NCBI GenBank assembly: GCA_000227505.4
Contig: AGIF02000001.1
Span: 1-64,000, forward strand
Origin: a gamma proteobacterium HIMB55
GTDB lineage: Bacteria; Pseudomonadota; Gammaproteobacteria; Pseudomonadales; Halieaceae
Reading direction: 5' to 3'
DNA: 64,000 bases
Both the position numbers and the translations under genes were made by a program. The notes under the pieces are model-generated. The model did no database searches and was not told the DNA's origin. It saw only the letters and a program-made list of their open reading frames with translations. The number at the start of each line of letters is the position of its first letter. Position 1 is the stretch's first letter. Shown in pieces: positions 1 through 64,000 of this stretch.

Positions 1-73
1 GGGCCCAGTAGGACTTGAACCTACGACCAATCGATTATGAGTCGACTGCTCTAACCAACTGAGCTATGGGCCC
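1..73 (-). tRNA. tRNA with CAU anticodon, probably tRNA-Ile2 (3' end cut by the window)
   Basis: Read on the minus strand this folds as a cloverleaf. The acceptor arm GGGCCCA pairs with TGGGCCC, followed by a D arm GCTC...GAGC, an anticodon loop CTCATAA and a T arm with GGTTCAAGTCC. The anticodon is CAU. The body (AGCAGTCGACTCATAATCGATTGGTCG type) resembles the minor isoleucine tRNA, whose C34 is converted to lysidine by TilS, more than elongator tRNA-Met, but Met cannot be excluded. The discriminator base and CCA lie before position 1. A CAU tRNA beside rpoD is also found in pseudomonads. Confidence 0.9.
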
Positions 74-243
74 CAGAAACGCAAGTGATTTGCGGGCGGC
101 GAGTGTACCACGGCGAAATCTGAAAAAGTCGGAACGATGCGCTTTTCTCAGATAAGCTCCTTTCTCAAAAACGACTACCGTTAGGTGTGCAGATAGTGGT
201 ACGTTGCGCGGGATTTTCTTAATGCAAAAATAAGCGGGTAATA

Positions 244-633
244 ATGAAACGTTTAGGGAAATGTCTTTTAGTCTTAATCATCGCCAGCTCGGGGTTTGTC
301 TCGTCATGTGCTGTTAGCGACTTTGATCTCGAGCGCGAGGTGTACGAGCGACAGATAAAACAAGTGCGCTTGGGCATGTCATTTGATGAATTTCAGAACC
401 TATTTCCGCAACGCATTTCGCGCGGTGCTAATAAAGGCGATTTCGGTACCTTGGCCGCGTATGAAGTGGCATACGCGTATTACTCATTTGCAGCGACGGG
501 TGTGCAGCGGCGCAATACTTTCACCGGCACTGAGCGAGTGGTTACCTGGTTTTTCTTTTTAGACGATCGCCTCATCAAAACGGGCAGTGTTGATGCATGG
601 CCCACTGAGGTGGAGATTCGAGCTGCTCGCTAA
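244..633 (+). CDS. Small lipoprotein, possibly BamE/SmpA-like fold
   Basis: A 129-residue protein with a short basic N-terminus, a hydrophobic stretch and a lipobox ending at Cys22 (V-S-S-C), so it is probably lipidated and held in the envelope. The mature part begins with an acidic stretch. It then has a segment with the pattern I-K-Q-V-R-L-G-M-S-F-D-E-F at about residues 38-50, reminiscent of the helix opening SmpA/BamE-like domains (R-x-G-M-T-x-x-E-V), and a C-terminal strand ending in a hydrophobic W-F-F-F-L-D-D-R-L. That resemblance is a motif impression only. Its ribosome-binding site is weak. It stands alone, convergent with the flavin oxidoreductase downstream. The function is unknown. 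Confidence 0.72.
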   Translation: MKRLGKCLLVLIIASSGFVSSCAVSDFDLEREVYERQIKQVRLGMSFDEFQNLFPQRISRGANKGDFGTLAAYEVAYAYYSFAATGVQRRNTFTGTERVVTWFFFLDDRLIKTGSVDAWPTEVEIRAAR

Positions 634-672
634 AACGCTTGGTTTTAGTGGCAGCTCTTGCCCTGACCAGCC

Positions 673-1953
673 TTATCCCTTTCGAGTTGCCATCCATGCT
701 GCTGCGGCTTTTTGCTGAGCCATAGTGGCGGCGAAAACAGTGAGCTTAGGATCTGTAGACCCTGTTCGGCCAATGTTGGCTATCTGCTCATAAAACCAAA
801 ATTGCGTCGCGAACGAGTTGATGGTCCGTACGGCGTTGAACCGCGTGAGCCACATCAACCAACTGGGAAGAAGTGAGAGGTTGTCCTCGTATCGAGCAAG
901 TTCGTCTGCCCCGTCGAGTAGTTGGTTGGGACCGTCTGCGTCTACGCAGAGGGGGCGACCCAAGCCAATCATGTCCGCACCACCCGTTTCCAAAACATGA
1001 TTCATGACCTCTCTGCGACGAAGGCCACCGGTCACCATGATGGGGATGGATAGTTGATCCCGCATGGCCTTTGCGAAATCTACAAAATAGGCCTCACGCG
1101 CCAGTGTGCTGCGGGCAAGCGACTGCTCTTCGATGGGCTCAACACCATCAAGATTGAGCAGTCGTGGCTGCTCGTAGGTGCCACCCGAAATTTCCAGCAG
1201 GTCAACACCGGCTTCCGCTAGCCACGTTGCCACCGTCAATGAGTCATCAAAATCAAACCCGCCCTTTTGGAAGTCTGCACTATTGAGTTTTACGGAGATG
1301 GGGAAGTCTGCGCCGAGCGCCTCTCGTGCTTTGGTGACGATGGCAATGAGTGCCCGTGCACGATTTTCAAGTGAGCCACCCCATTCGTCATCGCGCTGAT
1401 TCGTTAGCGGGCTTAAGAATTGAGACAGCAAATAGCCGTGTGCGGAGTGAAATTGTACGCCCGTAAAGCCCGCCTCTTTGCAGGTGACTGCGCAACCCAC
1501 AAACCGGTCAATAACCGACTCGATCTCCTCTGCGGTTAATGCAACAGGTTCACCAAACTGGCTTTGGGGTAAACGCAGGCGGACGGCAGATGGCGCCTTT
1601 GGTGCTGGGTTAACGATCTTTTGTGTTTGTCGACCCGCATGGCTGATCTGTGCCCACAAATGATTACCGTTGCGAGTGCCTGCCGCAGCCATTCTTGCAA
1701 GTGCTGCAAACGCACTTTCAGAGAGCTGTCGGTCGACGATGACGTTGCCGGGGCGTTCAAGGTGATCACCATCTACCTGAATATTCCCCGAGAGTAGGAT
1801 GCCAGAACCGCCGTCGCTCCAGATGCCGTAGAGCCGTTCTAGCTCCTCTGATGCAGTTCCGTCTGGATGTGCCAGGCCTTCAGTCATGGCGGCTTTACAC
1901 ATACGGTTAGGCACTACCGCACCACAGGGTAGTGTCAAAGGTTGCTCTAGCAT
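673..1953 (-). CDS. NADH:flavin oxidoreductase, Old Yellow Enzyme family
   Basis: A 426-residue TIM-barrel flavoenzyme that binds FMN and uses NAD(P)H to reduce activated alkenes or related substrates. Family hallmarks seen are the N-terminal N-R-M-C-K-A-A-M-T-E segment (about 16-25), Q-I-S-H-A-G-R-Q (102-109), the active-site H-S-A-H-G-Y-L-L-S-Q-F-L-S-P (169-182) followed by N-Q-R-D-D-E-W-G-G, and a late G-G-A-D-M-I-G-L-G-R-P phosphate-binding loop. It lacks the C-terminal Fe-S/flavodoxin extension of 2,4-dienoyl-CoA reductase. It is the last gene of a minus-strand series that includes a thioesterase and cytochromes, so a role in lipid or aromatic catabolism is possible. The substrate cannot be told from sequence. 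A second, different OYE gene lies at 59211-60287. Confidence 0.92.
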   Translation of the reverse strand: MLEQPLTLPCGAVVPNRMCKAAMTEGLAHPDGTASEELERLYGIWSDGGSGILLSGNIQVDGDHLERPGNVIVDRQLSESAFAALARMAAAGTRNGNHLWAQISHAGRQTQKIVNPAPKAPSAVRLRLPQSQFGEPVALTAEEIESVIDRFVGCAVTCKEAGFTGVQFHSAHGYLLSQFLSPLTNQRDDEWGGSLENRARALIAIVTKAREALGADFPISVKLNSADFQKGGFDFDDSLTVATWLAEAGVDLLEISGGTYEQPRLLNLDGVEPIEEQSLARSTLAREAYFVDFAKAMRDQLSIPIMVTGGLRRREVMNHVLETGGADMIGLGRPLCVDADGPNQLLDGADELARYEDNLSLLPSWLMWLTRFNAVRTINSFATQFWFYEQIANIGRTGSTDPKLTVFAATMAQQKAAAAWMATRKG

Positions 1954-2012
1954 TTTGATCTCCGTTTACTTCTTATTAGGACCGTTACTCGCGGGCCTTT
2001 ATGTTTCGGACT

Positions 2013-2573
2013 TTATTCTTCGGGTTCGAGTGTTACGTGGCAGCGTTGATCCTGCAGTAACTCTGCCGATGCTAGATCATAAACGAAATTTTGCCGGTAT
2101 TTATCCATGAACTCGTTATCTTGAGTTCTGAGACGCTTTCGCTGCAGGGCGCTTAGATATCGGCGAACATCATCTTGCGACTTCAGAATGAGTGGCGGGA
2201 CCTCAGCAGTGTTGCCATCGGGACTTTTAGCCACCATAGTGAAGTAGCAGGTGTTGGTGTGTTTGCTAATACCCGCTTGCAGGTTTTCTGCGACCACTTT
2301 GATGCCAACAACCAGGGACTTTCGACCCACATAGTTGACGGATCCCATGAGTTTAATGACCTCGCCCACTTCTACCGGTTGCAAAAACTCCACGTTATCA
2401 ACCGAGACAGTAACGCAATAATTTCCAGCATGTTTACTGGCGCATACGTAGGCCACCTTGTCCATCAGCGACATCAGCGTTCCGCCGTGAACCTTGCCAC
2501 CAAAGTTGGCATAGCTGGGCACCATAAGTTCGATAATGGTGCTTTGCGAGTAAGCGACGGTGTGTCCTTCCAC
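2013..2573 (-). CDS. Acyl-CoA thioesterase, hotdog ACOT/YciA type
   Basis: A 186-residue hotdog-fold protein. The segment G-G-K-V-H-G-G-T-L-M-S-L-M-D-K-V-A-Y (about 25-42) is the substrate-binding helix of YciA/ACOT-type thioesterases, with Asp in the expected catalytic helix position. It is followed by V-S-V-D-N-V-E-F-L-Q-P-V (56-67) and V-N-Y-V-G-R-K-S-L-V-V. Such enzymes hydrolyse acyl-CoA to free acid plus CoA in the cytosol. The protein is about 50 residues longer than YciA, with a charged C-terminal tail. It lies 54 bases after the Fe-S flavoprotein gene and 59 before the OYE gene on the same strand, so read-through from the cytochrome operon is possible. Acyl-chain specificity is unknown. 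Confidence 0.88.
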   Translation of the reverse strand: MEGHTVAYSQSTIIELMVPSYANFGGKVHGGTLMSLMDKVAYVCASKHAGNYCVTVSVDNVEFLQPVEVGEVIKLMGSVNYVGRKSLVVGIKVVAENLQAGISKHTNTCYFTMVAKSPDGNTAEVPPLILKSQDDVRRYLSALQRKRLRTQDNEFMDKYRQNFVYDLASAELLQDQRCHVTLEPEE

Positions 2574-2627
2574 AGTGGATTCCTTGCGAGTGTTGAGCTG
2601 TTTTTACCGACCCGGTGGAGGTCTGGA

Positions 2628-3833
2628 TCAGCGCTCGTCCTCACTTGGCGTAAGACCATAGGGTTCGGCAAGCTTCCACACGTGTGGGGGCACCATAGTT
2701 CGCAGTCTTTTCGGCGCTGTGCGGCGAAGGTGGAGGATGGACTCAGCCGCTTTCATCTCGAGGCGCGTGCGCGCAAACTCGAGGCCCTTGGGGCCCGTCA
2801 GCGGCATGATTTTGCCCACGATAGGGCGCAGCCATTGCGGCATCCTTCGTAGGGGCAGACCGCCGGTTGCTCGGCGTGTATTTTCGATAAACCCTCTCAC
2901 CGCGGCGTGTCGCTTTCCAGAGGTGGAGGGTGCCTTTAATGTGAGTTCTGAGCGAATTGCATTGAGCGCTTTCTCGCCTTTTTGGTTGCGAACGAGTAGC
3001 CACTGATCCCCGCGACCGCCCATATAGCCAACGGTGATGTCTGAGAGTGTATTGACGTAGTCGACACAGGTCCGACAGGTCAGAGGAAAGAAGTCATCTC
3101 GTAGGTCAGCAATGGGCAGCTGAAGGAATGGAATTCGTCGTTTTTTGCCTGTATCAAATCGAAGTTCAACGTGGAAGTCGGGCATGAATTCTAGGTAGTT
3201 AATTCGCTCGGGGTTGCGATCCAGAAGCGACAAAAATTCATGGAAATTTTCAGTGGTGGTGTTGTCCGAGCAGGGCGTGCCGATGACGACGAGGTGCTCC
3301 AAGCCAAGTTCTTTTTCTAGCGAACGAAGTGCATAGATTTGGCAGGGTATCCCGATAACTGCAATTCGCTTATGTCCATCAGCGATGGCGGGTTCGAGGA
3401 GTTCGAGGAGCGGAGCGTATCCCATCCGCATACCCCTGCAGCTCGCCATGTCTTGTGCATCGGTAATCAGTCTTGGTACGGGTTTCCATGGATCGTTCGC
3501 GTCAGGCCCAACGCACAGAACCGCCGAGACGTCGCCAGACGCTAAAAGCGCTTCCCCTAGTCGTGTGGTTATGCCGGTCCACTGTGCGCCGTTACGTTTC
3601 GGTGCGAGCGCCGCTTGGTGCATCTCTTCGACCACGCCGAAAAAAGGTTCTACATCACCTTCGGGTTGTCGCACACGGCCGTGGGTCTGCTCTTCAAGCC
3701 GCGCATAGTCAGGGCTGATAAATTGGCAGGCGTAACCACAGCGTCCGGGCTCACTGGTCCGGCTGATACCACAGTCGGTGCAGAGCTTTCGATGCGGTGC
3801 CGAATCCTGTTCTTGCACCGCTATGAGGTTCAT
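2628..3833 (-). CDS. Fe-S flavoprotein of the FrhB family, resembling divinyl chlorophyllide 8-vinyl reductase BciB
   Basis: A 401-residue cytosolic protein of the coenzyme F420 hydrogenase beta-subunit family. Cys18, Cys21, Cys32 and Cys36 near the N-terminus look like ligands of a [4Fe-4S] cluster, and further cysteines lie in G-I-P-C-Q-I, G-T-P-C-S-D-N and T-C-R-T-C-V-D-Y. Stretches such as L-E-E-Q-T-H-G-R, G-A-Q-W-T-G-I, L-R-S-L-E-K-E-L-G-L-E, D-Y-V-N-T-L-S-D, V-G-Y-M-G-G and G-P-K-G-L-E-F-A-R are, as I recall, typical of BciB and plant hydroxymethyl-chlorophyll reductase, which are FAD plus Fe-S enzymes using reduced ferredoxin. The start overlaps the beta-helix gene by four bases (ATGA). 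Either it is a true BciB, implying bacteriochlorophyll synthesis elsewhere, or a relative recruited to the cytochrome operon. Family assignment is firm; the substrate is not. Confidence 0.85.
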   Translation of the reverse strand: MNLIAVQEQDSAPHRKLCTDCGISRTSEPGRCGYACQFISPDYARLEEQTHGRVRQPEGDVEPFFGVVEEMHQAALAPKRNGAQWTGITTRLGEALLASGDVSAVLCVGPDANDPWKPVPRLITDAQDMASCRGMRMGYAPLLELLEPAIADGHKRIAVIGIPCQIYALRSLEKELGLEHLVVIGTPCSDNTTTENFHEFLSLLDRNPERINYLEFMPDFHVELRFDTGKKRRIPFLQLPIADLRDDFFPLTCRTCVDYVNTLSDITVGYMGGRGDQWLLVRNQKGEKALNAIRSELTLKAPSTSGKRHAAVRGFIENTRRATGGLPLRRMPQWLRPIVGKIMPLTGPKGLEFARTRLEMKAAESILHLRRTAPKRLRTMVPPHVWKLAEPYGLTPSEDER

Positions 3834-5275
3834 CCGTCTAAGCCCAGCATGTATTCGGCGACGAGCAAGCGCATGTCTTCAGACACATGGCCTTGAGGTG
3901 GCATCGCTGGGAAGTCGGGTCGGCGTTTCACGGGATTGGCAACGTAATCCGCAAGCGCCTGAACGTCATTGCCATATTGCGCTTGAATGACCAGGGCCGG
4001 TGGGCCAATCAGCCGCACGTTATACGCGTGACAGCCGGCACAGATGCCGTTGTAAACAACTTCAGCACCACCTGCGTCCGCAGTAATGATGCGAGGATCA
4101 GCAGGTGCTTCCAACATTTTGGTGGCGAGCTGGCGTGAGGTGCCGATATCAGTCGCGGTAGCAACGGCATCAGCAGCACGCACAGTAGGGGCATCACAGT
4201 CTGCCCACTCTTCAAGTCCGTAGGACCGGTAGGCGTCACGGCGAGATATACAACTGCCACGCTCTTTATCGGCGGCAGATTGATAAGCCAGAATATCTGG
4301 GCCCTTAGTGCTGAACTTACTGAGCATTAAGAGCTTCATCTCTCCGTCGGGATCGTTGCCATTGTCGAACATGACATTGTTGCGAATTTCCACGTTATCG
4401 GAGTGCGGGTCCGAGCCTTTGTCGCTTGCAACCTCGGTCACAAAATCGCCACTTGTGACGATGATGCCCCCCGTATTGTTGCCTGTGATGATGTTGTCTT
4501 CGATAACCACCTGGTCTCCTGACATCACAAGTACGCCTGTGCCTGAGGGAATACCTGCAACCAGCGAGCCGGGGATGGCAAAGTTAGGTGTGTTGTTGTT
4601 GGTTACGAAGTTGCGACGAATAATCGCATCGTAAGAAGATTTGATGGGCAGTCCGGGAGTGATGAAGACCAGAATGCCACCGGTGTTATTTCTAGCAACG
4701 TTCCCCTCGACTAAAACGTGGCGGCTGTTCTCAACTTCGATGCCTGCGACATTGTCAAAGACTTGGTTGTTGCGCACGTCGATGTAGTCAGACATACCAA
4801 CATAGATCGCTGCATCCTCAATTTCACTGAGAATGTTGTTTTCAATCAGACCGTTGTGGCCAAACTCAGGGAAAATGCCGTAAAGGCCAGTATCGATAAC
4901 CCAGTTGTTTCTAATCGAGAAGTTGTTTCCCGACTGCCCCATGATGGCATTGCCTTTGTACTTTGTGATTTTGAACCACTCAACACTAAAGCCGTTTCCT
5001 GAATAGAGGATCGCATCGTTGAGAACCTTCTCGCCGTCGAGGTGGGGCCACTCGCCGTCTTCAACCACGCCAACCAGTGAAATATCGTCTTTGTCGACAA
5101 ACACAGTCTCGTGATAAGTGCCCGGGTAGACCTTGATCGTGTCACCTGCCTTGGCCTTGGTAACGGCTGCTTGAATCGACCCGCCCTCTTTGACTTCTAA
5201 AGTAGCTGCTTGGGTGGTAGCCGCTAAAAGCGCTACCAACATTATTGACAGTGCTGTGGTGAGTTTTATTTTCAT
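3830..5275 (-). CDS. Periplasmic parallel beta-helix protein fused to a C-terminal cytochrome c domain
   Basis: A 481-residue exported protein with a Sec signal peptide (cleavage near A-T-T-Q-A-A, residue 23). Residues about 25-310 are successive right-handed beta-helix rungs with recurring N-N-x-I/V and G-I-x-V/I units, like the NosD/pectate-lyase fold. A linker follows, then a cytochrome c domain with one heme site C-A-G-C-H at 412-416 and a candidate axial Met in A-M-P-P-Q at 458. Related beta-helix proteins of unknown function occur in exported gene pairs; the fused heme is the point of interest. The gene sits between a diheme peroxidase (one-base overlap) and the Fe-S flavoprotein (ATGA overlap), so the products are probably made together. 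The helix may bind a glycan or other large ligand while the heme carries electrons; this is inference. Confidence 0.88.
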   Translation of the reverse strand: MKIKLTTALSIMLVALLAATTQAATLEVKEGGSIQAAVTKAKAGDTIKVYPGTYHETVFVDKDDISLVGVVEDGEWPHLDGEKVLNDAILYSGNGFSVEWFKITKYKGNAIMGQSGNNFSIRNNWVIDTGLYGIFPEFGHNGLIENNILSEIEDAAIYVGMSDYIDVRNNQVFDNVAGIEVENSRHVLVEGNVARNNTGGILVFITPGLPIKSSYDAIIRRNFVTNNNTPNFAIPGSLVAGIPSGTGVLVMSGDQVVIEDNIITGNNTGGIIVTSGDFVTEVASDKGSDPHSDNVEIRNNVMFDNGNDPDGEMKLLMLSKFSTKGPDILAYQSAADKERGSCISRRDAYRSYGLEEWADCDAPTVRAADAVATATDIGTSRQLATKMLEAPADPRIITADAGGAEVVYNGICAGCHAYNVRLIGPPALVIQAQYGNDVQALADYVANPVKRRPDFPAMPPQGHVSEDMRLLVAEYMLGLDG

Positions 5276-6570
5276 TATTGTGACCTCGATGTCAGACGCT
5301 CACGCTGCTGTTCTTGGTGGCGAACTTGTCGTTTCTGCTGTTGGTGTAGAGAGTGCTCTGCATCACCATACTTTTGTTCCAACTGAATTGCTCGCCCCGG
5401 TACCAAACCAGACGGAACTCGCTCGGGTATGGCAGGCATAAAGCCTTCATCGGTCAGAGCGTGGAGGAAATCGACCAATCTGTCGAGTTCTACGTCTCGA
5501 AGATTGGGCTCCCAGATATGCCAATGAATAAGAAGGTTCTCGTTCTCGGGTACGGCATGGCCTCTTCCACCGTTGTAGAAGGCCACCGTATCGCGCAGTG
5601 TTTCGAAGTTTCCTTGGTGCATGTAGGGCGCAGTTTTTGCGATGTTGCGTAGGCTTGGCACGCGAAAGCCGCCTCTCTGACTTGGTATGCCTGATGTTGC
5701 CCCAGCGCCGGGATCGAAGGGCCTACCCTCCGGTTCCGGTACGCCAATGATCGCGATCTCCTGATTACTAAAAAGGGGGGGTGTATGACATTCACCGCAT
5801 CTAGATACAAAGGAGCGGAAGACATTGAGTCCTTCGAGTTCACTAGGTGAAAGACTGTCATGAATGCCGTGGGCGTAAAAGTCATACCGGCTGTTTAGCG
5901 ATACTAGGGATGCTTCAAACGCGCTGAGCGCTGAATAGACCTGATCTAAGTGGATCTCGGGTGTTCCAAATGCATCGGCGAAAAGCTTTAGGTAGGTGTC
6001 ATTACTCGAAAGGTCGGCCAATAATTTTTCAGGTGTGGTACCCATTTCATTAGATGAGTACAGCGGGCCGAGGAGTTGGGTTTCGAGCGTTGTTTTACTG
6101 CCATCCCAAAGCAAGGTGTCGAAGAAGCCAATATTCCAAAGGCTCGGCGCTGAGCGTTCGAGCACTGCGCCATTGATGCCAAGGGCACGACCTCGGCCAT
6201 CCGCAAAGCCATGATCCGGATCGTGGCAGCTCGAACAGGCGACAGTGTTATCGCCCGATAGCACCGGATCGAAAAAGAGGTAGCGGCCGAGGTCAATGAC
6301 CTCTGGCCTGAAACCATCCCGGATATCAGGAAGACCTGCACGTGGACCACCAACGCCACTGTCGTGGGGTGACGAATAGCTGTCGTAGAGCGTTTGAAGG
6401 TCACAGCCCCGCTCCGCTGAGAGCACAAAACCAGCAGGGCACACTTTTGCCAATTCGAAATCGGTGTCCGCGCCATTTGCCAGGGTGACGGGCGCTAGCC
6501 ACATCGCCACCAGAAGACCTAATCTGAATTTACTCAGCGAGTGAGGCCACATAGGTCGAAACATCGTCAA
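5275..6570 (-). CDS. Diheme cytochrome c peroxidase / MauG-family protein
   Basis: A 431-residue periplasmic protein with an N-terminal signal (hydrophobic stretch about 17-31, cleavage near A-N-G-A). It carries two c-type heme sites, C-S-S-C-H at 112-116 and C-G-E-C-H at 258-262, within the usual frame of bacterial cytochrome c peroxidases and MauG relatives (L-G-R-Y-L-F-F-D-P-V-L-S before heme 1; A-P-S-L-W-N-I-G-F-F between; A-P-Y-M-H-Q-G-N-F after heme 2). Such enzymes reduce H2O2 or oxidise a partner protein through high-valent heme. An extra Cys pair (Cys44, Cys56) lies near the mature N-terminus, and the last 35 residues form an odd Gln/Arg/His-rich tail. It overlaps the upstream cytochrome c4 gene by 41 bases. 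The tyrosine or tryptophan deciding CCP versus MauG activity was not assigned. Confidence 0.92.
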   Translation of the reverse strand: MTMFRPMWPHSLSKFRLGLLVAMWLAPVTLANGADTDFELAKVCPAGFVLSAERGCDLQTLYDSYSSPHDSGVGGPRAGLPDIRDGFRPEVIDLGRYLFFDPVLSGDNTVACSSCHDPDHGFADGRGRALGINGAVLERSAPSLWNIGFFDTLLWDGSKTTLETQLLGPLYSSNEMGTTPEKLLADLSSNDTYLKLFADAFGTPEIHLDQVYSALSAFEASLVSLNSRYDFYAHGIHDSLSPSELEGLNVFRSFVSRCGECHTPPLFSNQEIAIIGVPEPEGRPFDPGAGATSGIPSQRGGFRVPSLRNIAKTAPYMHQGNFETLRDTVAFYNGGRGHAVPENENLLIHWHIWEPNLRDVELDRLVDFLHALTDEGFMPAIPERVPSGLVPGRAIQLEQKYGDAEHSLHQQQKRQVRHQEQQRERLTSRSQ

Positions 6571-7144
6571 TGAGCTGTGGATCTCTTAGCGCTTTGGCCA
6601 AACGCGCCATTTGCTGACCATATCGATCGTCGGGGTGGCCGCCACGACGCCCCTCAGCGAAGTGCAGGTACTGGCGGCTTAGGTAATTTTGACTAAGCCC
6701 TAAAAGATTGGGTGCACCAAGCGCGTCGTTGCCTATTCCAGTGGTTCCGTGACACGCGCTGCAATAGGCGTTGTAAAGATCTTTGCCACGCGCTGTATTG
6801 CCAGCCTGGATCGCTCCAGCTGTTCTGTTGATAGCTGGAAAAGCATCAATGGCGCTAGTCGCACTGGCCAGCACCGGAGCATCAAGCGATGCGATTGCCG
6901 CGATCATTGTCTGCGTATAGCTGTCCTCACTCTTGCGCCAGCCGGCCCAAAATCCTTCAAGTTGCCGTTGGATATACGCCGCTGATAACTGGGTAAGGTT
7001 TGGTGCGCCCAAAGCGTCATTTCCCTGGCCGCTTGCTCCATGGCAATGCGCACAATGCGTCTGATAACTGTCGTTTGCAGCCACAGAGGTCGTCATCAGT
7101 AATAGGGCAGTCAGGGCTATGCGCAGTAAGGGTTTGCGGGTCAT
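6530..7144 (-). CDS. Diheme cytochrome c, c4-like
   Basis: A 204-residue exported protein with signal peptide (cleavage after S-V-A-A, about residue 23). It contains two tandem cytochrome c domains with C-A-H-C-H at 31-35 and C-S-A-C-H at 128-132. Each is followed by nearly the same G-N-D-A-L-G-A-P-N-L motif, showing internal duplication. This is the c4 layout, a periplasmic carrier that shuttles electrons to terminal oxidases or peroxidases. It is the first gene of the cytochrome operon, directly behind a TTGTCA/TATACT promoter, and is the likely electron donor or acceptor for the diheme peroxidase and the beta-helix cytochrome encoded just after it. Methionine axial ligands are plausible at Q-T-M and Q-Q-M in the two halves. 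Confidence 0.92.
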   Translation of the reverse strand: MTRKPLLRIALTALLLMTTSVAANDSYQTHCAHCHGASGQGNDALGAPNLTQLSAAYIQRQLEGFWAGWRKSEDSYTQTMIAAIASLDAPVLASATSAIDAFPAINRTAGAIQAGNTARGKDLYNAYCSACHGTTGIGNDALGAPNLLGLSQNYLSRQYLHFAEGRRGGHPDDRYGQQMARLAKALRDPQLIDDVSTYVASLAE

Positions 7145-7178
7145 CTGCTGGTTTTAATTCTTTTTGATATCGCGAAAC

Positions 7179-7206
7179 AGTATAAACGTCATAGCGAGGG
7201 TGACAA
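7179..7206 (-). promoter_or_regulatory. Sigma70 promoter of the cytochrome c4-peroxidase-beta-helix operon
   Basis: On the minus strand a -35 TTGTCA (7201-7206) and a -10 TATACT (7179-7184) are separated by 16 bases. The predicted transcript start lies about 28 bases before the ATG at 7144. No clear FNR (TTGAT-N4-ATCAA) or CRP box was seen beside it. Confidence 0.65.
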
Positions 7207-7340
7207 ATGATCCACGTCCTCTGGAGAGACAGGATTTGAAATTTGCTGCCGCCACGTTGGCATCCCTTTAGTCATAGCTCTTACCGTAGATGCGCGCTAA
7301 GCTCGGAAAAAACCGTAGCTAAAAGAATAATGAGTAAAGC

Positions 7341-7811
7341 ATGGAGTTTTTAAAGCAGACCTGTCGTGCAACGCTGAGGGAAGGATTGAGTGAACTCTAC
7401 TGCCACGCGCCTGAGGTGGCCGAGGTGTCAGATCGCAAAGGCAAGAGTTTTAGGGATCACGATCTCACCCACGTCATTTTCGGTTGCGATACATCACTCG
7501 AGGGTGAAATTTTACTAAAGCCTTGGATCTTATTTGGTACAACGATCACGGTGGATGAAATAAAAGCCTACCAGGCCGACCCCGAGGTTAAGCGTCTCAA
7601 TGAAGAAGGACTTGAGATGATGGGAGGTAGGCTCAAGACTTATATCTTGGCCTTCATCTACTATTTTCCGATGTTCTTCTGGATCTGGCTGCGCTGTGTG
7701 AGAAACATGACAGAAAAGTGGCCTCACTCAGAAGTGACTGAGGCAATGCTAGACACACCACTTGAAGAGCTGCGTCGACGCTACGGAATAACGCTATACC
7801 GGCATCGCTAG
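7341..7811 (+). CDS. Coq4-like protein with the HDxxHx11E motif
   Basis: A 156-residue protein transcribed away from the cytochrome operon. It contains H40-D41-L-T-H44 followed after exactly eleven residues by E56. This is the metal-ligand signature of Coq4, which in eukaryotes acts in ubiquinone synthesis (recently linked to oxidative decarboxylation at C1 of the quinone ring). The sequence after the motif (I-L-L-K-P-W-I-L-F-G-T-T) also has the expected helical, membrane-peripheral character. A hydrophobic segment follows at about 106-121 (I-L-A-F-I-Y-Y-F-P-M-F-F-W-I-W-L). It is shorter than mitochondrial Coq4. The ubiquinone hydroxylase gene coq7 lies at 31358-32005. A quinone role is inference; the motif itself is directly visible. 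Confidence 0.7.
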   Translation: MEFLKQTCRATLREGLSELYCHAPEVAEVSDRKGKSFRDHDLTHVIFGCDTSLEGEILLKPWILFGTTITVDEIKAYQADPEVKRLNEEGLEMMGGRLKTYILAFIYYFPMFFWIWLRCVRNMTEKWPHSEVTEAMLDTPLEELRRRYGITLYRHR

Positions 7812-7821
7812 TGCTCTGAGT

Positions 7822-7845
7822 GCCTCCCAGGCTTGCGAGGGAGGC
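7822..7845. terminator. Hairpin between convergent coq4-like and rpoD genes
   Basis: GCCTCCC (7822-7828) and GGGAGGC (7839-7845) form a perfect seven-base-pair stem around a ten-base loop. The hairpin sits 11 bases after the stop of the coq4-like gene and 8 bases beyond the stop of rpoD. Neither side has a proper T-run, so it may be a weak bidirectional terminator or an mRNA 3'-end stabiliser. Confidence 0.5.
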
Positions 7846-7852
7846 TAGAGGG

Positions 7853-9658
7853 TTATTCGTCGAGGAAGCTGCGGAGGTAGTCCGATCGTGTCGGATGGCG
7901 AAGCTTGCGCAGCGCTTTTGCCTCGATCTGACGAATACGCTCTCGAGTCACGTCAAACTGCTTGCCGACTTCCTCGAGCGTGTGATCAGTATTCATATCG
8001 ATACCGAAACGCATCCTCAGAACCTTCGCTTCACGTGCTGTGAGGCCGCCAAGCACTTCCCTCGTCGCCTCGGTCAGGCCTTCCTCAGTCGCTGACTCAA
8101 CCGGGCTTGCGATCGTCACGTCTTCGATGAAGTCACCAAGGCTTGAGTCTTCATCATCGCCAATGGGTGTTTCCATCGAGATGGGCTCTTTTGCAATCTT
8201 GAGGACCTTTCGTACTTTATCCTCAGGCATATCCATGCGCTCGCCCAACTCTTCGGGCGTTGGCTCGCGACCCATTTCTTGAAGCATCTGACGTGAAATG
8301 CGGTTCAGCTTGTTGATCGTCTCGATCATATGAACAGGGATACGAATGGTTCGCGCTTGGTCAGCAATTGAACGTGTAATTGCCTGGCGAATCCACCATG
8401 TCGCATACGTCGAGAATTTGTAACCACGTCGATACTCGAACTTATCAACCGCCTTCATCAGACCAATGTTGCCTTCTTGGATGAGATCAAGGAACTGAAG
8501 TCCGCGGTTCGTGTACTTCTTAGCAATCGAAATAACCAGACGAAGGTTTGCTTCGACCATCTCTTTCTTGGCGCGACGAGCTCTGGCTTCACCCATACTC
8601 ATCCGACGATTAATTTCTTTGATTTCAGTCGTCGACAGACCCACTTCATCTTCGATAATGGCAATGCGCTTTTGAAGGCGAACGATATCTTCACGGTAGT
8701 TAGCAAGACGCTCGTTAACGTCTGCCTTTTTGGTGGCGCCGTCAATCCAGTCCAGCTTACTCTCAGAGCCTTGGAAGCTCTTGATAAACTCTTTGCGATC
8801 CATTCGGCACTCTCGAACGACGAGACGCATAATCTCTCGCTCTGACTCTCGGACGACTGCCAAAACAGCGCGTGGTGTCTCGACCAGCGGATCAAAGACG
8901 CGAGGCGTTAACTTAAAGAACTTGAATAGCTCGCCTAGCTTGGCCATTTCCTTTTGTGCTTCTTTGCTGTCGTAGCCTTTCTCTTCAAGCACGTTCTCCG
9001 TTTTCGTGCATTGACGCTTCAGTGCAGTAAAACGCTTCTTAGCCTCAACGGGGTCAGGACCCGTATCGGTCTCTTCTGAATCGTCGTTACCGCTGTTCGC
9101 ATTTTGCTCGGCAATTTCCTGAGCAGACGGCACGTGGTCAGCGGGGTCAAGGTAGCCCACTAAAATGTCTGATAGCTTGCGCTCTTCTTTGGCGACAAGG
9201 TCGTACTCTTCACAAAGTCTGCGCGCGACGCGAGGGTAGTAGGCCAATGCAGCCATCAACTCGCGAATGCCTTCTTCGATTCGCTTGGCGATGACAATTT
9301 CGCCTTCACGTGTCAGCAGCTCAACAGTACCCATCTCCCGCATGTACATACGCACGGGGTCTGTTGTACGACCGGCTTCGTTTTCGACGGCGGCAAGAGC
9401 TGCTGCAGCTTCGGCCGCGGCTATCTCGTCGGCTGAACGATCACCCTCGGTGAGAATAAGTTCATCGGCGTCAGGCGCTTGCTCGAAAACCTGAATGCCC
9501 ATGTCGTTGATCATCTGAATGATGTCTTCGACCTGATCGGGCTCAGAAATATCTTGCGGGAGGTGATCGTTCACCTCGGCATAAGTCAGATAGCCTTGTT
9601 CTTTTCCCTTGGCAATTAATTGCTTCAAGAGTGATTGTTGTTGTAGCGAATCAGACAT
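7853..9658 (-). CDS. rpoD: RNA polymerase primary sigma factor (sigma70)
   Basis: A 601-residue housekeeping sigma factor, close to the E. coli length. It has region 1.1 at the N-terminus ([18 protein letters not shown]), an acidic nonconserved region about 170-210, and region 2 with [19 protein letters not shown] and [12 protein letters not shown], which binds the -10 element. Region 3 and region 4 follow, the latter with [17 protein letters not shown] for -35 recognition. It directs most transcription, so promoters here should fit TTGACA/TATAAT, as those found do. It lies downstream of dnaG on the same strand, the usual rpsU-dnaG-rpoD order, but the 142-base gap holds its own -10-like element. 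Confidence 0.99.
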
Positions 9659-9702
9659 GAAAGGATCCGGAGTAAAGACGGTCGGAAAAAATTAAGCCCG
9701 CA

Positions 9703-9708
9703 ATTATA
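9703..9708 (-). promoter_or_regulatory. -10 element upstream of rpoD
   Basis: The minus strand reads TATAAT here, 44 bases before the rpoD ATG. A perfect TTGACA lies at 9732-9737, but the spacing of 23 bases is too long for a normal pair. At 17 bases the -35 would be only TGGCTA. I therefore support the -10 and leave the -35 open. Confidence 0.42.
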
Positions 9709-9800
9709 GTGGTCGCAGGTACAATTAGCCATGTCAAAACTTGGACTTTGGCGTATTTATGCAATTTTGACGAATCCGTCGCTTCTGGGAGAGGTGCGCG

Positions 9801-11693
9801 TCAATCTCTGCCAGAAAGTTGTCTTATTTCAGTCGTAAGTGACACAAGCTCGCGCTTTTGCTCGTTATTTAACTCGGTGTAGGGCACCGACTTAAGTTCA
9901 TGAGCACGTGTACGCAACAGATTGACACGCCGATCTCTTGATAATTTGTTCAATATGGCCACTAGGTGCTCATTGATCTCACTTTCGGTATCGATAACTT
10001 CCTTGGCTGCAGCGGCGCTGAGTGCCTCACCTTCATCGGTATTCGTCCAATAACCCAGCAGAGCTGCTGTACTCATATCGGGCATTTCTCGTACGAGGGT
10101 GACCACTTCTCGAAGTAAATTCGCAGTTCTGTCTGAGCTATCGGGGAGCATCTCGTCCGCGACGAGAAGCGCTGCCGGCGGATGGAGTGCAATCAAGCCA
10201 AGCGCTCGCATCAGTACGCCGTCGCTAAAGCCTGTATCGAACCCTGAATCTATGTCAGCAACCCCGGCCATAGCCGCGTATGGATCGGCGTCGTCGTAGT
10301 CGCTGGGAGCAATACTCCCAAACTGACCGTATTCATCTTCGTCAGGTGGTGACGCCACGTCGGCATAGGGCTGAGACGCCTGTTCTGCGTTGTTCGGCGT
10401 TTCCTGAACTTCCCGCAGGCGACGAAGGCTTTCCACGTCCATATCCGTTCGTTCGGCTAGCGACTTGAATAGGAGGGTTTTGTAAACACCGTCCGGAATT
10501 TGATTGATGTAAGGTGCGACTAATTTCGAGAGCCGCGCTTTTCCATCCATTGTTGTCAGATCGATCCCAGTACCCATCTGCTCGAAAAGGAACTGTTCAA
10601 GTGGCGCAGCGGTGTCAAACATGTGCTCGAGGTGCTGTGCACCTTTGCTCCGCACGACAGTGTCAGGGTCTTCACCCTCGGGTAGGAACAAGAACTTTAC
10701 CTGTCGACCGTCTTCCATCATCGGAAGCGCCGCTTCCATTCCTCTGAAGGCTGCTTTTCGACCGGCTTCGTCGCCATCGAAGCAAAACACAACCTGCTCG
10801 ACGCGGCGGAACAAGAGCTCAAGGTGAGGCTTGCCCACCGATGTTCCAAGCGTTGCTACGGCGTAGTGAATGCCAAATTGCGCCAAGGCAATTACATCCA
10901 TATACCCTTCGACAACCACAATTCGGCTCAAGTTTTTCGCGAATTTGCGAATGTGGTGCAACCCGTAGAGTTCGTGCGACTTTGAAAATAAGGGGGTTTC
11001 CGGCGAGTTAAGGTACTTGGGCTTGCCGTCGCCAAGCACTCTGCCACCCATGGCAATCACTTTTCCGCGCTGATTAACGATGGGGAAAATGACGCGATCC
11101 CGGAATCGGTCGTATTTTCGGCCTTTGTCATTCTCAATCAGCAGGCCTGCGGTGAGCGCGTGGCCCACGCTGTCTTCATCCGTCAGCGTCTGCATGAGGT
11201 TGTCCCAACCCTCGGGCGCAAAGCCAAGACGAAAATCTCGAGCAATTTCCCCCGAAAGACCTCTGTTCTTGAGGTATTCGACAACCCGACCACGATCTTT
11301 GTGCTGGCGCAAGAAGCCTTCATACAACTTTGTGGCGCGCTCCATGGATTCATAAAGCGGTTTTTGATGGTCGACTTGAGGGGCGTTGTCGATCTCTTCA
11401 GCTGGGAGGTCAATGCCCGCGGCCTGGGCCAGCGATTCGATGGCCTCACGGAACTCCATTCGCTCGTAATCCATGATGAAGCCGAGCGCATTGCCGCCTG
11501 CACCGCAGCCGAAGCAGTAGTAGAACTGTTTCTCAGGGTTTACCGAAAAAGAGGGGGTTTTTTCTTGATGGAAAGGGCAACAGGCAGAGTAATTCTTCCC
11601 GGCTTTTTTGAGCTTCACGCGCCGATCCACGACATCAACGATGTCGGTTCTATCGAGAACTTGATCTATGAATGCTTGTGGGAGTCGGGCCAT
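9801..11693 (-). CDS. dnaG: DNA primase
   Basis: A 630-residue primase that lays RNA primers at the replication fork with DnaB helicase. The N-terminal CHC2 zinc finger uses Cys39, His42, Cys60 and Cys63. The central Toprim domain shows V-V-V-E-G-Y-M-D-V-I-A-L (about 264-275) and C-F-D-G-D-E-A-G-R-K-A-A, holding the catalytic acidic residues. The C-terminal part is the helicase-binding domain. Between the catalytic core and that domain lies a long acidic, low-complexity linker (about 430-490) rich in Asp, Ala and Tyr. This makes the protein longer than E. coli DnaG and nearer to the pseudomonad form. It is preceded closely by the GatB/YqeY gene (22 bases). Confidence 0.98.
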   Translation of the reverse strand: MARLPQAFIDQVLDRTDIVDVVDRRVKLKKAGKNYSACCPFHQEKTPSFSVNPEKQFYYCFGCGAGGNALGFIMDYERMEFREAIESLAQAAGIDLPAEEIDNAPQVDHQKPLYESMERATKLYEGFLRQHKDRGRVVEYLKNRGLSGEIARDFRLGFAPEGWDNLMQTLTDEDSVGHALTAGLLIENDKGRKYDRFRDRVIFPIVNQRGKVIAMGGRVLGDGKPKYLNSPETPLFSKSHELYGLHHIRKFAKNLSRIVVVEGYMDVIALAQFGIHYAVATLGTSVGKPHLELLFRRVEQVVFCFDGDEAGRKAAFRGMEAALPMMEDGRQVKFLFLPEGEDPDTVVRSKGAQHLEHMFDTAAPLEQFLFEQMGTGIDLTTMDGKARLSKLVAPYINQIPDGVYKTLLFKSLAERTDMDVESLRRLREVQETPNNAEQASQPYADVASPPDEDEYGQFGSIAPSDYDDADPYAAMAGVADIDSGFDTGFSDGVLMRALGLIALHPPAALLVADEMLPDSSDRTANLLREVVTLVREMPDMSTAALLGYWTNTDEGEALSAAAAKEVIDTESEINEHLVAILNKLSRDRRVNLLRTRAHELKSVPYTELNNEQKRELVSLTTEIRQLSGRD

Positions 11694-11715
11694 CTTTGGC
11701 AGCCTAAGCCGTTGC

Positions 11716-12174
11716 TCAAGCCGTCAGTTTAGCCTTAACAATCTTCGAAACGGCACCCATATCTGCACGGCCTTGCAGTTTAGGTTTAATTGCACCCATT
11801 AAAGGGCCCATTGCGGCCATACCCGTTGCATCGATTCCAGCGAGCGCTTCATCGATGATTGCAACAATTTCGTCTTCGCTGAGTTGCTGAGGAAGGAATT
11901 CTTGGATGACTTCAATTTCCGCGAGCTCAATGGCCGCCAATTCGTCTCGGCCTGCGCTTTGGAATTGATTAACAGAGTCTCGGCGTTGTTTGACCATCTT
12001 ATCCATGATGGTAAGCGCGCGGGCATCATCGATGTCGATGCGCTCGTCTACTTCGACACGCTTGAACTCTGCTTGAATGAGTCGGATGGTGGCGAGCCGT
12101 TCTTTCTCCCGCGCCTTCATCGCCGCCTTCATGGCAGCTTTGATGGTGGCGACTAGGTTATCGGCTTCGGACAT
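11716..12174 (-). CDS. GatB/YqeY domain protein
   Basis: A 152-residue protein of the YqeY family, which shares the tail domain of the GatB amidotransferase subunit. The N-terminal half is basic and helical (A-M-K-A-R-E-K-E-R-L-A-T-I-R-L-I-Q-A-E-F-K-R-V-E-V). The C-terminal half shows I-Q-E-F-L-P-Q-Q-L-S-E-D-E-I and M-G-P-L-M-G-A-I-K-P-K-L-Q-G-R-A-D-M-G, typical of the family. Its exact role is unknown; a tRNA-related function is suggested by the domain. It lies between rpsU and dnaG on the same strand, the usual gammaproteobacterial arrangement, so it is probably co-transcribed with them. Confidence 0.95.
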   Translation of the reverse strand: MSEADNLVATIKAAMKAAMKAREKERLATIRLIQAEFKRVEVDERIDIDDARALTIMDKMVKQRRDSVNQFQSAGRDELAAIELAEIEVIQEFLPQQLSEDEIVAIIDEALAGIDATGMAAMGPLMGAIKPKLQGRADMGAVSKIVKAKLTA

Positions 12175-12192
12175 CTCGCGACTCCGCGGGTA

Positions 12193-12408
12193 TTAATACA
12201 AACGCTGACGCTTGCGGTTTTCCCGAGACATTTTTTTGAGGTGACGCTTTACAGCGGCAGCCGCAGCACGCTTACGAACAGTGGTTGGCTTTTCGTAGTG
12301 CTCACGCTTACGAACTTCGGCCAGCAAGCCAGCTTTTTCGCATGAGCGCTTGAAACGGCGCAGTGCAACGTCAAAGGGCTCGTTCTCTTTTACCTTGACT
12401 GAAGGCAT
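12193..12408 (-). CDS. rpsU: 30S ribosomal protein S21
   Basis: A 71-residue, strongly basic protein matching bacterial S21 throughout. It starts [27 protein letters not shown] and ends in a lysine/arginine-rich helix. It binds the small ribosomal subunit near the mRNA exit channel and helps initiation. It is the first gene of the rpsU-yqeY-dnaG(-rpoD) series. A well-formed promoter and a small leader hairpin lie upstream, divergent from tsaD. Confidence 0.99.
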
Positions 12409-12430
12409 TCAATTCTTCCTGTCTACATTG

Positions 12431-12444
12431 GGCGCAATAGCGCC
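12431..12444 (-). promoter_or_regulatory. Small inverted repeat in the rpsU leader
   Basis: GGCGC-AATA-GCGCC makes a five-pair GC-only stem with a four-base loop. It lies between the predicted rpsU transcript start (about 12458) and its start codon at 12408. It could shape translation or transcript stability of rpsU. No known riboswitch class is implied. Confidence 0.35.
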
Positions 12445-12464
12445 GCACTAAAATTAGGGCGCGC

Positions 12465-12493
12465 AGTATAGGTACGCGAGCAACGTTTTGCAA
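12465..12493 (-). promoter_or_regulatory. Sigma70 promoter of the rpsU-yqeY-dnaG operon
   Basis: On the minus strand TTGCAA (12488-12493) and TATACT (12465-12470) are separated by exactly 17 bases. The predicted start point is about 50 bases before the rpsU ATG. The position is what the family operon would need. Confidence 0.65.
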
Positions 12494-12540
12494 AGTTTAA
12501 CAACGTGCTAAGTTCCGCATTTTTCCAAGGACAGCCCGAT

Positions 12541-13578
12541 TTGCGCGTATTAGGCATAGAAACCAGCTGCGATGAGACCGGTGTTGCCCTCTATGACACC
12601 GAGCACGGCCTGCTGGCCGACGCTTTATATTCGCAAATTGCCATTCACGCTGAGTATGGTGGCGTCGTCCCTGAGTTAGCTTCGCGCGATCACATAAGGA
12701 AGACACTTCCTTTAGTCGACGAAGTGATTGCCCAGGCAGGTCTAACCAAACGGGATATCGATGCGGTTGCTTATACCTCGGGCCCGGGTTTACTCGGAGC
12801 GCTTATTGTCGGTGCCACAATGGCAAGATCGATTGCCGCGGGGCTCGGTGTGCCCTCGTTGGGTGTTCATCATATGGAAGGGCATCTGATGGCGCCCTTG
12901 CTTTCCGACGAACCGCCGGACTATCCGTTCGTCGCATTGTTGGTTTCTGGAGGTCATACCCAGTTAATCCGTGCCAACGCCTTTGGTGACTACCAGTTGT
13001 TAGGTGAGTCGCTCGACGACGCAGCGGGCGAGGCTTTTGATAAGACGGCAAAATTACTTGGCCTGCCGTATCCGGGTGGACCGCAGGTCGCGATGCTTGC
13101 GGAAAAGGGTGACCCCGATCGTTTTGCTTTTCCTCGCCCCATGGTTAAACACCCTGGCCTCGACTTCAGTTTCTCTGGATTGAAAACACATGTTGGAACC
13201 TGCATTCGCGATCTGAGCGCTCAGGCGCCGCTTACCGACCAGGATAAGGCGGATGTTGCCCGCTGTTTCGAAGAGGCGGTGGTAGATACCCTAGTCATAA
13301 AATGTAAGCGCGCGCTTAAACAGGAGGGCGTTAATACGCTCGTGATGGCAGGTGGCGTGAGTGCGAACAAAAGACTGCGAGAGCGACTTCAAGAATCCCT
13401 CTCAAAGTTGGGCGCCGAGGTCCTCTATCCGGCACCTAAGCTATGCACAGATAATGGAGCAATGATTGCCTACGCAGGCGCCTTGAGACTCCTCGCGGGA
13501 GAGAGTGACGGTAACGCGCCCGAGGTGCGTGCAAGATGGCCGATTACAGAACTTTCACCCCCAACAGAATTTATTTAG
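12541..13578 (+). CDS. tsaD: tRNA N6-adenosine threonylcarbamoyltransferase
   Basis: TsaD transfers the threonylcarbamoyl group to A37 of ANN-decoding tRNAs together with TsaB and TsaE. I take the TTG at 12541 as the start because it gives the family N-terminus [13 protein letters not shown] and is preceded by AAGGA (12527-12531) at nine bases. An in-frame GTG at 12505 would add twelve residues that the family lacks. The resulting protein has 345 residues. It shows the metal-binding H-H-M-E-G-H motif, [10 protein letters not shown] and the C-terminal [12 protein letters not shown]. It is divergent from rpsU, the classic neighbour, and is followed by folB. Confidence 0.97.
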
Positions 13579-13615
13579 TCCGAAGAAAATTGCATCTGAG
13601 AGAGGAAGCGACACG

Positions 13616-13981
13616 ATGAAGGGTGTTGTCACGATTAGGGGGTTGGAGCCTGAAACAGTTATAGGCTGTTACGACTGGGAGCGCACTATTAAGCAGCGAC
13701 TTGTCATTGATCTTGCTATGACAACAGACTTTTCTGCAGCGGCAAAGAGTGACGATTTACCGGACGCACTGGATTATGCGGCGATCTCAGCGCACATTAT
13801 TTCTTTCGTCGAGGGCACAAACTTTCAGCTGCTTGAAGCACTGTCGGCTGCCATTGCTGTCGAAATTTTCCAGAACTGGCCCGTATCTCAGTTGCGAGTT
13901 GATATTGATAAGCCGGGTGCGGTGGAAGCAGCGTCTTCGGTGGGTGTGTCACTGACCGTCGATCGCTCAGATATCCTCTGA
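13616..13981 (+). CDS. folB: Dihydroneopterin aldolase
   Basis: A 121-residue enzyme of folate synthesis that cleaves dihydroneopterin to hydroxymethyl-dihydropterin and glycolaldehyde. The ATG at 13616 is preceded by AGAGGAAG and gives the family start M-K-G-V-V-T-I-R-G-L-E. The pattern I-G-C-Y-D-W-E-R (about 16-23), the segment D-Y-A-A-I-S (about 53-58), and L-L-E-A-L-S-A-A-I-A (73-82) match the family, including the catalytic-pocket Glu/Lys region V-D-I-D-K-P-G-A-V. It follows tsaD by 37 bases on the same strand, as in pseudomonads, and converges with cca. Confidence 0.95.
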   Translation: MKGVVTIRGLEPETVIGCYDWERTIKQRLVIDLAMTTDFSAAAKSDDLPDALDYAAISAHIISFVEGTNFQLLEALSAAIAVEIFQNWPVSQLRVDIDKPGAVEAASSVGVSLTVDRSDIL

Positions 13982-14000
13982 GCTAACCGCAAGCCTCTGG

Positions 14001-15113
14001 CTAGTAGAGGTGGGTGGTCGCTGCGATACGCTTTTGTCGGATGGCGTCTTTGATTGCAGTGCCCTTGAGGCCCTGCGCTGCAAACTCTCCACCGCTGATT
14101 GTTTCTGTAATGGTTTTTACTGCTCGTACTCGTGAAAGTTCATCGGCTGAAAACCGTTCATCGATGCAGCCAACCACGGTTAATACGTCATCCCAAAGGG
14201 AGCCTTGCCGAAAGGCGTCCAATCGTTCTAGAAGCAAGAGCGCATCCTCAGAAGACGCAGGAGGGCCGCTATCCAGGCTAATGCGTACAAGATTAGACGT
14301 GGTCAGATGTCTTTTGGGGATGGCCGCACGGTAGAACAGGTCGGGCAGAAAGTCCTCACCAGTGAGCGCTGCCCAGCGACGCAAGCTGTCATCAAATTGG
14401 TCTCGAGCAATGGTCAGTCGCGACAAAGCTCGCTCGGTGAGCCTTAATGGATACATTTCTTCATCGGCTCCGAGCGTATGCAGAAGGCGGAAGAAAACCC
14501 CCGGGCTTTGTTCGCAGAGTGCACGCTCGGTCTCGCGCCAAACACGGTCCGGCGCTAGCTCGGCGAGCTCGCCCGTTTGAGTCATCTCACGCATTAGATC
14601 AACGGTTTCGCTCGCCACTTCGAAACCTAGATGGTGATAGCGGGCAGCAAAGCGACACACCCGAAAAATTCGTAGGGGGTCCTCAGTGAAGCTCGCCGAT
14701 ACGTGGCGCAGCTGTCTTGCTTCCAAGTCTTGCTGACCGCCATAAGGATCGATCAGTTTTCCTTCTCTTGAGCGCGCCATCGCATTGATCGTCAAATCCC
14801 TGCGCTGTAAGTCTTCCTCGAGCGTTACATTGGGGTCTGCGTAAACAGTGAAGCCGTTATACCCCTTCCCCGATTTTCGCTCGGTTCGCGCTAATGCGTA
14901 TTCCTCATTAGTCTCGGGATGCAAAAACACAGGGAAATCGTTACCGACTTGTTTAAAGCCGGCGTCTAAGAGATCGTGTGGGTTAGCGCCAACAACCACC
15001 CAATCAATTTCATCAAACGCGTAGCCAAGTAACTCATCACGAACAGCTCCACCCACGCGTAAAATGGTGATGCCCTCTCTCAAGGCTAATGGTTTCGGAG
15101 CGGCCGGGCTCAT
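14001..15113 (-). CDS. cca: CCA-adding tRNA nucleotidyltransferase
   Basis: This enzyme adds or repairs the 3' CCA of tRNA. I place the start at the ATG at 15113, which overlaps the apaH stop as ATGA; a GTG two codons upstream is possible. The N-terminal class II nucleotidyltransferase core shows [11 protein letters not shown] and the metal-binding E-I-D-W-V-V-V-G. These are followed by [10 protein letters not shown] and the neck motif [14 protein letters not shown]. At about 370 residues it is shorter than the E. coli protein and shows no HD phosphohydrolase signature after the body domain, so it is probably the HD-less form. Confidence 0.96.
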
Positions 15114-15925
15114 TTGCACTTACACCGGTGAAAGGTCCGGCTGTCCAGATCGAGAAGGGTCATCTTGTTGCCCCATACACAGCCTGTATCCAGAGCGATC
15201 GCGTTGGGTGATTTCGTCACCCCCTCAAGCGAGGCCCAATGACCGAAAATGATTGTGTCTTTGGCGGTGAGGCGATGTTCGTGTTTGAACCACGGCGCTA
15301 CCTTTTTCCCCTTCAAGGCATCCGTTTTGGGTTTGGGACCTTTGTTGACGAGGTCTAATTTTCCCTTCTTCGTGCAGTAGCGCATCCGCGTCAGGTAGTT
15401 CGTGATCACGCGAAGACGCGTCATCCCGGTTAAATCATCGCTCCAAACAACAGGGTCGTTACCGTACATGGCTTCAAAAAAAACTGAGTTGTAGGGACCC
15501 TGTAATACCGACTCAACCTCTTTGGCATAGCTCAGTGTTTCCTCAACGGTCCAAATGGGAGGAATACCCGCATGAACCATTGTTACTCCGTGTTCATGAT
15601 GAGCAAGTGGTTGTTGGCAAAGCCATGATAAGAGCGCGTCTCTGTCAGGCGCGTCTAAAATATCTCCGAAGTTGTCGGACTTGGACATTTTTCTCGCGCC
15701 AGCGGCTACTGCCATGAGATGAAGGTCGTGATTTCCGAGTACGACCACGACGCTATCTCTATGCTCGTAAAACCAACGCAGGGTTTTGAGATTATGGGGC
15801 CCGCGGTTGATGAGATCGCCCACACTCCAGACAACATCTTCTGAAGGGTCGAATTCAACCCTCTCCAAAAGGCATTGGAAGGGTTTGAAGCATCCTTGGA
15901 TGTCACCTACCACATAGGTCGTCAT
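15110..15925 (-). CDS. apaH: Bis(5'-nucleosyl)-tetraphosphatase (symmetrical)
   Basis: ApaH splits Ap4A into two ADP. The ATG at 15925 gives the family start [13 protein letters not shown] (271 residues); an in-frame TTG at 15952 would add nine residues. The calcineurin-like metallophosphatase motifs are clear: [23 protein letters not shown] and F-G-H-W-A. It overlaps the cca start by four bases. In most gammaproteobacteria apaG lies between rsmA and apaH; here that space (15926-16170) is noncoding. Confidence 0.97.
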
Positions 15926-16018
15926 TAGTGCACTCGTTGCAGGGCGGGTCAAAGAGCCCGACTTCTCTCATCTGGTCGAGGAAGTGTAGCTTTGCTTGCA
16001 CGGATCAGGTAGCGGCAC

Positions 16019-16041
16019 GGTGAAATATCATTTGCTTCACC
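16019..16041. repeat. Inverted repeat in the rsmA-apaH spacer
   Basis: GGTGAA and TTCACC form perfect six-base arms around eleven bases. The repeat lies about 95 bases before the apaH start in the noncoding stretch where apaG would normally be. It may be an operator or a transcript hairpin; nothing identifies a binding protein. Confidence 0.4.
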
Positions 16042-16095
16042 TCTCGGAGAATTCGTGCGAGCAACTACATAACCGATCAGTCAAGGGCACTAGCG

Positions 16096-16117
16096 ACTAA
16101 GTTTTTGCCTGCTTAGT
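16096..16117. repeat. Second inverted repeat in the rsmA-apaH spacer
   Basis: ACTAAG and CTTAGT form perfect six-base arms around a ten-base loop. It lies about 55 bases past the rsmA stop. On the minus strand no T-run follows, so it is not a standard terminator. The rest of 15926-16170 shows no recognisable gene. Confidence 0.4.
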
Positions 16118-16170
16118 TATTAACCCACGGGAATTAGTTGCGTGCGCTACCCCGTACCGGCACGACGTGG

Positions 16171-17007
16171 TTACGGCAAGTGCATTGAAAGATCGATGAG
16201 CTGATCGAGCGAGAGTGTCTCGGCTCTGCAGCTGGGGTCGATACCCAATCCTTCAATTCTAGCGTCATTCATGACGTCTTTAAGATTGTTTCGCAGCGTC
16301 TTACGACGCTGTGCGAACGCTATTTGAACGAGCCTTGAAAGCCGCTCGCGAGAACATTCTGGCCGATAAGGCTCAGTTTTTGGTGTTATTCGGACGATTG
16401 CTGACTGTACTTTGGGTTGCGGAAAAAATGCTTCAGGCGGCACTTCAAATAGTGATTCCACCTCACAGTCAATTTGCGTCATAACGCTGACCCGACCCCA
16501 GGTCTTAGTGCCAGGCGTAGCCGCTAGCCGATCGACGACCTCTTTTTGGAGCATAAAGTGCATATCTTTGATAAGCCCTAAATTTTCCAGAAGCTTAAAT
16601 ATGAGCGGTGTAGATATGTTGTAGGGCAAATTACCTACGACGCGTAAATCATTTGCGGTTTTCGATAGTTGAGAAAAATCGAACTTCAGCGCGTCTGCGT
16701 TATGAAGCGTTAAATCGCGATTAAAAAACATAACCCGGAGCTGTGACTGAAGGTCTCTATCGATTTCGATGGCATTAATGGCACAACCACTATCAAACAA
16801 CGCGTCCGTCAGCGCACCTTGCCCGGGACCGATTTCTACGACATTGTCGCCTTCACGCGGAGCAATGGCTCTCGCTATGGCAGTAATGACGCCTTGGTCG
16901 GTCAAAAAATTCTGACCAAAACGTTTCCGCGGTGCGTGCGTGGCCGGTCGGCAGTTGCTTTTTCTTTTATTTTTATTGCTCAACCGCTCACGCCCCGGCT
17001 GGTTCAA
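16171..17007 (-). CDS. rsmA: 16S rRNA (adenine1518-N6/adenine1519-N6)-dimethyltransferase
   Basis: A 278-residue KsgA-family methyltransferase that dimethylates two adjacent adenines near the 3' end of 16S rRNA during small-subunit assembly. The N-terminal R-K-R-F-G-Q-N-F-L-T-D (about 28-38) and the SAM-binding V-V-E-I-G-P-G-Q-G-A-L-T-D motif are present. The catalytic V-G-N-L-P-Y-N-I-S-T motif and the C-terminal F-A-Q-R-R-K-T-L-R-N-N-L-K segment follow. About 25 residues before the core are lysine/arginine-rich. It usually follows pdxA directly; here an H-NS-like gene and a patatin gene separate the two. Confidence 0.98.
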   Translation of the reverse strand: MNQPGRERLSNKNKRKSNCRPATHAPRKRFGQNFLTDQGVITAIARAIAPREGDNVVEIGPGQGALTDALFDSGCAINAIEIDRDLQSQLRVMFFNRDLTLHNADALKFDFSQLSKTANDLRVVGNLPYNISTPLIFKLLENLGLIKDMHFMLQKEVVDRLAATPGTKTWGRVSVMTQIDCEVESLFEVPPEAFFPQPKVQSAIVRITPKTEPYRPECSRERLSRLVQIAFAQRRKTLRNNLKDVMNDARIEGLGIDPSCRAETLSLDQLIDLSMHLP

Positions 17008-17043
17008 GAGTAATAAGGTCGGTTGCTTTTATTTTCCCAACCC

Positions 17044-17460
17044 TTAAATAAGGCAATCGTCGAGTGATCCGCCTTGATCAACATGATTTTTAAATACAAC
17101 AGGCGTTCTTCCTCGACCAGTCCACTTAAAGGTCTGTCCATCAATGGTGATTTGATATTTGGGTGCGACCTTATTGCCTTTCTTTGGCCCCGTAGTTTTC
17201 TTTTTAACCAATGCAGGCTTTTTTGAAGCAACAATATCTTCAGCAGATATTCCGAGCTCGTCCATCATGGATTGAAGTTTTTTAACCGCAACTTCTTTCT
17301 TTCGTTGCGCTCGCTGGGACTCACGCTCTTTTAATGTTTTTGCGGCGGCAGAAAGATTTGTTAATGCGCGTTCTACTTGTTCGATGTCGAGCCCTTTAAG
17401 TGCCCGATTCGCTGTGGCCTTCGACTTTGCGATGGCCTGAATGGCTTGTGCTTCAGTCAT
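17044..17460 (-). CDS. H-NS family nucleoid-associated protein
   Basis: A 138-residue protein with an N-terminal helical, charged oligomerisation region (about 1-75, with a coiled-coil-like A-A-A-K-T-L-K-E-R-E-S-Q-R). A Lys-rich linker follows. The C-terminal H-NS DNA-binding domain at about 100-138 reads F-K-W-T-G-R-G-R-T-P-V-V-F-K-N-H and ends S-L-D-D-C-L-I. The G-R-G-R-T-P loop is the H-NS equivalent of the minor-groove Q-G-R hook. Such proteins silence AT-rich, often acquired DNA. The gene ends 36 bases before rsmA and is divergent from the patatin gene across an AT-rich promoter region. Its place inside the normally unbroken pdxA-rsmA junction suggests it came with the patatin gene. Whether it is the main H-NS of the cell cannot be judged here. 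Confidence 0.9.
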   Translation of the reverse strand: MTEAQAIQAIAKSKATANRALKGLDIEQVERALTNLSAAAKTLKERESQRAQRKKEVAVKKLQSMMDELGISAEDIVASKKPALVKKKTTGPKKGNKVAPKYQITIDGQTFKWTGRGRTPVVFKNHVDQGGSLDDCLI

Positions 17461-17569
17461 AATAGAGAAACCTTGTTTGTCGTTTTTGTCGCAGTGTAAT
17501 CCTGTCGCAAATTAAAATAAACTTTTAGTGCAAGTGGATATTAATAATATAAGAAGATCAGGCTTGAAT

Positions 17570-18499
17570 ATGCGGACAATACTTTCAATTGACGGCGGCG
17601 GTATTCGCGGAATTATTCCAGCATTGGTACTCGATTACTTGGAGCAGCAATCTAATAAATCAACGTCGGAGTTATTCGATTTATCTGTAGGTACATCATC
17701 GGGCGGCATTATTGCTTTGGGCCTCGCCCAGGCGGACGAGACTGGCAGGCCTAAATATTCAGCTCATGATCTGGTGGATTTTTTTGAGAACAGCGGCAGT
17801 AAAATTTTTCAAAAAACTGTATGGCGTAATATTAAATCGGCAGGTGGGGTGCTCGACGAGCGCTATTCAGCGAGACCCTTAGAAGCTGCACTTCGCAAAT
17901 ATTACTCAGACACCCGATTGGGCGAAACCTTAGGCTCGACCATGGTGACGAGTTACGACATTGAGGAGCGTCGGACATTATTTTTGAAAAGTTGGCACCC
18001 TGACCATGAAACTGTTCTGTGCCGCGATGCAGCGCGCGCAACAAGTGCTGCCCCCACTTATTTCGAACCCGCGCTGATTGATGTGCAAGGCAGTGAACGA
18101 GCGCTGATAGATGGTGGTGTTTTCGTCAACTCGCCAGTGGTTTCCTCTTACGCCGAGGGGTTGAAACTATTCCCCGGCGAACCCGTGGCAGTCGTCTCTC
18201 TGGGTACGGGAGAATTGATTCGTCGCATTCCTTACGAGACTGCTAAAGACTGGGGCCAAGCGGGCTGGGTTAGTCCACTAATCGATTGCATGTTCGACGG
18301 CGCAACCAAAGTCGCTAACCATCAAATGCGGATGTTTCTCGGGGATCACTATTTTCGGTTGCAGGTCACGTTGGACGAGGCAAATGACGATATGGATGAT
18401 GCGACTGAGGTAAACATACAAAATCTGAAGCGCATCGCTGAGCGCATGATTGCGGAGAATCGATCCACACTGGATCGCATACTGGATGTTGTTGCTTAG
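17570..18499 (+). CDS. Patatin-like phospholipase
   Basis: A patatin-domain serine lipase of about 309 residues. I choose the ATG at 17570, with AGG seven bases ahead, giving M-R-T-I-L-S-I-D-G-G-G; an in-frame GTG at 17528 would add 14 residues without a ribosome site. The oxyanion loop D-G-G-G-I-R-G lies near the start, the nucleophile elbow is G-T-S-S-G-G, and the catalytic Asp is in I-D-G-G-V. It has no signal peptide, so it is probably cytosolic or membrane-peripheral, hydrolysing phospholipid or lipid-like acyl esters. Nearest relatives by pattern are CapV/plant-patatin types, but no cyclase gene is nearby. Its stop shares bases with the convergent pdxA stop. Confidence 0.92.
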   Translation: MRTILSIDGGGIRGIIPALVLDYLEQQSNKSTSELFDLSVGTSSGGIIALGLAQADETGRPKYSAHDLVDFFENSGSKIFQKTVWRNIKSAGGVLDERYSARPLEAALRKYYSDTRLGETLGSTMVTSYDIEERRTLFLKSWHPDHETVLCRDAARATSAAPTYFEPALIDVQGSERALIDGGVFVNSPVVSSYAEGLKLFPGEPVAVVSLGTGELIRRIPYETAKDWGQAGWVSPLIDCMFDGATKVANHQMRMFLGDHYFRLQVTLDEANDDMDDATEVNIQNLKRIAERMIAENRSTLDRILDVVA

Positions 18500-19482
18500 G
18501 CGCGATGCTGACTGCAGGTTATCGCTTCATTGATCGCTGCAAGCAGGCTTCCTTCAGAGGCCTCTCCCGAGCCGGCAAGTGAGAGAGCCGTTCCATGATC
18601 AACCGAGGTTCGGATGATAGGTAGCCCAAGTGTGATGTTGACCGAGTCCCCAAAACCTGCGGTTTTCAGTACGGGCAAGCCTTGGTCGTGGTACATGGCT
18701 AAGACTACATCCGCCGCTTTCACTGCCTCTGAGACAAACGCAGTGTCTGCGGGCAGTGGCAAACTGACCTCTATGCCTTCGCTCCGTGCTGACTCGCATG
18801 CAGGAATTAACTCGTCTATTTCTTCTCTGCCCAGATGCCCACCTTCGCCAGCGTGTGGATTTAGTCCCAGCATGGCGATTTTGGGTCGCGAGATGCCATA
18901 GAGTTTTGAAAAACTCTGACTGATGATTCTGAGCTGCTTGCATAGCGAGTCATGGCTTATTGCGTCGGCAACATCGCGAAGCGGTAAGTGAGTTGTCGCA
19001 AGTGCCACCTTGAACTGTTGATTAGCTAGCAGCATGACCACATCGTCGCAATGAAAGAAATCGGCGAAGAACTCAGTGTGGCCTGAGAACGGAATTCCAC
19101 TGTCGTTGATAATGGATTTCTGCACGGGAGCGGTGACGACTGCGTCATACAAACCATCTCCTGTCAGCTCTGCAGCCATCGTCAAGGTTGAGACGACATA
19201 AGGCGCGTTTGCCGCGTTCAAGGTACCTGGTGCGACGGCTTGTACACATGGAGTGTGAAGCACCTGAAGGCGGCCAGGCGCGTGCGGTAATACGTCCTCA
19301 GGCTTTTCCAAGCGATGAATATCGCACGTCACGCCCAGAAGGTCAGCGCGATCTCGCAAGACGCCGATGTCCCCAATTACCGCAACACTTGCGGCGAGCT
19401 CGAACTGGAGCGCGCGCAGTACGACGTCAGGTCCTACTCCCGCCGGTTCACCCGCGGTAATGACAATGCGGGGCTGGCTCAT
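18496..19482 (-). CDS. pdxA: 4-hydroxythreonine-4-phosphate dehydrogenase
   Basis: A 328-residue enzyme of de novo pyridoxal-phosphate synthesis that oxidises and decarboxylates 4-phosphohydroxy-L-threonine with NAD. Family features are T-A-G-E-P-A-G-V-G-P-D-V-V at the N-terminus, S-G-H-T-E-F-F-A-D (about 129-137), G-L-N-P-H-A-G-E-G and M-Y-H-D-Q-G-L-P-V-L-K with its metal-binding His, followed by the closing R-T-S-V-D-H-G-T-A. Length matches E. coli. It follows surA by 14 bases in the lptD-surA-pdxA operon. Confidence 0.98.
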   Translation of the reverse strand: MSQPRIVITAGEPAGVGPDVVLRALQFELAASVAVIGDIGVLRDRADLLGVTCDIHRLEKPEDVLPHAPGRLQVLHTPCVQAVAPGTLNAANAPYVVSTLTMAAELTGDGLYDAVVTAPVQKSIINDSGIPFSGHTEFFADFFHCDDVVMLLANQQFKVALATTHLPLRDVADAISHDSLCKQLRIISQSFSKLYGISRPKIAMLGLNPHAGEGGHLGREEIDELIPACESARSEGIEVSLPLPADTAFVSEAVKAADVVLAMYHDQGLPVLKTAGFGDSVNITLGLPIIRTSVDHGTALSLAGSGEASEGSLLAAINEAITCSQHRA

Positions 19483-19496
19483 GACGGATCCATACT

Positions 19497-20771
19497 TTAC
19501 TTGATATCGACAAAGGCCTCTTCGCGAATCTCTCTGAGCCAGTTTTCAAGCTCTTCTTCGTATTTAGATTCTCGAAGGAAGTTGGCCACTTGGTTGCGAC
19601 GAACCTGCTCAGCGAAGTTCTCCGTACGGCGATCTGTCACTTCCAGAATATGCCAGCCGAACTCACTGCGGACGGGGTCTGTGATAACGCCGATTTCTGC
19701 GCCAGCCATTGCAGTTTCAAACTCTGGCACCATCTGACCCGGGTTCGTCCAGCCCAGCTCGCCGCCTTCTTGCGCAGAGCCAATATCGTCAGAGTGTTCT
19801 TTCGCAAGCTCAGCAAAGTCCTCACCGGATTCGATACGCTGCTTTAACGAGGCGATAAATTCGCGTGCGGCGTCATCATCTAGCACTTCGTTGGGCTTGA
19901 CTAAAATGTGGCGGACATTGGTTTGCTCTACCAGTCGCTCGATACCGCGGGCCTCAGCAAGGTGCACCAGGTGCAAGCCCGAGCTTGATTGGACCTTGCC
20001 CGTTTGTCCGGGCTTAAGGCTGGGGACGATCTCAGAGAACATACTGGGGATGTCGCTAAGCTTGCGCCATCCAAGATCTCCACCACGAAACGCATAGGGC
20101 TCGATAACGCTCACGGCTTCCGAGAAGTCGGCACCTGCAAGGATGTTTGCAAGCACACCATCGACAAAATCTTCTTTAGCGGTGCGCTCGTCCTTGCTAT
20201 CAGAGCGCGATACCGAGACAAGTGCCTGAATCACCCGATACTCAGGCTCGATCATCGCCTCGCCTTCCTCGGTCGCCATGAAGTTGTCGATCTCGCGCTC
20301 TGTGATATTGATGTCACGCATCACGCTACCTTGTTGAACGCGTTGGATCGCGAGTTCGTCCCTCAAGGCTTCGCGCATTTGTAAGTAGCTTTGACCATTT
20401 TGCGTTAATGCGTCTCTGAACTGCTCTAGCGTTAGTCGGTTTTGTGCGGCGACCCGCGCCATGGACTGATCCAGCTGTGCGTCGGGGATGCGGATACCGT
20501 AGCGATCAGCAAGCTGTAATTGGATGCTCTCTAGAATGAGTCTATCTAACGTTTCTTGAACGAGTGTTTCGTCGTCCGGTAATTCCATACCGCGCTGTGT
20601 GGCTGAGGCTTTGATCTGCTGAATGCGATCACGCACTTCACTCGATAGGATGATGTCTTCGTCAACGATCGCCACAACGCTGTCGAGTGGAACGACCTGC
20701 GCATTGGCGGAGAGCGCAGCGGAGAATGCGACCGCGCAAATTACGTGTTGAAAAAACTTACCGTGTAGCAT
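19497..20771 (-). CDS. surA: Periplasmic chaperone/peptidyl-prolyl isomerase SurA
   Basis: A 424-residue periplasmic chaperone that escorts outer-membrane proteins, including LptD, to the BAM complex. A signal peptide (cleavage near S-A-N-A-Q) is followed by the SurA N-terminal helical domain (V-V-A-I-V-D-E-D-I-I-L-S-S-E-V). Two parvulin-type rotamase domains sit at roughly 165-265 and 275-375, the second with H-I-L-V-K and G-G-E-L-G-W. A C-terminal helix closes the protein. It overlaps the end of lptD by 14 bases, so the chaperone and one of its main clients are made from one transcript. Confidence 0.98.
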   Translation of the reverse strand: MLHGKFFQHVICAVAFSAALSANAQVVPLDSVVAIVDEDIILSSEVRDRIQQIKASATQRGMELPDDETLVQETLDRLILESIQLQLADRYGIRIPDAQLDQSMARVAAQNRLTLEQFRDALTQNGQSYLQMREALRDELAIQRVQQGSVMRDINITEREIDNFMATEEGEAMIEPEYRVIQALVSVSRSDSKDERTAKEDFVDGVLANILAGADFSEAVSVIEPYAFRGGDLGWRKLSDIPSMFSEIVPSLKPGQTGKVQSSSGLHLVHLAEARGIERLVEQTNVRHILVKPNEVLDDDAAREFIASLKQRIESGEDFAELAKEHSDDIGSAQEGGELGWTNPGQMVPEFETAMAGAEIGVITDPVRSEFGWHILEVTDRRTENFAEQVRRNQVANFLRESKYEEELENWLREIREEAFVDIK

Positions 20772-23133
20772 TGAAACCTCTAATCATGTCTTGCATGAGA
20801 TTGTCGACTCTCCGTCCAAAGGAGCCTAACCCCTTTAGAACGAACTGGAATTGGAACGCACGATCGCGTCTTAGTTCAGGTTCTGGAATAAAAACATTCG
20901 TATCTCGCAAAGCGTCGAGATAACTCACGTAGAGGAATCGCGCGCGCCAGCAGCAGCCATCGTACTCGACACCAATCATATCTTCCACGCTGCTATCGAT
21001 TTCAAGCGAGTATCTCAACGCACCAAATACCCGCCAGTGTTCATCCAGCGGTATGTAGGCAGACGTGTTGAACTGCTCGGTTACCGGGCGTGTGGCAAGT
21101 GACTCTGGAGGCTCGCGCAGTGTGTAGCCGATATTAAAGACGGCGTCTTCGATAGGCTGATAGCTGACGCGAATATTCGCGGCATCCAACTCTTTGTCGT
21201 AGGCATCAAATAGGAGGTTGCTGTGGATGGACCAACGTTCACTTGCGGTCATGTCTAATGCGAGAGCAAGCGCTGAGCCATCTTCCGTCAATGCGGCGTC
21301 GCCTTCCTTCAAGCGGATGCGTTGATCTGTAAAGTTGAAGATCTGTCCAACACTCAGGCTGACTCGCTCCAATCCGGTTTTTGGGTCGATTAATCGTGAG
21401 GTGAGCCCCAATGCCAATTGGTTTGCGTCGGCTAATCGATCGTGACCGGAGAATCGGGTATTCCGAAATAACTGGCGATAACTAAATGTGAGCTCGGCGC
21501 TGTCGAAGTCGGGGATGCCACTGTGGTCGTCATGGCTTGCATACAAGTAATGCGCGCGGGGCTCTAAAGTCTGAGTGAAAGAACGTCCAAAGAACTCTGA
21601 GGACCGCTCAAACGTGAGGCCACCGTCGATGCTTGCAACCCAGGACTCAACGCGTTCGTCTCTCGTTTCAACTTCGCCTGGATCCTTGAGTCGGTATTGA
21701 ATACCGCGATAACTGACTTGTGTGTTTAAAAAGCCGTAGCTGCGGGAAATTGGAAGCGATACCCCAACCTCATGGAAGAGGCGCTGTCCGCGTACTTTTT
21801 CAAAATCCGTATCGAAGTTGGCGGCCTGAATATTCACAACCGGAACCAGCGGGCCCAATGTTCTGTCGCCACGCCATATGGCGCTGACTTGTGGAAGGCG
21901 CTGATAGTTATCAGTGAGATCCTCGGCAATTCCCTGAAATTGCTGGGCCTCGACACCGAGTAGCCAATTATCTGCAAGCCAATCCACTCGCGCTTGTTGA
22001 AGCAGTGCCGTCTGACGCTGTGCACTCAGTGTGTTGTTTTCCAAATCTTTTAGATAGTCGTTGTCACTTATCTTTGAGAAGTCGATCGATGTCCGCAGTC
22101 GAGAAGAGGTGGTACTTGTCTGCCTAACATTTAGCAGCCAACGTGAATCCTTAGCGGGCTCTGAGCTGAGTTGGTCGTCATTCAGGTAGGCGCCTGTGAT
22201 ATCCCAATACCCCGTCTTCTCGCCTAAGTACCGAGCGTTAAGTTGGTGGACGAATCCTCGGTCAGCAATATGGCGAGGCGAGTAAGTCGCGTCATAATTC
22301 GCTGCGAGATTGAAGTAAATCGGCGCTGTTACATCGAGCCCACCGCGCGTATCGCTGCTGATGTCGGGGAACAGGAGTCCCGTCTTGCGCTGATCGCTCA
22401 GAGGAAATTGGATCCAGGGTAAGTAGAGGATGGGTACACCCTTGATATCAATTCGAGCACCCCATGCCTCGCCCGTATTTGTGATCGCATCTATCTCTAA
22501 GCTTTCTGCAGAGACTAGCCAGCTGGGATCTGACGGAGAGCAAAACGTGAGTTCACCATCATCTACCGTCAACGTGCCGTTCGCGTCGCGGGTCACCTCT
22601 TCTGCGATGCCGTATAGCTGTTGCTCGTATAGAACAAACTCTGCGTCTGTCAGCTGCGCTTGCTCATCGATACTGTTATAGGTAATCGTATCGCCGTACA
22701 TAACGATGCCGGGTTCTCTGACTTCAATCGGACCAGTAGCTGTGACTGTTTGCTCTACTCGGTCAATGGTGACGGCTTCTGCTTTCAGCGTTCGATAGCC
22801 TTGCGTCACTGTTACCGCGTCGGAGAAGAAAAGTGTGTCATCGGTGATATCGCTGTCACCCGCGCTGACCTCAAGCTCCGATTCGTTGGGTGAAATCGTT
22901 CGATCTACATCGGCGAGCGGATCTGTGTATTTCCCGCGACATTTAAGGCAGCGGTCATCTCGCTCACTTTTCGGAATTTGTTTGAGTGGCGTCCAATTGA
23001 GCCGTGTTTGCACGCGCTCTTCTTCCAAGGACGCGGCATAAGCAAGCTGGGTAAAAACAACGGGCACGAGTACGCCCACCCCAACGCTAAGGTAAGTGAA
23101 AAAAGCGTTAAATCGTTTTAGTGTTTTTGGCAC
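20758..23133 (-). CDS. lptD: LPS-assembly outer-membrane protein LptD
   Basis: A 791-residue protein with GTG start and a signal peptide (cleavage near A-Y-A-A). With LptE it inserts lipopolysaccharide into the outer leaflet. The N-terminal periplasmic OstA-like beta-jellyroll (about 75-230) is followed by a large beta-barrel. The cysteines needed for the disulfide pattern are present: Cys62 and Cys65 near the mature N-terminus, one Cys in L-T-F-C-S-P, and the Cys727-Cys728 pair near the C-terminus. The N-terminal C-x-x-C in place of a single Cys is a visible variation. The gene heads lptD-surA-pdxA and is divergent from amgK. Confidence 0.97.
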   Translation of the reverse strand: MPKTLKRFNAFFTYLSVGVGVLVPVVFTQLAYAASLEEERVQTRLNWTPLKQIPKSERDDRCLKCRGKYTDPLADVDRTISPNESELEVSAGDSDITDDTLFFSDAVTVTQGYRTLKAEAVTIDRVEQTVTATGPIEVREPGIVMYGDTITYNSIDEQAQLTDAEFVLYEQQLYGIAEEVTRDANGTLTVDDGELTFCSPSDPSWLVSAESLEIDAITNTGEAWGARIDIKGVPILYLPWIQFPLSDQRKTGLLFPDISSDTRGGLDVTAPIYFNLAANYDATYSPRHIADRGFVHQLNARYLGEKTGYWDITGAYLNDDQLSSEPAKDSRWLLNVRQTSTTSSRLRTSIDFSKISDNDYLKDLENNTLSAQRQTALLQQARVDWLADNWLLGVEAQQFQGIAEDLTDNYQRLPQVSAIWRGDRTLGPLVPVVNIQAANFDTDFEKVRGQRLFHEVGVSLPISRSYGFLNTQVSYRGIQYRLKDPGEVETRDERVESWVASIDGGLTFERSSEFFGRSFTQTLEPRAHYLYASHDDHSGIPDFDSAELTFSYRQLFRNTRFSGHDRLADANQLALGLTSRLIDPKTGLERVSLSVGQIFNFTDQRIRLKEGDAALTEDGSALALALDMTASERWSIHSNLLFDAYDKELDAANIRVSYQPIEDAVFNIGYTLREPPESLATRPVTEQFNTSAYIPLDEHWRVFGALRYSLEIDSSVEDMIGVEYDGCCWRARFLYVSYLDALRDTNVFIPEPELRRDRAFQFQFVLKGLGSFGRRVDNLMQDMIRGFNATR

Positions 23134-23327
23134 CGACGTGTAGGCTTGCGCTTCAGGTTATTATGCAACGCACAGTGTAACGCGCAGCTCAAGACTATCA
23201 GCCGCTTTTTTTGGCAATGCTGCGGATTTGCTTATGTAAACAGGGCTGGAACATCAGTACTTGCTGTATGAGTGAAACTCAATTTTGTGGGGCTCGGGTT
23301 TTGAGCAATCGGTAGGGGAGCCACTAG

Positions 23328-24368
23328 TTGTCATCGCAGAAATTTCTCGCTGAGCGAGCATGGCTCGCTCAATCATTACGCTGTGACGAGGCGGATATCC
23401 GCTTTCAGCTCATTGCCGGTGACGCGAGCCCTCGGAAATTTTATCGAGTATCACTTCTCACAGCTGAAAGCGGGCATACGAATGTCTTAATGGTTTCGCC
23501 GCCAACGGAAAACAACGAAAGATTCGTATTGGTCCATGGTCTGCTTGAAGCCGCTGATGTGCGTTTGCCAAAGCTGCAACGAGCGGATTTGAGTTTGGGT
23601 TTCTTTTTACTCGAGGACCTCGGCGACATCACATTTTGGTCCGCCCTGCAGGGCGGTGATGTCGATGCTTTTTACCGCAGCGCACTTGTTGAACTGGGGA
23701 ATATGCAGGCGCTTAATCTGCCGCCCGCCGTTTTACCTACCTATGATGACGTTGAGCTTCAACGCGAATTGGATGTTTGCCCTGATTGGTTTTTTTCGCG
23801 CGCACTCTCTTTGACAGTTAGCGGCGGCGATACGGAAATATTTAAGCGATTCAGTGCTTGTCTTCTCGCGGTGGCTGCAGAGCAGCCCTATGGATTCGTG
23901 CACCGTGATTATCACAGCCGGAATATCATGGTTTTGAAAGAGGATGAAATCGCAATCATCGACTTTCAGGACGCCATCGTTGGCCCAGTTACTTACGATC
24001 CCGTGTCGCTGTTAAAGGACGTCTACATCGTCTGGCCAAGGGCTCGGCAAATGGTTTGGTTAGAGCAGTATTGGAAGCTGCTGGTTGAAACGGGTCGTTT
24101 AGCGGATGAGTCTTGGGCTGATTTTTTGCGTTGGTACGATCTGATGGGTTTGCAACGCCACGTAAAGATATTGGGTGTATTTTCTCGCCTGTGGCTTCGA
24201 GATCAGAAGCCAGATTATATGCGAGATATCCCTGTGGTCATTGAGTACATCCGAGAGGCTTGTGAGCTTTATCGCGATGACTACCCGGCCATTGCTGATT
24301 TTTGGCAGTGGTTTGAGACGGCGGTACTCCCAACCGCAGTGCAAGCCGATTGGTATGAAGCCACATGA
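23328..24368 (+). CDS. amgK: N-acetylmuramate/N-acetylglucosamine kinase
   Basis: A 346-residue aminoglycoside-phosphotransferase-fold kinase that phosphorylates recovered MurNAc/GlcNAc at the anomeric position for the AmgK-MurU peptidoglycan-recycling route. The start is a TTG at 23328 behind a strong GGGGAG. The Brenner motif H-R-D-Y-H-S-R-N and the metal-binding I-I-D-F-Q-D mark the kinase core at about residues 190-220. Downstream murU overlaps its stop as ATGA. Position divergent from lptD is the same as in Pseudomonas, which supports the specific assignment over a generic phosphotransferase. Confidence 0.92.
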   Translation: MSSQKFLAERAWLAQSLRCDEADIRFQLIAGDASPRKFYRVSLLTAESGHTNVLMVSPPTENNERFVLVHGLLEAADVRLPKLQRADLSLGFFLLEDLGDITFWSALQGGDVDAFYRSALVELGNMQALNLPPAVLPTYDDVELQRELDVCPDWFFSRALSLTVSGGDTEIFKRFSACLLAVAAEQPYGFVHRDYHSRNIMVLKEDEIAIIDFQDAIVGPVTYDPVSLLKDVYIVWPRARQMVWLEQYWKLLVETGRLADESWADFLRWYDLMGLQRHVKILGVFSRLWLRDQKPDYMRDIPVVIEYIREACELYRDDYPAIADFWQWFETAVLPTAVQADWYEAT

Positions 24369-25051
24369 GACGCGCGATGATCTTGGCCGCAGGCGAGGGC
24401 AGAAGGATGCGGCCTCTCACAGCTGACAAGCCAAAGCCGCTGATTGAGGTTGGTGGTAAGCCATTATTAGCGTTTCATCTCGAGCGCTTAGTTGCGGCAG
24501 GATTCTCCGATATTGTCGTCAACGCGTCCTATCACGCGCAGCAAATCGTCGACTATTGTGGTGACGGCACCCGGTGGGGTTGTCGCATCAATGTGATTGT
24601 AGAGCCAACTCCACTCGAAACAGCTGGCGGCATTTTGAACGCGCTACCCTCGTTGGGCGATGAGCCGTTCGCGGTGGTTAATGGGGACGTGTTTACTGAC
24701 TATCCTCTTGAACGCCTTCGATTGCACGATTTGATGGCCGATGATGCGCACCTAGTTATGATCCCTAATCCAACACACCATCCCGACGGTGACTTTAAGC
24801 TGTCAGATGGGCGGATCGGAGTGGGAAGTGGATCACGGGTAACGTTCTCAGGGCTGTCGGTGATGAGTAGCGCCTTGTTTGCTGGATTGGCGTCAGGAAA
24901 ATCCGCTCTTCGTCCACGACTAGAGGCGGCTATCAGCTCACAGCGTTTGAGCGGAGAGTTGTGGTCGGGACTCTGGTCAGATGTGGGAACTCCCGAGCGA
25001 CTGGAAGCCCTAGAAAATTCGCTGCGAGATGGCAGTAACCCAACAAGTTGA
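24365..25051 (+). CDS. murU: N-acetylmuramate alpha-1-phosphate uridylyltransferase
   Basis: A 228-residue nucleotidyltransferase that turns MurNAc-1-phosphate plus UTP into UDP-MurNAc, letting recycled sugar re-enter cell-wall synthesis past the fosfomycin-sensitive MurA step. The signature M-I-L-A-A-G-E-G-R-R-M-R-P-L-T and K-P-K-P-L-I-E-V-G-G-K-P-L-L are at the N-terminus, and V-V-N-G-D-V-F-T-D carries the metal Asp. A late W-S-D-V-G-T-P-E-R-L segment closes the pocket. It is translationally coupled to amgK and followed by a clear terminator. Confidence 0.94.
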   Translation: MRRAMILAAGEGRRMRPLTADKPKPLIEVGGKPLLAFHLERLVAAGFSDIVVNASYHAQQIVDYCGDGTRWGCRINVIVEPTPLETAGGILNALPSLGDEPFAVVNGDVFTDYPLERLRLHDLMADDAHLVMIPNPTHHPDGDFKLSDGRIGVGSGSRVTFSGLSVMSSALFAGLASGKSALRPRLEAAISSQRLSGELWSGLWSDVGTPERLEALENSLRDGSNPTS

Positions 25052-25054
25052 CTG

Positions 25055-25098
25055 GCGAGCCTGAGTCTTGCGCTTTACACTAGGCTCGTGTTTTTTTT
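25055..25098 (+). terminator. Rho-independent terminator after amgK-murU
   Basis: CGAGCCT (25056-25062) pairs with AGGCTCG (25082-25088), and a run of eight T (25091-25098) follows after two bases. The loop is long (19 bases). It starts a few bases past the murU stop and separates it from rpe-trp. Confidence 0.75.
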
Positions 25099-25166
25099 CG
25101 ACGCTATTTGCCAGACCTTTTGGGCTGGAGTGTTAGCCTCTCAATTGATTTTCCTTGGATACTGCG

Positions 25167-25838
25167 ATGCGTGATTTTCAGATAGCCCCGTCAATTTTGG
25201 CCGCCGACTTTGCACGGTTGGGTGCCGATGTCGAAGCTGTGCTGGAGGCTGGAGCAGATATTGTTCATTTTGATGTCATGGACAACCACTATGTGCCCAA
25301 CCTGTCGGTTGGGCCCATGGTGTGCAAAGCGTTACGAGATTATGGGATTCAAGCGCCTATTGATGTGCACCTGATGGTGCAGCCTGTCGATGCATTGGTT
25401 GGAATGTTTGCCGACGCTGGTGCGACCTACATTACCTTCCACCCTGATGCGTCGACCCATGTGGATCGGACCCTACAACTTATCCGTGATGCCGGCTGCA
25501 AATCGGGTCTGGTTTTCAATCCGGCGACCAGCCTAGATGCGCTTAACTATGTGATGGATAAAGTCGACATGATCTTGCTCATGTCAGTAAACCCCGGATT
25601 TGGCGGTCAGTCGTTTATTCCTTCAACCCTCGACAAGCTCCGTGAGGCGCGCACGCTTATTGATGAATCCGGACTCGACATACGGTTGGAGGTGGATGGC
25701 GGTGTTGGGCCTGCGAACATAGCTGCTGCAGCTGAGGCTGGTGCTGATACGTTCGTTGCAGGCTCTGCTATTTTTGGCAAGCCAGATTACAAAGCTGTTA
25801 TCGACAGCATGCGCGAGGCGCTTGCGAGCATTGGTTAG
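25167..25838 (+). CDS. rpe: Ribulose-phosphate 3-epimerase
   Basis: A 223-residue TIM-barrel enzyme interconverting ribulose-5-phosphate and xylulose-5-phosphate. The ATG at 25167 gives the family start [15 protein letters not shown]; an upstream in-frame TTG adds four residues. Active-site signatures [28 protein letters not shown] and E-V-D-G-G-V are all present. It precedes trpE by 8 bases and so probably heads the rpe-trpEGDC operon. In pseudomonads gph lies between rpe and trpE; it is absent here. Confidence 0.98.
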
Positions 25839-25846
25839 GATGCACA

Positions 25847-27325
25847 ATGAATCAAACTGACTATGATGCATTGGTAGCAGCTGGTTTCTCGCGGATTCCA
25901 ATTACGCGGACGCTGCTCGCTGACACCGAGACGCCGCTTTCGACCTTCTCGAAATTATGCCAAGCGCCTTATTCGTTTCTCTTTGAGTCTGTCGAGGGCG
26001 GTGAAAAGTGGAGTCGGTACTCGATCGTTGGGCTTCCCGCTACTGAACGTATAACTGTTCGCGGCAACACGATTTCGCGGTATAGAGGCAATGAGTTAGT
26101 TGATTCTAAGGAGTCGTCGGACCCACTTGCCGATATTGAGGCTTTGCACGAGTCGACCACCAGTACTCCCTTGTCTTCGCTACCTGTTTTTCATGGGGGG
26201 TGGGTAGGCTATTTTTCTTACGATACGGTTCGTTATGTGGAGTCCAAACTCTCCCAAAGCGCCAATCCTGACGACTTAGAAACACCGGACATTCTTCTCG
26301 TACTGGCTGAGGAAGTGGTGGTTTTTGATAATCTCCGTGGAACGCTCACGCTGATTGTTAATGCGGATGCCTCGGTATCCGGCGCCTTTGAAATGGCAAG
26401 CCAGCGTTTAGATGAGCTTGAGCAATCACTCTCGGAGCCCGCGGTGGCCCTCGGAAGCTTTGAGCTAGGTTCCACCGATACCAGTGAAATCGAGTCGCGC
26501 ATCACGTTTGGGACAGACCAGACTACCTTCGAGTCATGGGTTAAAAGGATTAAAGACTACATACTCGATGGTGACGTGATGCAGGTGGTCGTCTCTCAGC
26601 GCATGACGCTGCCGTTTTCTGCGTCGCCTCTCAATTTGTATCGGGCCTTAAGGCACCTCAACCCTTCGCCCTATCTCTTCTACCTCGATCTCGAGGATTT
26701 TCACGTGGTTGGTAGTTCGCCTGAGATTTTAGTGCGCTCTGAGCAGGGCAAAATCACGGTGCGCCCAATTGCTGGGACTATTCGGCGAGGCGCTGACGAC
26801 GCTGAGGACCGTGAGTTGGCTGAGCGCTTGCTCAACGATGAGAAAGAGCGCGCAGAGCATCTCATGCTGATCGACTTGGGTCGAAATGATATCGGTCGTG
26901 TGTCACAGCCTGGCAGTGTCGAGCTAACGGACAAAATGGTGATCGAAAAGTATTCCCATGTAATGCATATCGTCTCCAATGTGACGGGTGATGCTCGTGA
27001 AAACACCACAGCGATTGATTCGCTTCGCGCGACGTTACCCGCGGGCACTTTAAGTGGTGCGCCCAAGGTGCGCGCCATGGAAATTATTGATGAGCTGGAG
27101 CCCGTGAAGCGCGGTGTCTACGGTGGCGCTGTTGGCTATTTATCCTGGTCGGGCGATATGGATACCGCCATCGCTATCCGAACAGCCGTGGTGAAGGATG
27201 GTCGGCTAATTGTTCAGGCAGGCGCTGGCGTCGTCGCAGATTCTGTTCCCGAGTCAGAATGGGAAGAGACGTTAAACAAAGCGCGTGCCGTTTTGCGCGC
27301 GGCAGCCATGGTTGAGGCGTGCTAA
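25847..27325 (+). CDS. trpE: Anthranilate synthase component I
   Basis: A 492-residue chorismate-using enzyme making anthranilate with ammonia delivered by TrpG. The N-terminal regulatory part holds F-L-F-E-S-V-E-G-G (about 44-52), corresponding to the tryptophan feedback site L-L-E-S. The C-terminal catalytic part has I-A-G-T-I-R-R-G, D-L-G-R-N-D-I-G-R-V and A-G-T-L-S-G-A-P-K-V-R-A. AGGA seven bases before the ATG supports the start. No leader peptide with tandem Trp codons lies upstream, since rpe abuts. Control is therefore probably not by classical attenuation at this point. Confidence 0.98.
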   Translation: MNQTDYDALVAAGFSRIPITRTLLADTETPLSTFSKLCQAPYSFLFESVEGGEKWSRYSIVGLPATERITVRGNTISRYRGNELVDSKESSDPLADIEALHESTTSTPLSSLPVFHGGWVGYFSYDTVRYVESKLSQSANPDDLETPDILLVLAEEVVVFDNLRGTLTLIVNADASVSGAFEMASQRLDELEQSLSEPAVALGSFELGSTDTSEIESRITFGTDQTTFESWVKRIKDYILDGDVMQVVVSQRMTLPFSASPLNLYRALRHLNPSPYLFYLDLEDFHVVGSSPEILVRSEQGKITVRPIAGTIRRGADDAEDRELAERLLNDEKERAEHLMLIDLGRNDIGRVSQPGSVELTDKMVIEKYSHVMHIVSNVTGDARENTTAIDSLRATLPAGTLSGAPKVRAMEIIDELEPVKRGVYGGAVGYLSWSGDMDTAIAIRTAVVKDGRLIVQAGAGVVADSVPESEWEETLNKARAVLRAAAMVEAC

Positions 27326-27329
27326 GGCG

Positions 27330-27431
27330 ATGGTTAATACGAAGAGTAAAACCGAGGCCTGTTTGATGGCGCATTCAACCGAGCTTTCCATAACAGTTTT
27401 AACAACCACTGAGCGAGTAGTGACACGATGA
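27330..27431 (+). CDS. Candidate 33-residue bridging open frame between trpE and trpG
   Basis: An ATG four bases after the trpE stop opens a 33-codon frame that runs through the whole gap. Its TGA overlaps the trpG ATG as ATGA. The peptide has no tryptophan, is rich in Thr and Ser, and has no signal peptide. An AAGG sits only two bases before the ATG, too close for a good ribosome site, so any translation probably depends on ribosomes ending trpE. It could serve to pass ribosomes to trpG rather than to make a useful peptide. It may also be chance. Confidence 0.35.
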
Positions 27432-28054
27432 ACGCTTCGGCCGCAGAAAACGCCAAGGCAGGTAGCCCAGATATTTTGATGGTCGACAACTACGACTCGT
27501 TCACGTGGAATGTTGTTCAATATTTTTGGGAGTTGGGAGCGTCGGTCGACGTTTATCGTAACGACGAAATAACCGTTGATGATATAGCGAGGATTCGCCC
27601 TAAGCTCATCTGTGTATCGCCTGGGCCTTGCTCTCCCACCGAGGCGGGTATTTCCATTGAGACCATCAAGCGCTTTGCGGGTGATATCCCCGTATTCGGT
27701 ATCTGCCTCGGCTTGCAGAGTATTGGTGCAGCTTATGGCGGCGATGTGATTCGCGCGCCCGAGGTAATGCACGGCAAAACGAGTCCCGTCTACCACAATG
27801 GTACGGGTGTTTTTGAAGGTCTACCTTCACCTTTTACGGCAACGCGCTACCATTCGTTGGTCGTCGATCCAAAGACGCTGCCCCCTTGTTTTGAGGTGAC
27901 AGCATGGACGCTCGACGAGCAGGGCGAGCTTGATGTCATCATGGGCCTTAGGCATAAAGAATTCTCAGTCGAGGGTGTGCAGTTCCATCCCGAGTCCATC
28001 CTAACCGAGCATGGCCATGACATGCTCCGCAACTTCCTTGAGCAAAGGGGGTGA
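27428..28054 (+). CDS. trpG: Anthranilate synthase component II (glutamine amidotransferase)
   Basis: A class I glutamine amidotransferase of up to 208 residues supplying ammonia to TrpE. The catalytic triad is visible as Cys in G-I-C-L-G-L-Q-S and His/Glu in V-Q-F-H-P-E-S. The ATG at 27428 gives about 17 residues before the family start [13 protein letters not shown]; a TTG at 27476 or ATG at 27479 with AAGGCAGG upstream is an alternative start. The ATGA overlap with the bridging frame favours 27428. Some trpG homologues also serve para-aminobenzoate synthesis; no pabB is present here. Confidence 0.95.
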
Positions 28055-28059
28055 ATAGC

Positions 28060-28116
28060 ATGTCATCGATTGTGCTCGGAGCGTGTTTTTGCCTTAAAGG
28101 GCGGTGGAAGGTATGA
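28060..28116 (+). CDS. Candidate 18-residue bridging open frame between trpG and trpD
   Basis: An ATG five bases after the trpG stop opens an 18-codon frame ending in a TGA that overlaps the trpD ATG as ATGA. AAAGGGGGTGA, which includes the trpG stop, lies at a good distance ahead, so initiation is plausible. The peptide reads MSSIVLGACFCLKGRWKV and includes one Trp codon. This repeats the arrangement seen between trpE and trpG. It may be a coupling device, a one-Trp sensing peptide, or chance. Confidence 0.4.
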   Translation: MSSIVLGACFCLKGRWKV

Positions 28117-29150
28117 ATATCCAGCAAGCAATTGCGCAAGTGGTCGATGGGCAGTCCCTTAGTCGCGCAGATATGGAGCAGGTGATGCTCGCTGTCATGC
28201 AAGGCGAGGCCACTGAGGCACAGATTGGTGGCTTGTTAGTCGGGCTGCGAATTAAGGGCGAAACCATTGATGAAATCGTTGGAGCCGCGAGTGCCATGCG
28301 ATCGCTGGCGACACCCGTCGATATCGATCGCAATGGTCTCATTGACCTTGCGGGAACAGGTGGAGACGGGGCTGATCTCTTTAACGTATCAACGGCCGCG
28401 ACCTTTGTTGTGGCCGCAGCTGGTGGTCGCATTGCGAAACACGGTAACCGGTCGGTTTCTAGTTCGAGCGGTTCGTCCGACGTCCTTTCAGAGCTTGGTG
28501 TGAACTTGACTGTAACGCCCGAAGTGATCGCTGAATGCATCGATACGCTCGGTGTCGGGTTTATGTTTGCCCCAATGCATCACAGCGCAATGAAATACGC
28601 AGTGGGGCCTCGGCAACAACTGGCGATGCGAACTATTTTTAATGTGCTCGGCCCTTTGACTAATCCCGCCGGTGCGCGCCGTCAGGTGCTCGGTGTCTTT
28701 AACGCCGATTTGTGTCCTGTCATGGCGGCTGCATTGCAGGGTTTGGGCAGTGAGCACGTCATGGTGGTTCATGGCACTGACGGTCTCGATGAAATCTCTA
28801 TTTGCGAGCCGACAGAGGTTTGTGAGCTAAAAGATGGAACTCTGAGAAGTTATCAAATTGACCCTAAAGAGTTTGGTCACCACCATGCATCCCTGGATGG
28901 CCTGTCTGTGTCCACCGCTTCGGAGTCGGCCGCACTCATCAAATCGGCATTGGGCGGTGATGAATCTGAATCGGCCGCAAAGGCGCGCTCCATCATTGCA
29001 CTGAACGCAGGTGCTGGGCTTTATGTTGGCGGTCAGGCGTCGAGCTTATCGGCAGGTATTCAGTTGGCTGAAGACACGATCTCCTCAGGCGCCGCCCTTG
29101 ATGTCATCCAAACCTTTGCAGAAAAGACGCAGAGTGCCGCCGAGGCGTAG
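28113..29150 (+). CDS. trpD: Anthranilate phosphoribosyltransferase
   Basis: A 345-residue enzyme joining anthranilate to phosphoribosyl pyrophosphate. I choose the ATG at 28113 (M-N-I-Q-Q-A-I-A-Q-V) over an in-frame GTG three codons upstream. Family motifs are L-A-G-T-G-G-D-G-A-D-L-F-N-V-S-T, the PRPP site K-H-G-N-R-S-V-S-S-S-S-G-S-S-D-V-L, and P-M-H-H-S-A-M-K. It follows trpG by 58 bases and precedes trpC by 19 in the trpEGDC run. Confidence 0.98.
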   Translation: MNIQQAIAQVVDGQSLSRADMEQVMLAVMQGEATEAQIGGLLVGLRIKGETIDEIVGAASAMRSLATPVDIDRNGLIDLAGTGGDGADLFNVSTAATFVVAAAGGRIAKHGNRSVSSSSGSSDVLSELGVNLTVTPEVIAECIDTLGVGFMFAPMHHSAMKYAVGPRQQLAMRTIFNVLGPLTNPAGARRQVLGVFNADLCPVMAAALQGLGSEHVMVVHGTDGLDEISICEPTEVCELKDGTLRSYQIDPKEFGHHHASLDGLSVSTASESAALIKSALGGDESESAAKARSIIALNAGAGLYVGGQASSLSAGIQLAEDTISSGAALDVIQTFAEKTQSAAEA

Positions 29151-29169
29151 AGAGAAAAAGGCATAAATA

Positions 29170-29982
29170 ATGAGAAGCGACACACCTACAGTGCTTAAGC
29201 GCATCTGCGATCGGAAGCTCGAAGAGATTGGTGAGAGGAAGGCGTTGACTGATGTAGCCGTTCTCAAGGATCGAGCGTTAGCAGCGGACGCACCCCGAGG
29301 ATTTATTCGAGCACTCGAATCGCGCCGCGAGCAGGGTGTACCTGGTGTCATCGCTGAAGTGAAAAAAGCGAGCCCCAGCAAGGGCGTTATCAGGGCTGAT
29401 TTTGATCCTGCGAGCATCGCGGCAAGCTATGAAGACGGGGGGGCGGCTTGTCTCTCTGTCCTCACAGATATTGATTTCTTTCAGGGTGCCGACGCTTATT
29501 TACAGGCGGCGCGTGACGCAACAAAGCTACCAGCCATCCGCAAAGATTTTACGCTGGACCCCTATCAAGTTTGGGAGTCTCGTGCGCTGGGCGCTGACGC
29601 CATTTTGCTCATCGTGGCTTGCCTTGAAGATGAGCAGTTAGCGCAGCTCTTCGAGGAGGCCACCGCTGCGAGCCTCGATGTGTTGGTTGAAGTTCACGAT
29701 CAAACCGAGTTGGAGCGGGCGCTCAAGTTAGACATTAATCTGATTGGTATCAACAATCGTGACCTGCACACGTTCGATACGCAGTTAGACACCACGATAC
29801 AGCTCCTAAGTCACGTGCCTGAGGGGGTTACTGTGGTTACGGAGAGTGGCCTACACACATCAGGCGACATGCGCATGATGCTCGACAACAATGTATCGAC
29901 GTTTTTGATCGGTGAGTCGTTTATGCGGCAGCCGTCGCCAGGGGATGCGCTTGCGTCGATGGTAGCGGGCGCGCTCGGTTAA
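29170..29982 (+). CDS. trpC: Indole-3-glycerol phosphate synthase
   Basis: A 270-residue TIM-barrel enzyme closing the indole ring from carboxyphenylamino-deoxyribulose phosphate. Signatures are [13 protein letters not shown] with the catalytic Lys, [17 protein letters not shown], and G-I-N-N-R-D-L followed by V-T-E-S-G. It is monofunctional; no TrpF domain is fused. It ends the trp run, and its TAA shares the palindrome TTAA (29979-29982) with the stop of the convergent regulator. trpF, trpB and trpA are not in the window. Confidence 0.98.
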
Positions 29983-30635
29983 GCGGTTTTCCTGCCACCT
30001 GTGGGTTCGCGTAGCACCACGATCGTCTTTCCAGCGACGGTGATGTAGCCATCGCCCTCGAGCATTTTTAGGACCCTTCCGGCCATTTCTCGGGAGCACC
30101 CGACCAACTTGCCTAACTCTTGCCGCGTCACGCGGATCTGCATGCCATCAGGGTGCGTCATAGCTTCCGGAAGGGTTGTCAGCTGTATTAGCGAGCGATG
30201 AATCCGTCCGTAGACATCGATGAAAGTCAGGTCGGCAAGCTTTCTCGTCGTATTTTTTAGGCGTTGTCCGATCTGCGTCGTCAGTGCGTACAAGACATCT
30301 GGGAAGCGCTGACGGATAGCGTGAAAATCGCCGTAACTAATTTTTGCAAACTCGCAGGCCGTTCGTGTCACGAGATTAGCCGTCCGTGACTCCTCCCCAA
30401 ATAGGCCCATCTCACCGAAGAACTCGCCAGGGTTGAGGTAGCTGACCACCATTTCCTGATCCGGTGCTTCGCTGTCATCAACAATCACCGACACCGATCC
30501 GTCGAGAATCAAATAGAGGTCTCCGCTGAGATCACCCTGTCGAAACACCACTGACTTTGACTTCATAGTGATGCGCTCGCAGTGAACCAAGAAGGCCTCG
30601 GCGTTCGGAACACGTTTGCTCACTAAGTAATTCAT
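29979..30635 (-). CDS. vfr: CRP/Vfr-type cAMP-responsive transcription regulator
   Basis: A cyclic-nucleotide-binding domain (about 15-125, with [11 protein letters not shown] and S-R-T-A-N-L-V) is followed by a winged helix. The recognition helix reads [25 protein letters not shown], nearly the CRP/Vfr helix, so TGTGA half-sites are expected targets. I place the start at the ATG at 30635 (218 residues, M-N-Y-L-V-S-K); ATG at 30647 is possible, and a longer frame to 30716 would add a doubtful hydrophobic lead. Synteny trpC-vfr-osmC-coq7 equals Pseudomonas. A CRP-like box lies right upstream, suggesting autoregulation. Confidence 0.92.
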
Positions 30636-30649
30636 GCTCATCACCATAA

Positions 30650-30665
30650 TGTGATTTGATGCACA
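30650..30665. promoter_or_regulatory. CRP/Vfr binding site at the vfr start
   Basis: TGTGATTTGATGCACA matches TGTGA-N6-TCACA at nine of ten defined positions. It lies 15 bases before the chosen vfr start and 93 before the divergent osmC-like gene. A weak minus-strand promoter (TTGGCG-18-TATGCT) just upstream would put the box downstream of the start point, fitting self-repression. Confidence 0.65.
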
Positions 30666-30757
30666 CTTAAAGTAGCATAGCGCCCACAAAAGGGCGGCGC
30701 CAACCGCAATCCTCACTAAGCACGGTTGGATTAAGAGTTACTTTTCGGGAGTCGAAT

Positions 30758-31177
30758 ATGCAAGGCACAGTTAAATGGGTCGACGACGTGATGTTCGTTG
30801 GCGAGTCAGGTTCAGGTCATAGTGTGGTTATGGATGGCCCCATCGAGCTCGGTGGACGAAACCACGGTTTACGTCCTATGGAGATGTTATTGCTGGGAAC
30901 TGGCGGCTGTGCACTGTTTGATGTTGTAACGATGCTAAAAAAGTCGCGTCAGGACATCACGAACTGCCGAGTGGAACTACAGGCCGAGCGCGCAGACGCA
31001 GTGCCCGCCGTGTTCACTGCGATAAACCTTCATTTTATTGTTGAAGGGAATGGCATCAAGGACAGCCAAGTAGCCAGGGCTGTTTCCTTATCCGCCGAGA
31101 AATATTGTTCAGCCTCTATTACGTTGGCGACGGGTGGCGTTGAGGTTACGCACTCGCATGAGACTGTTTCACTCTAA
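30758..31177 (+). CDS. OsmC family protein
   Basis: A 139-residue OsmC/Ohr-fold protein of the YhfA type. The reactive cysteines are in G-G-C-A-L-F-D-V-V-T-M-L-K-K-S-R (about 52-67) and K-Y-C-S-A-S-I-T-L (about 110-118). Proteins of this fold reduce organic hydroperoxides using a thiol pair, though the YhfA branch is not well defined. The ATG is preceded by CGGGAG. It is divergent from vfr with a shared 122-base promoter region that includes the CRP box, so it may be cAMP-controlled. Pseudomonas has the same pair. Confidence 0.9.
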   Translation: MQGTVKWVDDVMFVGESGSGHSVVMDGPIELGGRNHGLRPMEMLLLGTGGCALFDVVTMLKKSRQDITNCRVELQAERADAVPAVFTAINLHFIVEGNGIKDSQVARAVSLSAEKYCSASITLATGGVEVTHSHETVSL

Positions 31178-31357
31178 AGTCGCCAAGTCAGTCTAAAGGC
31201 GTCTGCTTGATCCACAGTTGGCTGTTTAATCTATGGGTGCCTGCTTAGTTCAAGTACGACAGTTCAGGTTGAACACAACCAGGGTCAGCGAGTGTTACGA
31301 TCAAGCTTCGATTTGGCTTATGCTCGACCCATGGCTTGTGGAGGATCTTGAGATAAT

Positions 31358-32005
31358 TTAGAGCCAGTAGGTGGTTTTGGTCATAACTTGGCTGACGCCT
31401 CGCATCGCTCGCTTTAGAGGTGCTGAGAACTCTTGACCACCCTGCTCGAGTGCGTGCGCTCCATGCCGTTCTTCCTCCTCGAGCATCTTCTGAAGCACGA
31501 GCTGGGACTTGCGGTCGTCCTCTGGAAGCTTTTGCAGATGCTCTTTCAGGTGCGCTGCCACGCCTTCTTCCGTTGCGTGAACAAAGCCAAGGCTGACTTT
31601 GTCACCAATAGCGCCGGTAAGCGCACCCAGAGCATAAGAACTTGCGAAGAAAAGAGGATTAAGTCGGCTGGTATGCGTACCCAGTGCATCTAAACGTTCT
31701 TCACACCAGTCGAGGTGATCTTTCTCTTCCTGCGCGGCTGCCAGTAGCGCCTCTCGAGTTTCTTCCGATTTGGCCACGAGAGCTTGGCCTCGGTAGAGCG
31801 CCTGCGCGCAGACTTCGCCGGTGTGGTTGATGCGCATTAGGCCACCTGCATGCTGACGCTCGGCATCCGTTAGATCTGCCTCGCTATGATCAGTGGCTGG
31901 GGAGGGACGCTCACCCGACAGCGACCCTGTGCCCGAGCTCACCTCGCGCAGCGCGGTATCCACGGTTGCGATCAATCGATCTAGGCTGGTGAGTCGTCTC
32001 TGCAT
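31358..32005 (-). CDS. coq7: Demethoxyubiquinone hydroxylase
   Basis: A 215-residue di-iron carboxylate hydroxylase for the penultimate ring step of ubiquinone synthesis. Ligand motifs are N-H-T-G-E-V-C-A, E-E-K-D-H-L-D-W and the C-terminal E-E-E-R-H-G-A. An N-terminal stretch of about 45 residues precedes the ferritin-like bundle. It lies 43 bases after purD on the same strand. The 180-base gap to the osmC-like gene shows no terminator or other feature. Together with the coq4-like gene it points to aerobic quinone metabolism. Confidence 0.97.
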   Translation of the reverse strand: MQRRLTSLDRLIATVDTALREVSSGTGSLSGERPSPATDHSEADLTDAERQHAGGLMRINHTGEVCAQALYRGQALVAKSEETREALLAAAQEEKDHLDWCEERLDALGTHTSRLNPLFFASSYALGALTGAIGDKVSLGFVHATEEGVAAHLKEHLQKLPEDDRKSQLVLQKMLEEEERHGAHALEQGGQEFSAPLKRAMRGVSQVMTKTTYWL

Positions 32006-32048
32006 ATCGGCGTTCTATTTTTCTCGCTATGTTTCTTGGTTTGCAAGG

Positions 32049-33323
32049 TTAACGTGCTAGCGCCCGCCAACCAATATCGGTTCGATACTTCATGCCTTCC
32101 CACTGAATAGATTCAATGGCTTGGTATGCGGCAGTTGCTGCATCACCCAGCGAAGCGCCTCGCGCGGTAACGCAGAGCACGCGTCCACCTGAGGTGACCG
32201 TTGTATCGTCGGCAATCGCCGTTCCAGCGTGGAAAACCTTAACGCCTTGCGGCTCACTGCCAAGACCCGCAATGGGCAAGCCAGTAGGGCTGGAAGAGGG
32301 GTAATGCTCTGATGCGAGTACAACCCCGATCGTGGCATCGCTACTCCAAGTGACGGTCTCGCTGGGTAAGCGTCCCTTGCAGGCAGCGAGGCAGTGTGAC
32401 GCAAGGTCAGACTCAAGACGCATCATAATAGGCTGCGTCTCTGGGTCACCAAAGCGGCAATTGAATTCGATCACTTTGGGTGCGCCTGATGCGTCAATCA
32501 TTAATCCCGCGTACAAGAAACCCCGATAGCGATTGCCATCTGCCAACATACCGTTCACCGTTGGGTGGATGATCTCGCTCATCACTCGCTCGTAGACAGC
32601 ATCGGTCACCACGGGTGCTGGCGAGTAAGCGCCCATACCGCCAGTGTTAGGCCCCGTATCACCCTCACCAACACGCTTGTGGTCCTGCGATGTCGCCATG
32701 GGAATCACATCGGTGCCATCCACCATCACAATAAAGCTCGCCTCTTCACCTGCGAGGAATTCTTCGATCACGACCCGCGCACCTGCGTCACCAAAAGCAT
32801 TGCCAGATAGCATGTCGCGCACAGCAGCTTCCGCCTCATCGACAGACATAGCCACGATGACACCTTTGCCCGCAGCAAGACCATCGGCTTTTACCACGAT
32901 CGGTGAACCTTGAGCCTGAATATAGGCGCAGGCCGCATCGGGATCCGTAAAGGTCTCGTAAGCACCGGTTGGGATCTTGTGCCGAGCAAGAAACTCCTTA
33001 GTAAAGGCTTTCGAGCCCTCAAGTTGTGCAGCAGCGGCAGAGGGACCAAAACAATGAAGTCCTTCACCTTCGAAGAAATCGACAATGCCATTCACTAAGG
33101 GTGCCTCAGGGCCGACAACCGTGAGTTCACAATTATTTTCCTTGGCAAAGCTCGCGAGGGCAGCGAAATCACTCGCATCGACTGAGATATTCTCCAGCTT
33201 GGGCTCGGTCACCGTTCCAGCGTTGCCTGGGGCAACAAAAACCGTCTTCACCTGACTTGATTGGGCTAATTTCCACGCTAGTGCATGCTCGCGACCACCG
33301 CCGCCTATCATCAATACGTTCAT
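32049..33323 (-). CDS. purD: Phosphoribosylamine-glycine ligase
   Basis: A 424-residue ATP-grasp enzyme for the second step of purine synthesis. It begins M-N-V-L-M-I-G-G-G-G-R-E-H-A-L-A-W-K, with family motifs V-V-K-A-D-G-L-A-A-G-K-G-V, D-H-K-R-V-G-E-G-D-T-G-P-N-T-G-G-M-G-A and F-N-C-R-F-G-D-P-E-T-Q. Length equals the usual 420-430 residues. It follows purH with only one base between, so the two are co-translated in the dusB-fis-purH-purD(-coq7) series. Confidence 0.99.
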   Translation of the reverse strand: MNVLMIGGGGREHALAWKLAQSSQVKTVFVAPGNAGTVTEPKLENISVDASDFAALASFAKENNCELTVVGPEAPLVNGIVDFFEGEGLHCFGPSAAAAQLEGSKAFTKEFLARHKIPTGAYETFTDPDAACAYIQAQGSPIVVKADGLAAGKGVIVAMSVDEAEAAVRDMLSGNAFGDAGARVVIEEFLAGEEASFIVMVDGTDVIPMATSQDHKRVGEGDTGPNTGGMGAYSPAPVVTDAVYERVMSEIIHPTVNGMLADGNRYRGFLYAGLMIDASGAPKVIEFNCRFGDPETQPIMMRLESDLASHCLAACKGRLPSETVTWSSDATIGVVLASEHYPSSSPTGLPIAGLGSEPQGVKVFHAGTAIADDTTVTSGGRVLCVTARGASLGDAATAAYQAIESIQWEGMKYRTDIGWRALAR

Positions 33324-33324
33324 A

Positions 33325-34899
33325 TCAGTGTCTGAAGTGCCTCACACCCGTAAATACCATGGCGATACCCGCCTCGTTTGCCGCTGCAATGATTTCATCG
33401 TCTCTTATCGAGCCGCCGGGTTGAATGACAGCTTTGATGCCACGTTCAGCGGCGTTATCAATTCCATCTCGAAAGGGGAAGAACGCATCTGATGCCATTA
33501 CCGCACCGGCCACTTCGAGGCCCGCGTGCTCGGCTTTGATGGCGGCGATTCGTGCGGAGTTCACGCGGGACATTTGTCCAGCACCCACACCGATGGTGCG
33601 CTCATTCGATGCATAAATGATGGCATTGGACTTCACGAATTTAGCCACACGCCACGCAAAGAGCATATCGCGCATCTCTTGCTCGCTAGGAGCACGCTCA
33701 GACACAACCGTAAGATCGTCCTCGGCAATAACGTGGTCATCGCGGTCTTGAATCAACAAGCCGCCATTTACCTTTTTCAGATCCCACGTTGGAGAGCGCT
33801 CGCCCCAATATCCGGTAGACATAACACGCACATTGGGTTTTCCGCTGGCAGCCTCAAGTGCAGAAGCCTCGATCTCGGGCGCGGTGATGACTTCGACAAA
33901 CTGTGAGTCGATGATCGTAGAAAGTGTCTCTGCATCGAGGGCTCTGTTGAACGCGATGATGCCGCCGAAGGCTGATTCGGTATCGGTCTCGAATGCCAGC
34001 TTGTAAGCATCAAGTAGTGTATCGGCTGTGGCAACGCCGCATGGGTTGGCGTGCTTCACAATGACGCATGCGGGCTGGTCAAAGGATTTTACGCACTCTA
34101 TCGCCGCATCCGCGTCGGCTACGTTGTTATAGCTAAGGGGTTTACCCTGGTGCAGCGTCGCTGTGCCAACACCTGCTTCCGTGGCATTTCTATCGGTATA
34201 GAACGCAGCGTTTTGATGAGGGTTTTCGCCGTAACGCATCACTGATCTGCGGGCAAATTGGAAGTTGGCCGTCCTTGGGAAATCGCTCAATTCATCATCA
34301 TCGAGACGCTTTCCGAGATAATTGGCAATAGCACCATCGTAGCCGGCAGTATGTTCGAATGCTTTGACGGCCAGATCGAATCGAAGAGCATCTGAGGTGC
34401 CTCCATGACCTGCAAGTTCTGATAGAACGCGCTCAAAGTCGCTGTTATCGACCACTATTGTCACGTCGCGGTGATTTTTAGCGGCAGCTCGTACCATTGT
34501 GGGTCCGCCGATATCGATGTTTTCGATCGCGTCGGCGAGGCTGCAATCTGGATTCGCTACAGTTGCCTCGAAGGGGTAAAGGTTAACCACCACTAGATCG
34601 ATCGCACCGATTTCGTTATTCGTCATTACCTCATCATCGGTTCCGCGTCGCCCTAATATACCGCCATGGATTTTCGGGTGCAGTGTCTTGACGCGACCAT
34701 CCATCATTTCGGGGAAACCTGTGTGGTCAGACACCTCGGTAACAGGTACACCCTCTGACACCAAAAGGCGGCAGGTACCGCCAGTTGAGAGGATTTGAAC
34801 GCCTTGATCTGCCAATCCTTGAGCGAAGGGGACAACGCCGGTTTTGTCGGAGACGCTAATTAACGCGCGCTTAATGGGGGCGATTCTCGCCTCGGTCAT
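33325..34899 (-). CDS. purH: Bifunctional AICAR transformylase/IMP cyclohydrolase
   Basis: A 524-residue enzyme catalysing the last two steps to IMP. I take the ATG at 34899 ([18 protein letters not shown]), which has AAGGA at a proper distance, rather than a frame seven residues longer. The N-terminal MGS-like cyclohydrolase domain shows [16 protein letters not shown]. The C-terminal transformylase has [10 protein letters not shown] and S-D-A-F-F-P-F-R-D. It lies 63 bases after fis. Confidence 0.99.
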
Positions 34900-34962
34900 A
34901 ATGGTTTCCTTACCTTGCAATTGCTTTGCATCGTGTAGTGTCTACTCTGAGTTTATTAGGTG

Positions 34963-35229
34963 TTAGAGCAGATTGTGTTGCCGTAATTTTTTACGCAGTG
35001 TGCCTCTGTTAAGGCCGAGTAATTCAGAAGCACGGCTTTGATTGCCTCCGCAGTACTCTAAGACTACGCGAAGAAGCGGCTCCTCGACTTCCGAAAGTAC
35101 GAGGTTGTAAAAGTCTGTTGTGTCCTCGCCGTCGAGTGTTTCCATGAACTCTCGCACTGCGATTTCAACCGAATGCCCTAGGCCACCCTCGCGCTGACGC
35201 CCTTGTGATTTCGTCGTTTCATCTGTCAT
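34963..35229 (-). CDS. fis: DNA-binding protein Fis
   Basis: An 88-residue nucleoid protein. The ATG at 35229 overlaps the dusB stop as ATGA, as in many gammaproteobacteria. The C-terminal helix-turn-helix G-G-N-Q-S-R-A-S-E-L-L-G-L-N-R-G-T-L-R-K-K-L is nearly the E. coli Fis motif. The N-terminal arm is less conserved. Fis bends DNA, activates rRNA promoters and assists site-specific recombination. An upstream in-frame start would only extend into dusB and is unlikely. Confidence 0.97.
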   Translation of the reverse strand: MTDETTKSQGRQREGGLGHSVEIAVREFMETLDGEDTTDFYNLVLSEVEEPLLRVVLEYCGGNQSRASELLGLNRGTLRKKLRQHNLL

Positions 35230-36263
35230 GCAGCGATTTTCTCCTCTGACGCTACTTTGCGATGAGGGCATCGTGCTTCATAGGATTCAATGGTTGTCAG
35301 GATTCTGCTGGATTCCTCACTGAAAAACTGCTCCTGTGCGTCCTGTGAAGCAAGGGCGTTGAAAGCGCGTTTGAAGGATAGATAGTCGTCAACCATTTCC
35401 GCTTCGAAAAACCAGCCAACATGTTTTCTCGCGATTTTGAAGCCCATGACTGCACCATGGAACGCGTAAAGTAGCCGACAGTGCTCTCTGACGAGTTGAA
35501 GGCGTGCTTCGGCACAAGGACGATTGTCTGTACCGGTGCGCAACATTCCAGCGATCTGTCCGGGAAGCCAAAGTTGCCCTTGTGCGGCTCGACCAATCAT
35601 GACGCCATGTGCGCCGGAGCTATCTAACACCCTCTCCGCTTTTTCCGCTGAGTCGATGTCACCATTAGCGATGACCGGGATGTCCACGGCTTTAACAATA
35701 TTTCGCAGCGTCTCGTATTCGGCCTCGCCGTTAAATTTGTCAGCGCGTGTTCTGCCATGAACCGTAAGCATGGTTATGCCGCAGTCTTGTGCAATCTCGG
35801 CGATCTCCACACCATTTCTGTTACTGCGATCGACACCGGTTCTGATCTTCAAGGTCACGGGCACCGATACCGCGTGCACGGTGCTTTTTAGAATGTCCGT
35901 TACTAATTGGGTATCTGCGAGTAGTGCTGAGCCCGCGGCCTTCTTACACACTTTTTTAGCCGGACAACCCATGTTGATGTCGATAACTTCGGCGCCGCGC
36001 TCGACATTAAATTGGGCGGCTTTGGCAATGGCTTCGGGGTCGTTGCCAACCAACTGAACCAAGCGAAGTCCTGCGTCGCGACTGTGAATCGCGCGCGACT
36101 GTGATTTGCGTGAATGGACCAATGAGAGGTCGGACGACATCATCTCCCCAACGGCAATGTCAGCCCCGTGTTTTACGGCTAGCTGGCGCATGGGTAAGTC
36201 TGTGACACCGGCCATTGGGGCGAGCATTACGGGTAGATCACTTTCAAAGGCGCCAAGCTGCAT
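35226..36263 (-). CDS. dusB: tRNA-dihydrouridine synthase B
   Basis: A 345-residue FMN enzyme reducing uridine in the tRNA D-loop. The ATG at 36263 gives M-Q-L-G-A-F-E-S-D-L-P-V-M-L-A-P-M-A-G-V, matching the family; a TTG four codons upstream is possible. Motifs are D-I-N-M-G-C-P-A-K-K-V-C-K-K with the catalytic Cys, T-V-H-G-R-T-R-A, and V-I-A-N-G-D-I. It is coupled to fis, and the pair usually share a growth-phase-controlled promoter. Confidence 0.98.
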   Translation of the reverse strand: MQLGAFESDLPVMLAPMAGVTDLPMRQLAVKHGADIAVGEMMSSDLSLVHSRKSQSRAIHSRDAGLRLVQLVGNDPEAIAKAAQFNVERGAEVIDINMGCPAKKVCKKAAGSALLADTQLVTDILKSTVHAVSVPVTLKIRTGVDRSNRNGVEIAEIAQDCGITMLTVHGRTRADKFNGEAEYETLRNIVKAVDIPVIANGDIDSAEKAERVLDSSGAHGVMIGRAAQGQLWLPGQIAGMLRTGTDNRPCAEARLQLVREHCRLLYAFHGAVMGFKIARKHVGWFFEAEMVDDYLSFKRAFNALASQDAQEQFFSEESSRILTTIESYEARCPHRKVASEEKIAA

Positions 36264-36292
36264 GAAGTCGTTCAAAGAAGCGGAAAGTGAAT

Positions 36293-36321
36293 AGTGTAAT
36301 AAAGCCTACTCCAAGGGTGAA
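36293..36321 (-). promoter_or_regulatory. Possible sigma70 promoter of dusB-fis
   Basis: On the minus strand TTCACC (36316-36321) and TACACT (36293-36298) are 17 bases apart, with a predicted start about 23 bases before the dusB ATG. The -35 matches four of six positions. Confidence 0.42.
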
Positions 36322-36385
36322 GTGCGGTCCGTGGGTAGAATTAACCCTCCTCATGACTGAGATGAGTTCAGGCCTCCGGAAAAAA

Positions 36386-36403
36386 TTATCGAAAAGTCGA
36401 TAA
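36386..36403. promoter_or_regulatory. Inverted repeat in the dusB/aroQ divergent region
   Basis: TTATCG-AAAAGT-CGATAA has perfect six-base arms around six bases, in the AT-rich centre of the 247-base region between dusB and aroQ. It looks like an operator. No regulator can be named from the sequence. Confidence 0.4.
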
Positions 36404-36510
36404 CTTCGGTAAAAGCGCACAGATTAGTCGCGTAGTGCCGAAATCAGTGGACAGTGTTCCCTTGCTGTTGGAGACTCGGCGGTTCTTTCTGGGAAATAGG
36501 CGTGGTCGAT

Positions 36511-36948
36511 ATGGCCGACATACTCGTGTTGCACGGACCCAACCTCAATCTGTTGGGTACGCGTGAGCCTGATATCTACGGCAGCGAAGACTTGCCCTCG
36601 ATCAATGCACGGCTTGAGCAAGCTGCGGCGAGCGCAGGCCGCACCTTGAGTGCGTTTCAGAGTAATGTCGAGGGCGAACTGATCGACGCTGTTCATGCTG
36701 CGAGACTCGAACAGACACAGGCGATCATTATTAACCCTGCAGGGTTTACCCATACGAGCGTCTCGCTAAGGGATGCGCTCGCGGGTGTTGCCATTCCATT
36801 TGTCGAGGTTCATCTGTCAAACGTCTACGCGCGGGAGCCTTTCCGGCACCACAGTTTTTTCTCTGATTTGGCAATTGGTGTCATATCTGGCCTCGGAAGC
36901 GCCGGTTATGACCACGCATTGCAATTTTTATTGAACCGAAATCACTGA
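36511..36948 (+). CDS. aroQ: 3-dehydroquinate dehydratase, type II
   Basis: A 145-residue enzyme of the shikimate pathway making 3-dehydroshikimate. The ATG at 36511 gives [16 protein letters not shown]. Active-site features are Y in [25 protein letters not shown] and V-H-L-S-N with the late R-E-P-F-R-H-H-S. The frame is open further upstream, but the family begins here. It heads aroQ-accB-accC-prmA, the usual order. Confidence 0.98.
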
Positions 36949-36983
36949 AACGAGTAATAACAAGAGATTGTAAAGGTGACCTT

Positions 36984-37445
36984 ATGGATATTCGTAAAGT
37001 AAAAAAATTAATCGAGCTACTCGAGGCGTCTAGCGTAGACGAAATTGAGATCAAAGAAGGGGAAGAATCTGTTCGTATAAGCCGCAATACGGCTGCCCCG
37101 ATTGCCATGGCAGCTGCGCCCGTTCCTGCCGCTCCAGCTATGCCAGCCCCTGCGGCGCCTGCAGTAGCGCCTGCTCCGGCGCCTGCCCCTGCTGCGCCCA
37201 CTGTCGATACGGATAACGCCGTTAAGTCGCCAATGGTAGGAACCTTCTATCGCTCTCCAAGCCCAGAAGCGCCTGCGTTTGTCGAAGTGGGTCAGAGTGT
37301 TCGTGCGGGCGATGTCCTTTGCATTGTTGAAGCGATGAAGATGATGAACCAGATCGAGGCCGATCGCGCGGGCACCGTTACAGCCATCCACGCCGAGAAC
37401 GGTGAGCCGGTAGAGTTTGATCAGCCACTCATCACAATTGCATAA
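36984..37445 (+). CDS. accB: Biotin carboxyl carrier protein of acetyl-CoA carboxylase
   Basis: A 153-residue carrier. The N-terminal [14 protein letters not shown] segment docks to AccC. A mobile Ala/Pro-rich linker covers about 40-72. The biotinyl domain at about 78-153 carries the biotinylated lysine in V-E-A-M-K-M-M-N. The linker is almost pure A/P and is the only low-complexity stretch in this operon. It is transcribed with accC 26 bases downstream. Confidence 0.99.
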
Positions 37446-37471
37446 GCGCCACTAGGCGAGGACAGATACCC

Positions 37472-38818
37472 ATGTTGGAAAAGGTACTCATTGCCAACCG
37501 CGGTGAGATCGCGCTGCGCATTTTGCGAGCCTGTAGGGAGTTGGATATTCCTACGGTGGCGGTTCACTCAACAGCAGACAGCACGCTTAAGCACGTACGT
37601 TTGGCGGATGAAGCAGTTTGCATTGGCCCTGCGCCGTCAACGCAAAGCTACTTACAAGCGCCGGCGATACTCAGTGCTGCTGAGATAACAGGCGCTGACG
37701 GTATTCACCCCGGATACGGGTTCTTGTCGGAAAACGCGGACTTCGCTGAGCAGGTTGAGCGGAGCGGCTTTAAGTTTATTGGGCCTCGCTCCGAGACGAT
37801 TCGTCTCATGGGCGATAAGGTTTCCGCTAAGCACCAGATGCGAAAGTCGGGCGTGCCTACAGTGCCTGGTTCAGATGGCGCATTGCCGGACGACCCCGAC
37901 GAGGTTATCCGCATCGCACGTGAAATCGGCTATCCCGTTATTGTGAAAGCAGCCGCAGGTGGCGGTGGTCGCGGCATGCGCGTTGTCCATAATGAGGAAG
38001 TACTGCTTTCTTCCATTGAAGTAACGCAATCGGAGGCAGCGGCAGCGTTTGGCTCACCGGTTGTGTACATGGAGAAGTTTCTGCAGCGGCCCCGACACGT
38101 TGAGATTCAGGTGCTCGCTGACGGTCAAGGTAATGCAGTACATCTAGGTGATCGTGACTGCTCTCTCCAGCGTCGTCACCAAAAGATTATCGAAGAAGCG
38201 CCAGCGCCAGGCATTCCTGACGACGTCCGCGAGGAAGTTGGTGCAGCTTGTGTGCAGGCATGCATCGATATGGGTTACACAGGTGCGGGAACCTTCGAGT
38301 TTCTTTATGAAGACGGGCGCTTCTTCTTCATCGAGATGAATACCCGTGTCCAGGTTGAGCATCCCGTTACCGAGATGATCACCGGTATCGATATTGTGAA
38401 GCAGCAGCTATTGATTGCAGGTGGAGAGAAACTCTCGATCAAGCAGAGCGACATTGCCTTCAATGGTCACGCCATTGAGTGTCGTATCAATGCGGAAGAT
38501 CCAAGAACCTTCATGCCTTCACCCGGGCTTATCAAGACCTTCCATGCACCCGGTGGCCATGGTGTTCGTGTTGATTCACACATCTACAGCGGGTATCAAG
38601 TACCGCCACATTACGACAGTCTCATAGGTAAGTTGATTACTCACGGTGATGATCGTGAAATCGCGCTGAAGAAAATGCGTCAGGCGCTCGACGAGTTTGT
38701 TGTTGAAGGCATTCGCACAAACTCAGCACTGCACCGAGAGCTCGTCGTAGACCCCTCGTTTGTAGCGGGTGGAGTGAGTATTCACTATCTCGAGAGTAAG
38801 CTGGAACACGAGCATTGA
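37472..38818 (+). CDS. accC: Biotin carboxylase subunit of acetyl-CoA carboxylase
   Basis: A 448-residue ATP-grasp enzyme that carboxylates the biotin on AccB, the first step of fatty-acid synthesis. It begins [16 protein letters not shown] and contains [12 protein letters not shown], the catalytic [14 protein letters not shown] and [12 protein letters not shown]. Length equals E. coli AccC. Its stop overlaps the prmA start by four bases (TTGA). Confidence 0.99.
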
Positions 38819-39714
38819 GTTCGGATGACTGGCAAGAGTGGGTTTTAGAAACCCACTCTGACCGCGTCGAATTACTCGAAGATTGGTTCTTTTCTCAAGG
38901 TGCGCTGGCGGTATCCTTGGAGGATAACGCCGACGAGCCCCTACTTGAGCCCGGACCCGGTGAGACCCCCGTTTGGCAGAATGTGAAGGTCACGGCACTG
39001 TTCGCCGGTGACGTCGACTTGGAGCCAATCAGAGCAGCGTTACCCACAGAGTTACTCGCTGAAAATTCGCGAAGCGATATCACAGCGCTTCCCGATCGCG
39101 CCTGGGAGCGTGTTTGGATGGACGAGTTTTCTCCTATTCAAATGGGACCTCGCTTGTGGATCTGCCCTAGCTGGACAGAGCCACCTGACAGCAGCGCAAT
39201 TAACGTGTATCTCGACCCAGGCTTAGCGTTCGGCACGGGCACGCACGCGACGACAGCAATGTGTCTGTCTGCACTCGATAATGCAATCGTCGGTGGCGAA
39301 CAGGTTGTCGATTTCGGGTGTGGCTCCGGTATTTTGGCGATAGCTGCATTGCGATTAGGTGCTGCTTGCGCCTTGGGTGTCGACAATGACCCGCAGGCAA
39401 TCACAGCCACCCGCGACAATGCAGAGCGAAATCATATTAAGCCTGACTCGATCGAGGTTGTGTTACCGGGGAATACGGCTATCAGTACCTGGACCAATCA
39501 CTCAGATCTCGTAGTAGCCAATATTCTCGCTGGGCCTCTGCTTGTCCTCGCAGATGAGCTCATGGAGCTAATGAAGCCAGGTGGCAAACTGATGCTGACG
39601 GGAGTTCTGTCTGAACAAGCGCCAGAATTGATCGCACGCTATGCATCGGTGAATCTTGAGATCAGTGAAACGCGAGACGGATGGGTTTTACTGACCGGAC
39701 AAAAAGCGGGTTAG
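38815..39714 (+). CDS. prmA: Ribosomal protein L11 methyltransferase
   Basis: A 299-residue SAM enzyme that methylates L11. The start is a TTG at 38815 that overlaps the accC stop; no ATG in this frame would keep the N-terminal domain ([16 protein letters not shown]). The catalytic core shows [30 protein letters not shown] and V-A-N-I-L-A-G-P-L. Translational coupling with accC seems likely. Its TAG shares bases with the stop of the convergent DUF2333 gene. Confidence 0.97.
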
Positions 39715-40778
39715 CCCTGAGCCAGCAGCTCGCGTAGGTCAATTAGCGCAGCATTGGCACGTGAGAGGTAGCTCGCCAAAACCAGTGAGTGATTTGCCCA
39801 TATGCCAAATCCTGAGCCGTTGAGAATAACGGGGCTCCAGACGGTTTGTTGGGTTGCTTCAAGTTCACGAATGATTTGGCGCAAGCTCACTGCCGCGTTT
39901 TTCTTCTCAAGAACATCGGCAAAGTCCACTTCCGCTGCTTTAAGGAAGTGAATCAGCGCGAAGGCTGCACCACGTGACTCGTAATAAACGTCATCGATCT
40001 CATCCCAAGGCGTCTTAACTAGCATTTCCGATGTTGATGAGGTTGACTGCCGAGCAGCGCTGTCGCCTGCAAGATCGGTGTTAATTCGTTTCTGACCCAC
40101 ACTTGCAGATAAGCGCTGTGAAAGGCTGCCCAGTCGCTTTTCAACTATCCCGAGCCAATAGCTCAAGTTGTCTGCGCGCGCATAAAACTGTGCGCTGTCC
40201 TCGCCTTCAGCGGGCAGCCTATTGAGATAAGCCTTCAGATAGCGCCGGGCATCTCTATATTCTGATTCCGTCGCCGGGAGCGCCCAGCTCGAATTTTGGA
40301 AGTTTATGCGTGGCTCGGCGAGCGTTAAGTCAACGTCTTCTTGGGACTGCGACTGCGAACGACTTAGAACCTCTCGCAGTGCTCGGGCGAGATCACGAGA
40401 CTGGATGAGCGCGCCATATTCCCAGTTAGGCATGTTATCCAAAAGGCTTCCCGGAGGCGCTATGTCATTACTCGTGTAGCCGCCGTTTTTCTCTAACAAC
40501 AAGCGCGTGACTTCCAGCAGTGCGGCGGTCGTCGCTGCACCTGTAACTGACTGATCGGCACTATTAAGATAGGCAGCACGGTTTTGCACGACATCAAAAG
40601 ACTTAGGCGGAATGCTCCAATAGATACACAAGCCCAAAATGAGCAGCGCATAAGAGCCTAGAACAGCGAGAACAGCACGTCGTCCACCGCGGCTCTGAAT
40701 CAAACCGAGTGATTCGCTCGAGGGAAGCAAGCTGGTTAATCTTGCCTTGAGCGCCGCTACCCGTTCTTTCATTGTCAT
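39711..40778 (-). CDS. DUF2333 family inner-membrane protein
   Basis: A 355-residue protein with a basic N-terminus, one transmembrane helix at about 34-54 (A-V-L-A-V-L-G-S-Y-A-L-L-I-L-G-L-C-I-Y-W) and a large, mostly helical periplasmic part. The pattern N-G-G-Y-T-S-N-D-I-A-P-P-G-S-L-L-D-N-M-P-N-W-E-Y-G fits DUF2333, a gammaproteobacterial family without assigned function. A Ser/Gln repeat (S-R-S-Q-S-Q-S-Q) lies at about 138-145. It has a good start but stands alone, overlapping the prmA end by four bases. No function can be given. Confidence 0.85.
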   Translation of the reverse strand: MTMKERVAALKARLTSLLPSSESLGLIQSRGGRRAVLAVLGSYALLILGLCIYWSIPPKSFDVVQNRAAYLNSADQSVTGAATTAALLEVTRLLLEKNGGYTSNDIAPPGSLLDNMPNWEYGALIQSRDLARALREVLSRSQSQSQEDVDLTLAEPRINFQNSSWALPATESEYRDARRYLKAYLNRLPAEGEDSAQFYARADNLSYWLGIVEKRLGSLSQRLSASVGQKRINTDLAGDSAARQSTSSTSEMLVKTPWDEIDDVYYESRGAAFALIHFLKAAEVDFADVLEKKNAAVSLRQIIRELEATQQTVWSPVILNGSGFGIWANHSLVLASYLSRANAALIDLRELLAQG

Positions 40779-40866
40779 TTAATTAGCCGCCTTATGGGTC
40801 GCATTTGATGACGAAACGCGTCCCGCGTATTGGCCTCAACCGATACCCTAGTTCAGTGCCCGTTCT

Positions 40867-41331
40867 TTAGTGTTTGTGCCCCATCGTCTTTCGCTTTGCG
40901 ATTGGAAAGGCGCTACACATATCTTCATTGTTCTTTAGCTTGAAGCAGATGTCGATCGATTCTCCCTCAACGAGTGGTGCATCTAACTTCATCAACATAA
41001 CGTGCATGCCACCCGGGGTGAGCTCGACCTCTTCGCCTGGTGCGATAGTCACATTCGATACCGGGCGCATTGTTGAGCGATCGCGTTCGATTCGCGTTTC
41101 ATGGAGTGAGCTATGAGCCGCGACTTCAGCACTCACACCGATGACAACCAGTGCCTCGTCTCCGAAGTTCTGCAACCGACCGTAGGCTGCCGTCATGCTT
41201 TTTCCCGGTGGTGTCTCGCGTGCCCAAGCCTCGGCGACAATCAGGTCGCCTGCAAGCCCGTTCATACTGGTACTCATACCAAGTGCGAGTAGAACGAGTG
41301 CCTTTAGCGTTACAAATTTTGACGTCTTCAT
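40867..41331 (-). CDS. Periplasmic copper chaperone PCu(A)C
   Basis: A 154-residue exported protein with signal peptide (cleavage near G-L-A-G, about 28). The Cu(I)-binding set H-x10-M plus H-x-M is visible, in H-E-T-R-I-E-R-D-R-S-T-M and then G-G-M-H-V-M-L-M. Such chaperones load the CuA centre of cytochrome oxidase with help from a thiol reductant. It follows dsbD by 18 bases on the same strand, and DsbD could keep the copper site and partner cysteines reduced. A lone Cys pair near the C-terminus (I-C-F-K, M-C-S-A) is unusual for the family. Confidence 0.92.
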   Translation of the reverse strand: MKTSKFVTLKALVLLALGMSTSMNGLAGDLIVAEAWARETPPGKSMTAAYGRLQNFGDEALVVIGVSAEVAAHSSLHETRIERDRSTMRPVSNVTIAPGEEVELTPGGMHVMLMKLDAPLVEGESIDICFKLKNNEDMCSAFPIAKRKTMGHKH

Positions 41332-41349
41332 GATGCTTATCTGGGGTAG

Positions 41350-43086
41350 TTACTGGGCGTTTTCAATGGCTGAAAGAACAATATCTCGTGTTAAGAGCTG
41401 CGGAAGGATCACCGGTTGGCTGCCCTCGCCGCTGGGGTACATAACGTATAACGGGATGCCACTGCGGCCATGAGATTTTACAAACTCGCCGATGTCAGCG
41501 TCGTAGTCGGTCCAATCCGCAATCATGTAAGGAATATCGGCCGCTAAGAATGCGCCTTCAATTTCGGGTGTAAAGAGCACAGCGGCCTCATTGGCAAGAC
41601 AGGTAATACACCAGTCAGCGGTTACATCGACGAAGATGGGCTTCCCAGCGTCGCGGTAAGAGTCGAGAGTTGACGCGGACCACGCGATTTGCCCGTCTGC
41701 CAGTGAGCGCGAGCCAGAGCCACGTTGGTTACTATCGCCTTGAGGGATAGCAAGCGCCACTGCGGCAATTAGGAGTAGGGCGCTGACCGCCTTTTTGACA
41801 GTGCTCTCTCCATAAACGTAGGCTGCCATAGCCAGCAGAACTAGGCCAGCGAGCGCCAGCGCCATGGTGTTAACGCCCGACTGATTTCCAGCAACCCACA
41901 GCAGCCAAACCGAGGTTAGGTAAAGCGGGAATGCCAATACATTCTTCGCCGTTTCCATCCATGGGCCCGGCTTGGGAAGGATTTTTACCGCCGCATTGCT
42001 GTAACTCAGAATGACCATTGGTAGCGCCATGCCAAGCCCCAGCGATGCAAAAACGAGCAGCGTAATATAAATCGGTTGTGTTAATGCGTAGCCTAAGGCA
42101 CTTCCCATAAAGGGCGCGGTGCAGGGGCTTGCAACGACAACAGCTAAGACACCCGTAAAGAAGCTCCCCGCGTCGCCATCCTTTTCGGTCAAGGATTGAC
42201 CGACATTCATCATCGAGGTGCCGAAGTGCAGGAGGCCATTGAGGCTCAGTCCCATCAGTGTGAACAAGTAAGCGAGTGCTATAACGAAGCCCGTATTTTG
42301 CAGCTGGAAACCCCAGCCGATGAGTTTGCCGGTTTGTTGAATCGCTATTAGCACCGCTGCAATCCCAACGAAACTCACAACGACACCTGCCGCGTAAACC
42401 AAGCTAGAGCGGCGATGACTTTGGGCATCGCCTCGCGTAAAGCTCAGCGCCTTTAAAGATAGGATCGGGAAAACGCAGGGCATGATGTTCAGAATCATCC
42501 CGCCCAAAAGCGCAAATACCAGGGCTGCGATCAAGCCAAAGTCTTCCGAGCTTTCGGTATCCAAATTGCTAGTCCTAAGACTGCTTGAATCAAGTTTGCC
42601 CTTCTGAACCTCTCCCGAAGCGGTATGCCACAAGAGGGTTTTTGTCTCAGGCGGGTAACACAGTCCTGCGTCGGCGCAACCCTGATAGGTGATCGATAGC
42701 TCGATAAGTTCAGCTGTGTCCGCAAGCTCGAGGCTGGCGTCCACTGCGCCGTAATAGACCTCCACATCACCGAAGAATTCGTCGGTCTTCGCGAGGCCGT
42801 CAGGCACAGCGAATGTTAGCTCGACATCACCATCGACGGTGCGTGCTTTTGCATCAAAGGCGTGCCGGTATAGATAGTAATCAGGTGCGATAAGCCATTG
42901 CAGCAAGGCTTGCTGCTCGCCGTCACCAATAACGCTGAGTTGATACGCCTCATCGACAGGAAGAAATTCGGTTTGCTGCTGTGTGTAAGCCGACAGCGGG
43001 CTTTGCGCCTGCGCAGTGAACGAGAGCGTCGCAAGTACTAGAACAAATAGTGATGCGAGGAGCGCCTGAGGCCGACCTAGCTGCAT
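41350..43086 (-). CDS. dsbD: Thiol:disulfide interchange protein DsbD
   Basis: A 578-residue transmembrane reductase that moves electrons from cytosolic thioredoxin to periplasmic thiols. It has a signal peptide (A-Q-A-Q), an N-terminal alpha domain with cysteines in G-C-A-D-A-G-L-C-Y-P-P-E, and a central eight-helix domain beginning near M-I-L-N-I-M-P-C-V-F-P with its second Cys in A-S-P-C-T-A-P-F-M. The C-terminal thioredoxin domain has active site D-W-C-I-T-C. All three redox pairs are thus present. It is placed between a pentapeptide-repeat gene and the PCu(A)C chaperone gene. Confidence 0.97.
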   Translation of the reverse strand: MQLGRPQALLASLFVLVLATLSFTAQAQSPLSAYTQQQTEFLPVDEAYQLSVIGDGEQQALLQWLIAPDYYLYRHAFDAKARTVDGDVELTFAVPDGLAKTDEFFGDVEVYYGAVDASLELADTAELIELSITYQGCADAGLCYPPETKTLLWHTASGEVQKGKLDSSSLRTSNLDTESSEDFGLIAALVFALLGGMILNIMPCVFPILSLKALSFTRGDAQSHRRSSLVYAAGVVVSFVGIAAVLIAIQQTGKLIGWGFQLQNTGFVIALAYLFTLMGLSLNGLLHFGTSMMNVGQSLTEKDGDAGSFFTGVLAVVVASPCTAPFMGSALGYALTQPIYITLLVFASLGLGMALPMVILSYSNAAVKILPKPGPWMETAKNVLAFPLYLTSVWLLWVAGNQSGVNTMALALAGLVLLAMAAYVYGESTVKKAVSALLLIAAVALAIPQGDSNQRGSGSRSLADGQIAWSASTLDSYRDAGKPIFVDVTADWCITCLANEAAVLFTPEIEGAFLAADIPYMIADWTDYDADIGEFVKSHGRSGIPLYVMYPSGEGSQPVILPQLLTRDIVLSAIENAQ

Positions 43087-43095
43087 AGCGAATAC

Positions 43096-43449
43096 CTATT
43101 TGTGGTAGCGAAGGCGCGTGCCGTGATCGAGCGAAAGTCGAATCTCTGCAGCACTCAGCTCATCTGGAAAGTAAACGCCCGAGACTTTGGCATCGAGTAG
43201 GCTCGCACCCTCGAGATTAGTCTCGCGGAAGTCGATACCGGACAAATCGCAATTCCTAAAATAGGCGCTGGAGAAATCGAGGCCCCGCGCATTCATCTTG
43301 CGCAGGTCACGCCCTCGATAGTCGCCGCCAGACAGTTGGCTCGTGTCGAGCGTATCGCGACTATTGTTAAAGCTATCGACATCCTCGTGGCGAAGCATTT
43401 GATAGAGCGGATCGCTCTTAACTTCGGGTTTTATCTCTTGATCGCTCAT
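43096..43449 (-). CDS. Pentapeptide-repeat protein
   Basis: A 117-residue soluble protein with about eight A/C-(D/N)-L-x-x-type repeats between residues 38 and 85 (for example Y-R-G-R-D-L-R-K-M-N-A-R-G-L-D-F-S-S-A-Y-F). These form a short right-handed quadrilateral helix. The N-terminal third is acidic, and the C-terminus ends in V-Y-F-P-D-E-L-S-A-A-E-I-R-L-S-L-D-H-G-T-R-L-R, a conserved cap of small pentapeptide proteins in these bacteria. It has no signal peptide. It lies 9 bases before dsbD. Gyrase mimicry (as in Qnr) is unlikely at this length. The function is unknown. Confidence 0.88.
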   Translation of the reverse strand: MSDQEIKPEVKSDPLYQMLRHEDVDSFNNSRDTLDTSQLSGGDYRGRDLRKMNARGLDFSSAYFRNCDLSGIDFRETNLEGASLLDAKVSGVYFPDELSAAEIRLSLDHGTRLRYHK

Positions 43450-43467
43450 TGGTAATTTCCTTCCACT

Positions 43468-44466
43468 TCAGGCGTCGAAGTGCGAATTTTTGAGTTCCTG
43501 ACTATCGCTTAAGCTTAATCGTGGGCCCGGTTGGCAAACAACCGCTGCTGCTGCCTTTGAGGCAAACTCGCAAGCGCCGCGCATATCGCTTCCCCGCCAC
43601 AGCGAGTAGAAAAAGGCACCAGCAAACATGTCTCCAGCACCGTTAGTGTTTACCGCCTCAACCTTTTGGGCTGCGATTTCGTGAGTTGTCTCACCATCGA
43701 ATAAAATAGCACCATCACCGCCGCGCGTGATCACGAAGCTCTTAGCAATATTTTTTAATTTGCTTGCCGCTTCGTCCAAGTTCTCTGTCTCAGCCCAGCC
43801 GAGTGCTTCAATTTCGTTACAGAAAACGAGGTCGACACCACCGTCGATCATCTGATTCATGTTGTCACGGAAAAACGTGACCATACCGGGATCTGAGAAA
43901 CTCACCGCTACCTTTGCGCCACTGGCTCGCGCAACGTCTCGAGTTTTGAGTGCGGCAGCATGCCCTGTGGGTGATGTCACCAGGTAGCCTTCGAGATAGA
44001 CCCAATCCGAAGTTGCAATGGCATCCTCGTTGACCTCTGTGATCGAGAGGGTTTCAGAGACACCCAAGAAGGTATTCATACTCCGCTCTGCATCAGGCGT
44101 TATCAGCACAAGACATTTACCCGTTGTGCCAGCGCGTCGCTCTTGCAGAAATCCATGCGACACCCCAGACGCCTCGAGGTCAGAGATATAGATGTCACCG
44201 TCTTCATCGTTTGATACAAGGCAGCTCATATAAGTGGGCGCGCCGAATTGGGAAGCCGCTATCACGCTGTTTCCTGCTGAGCCGCCGCAGGCGTGGTTCG
44301 CTGTTTTTAGAGGCTCTGCCAGGTGTGCTTTGATTTCGCTCTGACGTGCTTCGTCTACTAGCGTCATCATGCCTTTCTCAATACCTAATTGAGCGAGGTC
44401 GCCGTCGCTAACGTCAATTTCGGTATCAACCAGCGCGGCGCCAATGGCGTAAACAAAGTGGGACAT
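43468..44466 (-). CDS. PfkB-family sugar/nucleoside kinase, adenosine-kinase-like
   Basis: A 332-residue ribokinase-fold enzyme. I use the ATG at 44466 (M-S-H-F-V-Y-A-I-G-A-A-L-V-D-T-E-I); a frame six residues longer exists. The substrate region G-G-S-A-G-N-S-V, the A-loop and catalytic base N-T-N-G-A-G-D-M-F-A-G-A-F-F, and the late A-S-K-A-A-A are present. The overall pattern is that of the adenosine-kinase-like PfkB group common in marine gammaproteobacteria. The substrate could be adenosine or another nucleoside/sugar. It is first of a minus-strand run with the pentapeptide gene, dsbD and the copper chaperone. Confidence 0.88.
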   Translation of the reverse strand: MSHFVYAIGAALVDTEIDVSDGDLAQLGIEKGMMTLVDEARQSEIKAHLAEPLKTANHACGGSAGNSVIAASQFGAPTYMSCLVSNDEDGDIYISDLEASGVSHGFLQERRAGTTGKCLVLITPDAERSMNTFLGVSETLSITEVNEDAIATSDWVYLEGYLVTSPTGHAAALKTRDVARASGAKVAVSFSDPGMVTFFRDNMNQMIDGGVDLVFCNEIEALGWAETENLDEAASKLKNIAKSFVITRGGDGAILFDGETTHEIAAQKVEAVNTNGAGDMFAGAFFYSLWRGSDMRGACEFASKAAAAVVCQPGPRLSLSDSQELKNSHFDA

Positions 44467-44635
44467 GGGGAAACGCACCTGCATTAATTAAAGAAGGCGC
44501 AATTATCGCATGGCCTTACCGCTTGTTCACGCGCTTGTCGCGATTGTAAGCAGGAGATATGTCGGCCTGTATGTCGATAGCGCACGGAACTCTCACAGCC
44601 ACATTGTGTACACTGGCGGCCAATAGGAGTTTGCT

Positions 44636-45247
44636 GTGTTTCCAACTTTTCAAGAATCCATAGACCGCTTAACGCACGTAGCCGCGCCACCAGCGCCGTT
44701 GCCCTCGAAGCGTGCGGCCGTTGTTATTGGTATACGCGATGGATCAGCGGGCCCCGAAATATTGATGATTCAGCGTGCGGTTCGAGAAGGTGATCCTTGG
44801 TCTGGTCATATGGGATTTCCTGGGGGGCGAAAAGATGACACTGACGTCTCTGACCAAGCTTGCGCAAGACGAGAAACGCTCGAGGAGATAGGTCTTGATC
44901 TCGAGGATCATGCACGTTTTGTCTGTCAATTATCCGATGTGAATACGGGTTGGCGGGCGGATCGACCGGAGATGCTGGTCGCACCCTTTGTCTTCGAAGT
45001 GATGTCGCTACCGGAGTTGACGCTGAATCATGAAGTGGCGGCAACGGTGTGGATACCTCTGCACTTCTTGCTAGATGACGATAATCGAGGCCGCCACCAA
45101 TGGGATTGGCGAGGCGAGGTCCTGGAGTCAGATGCGTTTACCTACAACGGGCATCTGATTTGGGGGCTATCGCTCATGATGATCGATGAATTACTCGAGA
45201 TCGTGGGTAGTCGAAAGAGTGACTCAGCCAAAGTAGAGCGCGCCTAG
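44636..45247 (+). CDS. NUDIX hydrolase, NudL/CoA diphosphatase type
   Basis: A 203-residue NUDIX enzyme. The box reads G-H-M-G-F-P-G-G-R-K-D-D-T-D-V-S-D followed by R-R-E-T-L-E-E-I-G-L. This has the D-D-T-D variant and one-residue-longer spacing seen in NudL/coenzyme A diphosphatases (UPF0035), rather than the plain NUDIX spacing. The preceding L-M-I-Q-R-A-V-R-E-G-D-P-W-S-G-H-M matches that group. It probably hydrolyses CoA or related diphosphates with Mg2+. It is a single gene between divergent and convergent minus-strand runs. Confidence 0.9.
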   Translation: MFPTFQESIDRLTHVAAPPAPLPSKRAAVVIGIRDGSAGPEILMIQRAVREGDPWSGHMGFPGGRKDDTDVSDQACARRETLEEIGLDLEDHARFVCQLSDVNTGWRADRPEMLVAPFVFEVMSLPELTLNHEVAATVWIPLHFLLDDDNRGRHQWDWRGEVLESDAFTYNGHLIWGLSLMMIDELLEIVGSRKSDSAKVERA

Positions 45248-45311
45248 TCTCTCTGTTCTCTGGAAGTACATTGTTTCAAATACAGTGATTAGCCGATAAA
45301 GCCACTGGGGC

Positions 45312-48275
<2,964 letters not shown>

Positions 48276-48346
48276 TGACCATCTTCCCCCGACTTAGTGT
48301 CGTTTTCTTATATTGGTTTTGGTTACTTATTTTTCAACTCAGCTTG

Positions 48347-48766
48347 TCAACCGGGCCTGATATAGACCAGCAGCACGATGGCGAATAGAAAAAGTACCGG
48401 TACTTCATTGAAAAAACGATAAAAAACGTGGCTCTTGCTGTTATCGCCACCATTAATCCGCTTCACATAACGTCCGCATTGGACGTGGTAGATCAGCAAG
48501 CAGACAACGCCTGCGAGCTTCAATTGCATCCAAAGGCTGCTCAGGTAGTAGTCAAGTGCAAAACTGAGCCGCCACAGGCCCAAGACCACTGCGAGCATCA
48601 TGAGAGGCGTCACAAATTTATAGAGCTTTCGCGCCATCACGGCGAGCGTCGTCTTTGTAGTGTCGTCCTCTGCCTGCGCGTAGTAGACAAAAATTCGTGG
48701 GAGGTAAAAAAGTCCCGCGAACCAGGTCACTACAAACACCACATGCAGCCCTTGAATCCAAAGCAT
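48347..48766 (-). CDS. hemJ: HemJ-type protoporphyrinogen oxidase (UPF0093 family)
   Basis: A 139-residue membrane protein with four hydrophobic helices. It begins L-W-I-Q-G-L-H-V-V-F-V-V-T-W-F-A-G-L-F-Y-L-P-R-I-F-V-Y, the signature with conserved His and Arg of HemJ. It also holds R-K-L-Y-K-F-V-T-P-L and a late R-F-F-N-E-V-P-V-L. HemJ oxidises protoporphyrinogen IX and binds heme b. It precedes hemL by 71 bases on the same strand, which strengthens the HemJ call over the more general CopD-type membrane protein. It is divergent from argC across 72 bases. Confidence 0.88.
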   Translation of the reverse strand: MLWIQGLHVVFVVTWFAGLFYLPRIFVYYAQAEDDTTKTTLAVMARKLYKFVTPLMMLAVVLGLWRLSFALDYYLSSLWMQLKLAGVVCLLIYHVQCGRYVKRINGGDNSKSHVFYRFFNEVPVLFLFAIVLLVYIRPG

Positions 48767-48838
48767 TGGTAACTCCGTGCTGGTTTCGAATCGAACAGCA
48801 AGTAAACTACGCGCACAATATCAGATCTTAGGCCTGAA

Positions 48839-49867
48839 ATGATTAAAGTTGGCATTGTAGGAGCAACGGGCTACGCCGGCGTCGAACTCATTCGATTACT
48901 GCTGGCGCATCCAGAGGTTGAAATCACGCGTTTGACGTCTCGCGCTGAGGCAGGTGTGCGCGTGGATCGCCTCTTCCCTAATCTCCGTGGCGCTATCGAC
49001 TCGGCATTCGAGGACCCTGCTGACTCGGATTTCGACGACTGCGATGTCGTGTTTTTTGCAACACCTCATGCCGTGGCGATGAATACGGTTCCCGCACTTA
49101 TCGAAAAGGGCAAAAAGGTCATTGACCTGTCAGCGGACTTTCGGCTCGAAAATATTCAGCAGTGGGAATCTTGGTACGGTGTTGAACACGTTGCCCCTGA
49201 CCTCGTTAAGCAAGCGGTTTACGGTTTGCCGGAGTTGAATCGTGAGGCTCTGCGCTCCGCCCAGTTGGTAGCCTGTCCCGGCTGCTATCCAACGGCCGTA
49301 CAACTTGGCTTCATGCCACTTCTGCAATCGGGCGTTATCGATCAATCAAGTTTGATCGCTTCGTGTGCATCGGGAACCAGTGGCGCCGGGCGTAGCGCTA
49401 AGATCAACTTGCTACTCACTGAGGCGACTGAGTCGATGAAGTCCTATGGGGTTTCGGGCCACCGCCACTTGCCCGAGATGGAGCAGGGTCTCTCTCGAAT
49501 GGCTGGCTCTGAGGTCAAGTTGACGTTTGTTCCTCATTTGGCACCCATGGTGCGCGGTATTCACGCAACGCTTTTTGCGAAGTTGACCAATACGTCAGCG
49601 GATTTGCGCGGTATTTTCCAGGACTGTTACTGCGATGAGCCGTTTGTAGTGCTTACCGATGGTGACTACGAGCCGGAGACGCGACACGTCGCCGGAACAA
49701 ATCGCTGTGAGATCGATGTGACGCGACCAGAGGGCGACACTGTGGTGGTTACCGTAGCGATTGATAATTTGGTGAAAGGTGCTTCGGGTCAGGCTATTCA
49801 AGCGATGAACCTGATGCATGGCTTCGACGAGACATTGGGACTCGAAAGCCCCGCGGTAATTCCCTAA
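48839..49867 (+). CDS. argC: N-acetyl-gamma-glutamyl-phosphate reductase
   Basis: A 342-residue NADPH enzyme of arginine synthesis. The Rossmann start I-K-V-G-I-V-G-A-T-G-Y-A-G-V-E-L and the catalytic Cys in V-A-C-P-G-C-Y-P-T-A are clear. S-G-T-S-G-A-G-R-S-A and G-H-R-H-L-P-E-M with its catalytic His are also present. It opens a plus-strand run (argC, coiled-coil protein, bactofilin, erpA) known from pseudomonads. Confidence 0.98.
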   Translation: MIKVGIVGATGYAGVELIRLLLAHPEVEITRLTSRAEAGVRVDRLFPNLRGAIDSAFEDPADSDFDDCDVVFFATPHAVAMNTVPALIEKGKKVIDLSADFRLENIQQWESWYGVEHVAPDLVKQAVYGLPELNREALRSAQLVACPGCYPTAVQLGFMPLLQSGVIDQSSLIASCASGTSGAGRSAKINLLLTEATESMKSYGVSGHRHLPEMEQGLSRMAGSEVKLTFVPHLAPMVRGIHATLFAKLTNTSADLRGIFQDCYCDEPFVVLTDGDYEPETRHVAGTNRCEIDVTRPEGDTVVVTVAIDNLVKGASGQAIQAMNLMHGFDETLGLESPAVIP

Positions 49868-49871
49868 AAGT

Positions 49872-50546
49872 ATGTCTCAGGCCGACATCAAAACCGTTGT
49901 TAAGCGAGTTAATTTAGTTCGACAGCGCCAGCTCCGAATTGCCGTCTTCTCGTTGGTCGTGATCGCGACGGGTGTTGTCTATTACCTCGGCTACCAAAAT
50001 GGTTTTGATGATCGCGTGCCGCTGGTACTCGACGAGGCGGGTCTCAAGGCGCGCATTTCGAAATTGGAGACGCGTCTGTCGGTAGAGTCTGAAACCTTGA
50101 GTCGGTTACGCGAAGAGCTGGCTAACAAAGAGAATAAAGTCGGCGATTTAGAAAGAGAGTTAGTCTTCTATCGGGACATTATGTCCTCTTCTGAGGATGT
50201 CAGTTCGGTGAAGGTGAGGGAGCCGGATTTCAGCTGGCGACCCGAGTCGCGCGAGCTAGAGTACCGAGCGGTGGTGCAGCGCCTCGCGCCGGGAACGCAG
50301 TCCTATCAGGGACAAATGAAAGTGGAGCTCATCAATTTAGAAGGTCGGGCTTTGGATGCTGCCTATTTATCAACCCCTACTCACACGATTGGATTTAAAT
50401 ATTTTCAGCGGATATCTGGCATCATAACGGTGCCAGAGGGTTTCGCGGCTTCCGAAGTCCGCTTCAGCGTAAAACTATCGAAGCCGCGCAAGCGAAGCTA
50501 TGAACAAAGATTCGCATGGCAGGAGACGCCAGCGGATAGTGAATGA
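49872..50546 (+). CDS. Membrane-anchored coiled-coil protein (DUF6776-like)
   Basis: A 224-residue protein with one transmembrane helix at about 22-40 (R-I-A-V-F-S-L-V-V-I-A-T-G-V-V-Y-Y-L-G). A leucine/glutamate-rich coiled coil follows at about 58-100 (I-S-K-L-E-T-R-L-S-V-E-S-E-T-L-S-R-L-R-E-E-L). A C-terminal beta-rich domain of about 105 residues ends the protein. It starts four bases after argC. I recognise it only as the conserved hypothetical found at this spot in gammaproteobacteria. The neighbour bactofilin may point to envelope or cytoskeletal scaffolding, but this is inference. Confidence 0.82.
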   Translation: MSQADIKTVVKRVNLVRQRQLRIAVFSLVVIATGVVYYLGYQNGFDDRVPLVLDEAGLKARISKLETRLSVESETLSRLREELANKENKVGDLERELVFYRDIMSSSEDVSSVKVREPDFSWRPESRELEYRAVVQRLAPGTQSYQGQMKVELINLEGRALDAAYLSTPTHTIGFKYFQRISGIITVPEGFAASEVRFSVKLSKPRKRSYEQRFAWQETPADSE

Positions 50547-50727
50547 TTGCGAGTGCCTGGCTGCAAGTACGTAGGCGGCGTTTAAAAGTGCGACCGTAAG
50601 TGGGTTAAAAGCTTGAAAAAGCGAAAGAAAGGGCGCATGTATACCCCATCGAGGCGGATCTGCTTGGTGCGTAGCGGTTTTAGACAGTGATCGAAAGCAA
50701 AAAAGAGTGGAATGAGGGGATAGGAAA

Positions 50728-51153
50728 ATGAGAAATAAGCAATCGCAAATGCCTAGTGCTACAAGTGGTAATACAACACTCATTTCAGCGGGAACGACTG
50801 TGACGGGCGATATAAGTTTCTCAGGTAACCTCGATGTTGAGGGGAAAGTCATCGGCTCAATCAGTGCCGAGCCCGGTGCGTCTGCGCTGCTACGTGTTGT
50901 AGCGGGTGGCTCTGTTGAGGGTGAGATTCGCGTGCCCTCGGCGTCAATCAGCGGTTCCGTTAAAGGTAATATCTACAGCGCGGAGAACCTCGAGCTTACG
51001 AAAGGCGCTGTGGTTGCTGGCGATGTTTTCTACAATCTCATTGAAATGTCGATGGGTAGTAAAATCGACGGAAACCTTAAGCATTCAACCGCGTCAGCCA
51101 AAGTCGAGCCAATCAGCTCGGTAACGCCGCCGACGTCGGTTGATAAAGCCTAG
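50728..51153 (+). CDS. Bactofilin (polymer-forming cytoskeletal protein)
   Basis: A 141-residue protein dominated by the bactofilin beta-helix: [26 protein letters not shown] and further G-x-I/V-x-G turns up to about residue 115. Flexible Asn/Gln/Ser-rich N- and Pro/Ser-rich C-terminal tails flank it. Bactofilins polymerise without nucleotide into membrane-associated filaments that localise cell-wall or polar proteins. The 181-base gap upstream holds nothing I can assign. It precedes erpA by 13 bases. Confidence 0.93.
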
Positions 51154-51166
51154 GCTTGGAGCATTT

Positions 51167-51520
51167 ATGTCGGTCGTTGCAGGATTTGACCCCACTGAAA
51201 TTCGTCTCTCTGACAATGCAGTCAACAAGCTGCAGGTGTTAATCGCAGAAGAGGAAAACCCGTCGCTGCGTTTCCGGGTTTACATCACCGGTGGTGGCTG
51301 TTCGGGGTTTCAGTACGGCTTCACATTCGATGACAACACCGCTGAGGACGATTGGGTCATCGAGCGAGAGGGCGTAGCAGCATTGATCGATGCGATGAGC
51401 TACCAGTACCTCATGGGCTCTGAGATTGACTACGTCGAGGGTCTCGAGGGTTCCAAGTTTGTCGTTAACAATCCCAACGCGACCACCACCTGTGGCTGTG
51501 GCGCGTCTTTTTCAATCTAG
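51167..51520 (+). CDS. erpA: Iron-sulfur cluster insertion protein ErpA
   Basis: A 117-residue A-type carrier. The ATG at 51167 has a GGAG at a good distance and gives [16 protein letters not shown]. The three cluster cysteines are in [10 protein letters not shown] and T-T-C-G-C-G-A-S-F. ErpA hands [Fe-S] clusters to apo-enzymes such as IspG/IspH. Synteny with argC upstream and anmK downstream matches Pseudomonas, which favours ErpA over IscA. Confidence 0.96.
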
Positions 51521-51534
51521 ACCCTAAATCTACT

Positions 51535-51550
51535 GGCGCAATCTTGCGCC
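51535..51550. terminator. Hairpin between convergent erpA and anmK
   Basis: GGCGCAA-TC-TTGCGCC is a perfect stem of six to seven pairs 15 bases after the erpA stop. On the plus strand it is followed by TCAATAAAAA, not a T-run, so it is at most a weak terminator or a 3'-end stabiliser. The rest of the 216-base gap to anmK shows nothing recognisable. Confidence 0.4.
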
Positions 51551-51736
51551 TCAATAAAAACCGTTAGTCGAGACCCCTCATCACGATTTCAAATCGATCT
51601 TGGTTAGGATCTCAGTGCGGTCGGATCGACCTCAGGCCGCCATTCAGAGTGGGTAATTAGCCGCTTGTTCGTCATCGAGTCCGAGATTCCTATCTGGTTG
51701 GTAGCTCACTCGTTTCGAGCGCGATAAACGCGGGAT

Positions 51737-52831
51737 TCAAGCAGGAAAAATAACGCCTAGCACACGATCGCCACGCGCACCGGTGACGTTGGGTTCGTTT
51801 CCCGGCTGTCCTGCGAGACATTGCCTGGCAAGCCAAGCAAAGGCCGTTGCCTCCATGTAGTCAGGGTGAACGCCTAGCCTGTCTGTCGGCTCGACAGATA
51901 CATTCCCCAGCAAAGTTTGCAGACGCTCCATCAGAAGGGTGTTGTGTCTGCCGCCACCAAAGGTAAAAACGGAGGTGCATCCATTGACGTTAATCCCCTC
52001 GCTGGCAGTAGTTGCCGTTAGTTCAAGCAGCGTGCGTTGCACATCTTCAGGCGCAATATCAGCCGTCAAGAACTGGTCTAGCCATGCCAAATTGAAATAA
52101 TCCTGGCCAGTGCTCTTGGGTGCCGACTTCTTGAAGTAGGCGTCTTCTTGCATAGCGGCGAGTAGCCGCGCATTCAGCGAACCTTCGCGCGCCCAGGCCC
52201 CGTCACGGTCGAAGTTGGCGCCTTTGTGTCTATGAATCCACGCGTCCATCAAGGTATTGCCGGGGCCTGTGTCAAAGCCTGAGACTCTGCCTTTGTCGAC
52301 GCAGCTGATGTTCGCGATGCCACCAATATTGAGAAAGATTGCTGTCTCAGCATTCGACACTAAGGTCTTGTGAAAGGCGGGAATAAGGGGCGCTGCTTGA
52401 CCACCTGCGGCCATATCGCGGCGTCGAAAATCACCCACTACCCGTATACCGCTTAGCTCCGCCAGGCGATGGTTATCACCAACTTGGAGGGTGAAGGCGG
52501 TTTTGTTGTTTGGAAAGTGAAGAAGTGTTTGACCGTGATTGCCAACTGCAGTGATATCAGTTGCCTCGTACTCAGTCTGGGCCAGGAGCTCAGATACCGC
52601 AGCGGCATATAAGTCAGCGAGTTCGACATCGAGCTCACAAACATCAAAGACATCGCGAGACGCCCGAGTCTGAAGCGCGACAATGCGTCTTCTTAAACCC
52701 TCGGGCATAGGGAGTGAGTGGCTCGCTATGGTGTTAACGCCACTCGTGTCGTCAAAGCTCACTAGCGTTGCATCAACCGCGTCGGCACTCGTACCGGACA
52801 TGAGGCCAATGAATAGATCAGCGCCGCTCAC
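51737..52831 (-). CDS. anmK: Anhydro-N-acetylmuramic acid kinase
   Basis: A 364-residue kinase that opens and phosphorylates anhydroMurNAc freed during peptidoglycan turnover to MurNAc-6-phosphate. Signatures are I-G-L-M-S-G-T-S-A-D-A-V-D-A-T-L, G-N-H-G-Q-T-L-L-H-F-P, N-I-G-G-I-A-N-I-S and F-D-T-G-P-G-N-T-L-M-D. It works with NagZ (55759-56775) and, in bacteria with the AmgK-MurU path, supplies that branch after dephosphorylation. It lies 30 or more bases after the M23 peptidase gene on the same strand. Confidence 0.97.
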   Translation of the reverse strand: MSGADLFIGLMSGTSADAVDATLVSFDDTSGVNTIASHSLPMPEGLRRRIVALQTRASRDVFDVCELDVELADLYAAAVSELLAQTEYEATDITAVGNHGQTLLHFPNNKTAFTLQVGDNHRLAELSGIRVVGDFRRRDMAAGGQAAPLIPAFHKTLVSNAETAIFLNIGGIANISCVDKGRVSGFDTGPGNTLMDAWIHRHKGANFDRDGAWAREGSLNARLLAAMQEDAYFKKSAPKSTGQDYFNLAWLDQFLTADIAPEDVQRTLLELTATTASEGINVNGCTSVFTFGGGRHNTLLMERLQTLLGNVSVEPTDRLGVHPDYMEATAFAWLARQCLAGQPGNEPNVTGARGDRVLGVIFPA

Positions 52832-52861
52832 TCGTCACCTGCATTGGTTTCGCACTCTGGC

Positions 52862-54286
52862 TCATTCAGCACCTGTTTCAGTGCCTGTCTCAGCACCGCT
52901 GACTTTAAGTGCCGCGAGCTGCTGAACGGGTTGCGTAATGGGCCTTTGGAACGCGGCCAGTTCGGTCTCAGGAAGCGACCGCGCTTTCGGTAGTATTTTG
53001 TGTACAGTGCGCGGGTTTCGGTGAACACCATTTACTAAAAATTCGTAATGTAGGTGTGGTCCAGTCGCGGCGCCCGTTGAACCGACGGTTCCGATAACTT
53101 GGCCTTGCTTTACCCGACTGCCTCTGGCGACTCGCTTCTTGTTTAAGTGCAAGTAATGAGTTTTGTAGGCTTCGCCGTGTTGAATGAATATGTAGTTACC
53201 ATTGGCGCGGCTGTACCCCGCTTCGACAACGCGACCGTCGCCTGCAGCGTAAACCGGTGTGCCGCGCGGTGCGGCATAGTCAGTCCCGCGGTGAGGGCGT
53301 TTTGTTTTGTAGATTGGGTGCAGCCGATTTGGGTTAAAGCTCGAGCTGACGCGTGTAAAGTCTAATGGCGCTTTGAGAAACGCCTTGCGCATACTCACAC
53401 CCTCTGAATCGTAATAGCCTACGTCACCATAGCTGTCGGTGAAGCGAAACGCCTCGACGAGTCGACCGTTATTATTGAATGACGCGGCGAGAATATTGCC
53501 GTCAGAATATTTCTCATCATCCAAGAAATTTTCTTCGAACAAAATCATGATCTCGTCACCTCGACGTGGGTCTAGCGCAAAGTCGATGACGCCACCCAAG
53601 ATAGCTGCGAGCTCCATAATGATGCCGTCGGAGAGGCCCGCTCGCTCACCTGCTAGGAATAGCGAGCTTGAGATGGTGAGAGCTACGGACCGCTGACGAA
53701 CCTCGGTTTCTCGGGTGATAACTTCTGAAGAGAACTGGCCGTCTTGACGCGTGTAAACAGTTTGTTTCAGCGGCGACTCGATGTGGCGCACTGCAAGTAA
53801 TTGCTCGTCCTCGTCTGCAGCAAAACCAATGAGCTGCCCCGGAAAGATTTTCCGAAGTGCCTTACCGGTTTTACTGGTTGTTACGTCGAACACATCTCGG
53901 TCTGAGAAACCCGCGCGGTTAAAAATCAGGCTGAGGTTGTCGCCTTTTCTGACGGTAACGTCGACCCATTCTAGGGGTGCTTCGCGCGGAACCAGTGTCT
54001 GCCCCTCGCTCATTGCCTCCCAGGCAACCTGTGTCGTTGCCAAAACGAGTGGATCGGGCTGCGACGCCTCCACGATCTGATCATCGGTGGTGTCGTCACC
54101 GAGGAAAAGCTGTCCGAGTAACACCAAGACGAGTAGACTCGCCCCACCCCATAGCATGCGGCTTTTGTCTTCTGACACGGTGCTGCGTTTGGTGTTGTCT
54201 GTGGATAGGCGGGTGGCGCCTCGGGGTTTTGGTTGCAACGCTTTTTCCTCGGCCCAGTCAGAGGGCGGTGTACTGTGGTGCATCAT
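52862..54286 (-). CDS. M23 family metalloendopeptidase, MepM-like
   Basis: A membrane-anchored cell-wall endopeptidase of about 474 residues. I prefer the ATG at 54286 to an upstream TTG. One transmembrane helix (L-L-V-L-V-L-L-G-Q-L-F) follows a basic cytosolic tail. A LysM/OapA-like segment with V-R-K-G-D-N-L-S-L-I-F-N-R-A-G (about 110-124) comes next. The LytM domain has zinc ligands in H-R-G-T-D-Y-A-A-P and H-L-H-Y-E. It should cut D-Ala-mDap crosslinks to let the sacculus grow. After the domain comes an acidic, Thr/Glu-rich tail. It is divergent from tyrS and upstream of anmK, as in Pseudomonas. Confidence 0.94.
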   Translation of the reverse strand: MMHHSTPPSDWAEEKALQPKPRGATRLSTDNTKRSTVSEDKSRMLWGGASLLVLVLLGQLFLGDDTTDDQIVEASQPDPLVLATTQVAWEAMSEGQTLVPREAPLEWVDVTVRKGDNLSLIFNRAGFSDRDVFDVTTSKTGKALRKIFPGQLIGFAADEDEQLLAVRHIESPLKQTVYTRQDGQFSSEVITRETEVRQRSVALTISSSLFLAGERAGLSDGIIMELAAILGGVIDFALDPRRGDEIMILFEENFLDDEKYSDGNILAASFNNNGRLVEAFRFTDSYGDVGYYDSEGVSMRKAFLKAPLDFTRVSSSFNPNRLHPIYKTKRPHRGTDYAAPRGTPVYAAGDGRVVEAGYSRANGNYIFIQHGEAYKTHYLHLNKKRVARGSRVKQGQVIGTVGSTGAATGPHLHYEFLVNGVHRNPRTVHKILPKARSLPETELAAFQRPITQPVQQLAALKVSGAETGTETGAE

Positions 54287-54445
54287 AACCGACAATGACA
54301 GCTTCCAGAATCACTGGCATGAACAACGTTGGAGCGTCCAGAAAAGTGGATGAAGCGCGCATATCAATAGCAGCCCGGGGCTGAGTGGCAGCGGGCAGTG
54401 TAGTAATATGCAGCGCAGGGTAAGCGTTAACGATAAGGGAATGTA

Positions 54446-55732
54446 ATGGGCCTCTTTGACGACCTAAAAGCACGGGGTTTGGTTTTTCAAACTACCAATG
54501 ACGAGCACTTTGAAGCGTGGTTGAGTGAGCAGCCTCGGACCCTTTATTGCGGCTTCGATCCCACAGCGGATAGCTTGCACATTGGCTCGTTAGTGCCATT
54601 GCTGACGCTGCGTCGTTTTCAACTGGCAGGCCACACGCCCATCGCACTCGTTGGCGGTGCTACCGGGTTGATTGGAGATCCTAGTTTCAAGGCACAAGAG
54701 CGCTCTCTGAACACCCCCGATGTCGTTGCTGGCTGGGTTGAGCGGCTCCGGTCGCAGATGTCTCAGTTCTTGAGTTTTGATGGCGCCGCCGCCGCGGTCA
54801 TGGCAAACAACCTTGATTGGACGGCAGAAGTTGATGTCCTTACGTTCTTACGAGACGTTGGTAAGCACTTCTCGATCAATAACATGATTGCCAAGGAGTC
54901 AGTAAAGCAGCGAATCGAGCGCGAGGGTTCGGGTATCAGCTTTACTGAATTCACTTACATGATTTTGCAGTCCTTCGATTTTGCAGAACTCAACAAGCGG
55001 TATAGCTGCGAGTTACAGATTGGTGGCTCAGATCAATGGGGCAATATCACGGGCGGCATCGATCTCACGAGACGAATAAATGGTGCTTCCGTGCAAGGTC
55101 TAACCATGCCCTTGGTCACCAAAGCTGACGGTACCAAGTTTGGTAAGACTGAGTCGGGCACCATTTGGTTGGATGCCAGCAAAACGTCGCCCTATGCGTT
55201 CTATCAATTTTGGCTTAGTACTGCTGATGCCGATGTTTATAAATTCCTCAAATATTTTACCTTCCTCTCGGTAGCGGACATCGACGCAATCGAGCGGGAG
55301 GACGCCGCGCGAGAGGGGCGACCAGAAGCACAGAGCATTCTTGCCAGGGAGGTAACAAAGCTCGTTCATGGCGATGCCGGGCTGGAAGCGGCGGAGCGCA
55401 TCACACAAGCTATGTTTAGCGGTGACGCGACGTCGCTGTCTGAGTCTGACTTAGCGCAGCTAAGCTTGGATGGACTCCCCAGTAGCGAAATAAGCCGAGA
55501 AGCCTTGCCCGAGACGTTAACTCAGCTGCTAACGGATGCCGGAATGGCTAACTCTGGTAAGCAGGTAAAAGATGCTCTGGGTCGCGCAGCTGTCACAATT
55601 AACGGGCGCGCCATTTCGTTTGAAGATAATGGCAACCCGGCTGGCTGCTTTGCCGCTGATGCTGCCCTGCACGGGCGCTTTTATATAACGCGCCTCGGTA
55701 AGAAGAAGGTCCATCTTTTTATTGTCGACTAG
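54446..55732 (+). CDS. tyrS: Tyrosyl-tRNA synthetase
   Basis: A 428-residue class I synthetase. It shows [16 protein letters not shown] (HIGH variant), [12 protein letters not shown], and the K-F-G-K-T motif replacing KMSKS. A C-terminal S4 RNA-binding domain at about 360-428 completes it. An AAGGGA before the ATG supports the start. No T-box leader is visible in the 150-base upstream region. It is followed 26 bases later by nagZ. Confidence 0.98.
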
Positions 55733-55758
55733 CGGCATCATAGGTCTGAGGAGAAGGC

Positions 55759-56775
55759 ATGACACCGGCTATTTTTGGTCTTGAGGGTCTCGCTATTGGC
55801 TCCTCTGAGCGTGATTTCTTCCGCGATTCAGCACCAATGGGCTACATCTTGTTCGGGCGCAATGTTGATAGTCGCGATCAGCTGCGCCGGTTGACCGATG
55901 ACCTGCGCGAAATTCACGGCAATTCAGCTTTGCCTATTTTGATTGATCAAGAGGGCGGGCGTGTAGCAAGAATGCAGTCCCCCGAGTGGTTGAGCTACCC
56001 GCCTGCTGCTGTTTTTGAGTCGGTGTTTGAACAAAGTCCAGAGGCTGCAATCCGAGCTTGTCGCGCAAATTTCGAAGCACTGGCGCTCGACCTCGCTGAA
56101 GTCGGTATTACCGTGACTTGTGCGCCTGTGCTCGATGTGCCGGTTGACGGTGCGCACGACGTAATTGGTAATCGCGCCTTCTCGCGCGATCCTGAGTGCG
56201 TTTCGGCACTCGGTCGTGCATGCCTAGAGGGTCTTTTGGCCGCCGGAGTTGATGGTGTTATCAAACACATTCCTGGCCATGGGCGTGCAGCGGCGGATTC
56301 TCATCTGGCACTGCCCCAGGTGAGTGCGTCGCTTACAGAATTGAATAACGATTTAATCCCATTCAAGGCGTTGGCCGACGCATCTATGGCGATGACCGCT
56401 CACGTTATTTACGAGTGCTGGGACAGCGAGCGATGCGCCACACTTTCCCCGAAAGTGATACAGGACGTCATTCGAACCGAAGTGGGTTTCGACGGATTGT
56501 TGATGAGCGACGATCTCGATATGAAGGCGCTATCAGGTGACATCGGCGATCTGGCCCGCGAGGCGCAAGCGGCGGGTTGTGATGTGGTCCTGAATTGCTG
56601 GGCTAAGATGGACGATATGGTGGCGATTGCTGAAAAAATGTCTGCACCGAGTTCTAAGACACTTGAACGCACCCAGCGGGTGATCCGTGGACTCACAAAC
56701 ACATACCCGTCTGAAACATTAAAGGCGCGCCAGCAAGCACTACTGGCGAAGAGAGATGTATTGTTAGCTCTTTAA
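55759..56775 (+). CDS. nagZ: Beta-N-acetylhexosaminidase NagZ
   Basis: A 338-residue cytosolic family 3 glycosidase that removes GlcNAc from anhydro-muropeptides. It has D-Q-E-G-G-R-V-A-R near residue 55, V-I-K-H-I-P-G-H-G-R-A-A-A-D-S-H-L with the loop His/Asp general acid pair, and the nucleophile Asp in L-L-M-S-D-D-L-D-M-K. Its product feeds AnmK and the AmgK-MurU branch encoded elsewhere in this window. In other bacteria it also sets ampC induction; no ampR/ampC is present here. Confidence 0.97.
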   Translation: MTPAIFGLEGLAIGSSERDFFRDSAPMGYILFGRNVDSRDQLRRLTDDLREIHGNSALPILIDQEGGRVARMQSPEWLSYPPAAVFESVFEQSPEAAIRACRANFEALALDLAEVGITVTCAPVLDVPVDGAHDVIGNRAFSRDPECVSALGRACLEGLLAAGVDGVIKHIPGHGRAAADSHLALPQVSASLTELNNDLIPFKALADASMAMTAHVIYECWDSERCATLSPKVIQDVIRTEVGFDGLLMSDDLDMKALSGDIGDLAREAQAAGCDVVLNCWAKMDDMVAIAEKMSAPSSKTLERTQRVIRGLTNTYPSETLKARQQALLAKRDVLLAL

Positions 56776-56800
56776 ATATGGGTATTGAGGGAATAACAAA

Positions 56801-57130
56801 ATGACACCTTCTTCCAACGTTAATCACGAACTTGCCCTCTTAAAACGAATTGGAGTGGTGGGGCTTCTGTTGATGTTGGCGGGTTGCCAAATTGTCGATG
56901 GATTTCGTGGATCGCAAAGCACAGTACCCATCGAGGTGGTCGAGGTGGTCGAGGTGTCATCAAAGACCAAGCTGTGTGAAGAGCCCCGACCTAAGATTTG
57001 TACGATGCGCTACGAGCCGGTCTGCGCCGTCATGGCAACAGGTCGCATTACCACGTACCCTTCAGCCTGTAACGCCTGCGCTGATATTGCTGTCAGCGGC
57101 TGGCGCCCTGACCCATGTGAGGATTTGTAA
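56801..57130 (+). CDS. Lipoprotein with a Kazal-type domain
   Basis: A 109-residue lipoprotein: the lipobox L-A-G-C puts the lipidated Cys at 29. A short Val/Glu-rich linker with a repeated V-E-V-V unit follows. The C-terminal domain has six cysteines in the Kazal order, including Y-E-P-V-C-A, T-Y-P-S-A-C-N-A-C and W-R-P-D-P-C. The spacing before the conserved Tyr is about four residues longer than in classic Kazal inhibitors. Its TAA overlaps the next gene start as TAATG, coupling it to a symporter. It may inhibit serine proteases at the surface or be structural; which one is unknown. Confidence 0.82.
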   Translation: MTPSSNVNHELALLKRIGVVGLLLMLAGCQIVDGFRGSQSTVPIEVVEVVEVSSKTKLCEEPRPKICTMRYEPVCAVMATGRITTYPSACNACADIAVSGWRPDPCEDL

Positions 57131-58464
57131 TGTCTCTAACGAACCGAATTTTATTGGCGATGGTGCTGGGGATCAGCCTCGGCTCGATACTCGAAGTTGT
57201 ATTGGGTGGGCTAGACCCTGAGAGTGGGCTTTACGGGTTCCTCTACAACGGTTTGGTCATGGGGGTTTTCGATGTCCTTGGGCGGATCTTTATTGCCTCG
57301 CTGAAATTACTCGTTGTACCTCTGGTTTTAGTCTCGCTTATCTGCGGTATGGCGGCGCTCGGTGCAAGCAGTCGCATGGGCCCTATTGCAGGAAAAACCC
57401 TAGGGCTCTACCTCATCACGACCTGCATTGCCGTAACGCTTGGTCTCGCGATTGCGATTTTGGTTGGGCCTGGTAATGGTGTGAACGCCGTGGCGAGCAT
57501 GGACTTCGTGCCAAAAGAAGCGCCACCGATTAAAGAAACGCTCATCAACATTTTCCCGACAAATCCCATTGCTGCAATGGCCGAGGGGAATATGCTGCAG
57601 GTGATTGTCTTTGCCTTGCTGGTCGGTTTCGCCATGACGCGTGCAGGCGAGGCGGGTGAGCGTCTGATCGCCTGGTTCCAGGATATGGAAGTCGTGGTCA
57701 TGAAAATGGTGGGTGTGCTGATTGAGCTTGCGCCTTACGGTGTATTCGCTCTCCTGACGAAGCTCTTTGCCACCATGGGGTTCGGCACGATTTTCGACTT
57801 GGCAAAATATTTCTTTACCCTGCTGGCTGTGCTGCTCTTCCATGGGTTGGTTGTTTACGGGCTTGTACTACGGACGCTGACGCCGCTCTCACCCGCTATG
57901 CTGCGGGCGAAAATGCGGCGGGTTTGGGCCTTTGCATTCTCGACATCATCTTCGGGCGCAACCCTGCCAGTCACACTACGAACCGTGGAAAAGCGACTCG
58001 GTGTAAACAAGAGTGTGGCCGGGTTTGCTGTGCCACTGGGTGCGACCATTAATATGGACGGCACGGCGATCATGCAGGGTGTTGCCACGGTCTTTATTGC
58101 GCAGGTCTACGGCATCGATCTCAGTAGCAGTCAGCTGCTAATGGTGGTGCTAACGGCAACACTCGCGTCTATCGGTACGGCGGCGGTGCCCAGCGCAGGC
58201 CTTATCATGCTCTCGCTGGTGCTGACACAAGCAGGCCTGCCGGTGGAGGGCATTGCCTTGATTCTTGGTGTCGACCGGCTTCTCGATATGGTTCGTACCG
58301 CTGTCAACGTGACCGGTGATGCCACCGTTTCAACCGTGGTTGCCTATCACGAAGGTCAGCTTGACGAGGTTGTCTTTAACGACCCTAACGCAGACCTCGA
58401 TATGGAAGGCGATGATGACACCGCCGGTAACGCCAGCGACAAAACTAACGGAGCTGAAGCATGA
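57130..58464 (+). CDS. Dicarboxylate/amino acid:cation symporter (DAACS family)
   Basis: A 444-residue membrane transporter of the glutamate/aspartate/C4-dicarboxylate family using Na+ or H+. It has about eight helices, the S-T-S-S-S-G-A-T-L-P-V-T serine-rich re-entrant loop and N-M-D-G-T-A-I-M-Q-G-V for cation binding. I-G-T-A-A-V-P-S-A-G-L-I and the substrate-site D-R-L-L-D-M-V-R-T-A-V-N-V-T-G-D also match the family. The C-terminus is long and acidic. Whether glutamate, aspartate or a dicarboxylate is carried cannot be read safely. It is coupled at both ends, TAATG to the Kazal lipoprotein and ATGA to the hydrolase gene. Confidence 0.96.
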   Translation: MSLTNRILLAMVLGISLGSILEVVLGGLDPESGLYGFLYNGLVMGVFDVLGRIFIASLKLLVVPLVLVSLICGMAALGASSRMGPIAGKTLGLYLITTCIAVTLGLAIAILVGPGNGVNAVASMDFVPKEAPPIKETLINIFPTNPIAAMAEGNMLQVIVFALLVGFAMTRAGEAGERLIAWFQDMEVVVMKMVGVLIELAPYGVFALLTKLFATMGFGTIFDLAKYFFTLLAVLLFHGLVVYGLVLRTLTPLSPAMLRAKMRRVWAFAFSTSSSGATLPVTLRTVEKRLGVNKSVAGFAVPLGATINMDGTAIMQGVATVFIAQVYGIDLSSSQLLMVVLTATLASIGTAAVPSAGLIMLSLVLTQAGLPVEGIALILGVDRLLDMVRTAVNVTGDATVSTVVAYHEGQLDEVVFNDPNADLDMEGDDDTAGNASDKTNGAEA

Positions 58465-59111
58465 GTTTGTCCGTCACTATCGTCCCCGTTACGCCTTATC
58501 AGCAAAATTGCTCGATCATTAAGTGTAATGCGACGGGAAAGGCCGCCGTGGTTGACCCGGGCGGTGATATCGATCGCATCAAAGCCGCCATCGAAAAAAT
58601 GGGCGCAACAGTCGAAAAGATTCTGCTCACTCACGGTCATATGGATCACTGCGCCGCAGCGGATGTTTTGCGTCAAGAGTGGTCAGTACCTATTGAAGGG
58701 CCCGAGGAGGGCGACCGGTTTTGGATCGACAATCTGCCCAAGTGGTGCGAGATGTCAGGCTTCCCATCGGCCGAGGCTTTCGAGCCGGACCGATGGTTGG
58801 TCGATGGCGACACAGTATCAGTGGGCAACCTAGAGCTCGCGGTCATTCATTGTCCGGGACACACGCCCGGGCACGTCGTGTTTTACGATCGCAATCAGAA
58901 CGTTGCCTGGGTAGGTGATGTTATCTTTGCGGGCTCGATAGGCCGTACTGATTTCCCAAAAGGAAACCACGAAGAGCTTATCCACTCGATTCGGGAAAAG
59001 CTTTTCCCGTTAGGTGATAACGTGCAGTTCGTTCCCGGTCATGGCCCTGACTCCACCTTCGGACGCGAGCGGGCAACGAATCCCTTCGTTGCCGATATGC
59101 AGTTTGGCTAG
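58461..59111 (+). CDS. Metallo-beta-lactamase-fold hydrolase, glyoxalase II/YcbL-like
   Basis: A 216-residue binuclear metal hydrolase. The motif L-L-T-H-G-H-M-D-H-C-A-A, the later C-P-G-H-T-P-G-H and G-D-V-I-F-A-G-S-I-G-R-T-D-F-P, and the final V-P-G-H-G-P-D-S-T are all present. It is shorter than GloB and lacks the substrate-binding helical domain, so it belongs with the GloC/YcbL group able to act on S-lactoylglutathione-like thioesters. It overlaps the symporter end as ATGA. Confidence 0.93.
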   Translation: MSLSVTIVPVTPYQQNCSIIKCNATGKAAVVDPGGDIDRIKAAIEKMGATVEKILLTHGHMDHCAAADVLRQEWSVPIEGPEEGDRFWIDNLPKWCEMSGFPSAEAFEPDRWLVDGDTVSVGNLELAVIHCPGHTPGHVVFYDRNQNVAWVGDVIFAGSIGRTDFPKGNHEELIHSIREKLFPLGDNVQFVPGHGPDSTFGRERATNPFVADMQFG

Positions 59112-59210
59112 CTTTGCCATTGGGTGATCAGCGCCGACCTGAGTTCAACTTGATGGCTAGAACAGCGGAGGGGCCGGACTGCTTGTGGTCGGCGTTTATT
59201 AAAGCGGCGT

Positions 59211-60287
59211 TTACGCCGCGACAAAACCTTTCCAGGACGCCATGTAGTCGATGAACTTATCGCCCAAACCCTGTTCGGCCAAGTGCTCACGACTCACCGG
59301 AAGGTCAAGCATCGAGAACTCTGGGTTTGCCATGACAAGATTCGGGAAGTCTGCGTGAACAATGGCACCGCGTCCCACTAGGACGAAGTCGAGACCGCTG
59401 TCCATTCCGCGTTGGCAGTCACTCGCCGAATAAAGCTTACCGGCCGCACCCAGCGCTACGCCTTTGCGTGGTAAGTCGGTGAAAACCTTGAGCAGTGACT
59501 CGCCAGCAAAGGCTTCATCACTCGCAGGCTTGAAGACATCCCAAAGCGACATGTCCAGGTAGTCGATGCGATCGTCAGTGAGTAACTGACCTGCCAAGTC
59601 ACGTATCTCTTCGGTGCGCTGTCCAAACCGCTCGGGTGAGAGTCGAACACCAAGGCTGAAAGATCGCCCGCAGGACGTATTGATCCCCTCGATGATGTCG
59701 TACAGCACCTTTGCACGCTTTTCAGGTGTGCCGCCGTAGGCGTCATCGCGCCGATTGATTTCGGGGCTCAAGAATTGCGCTATGAGGTATCCGTGGGCAC
59801 CGTGTAGCTGCACACCGTCAAAGCCTGCTTCTTTGCATCTTACGGCCGAGGCAATGCAGTCCTCGATAAATCCTTCGACCTCCTCAACCGTCATCGCTTT
59901 GGAGTTGGTGGACTCGTCGTCCGAGGGACACATTGGTGTGTTCTCGCAGTAATCACCCATGGCGCGCATCCCGCCGTGGTGGAGCTGCACAACGGCGTGG
60001 CTGCCGTGCGCTTTGATGCCATTAGCCATACGCTTGAGACCCTCAAGGTGACGGTCATCGTGTGCACCGAGCTGGCCAGGAAAGCCCACACCGCGGTGCT
60101 GCACTGAAGTGGCGCAGGTCATGGTGAGCCCAAATCCACCCTCTGCACGTCGCGTCAGCCAATGATATTCGTCGTCGCTCATCACACCATCGGCGCCGCT
60201 TTGCAGGTTGGTCAACGCCGCCAACATAAAGCGATTGTTGATGGTGGAGCCGTTGTTGAAGCGCAGTGGCGCTGAGAGAGATGACAT
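59211..60287 (-). CDS. NADH:flavin oxidoreductase, Old Yellow Enzyme family (second copy)
   Basis: A 358-residue FMN-dependent TIM-barrel oxidoreductase. The segments F-M-L-A-A-L-T-N-L, V-Q-L-H-H-G-G-M-R-A and V-Q-L-H-G-A-H-G-Y-L-I-A-Q-F-L-S-P are family hallmarks, the last with I-N-R-R-D-D-A-Y-G-G. L-V-G-R-G-A-I-V-H closes the phosphate site. It differs clearly from the copy at 673-1953 (HGAH instead of HSAH, shorter). Its stop lies inside a GCGGCGT/ACGCCGC inverted repeat (59204-59219). It follows the exported amidohydrolase by 14 bases, so they are probably co-expressed. The substrate is unknown. Confidence 0.93.
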   Translation of the reverse strand: MSSLSAPLRFNNGSTINNRFMLAALTNLQSGADGVMSDDEYHWLTRRAEGGFGLTMTCATSVQHRGVGFPGQLGAHDDRHLEGLKRMANGIKAHGSHAVVQLHHGGMRAMGDYCENTPMCPSDDESTNSKAMTVEEVEGFIEDCIASAVRCKEAGFDGVQLHGAHGYLIAQFLSPEINRRDDAYGGTPEKRAKVLYDIIEGINTSCGRSFSLGVRLSPERFGQRTEEIRDLAGQLLTDDRIDYLDMSLWDVFKPASDEAFAGESLLKVFTDLPRKGVALGAAGKLYSASDCQRGMDSGLDFVLVGRGAIVHADFPNLVMANPEFSMLDLPVSREHLAEQGLGDKFIDYMASWKGFVAA

Positions 60288-60301
60288 CGTTTTTTTCCTT
60301 A

Positions 60302-62023
60302 TTAGTTTCTGTGAGCTTCGCCGGCGAATACCGTACCGATAACTTCAATGTGACGTAATTTTTCGAGCGGCGCTGTCATGGGGTCGTCGGCCAAGATCGT
60401 AAAGTCCGCGGCCTTACCCGCGCGAATCGACCCGATTTCGTCTTCAAGCCCTAATATCCAAGCAGCATCAATCGTAATCGCTTTAAACGCACCTTCGCGA
60501 GTCATTACCTCTGCTTGTCCTGTTTTGTCGCCAGAAATATTCTCGCGAGCGACCGCAGTCCACATCAGCGTGAGGGGCGAGAGCGGTGCCATGGGGCTGT
60601 CGGAGTGCAGGCCAACGGGAACACTCTTTTGCTCTAGGGAGCCTAAACGAACCATCTGAGGACCCCGGTCAGGACCTAGCCAATCGCCGCTGTACATCTC
60701 AGAGAGAATGTAATGGTAATAAGGGTTGGCTGACACGGCGGCTCCCAGTGCTGCCAGTTTTCGGTTTTGATCCTCAGTGCTGTAAGCAAAATGCTCTAAC
60801 GTCATGCGATGGTCGGCTCTGGGGCTGACACGCTGTAGATGCTCAAGAAGATCAATAAACCGCGCAGTCGCGGCGTCACCGTTACTGTGTGCGTGAATTT
60901 GGAACCCGGCGTCCCAGAAGGTCTTAGCAAAGGCTTCGAGCGTTGGCACATCGACCATCCAGACGCCCATATGACCGTCTAGGTATCCCGGCGCCCCCAT
61001 TTGAGAGAGTCCCGAAAAGATCGCACCATCGATCATAAGCTTAAAGTGGTTACCCACGGTCACTTGATCATCGTTCATTGTTTGCCATTCGCGGACTTCA
61101 GCGAGCGCTTCTTCCGCGGTTTTTTGGCGTGTAATGAAGTCTGTGATGATGGGTGTGAGGAGTACTCGAACCCCAACAGGGTCATTGGCCACCGCAGCTT
61201 TTACTGCCTGAATCTCACTTACCGCATTACCGAAAATGCCGGTACCCATATCTGCCGCTGTGGTCACCCCTGACTCATGCATCATCGAGAGGAAGTTCTG
61301 CATGCCTTTCATGTAGCGCGCAGGCTCAAAGAGAAATCCCATGCGGGGGAATACGGCCCTCAGGCCCAGTTCATAAAAGTGTCCGCGTTCCCAATTGGCG
61401 CCGTGAGGAATGGCATCAGCGTCCTCCTTGGTGACACCGAGAAAGTTCCATGCGGCATCGTTTCCGATCAGTTCGTGAAATGAGCGATGCCAGATCATCA
61501 CCGGTTCATCACCAAACCATTCGTTCAGGTCCTCACGCCATACTTCACCGTGCCAGAGTGGGTGGTAACCAAAGGAAACAAAAGGCACCTCTGCGTTATC
61601 GTGTTCTGATACCAGATTAACCAGAGCGCTTTTGTAACCCTCGGGCGTCGTGGCGCCCGGGAAATCGCCTGTGGGCAGATACCAGTCGTCGGGTGCGAGA
61701 AAGGGAAACTGTGTGAGCACTGCAGGCAGCGTCGGGTGCACGTGTGGATCGATCAGTCCTGGCGTCATGACGTACTGCTCAAACTGCCGGTCAATCCTCG
61801 CGCCGCGCGAGGCGATTAGCGGCGCTAAGCTATCGAGATCACCAACCGCGAGAACTTTTCCATCTTCAACAGCAACTGCTGTTGCTTGAGGAAGCGCAGG
61901 CTCCAAGGTGCGGATCAGCTTTGCGGTATACACGACGGTTTCTGCAGCCACAGCGGGCACAACACAGACCAGCAACGCGAGCAATGAAGAAAAGCCAGTT
62001 CGAATTATTGTTTTTTGGATCAT
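60302..62023 (-). CDS. Exported amidohydrolase, YtcJ-like (COG1574 type)
   Basis: A metal-dependent hydrolase of about 573 residues. The ATG at 62023 follows GGAGGG and gives a proper signal peptide (cleavage near V-A-A-E, about residue 27); a frame twelve residues longer is unlikely. It shows T-P-G-L-I-D-P-H-V-H-P at the first metal site, K-L-M-I-D-G-A-I-F, H-A-H-S-N-G-D-A-A and V-G-L-H-S-D-S-P. The late R-A-G-K-A-A-D-F-T-I-L-A-D-D-P closes the composite domain. The natural substrate of this exported group is not known, but C-N bond hydrolysis is usual. Confidence 0.93.
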   Translation of the reverse strand: MIQKTIIRTGFSSLLALLVCVVPAVAAETVVYTAKLIRTLEPALPQATAVAVEDGKVLAVGDLDSLAPLIASRGARIDRQFEQYVMTPGLIDPHVHPTLPAVLTQFPFLAPDDWYLPTGDFPGATTPEGYKSALVNLVSEHDNAEVPFVSFGYHPLWHGEVWREDLNEWFGDEPVMIWHRSFHELIGNDAAWNFLGVTKEDADAIPHGANWERGHFYELGLRAVFPRMGFLFEPARYMKGMQNFLSMMHESGVTTAADMGTGIFGNAVSEIQAVKAAVANDPVGVRVLLTPIITDFITRQKTAEEALAEVREWQTMNDDQVTVGNHFKLMIDGAIFSGLSQMGAPGYLDGHMGVWMVDVPTLEAFAKTFWDAGFQIHAHSNGDAATARFIDLLEHLQRVSPRADHRMTLEHFAYSTEDQNRKLAALGAAVSANPYYHYILSEMYSGDWLGPDRGPQMVRLGSLEQKSVPVGLHSDSPMAPLSPLTLMWTAVARENISGDKTGQAEVMTREGAFKAITIDAAWILGLEDEIGSIRAGKAADFTILADDPMTAPLEKLRHIEVIGTVFAGEAHRN

Positions 62024-62083
62024 GCAATTACCCTCCACATGCGCCGCACATAATGTCATGAACTAGGCGCAAAAGTAGAGGTG

Positions 62084-63493
62084 CTAGCGTAGAACTTTTA
62101 TCCAATCACCGGTTCGCGGCTCGCCACCAGGGTAGTAGCCGTTGATAAGGCGCAGCTGGTTTTCAGCATCGGGAATCCGAATGCCGGTACTTAAGGAAGC
62201 GAAAGTGGCCCCGCGAGGCACTTGAACGTAGGTCAGTGTCAAACTCTCTCCGCGCTTTTTCTCTTTCGGGAACAGTGGGCGAAAGGAGGTAATGATGGTT
62301 TTAAAAGCCTCGTCTGCGCCGGCGAAGTTGGTGGCCTCGCCCTCGAACAGGTAGCGAAAGCGGTAGTCCACAATACCGAGGCGTTTTTGAACACCGCCTG
62401 CACTGGCAAGACCGGTCGCGCCCTTGAGCCCCTGGTTTTCCGTCTCTTCTTGCGCGCTTATCTCGCCTGTCGCAAGGCTGGGTAGCGCAGTTGCTGGATC
62501 TGCCTCAGGGTCGATCTTCGCGATCTTAATGGTGAGCGCAGCATCCGAATTGGGAGCGCGCGCGACTATTTCGCGAGTGTTTGCGGTGACTTTCCAGCCT
62601 TCAGGATGCTCAAACGTAAAGTCGAGCTTGTTGTGGTAATACCGTAGTGGGTCGCTTTGGGCTTCCGCACTTGCACCTACAACCATCCCCTCAGTTTCTC
62701 GTCTGAAGCGGCCCGGCAGCTCTGGGTCATCGGCCATAGTGTCAAAATCGAGTGTGTTAGCGGTTTTGATCACTGTCTGCAGGCGTAAATCATTACGCGG
62801 GTGGCTGGCGTATAGACCGTGATAGGTGCCCGAGGGTTTGCCCGCCGCTTTTGCCGCTGCTTTTCGGTAACGCTCCTGATCTTTTAGTACGCCGATCACA
62901 GATAACAAGGCGTCGGCGTCGTAACCACTTTTGTGCATGATCTCCGCACCCTCGGCATCCGCCTCCAACTCCATTTCGCGGCCAAAGCCCGAGACGAGTT
63001 CGGCACCGTACATGTTGGTCGCGTCGTATAGATCGCCTGATCGGGTCAGGATGAGTGCTGTGACCGCAACCGCTTGCGTAGTGAGTTGTTGCGTGCGTCG
63101 CCGCGAGTGGTGTCGCTCTGTAATGTGGGCGATCTCGTGGGCAATGACACCCGCCAGCTCGGCCTCAGTGTTGAGGTAGGCCAGCAGTCCGCGGTTGATG
63201 TAAATCATCCCGCCCGGCAAAGCGAAGGCGTTGATGTCCGGTGAATCGAGCAGTGTGAAGGTGAATTCCTCGTCCGCGAGACTCGAGTTGGCGACCAAGC
63301 GATCTGCAATTTCATTGACGTACGCCGCAAGTTCGGGGTCGTCATATATACCGACATTCTCAATGAGCTTCTCGTGCTCGTCGGCGGCCTTCTTCGGCAT
63401 GCTCACCGGACGACCACCCACAGTAACGGTGGACGATCCCGCGCAGGCGACCAGAAACATCGTTGCCAGTATTACGGTGAGCAGTCGCGTCAT
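62084..63493 (-). CDS. M48 family metalloprotease lipoprotein, BepA/YfgC-like
   Basis: A 469-residue envelope protease. The lipobox ends at Cys17 (L-V-A-C). The zinc site is H-E-I-A-H at about 119-123, with the third ligand Glu expected in E-L-E-A-D-A-E-G-A. After the peptidase domain (to about 245) comes a substrate-like region with D-F-T-F-E-H-P-E-G-W, and a C-terminal part ending G-Y-Y-P-G-G-E-P-R-T-G-D-W-I-K-V. This replaces the TPR region of BepA, so it is a related but separate type. It may act in outer-membrane protein quality control. It lies three bases after the partial gene upstream. Confidence 0.92.
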   Translation of the reverse strand: MTRLLTVILATMFLVACAGSSTVTVGGRPVSMPKKAADEHEKLIENVGIYDDPELAAYVNEIADRLVANSSLADEEFTFTLLDSPDINAFALPGGMIYINRGLLAYLNTEAELAGVIAHEIAHITERHHSRRRTQQLTTQAVAVTALILTRSGDLYDATNMYGAELVSGFGREMELEADAEGAEIMHKSGYDADALLSVIGVLKDQERYRKAAAKAAGKPSGTYHGLYASHPRNDLRLQTVIKTANTLDFDTMADDPELPGRFRRETEGMVVGASAEAQSDPLRYYHNKLDFTFEHPEGWKVTANTREIVARAPNSDAALTIKIAKIDPEADPATALPSLATGEISAQEETENQGLKGATGLASAGGVQKRLGIVDYRFRYLFEGEATNFAGADEAFKTIITSFRPLFPKEKKRGESLTLTYVQVPRGATFASLSTGIRIPDAENQLRLINGYYPGGEPRTGDWIKVLR

Positions 63494-63496
63494 GAA

Positions 63497-64000
63497 TCAG
63501 GACTCCGCAGAGAGATATTGAAGCAGCTGGTTACCTAAGCTCTCGCAGGCCGTGTCTTGGACCGGTGCAATAATGGGGATGGGAACAACCACGGCTGGCA
63601 TGTAGCTTTGTCCGCTGGTTTGAGCACTCATACGACCGACTTCAGAGCCCTCGCCAAAGTTCCATATGGTGGCTTCGTACTCAGACTCGGTGCCCCACGT
63701 ACCAAAGCCGAAGCAGCCGGCACCTGTAGGACCCACGCCGCAGGTCATCGAACCGCTGCTGTTTGTGTCCTCGGTGCGACCGTCGATCCAAATCATGTAC
63801 TGCAAATCGAGCTCGCCGAGCTTGTTGGCAACACTGGGTACCGTCATCAATCGATCGACGCTTTCAATGCTTAGCGGTGCTGTGCGAGGCTCGAACCAGG
63901 GATACAACGAGTCGATAAACTGCCGCTCTGGAATCACACTGATACCAGCATCACCGCGACTGACGTGTCCACCGATACAGTCGATGAAATCAGGCTCGGT
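63497..64000 (-). CDS. Unrecognised protein, N-terminal part outside the window
   Basis: The frame is open from the window edge to a TGA at 63497, giving at least 167 residues. The earliest readable part is P-D-F-I-D-C-I-G-G-H-V-S-R. A GTG at 63937 could be a start, but the frame continues past it, so the true start lies beyond 64000. It has several cysteines (including M-T-C-G-V-G and G-C-F-G-F-G-T-W-G), a glycine-rich middle, and a hydrophobic P-A-V-V-V-P-I-P-I-I-A-P stretch near the end. It precedes the M48 lipoprotein gene by three bases. I do not recognise the family; an envelope role is only suggested by its neighbour. Confidence 0.72.
   Translation of the reverse strand, partial: TEPDFIDCIGGHVSRGDAGISVIPERQFIDSLYPWFEPRTAPLSIESVDRLMTVPSVANKLGELDLQYMIWIDGRTEDTNSSGSMTCGVGPTGAGCFGFGTWGTESEYEATIWNFGEGSEVGRMSAQTSGQSYMPAVVVPIPIIAPVQDTACESLGNQLLQYLSAES

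Follow-up and report, generated by a model that had tools for sequence, protein, structure and literature searches.

A predicted BciB-type 8-vinyl reductase gene and a conserved periplasmic MauG-like trio as separate units of one locus in gammaproteobacterium HIMB55

The 8-vinyl step of bacteriochlorophyll synthesis is known for two unrelated enzymes, BciB and the NADPH enzyme BciA (PMC4214422; PMC13297055). The BciB of Synechocystis did not function when placed in R. sphaeroides (PMC4214422). For periplasmic diheme enzymes of the kind described here, the working models that come closest are the MauG-like genes found next to MbnP, CorA/MopE, and methanethiol oxidase (PMC3621798; PMC5739008). 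The window analysed was a stretch of 64,000 nucleotides from gamma proteobacterium HIMB55 (assembly GCA_000227505.4, contig AGIF02000001.1, positions 1 to 64,000). The host genome was a single contig of 2.7 Mb with pufL/pufM and a photosynthesis cluster, and the named relatives nearest to it were Luminiphilus and uncultured members of the Halieaceae (OM60/NOR5 clade); HTCC2080 belonged to the same genus set. Four genes packed between positions 2,628 and 7,144 had been described as one operon and inferred to form a redox module. The analysis pointed instead to two separate units in one predicted transcription unit, a BciB pigment enzyme encoded by gene 4 and a periplasmic trio encoded by genes 1 to 3, with a probability of roughly 0.8. 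The pigment enzyme is known and stands here in an unusual place; the trio is widespread but unstudied.

All four open reading frames were located on the minus strand, and their coordinates and the junction sequences agreed with the preliminary description, none being shifted. Gene 1 (6530..7144) encodes a c4-type diheme cytochrome c, probably the electron carrier of the trio in the periplasm, with two Pfam Cytochrom_C domains and the heme motifs CAHCH and CSACH, and gene 2 (5275..6570) encodes a MauG/MbnH-like diheme enzyme with a CCP_MauG domain, the motifs CSSCH and CGECH, and Tyr332. Gene 3 (3830..5275) encodes a TIGR03805 right-handed parallel beta-helix with a C-terminal monoheme cytochrome c (CAGCH, Met458), and gene 4 (2628..3833) encodes a predicted BciB-type 8-vinyl reductase with FrhB_FdhB N and C domains and ten cysteines. 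The CxxCH counts were two, two, one, and none, respectively, and signal-peptide-like N-termini, as read from the sequence, were present on the products of genes 1 to 3 and absent from that of gene 4. The family assignments made earlier were borne out by Pfam and NCBIfam. Successive genes overlapped by 41, 1, and 4 bases with TAATG and ATGA junctions, the ATGA overlap coupling the trio to bciB; the value of 41 assumes the TTG start of the diheme enzyme and becomes 35 or 23 with the next ATG codons. Since the four-gene order was kept in close relatives, the arrangement is not due to chance. The single promoter proposed for the four genes was not established: a sigma-70-like match lay at 7206-7179 on the minus strand, 35 bases 5' of gene 1, and the promoter scan was at chance level, with 6 sites vs 4.3 +/- 1.8 in shuffled sequence.

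The closest solved structure for the gene 4 product was the plant 7-hydroxymethyl chlorophyll a reductase (HCAR; PDB 5dqr, E=1.6e-64, residues 12-394), and the next structural match was of the F420 type (2e-17). PF04422 and PF04432 were both above cut-off, and homology to BciB/HCAR extended over the full length. As in BciB/HCAR, FrhB-N and FrhB-C domains were combined with a largely conserved cysteine set in chlorophototroph hosts, in a distribution complementary to BciA. Identity as FrhB, the beta subunit of F420-reducing hydrogenase, was rejected on scores of 57.7 vs 331.5 bits for TIGR03289 and 71.7 vs 269 bits for NF006807, and an F420-linked role was rejected with it, the family cut-offs being missed widely. 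Unlike known BciB genes, gene 4 lay away from the photosynthesis cluster and followed a cytochrome operon, and its product was about 35% identical to the BciB of Thiodictyon. Most of the ten cysteines were conserved, but the N-terminal motif was CxxC-x10-C-x3-C and not the CxxCxxC..C of HCAR and Thiodictyon BciB, so ligation of the two [4Fe-4S] clusters expected of a BciB may differ; the altered pattern was common to the gammaproteobacterial BciB of this branch and to three extra genomes of the class. Gene 4 is assigned to the BciB-type 8-vinyl reductases that serve bacteriochlorophyll synthesis, the activity itself being predicted. In the bacteriochlorophyll a pathway of this aerobic anoxygenic phototroph, the enzyme would pass electrons from ferredoxin through its Fe-S clusters and FAD and reduce divinyl chlorophyllide at the C8 vinyl group.

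A gene with this function is expected to be confined to phototrophs and to tend to exclude BciA. The family sample comprised 140 Halieaceae genomes, 53 of which carried PF00124 reaction-centre genes. BciB was found in 18 of the 140 genomes, all 18 with reaction-centre genes (Fisher p=3e-9, uncorrected for kinship), and BciA in 42, with an overlap of 0. The genomes with reaction centres were distributed as 30 with BciA only, 18 with BciB only, 0 with both, and 5 with neither (p=5e-10); the counts are not independent events, and because of shared ancestry both p-values are too favourable. A single gain of bciB in the genus would be enough to account for its distribution. The first BciA probe was a plant DVR sequence; when a BciA-like protein of the clade itself was used in its place, the same 42 genomes were picked. 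No NCBIfam BciA model was matched by this clade protein, and a Rossmann-motif search of the photosynthesis clusters in relatives that lack BciB gave no bciA. The five genomes with reaction centres and neither enzyme (G079, G086, G093, G094, and G110) point to another route for the 8-vinyl step or to incomplete detection. A class-level sample of 369 genomes added three more BciB carriers, 3/3 with reaction centres. As judged from these gene distributions, BciB is predicted to supply the 8-vinyl step in place of BciA in this Luminiphilus branch, and the relatives to use BciA. For pigment biochemistry this amounts to a clean BciA/BciB exchange inside one marine genus, in which the incoming gene lies outside the photosynthesis cluster and has an altered Fe-S motif.

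The preliminary description had the cytosolic Fe-S flavoprotein make or consume a metabolite linked to the periplasmic proteins, and it named conserved co-occurrence across genera as support and rarity of the four together as the contrary outcome. The neighbourhood check gave the latter: the four genes occurred together in a Luminiphilus sub-branch only, and every other locus examined had the trio without bciB. Within the genus, bciB adjoined the trio with the ATGA overlap in every bciB-bearing locus except that of genome G112, an adjacency that would fit a functional link as well. That all four products form one system, the trio and the flavoprotein sharing a metabolite, is nevertheless highly improbable, as about 90 genomes of the family have the beta-helix gene of the trio without gene 4, and gene 4 instead goes with reaction-centre genes and with a lack of BciA. 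Gene 4 also occurred apart from the trio. In G112, bciB lay straight behind rpoD, within about ten bases of its stop, with no cytochrome genes nearby, and the sole beta-helix gene of that genome was a 44% paralogue at another site, accompanied by a MauG and a TPR protein of its own. In Thiodictyon, the bciB homologue was a plasmid copy adjoining bchO, bchD, and bchI. A single pathway of four genes was thus rejected on phyletic distribution. The families, the packing, and the periplasmic trio stood from the operon interpretation, and the membership of gene 4 in the module fell away. Computation showed that the trio and gene 4 are separate units, which here would share a transcription unit, and a misleading operon was thereby resolved into two testable parts. 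Expression of bciB would probably occur by read-through from whatever gene precedes it, the trio here and rpoD in G112.

The redox module proposed for the cytochrome c4, the diheme enzyme, and the beta-helix/cytochrome protein was supported, the trio being conserved across several phyla. The beta-helix gene was present in 106 of the 140 Halieaceae genomes and in 21 of 28 genera, phototrophic or not, and a scan of 84,980 species genomes returned 408 relatives. Among the best 80 of these 408 loci, the gene directly upstream was MauG-like wherever the contig reached, with locus L145 the one exception. About 60 of the 80 had a c4-like gene, and FrhB was confined to those of Luminiphilus; as the 80 head a ranked list, the pairing may be less frequent further down. 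In most loci from Gammaproteobacteria, a c4 orthologue preceded the gene for the diheme enzyme. The MauG/beta-helix pair without bciB was found in other Gammaproteobacteria, Bacteroidota, Myxococcota, and Ruegeria, the row in Ruegeria pomeroyi consisting of a c-type cytochrome (c4), a "cytochrome c peroxidase" (MauG), a TPR protein, and the beta-helix protein. The sole other clearly recurrent neighbour was a TonB-dependent receptor, which was found downstream at 17 of the 50 loci outside Luminiphilus, lay adjacent in the Spongiibacteraceae loci, and preceded c4 in several Luminiphilus of the BciA type; the genome of the window had no close orthologue of this receptor. No described function for the trio, or for TIGR03805 with MauG, was found in the literature. 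Genes 1 to 3 form a widespread and conserved module, uncharacterised and of a general type already known.

The nearest family of the diheme enzyme was TIGR04039 and its nearest structure MbnH (6e1c), but its scores were 202.9 vs 362.85 bits for TIGR04039 and 151.7 vs 443.85 bits for the MauG equivalog TIGR03791, and its neighbour was TIGR03805 and not MbnP. Where bacterial cytochrome c peroxidases carry the Met ligand of their electron-accepting heme, Tyr332 was invariant in 14/14 aligned sequences and is a putative heme ligand. In MauG, a tyrosine is the distal ligand of the second heme, and this goes with poor peroxidase function. The tyrosine where the peroxidases have methionine marks the enzyme as MauG-like. 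Ordinary periplasmic peroxide removal, in which c4 would feed electrons to a cytochrome c peroxidase with the beta-helix cytochrome as an accessory, would agree with the CCP_MauG membership, with the alignment over the CCP core, and with c4 as a plausible donor, yet it conflicts with the invariant tyrosine, leaves the beta-helix partner unexplained, and is quite unlikely. The tyrosine thus speaks for a MauG-like high-valent oxidation rather than for the removal of peroxide.

The beta-helix protein scored 193.6 bits for TIGR03805 (cut-off 141.5), and its AlphaFold2 model had a pLDDT of 83.5. The best fold neighbours of the model were mannuronan/alginate epimerases and alginate lyases at 10-16% identity. 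These folds and the nearby TonB receptors would suit a domain that binds or acts on polysaccharides, the trio oxidising glycans; however, any right-handed beta-helix tends toward such matches, no Asp-Pro-His motif was conserved across the family, and neither recurrent carbohydrate enzymes nor SusD lay nearby, which makes a glycan substrate unlikely. Similarity to the periplasmic copper protein NosD was limited to PF05048, above cut-off, and a weak match to TIGR04247 (55.1 vs 300 bits, far under the equivalog cut-off), and no nos genes were present at the locus.

Close to the described systems is the possibility that the trio is a maturation system, in which the MauG-like enzyme would oxidise the beta-helix protein post-translationally to form a cofactor or copper site, as MauG does on methylamine dehydrogenase. 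Such a role has analogues in the gene pairs MbnH/MbnP and CorB/CorA, and it would accord with MbnH as the nearest structure, the Tyr for Met ligand, the near-invariant pairing of the MauG and beta-helix genes, the NosD similarity, and a TonB receptor nearby as at MbnP/MbnH loci (PMC3621798). Against it, the NosD and MbnH cut-offs were not reached, and no tryptophan or histidine was conserved in the aligned beta-helix proteins; TTQ/kynurenine-like maturation and a NosD-like copper site were rejected on the latter result. Tyr132, Tyr158, Asp154, Glu180, and Glu182 were kept also in TIGR03805 proteins without a MauG partner, so they characterise the family rather than a target of MauG; in this comparison, Tyr106 was the only tyrosine specific to the MauG-linked set. 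Maturation by analogy with MauG is accordingly considered rather unlikely.

Like MbnH/MbnP (TIGR04039/TIGR04052), MopE/SACCP, and CorA/CorB, the trio pairs a MauG-like enzyme with a single periplasmic protein, in many cases close to a TonB-dependent transporter, but its partner is a beta-helix/cytochrome c protein and not MbnP, and relative to MbnH/MbnP a c4 cytochrome is added. With the TIGR03805-TIGR03806 pairs, in which a beta-helix protein accompanies an SO2930-family diheme cytochrome (Novosphingobium), it shares the beta-helix family and periplasmic c-type hemes; the trio differs in having a MauG-like enzyme and c4 and in the cytochrome domain carried by its own beta-helix protein.

The trio and its frequent TonB receptor may tentatively be viewed as a periplasmic oxidation system that spans phyla and is so far undescribed. 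A small molecule brought in across the outer membrane would be oxidised on the beta-helix and the electrons passed to the respiratory chain. The Tyr-ligated MauG/MbnH-like enzyme would form a high-valent di-heme oxidant and oxidise a partner, most likely a ligand on the beta-helix protein that in many species would be delivered by the adjoining TonB-dependent receptor. Electrons would leave through the heme of the beta-helix protein and the c4 cytochrome. We infer the direction and substrate of this chemistry with modest confidence; the lack of conserved Trp/His and the retention of the tyrosine and acidic residues in proteins without MauG favour oxidation of a bound ligand over protein maturation. 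For heme biochemistry, the trio draws attention to a MauG-like enzyme that many marine bacteria have conserved together with a beta-helix partner.

The trio and bciB lie in an interval bordered by rpoD (7853..9658, minus strand) and by a tRNA with a CAT anticodon (1..75, minus strand), which was read from the sequence and was unreported by ARAGORN because it is incomplete at the window edge. A complete tRNA-Met(cat) stood on the far side of the interval in three related loci, and other relatives in the genus had the trio behind rpoD and no bciB. The layouts seen in relatives, with either the trio or bciB following rpoD, indicate that this interval is a variable slot in the genus. Downstream of bciB, an acyl-CoA thioesterase gene of the 4HBT type (2013..2573, minus strand) begins 54 bases 3' of bciB and follows it in the sub-branch, and a gene for an OYE-family FMN oxidoreductase (673..1953, minus strand) lies 59 bases 3' of the thioesterase gene. 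With gaps of 54 and 59 bases on the same strand, the transcript possibly extends beyond four genes, and the thioesterase and OYE-like genes may share it with the trio and bciB.

The gap between rpoD and the three-gene group (trio) of c4-type cytochrome, MauG/MbnH-like diheme enzyme and TIGR03805 beta-helix/cytochrome c contained a gene for a small Coq4-like protein (7341-7811, opposite strand; weak Pfam match), and among the loci compared it was restricted to those of the Luminiphilus sub-branch carrying both trio and bciB. Downstream of bciB, a thioesterase gene (2013-2573) and an OYE-family gene (673-1953) were located, and both came after bciB in those loci of the sub-branch that extended far enough to include them. 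The two genes were absent from the vicinity of bciB in G112, a genome with bciB directly behind rpoD and no trio nearby. A second form of the trio, found at L041, L050 and L078, included a TPR protein (as in G112, G014 and Ruegeria).

Whole-genome searches of G086 (96% complete), G093, G094, G079 and G110 detected reaction-centre genes and neither BciA nor BciB, and the 8-vinyl step in these five genomes may be carried out by chlorophyllide a oxidoreductase or by an undetected enzyme. G006 (70% complete) contained a BciA-like gene (G006:C139:1914-2874) split into two pieces with in-frame stops, and no reaction-centre genes were detected in this genome; the broken gene is possibly a relic of lost phototrophy.

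At L162 (1054-4164), from a distant phototrophic gammaproteobacterium, a priA-like gene and a BciB homologue shared four bases, a further instance of bciB abutting an unrelated gene.
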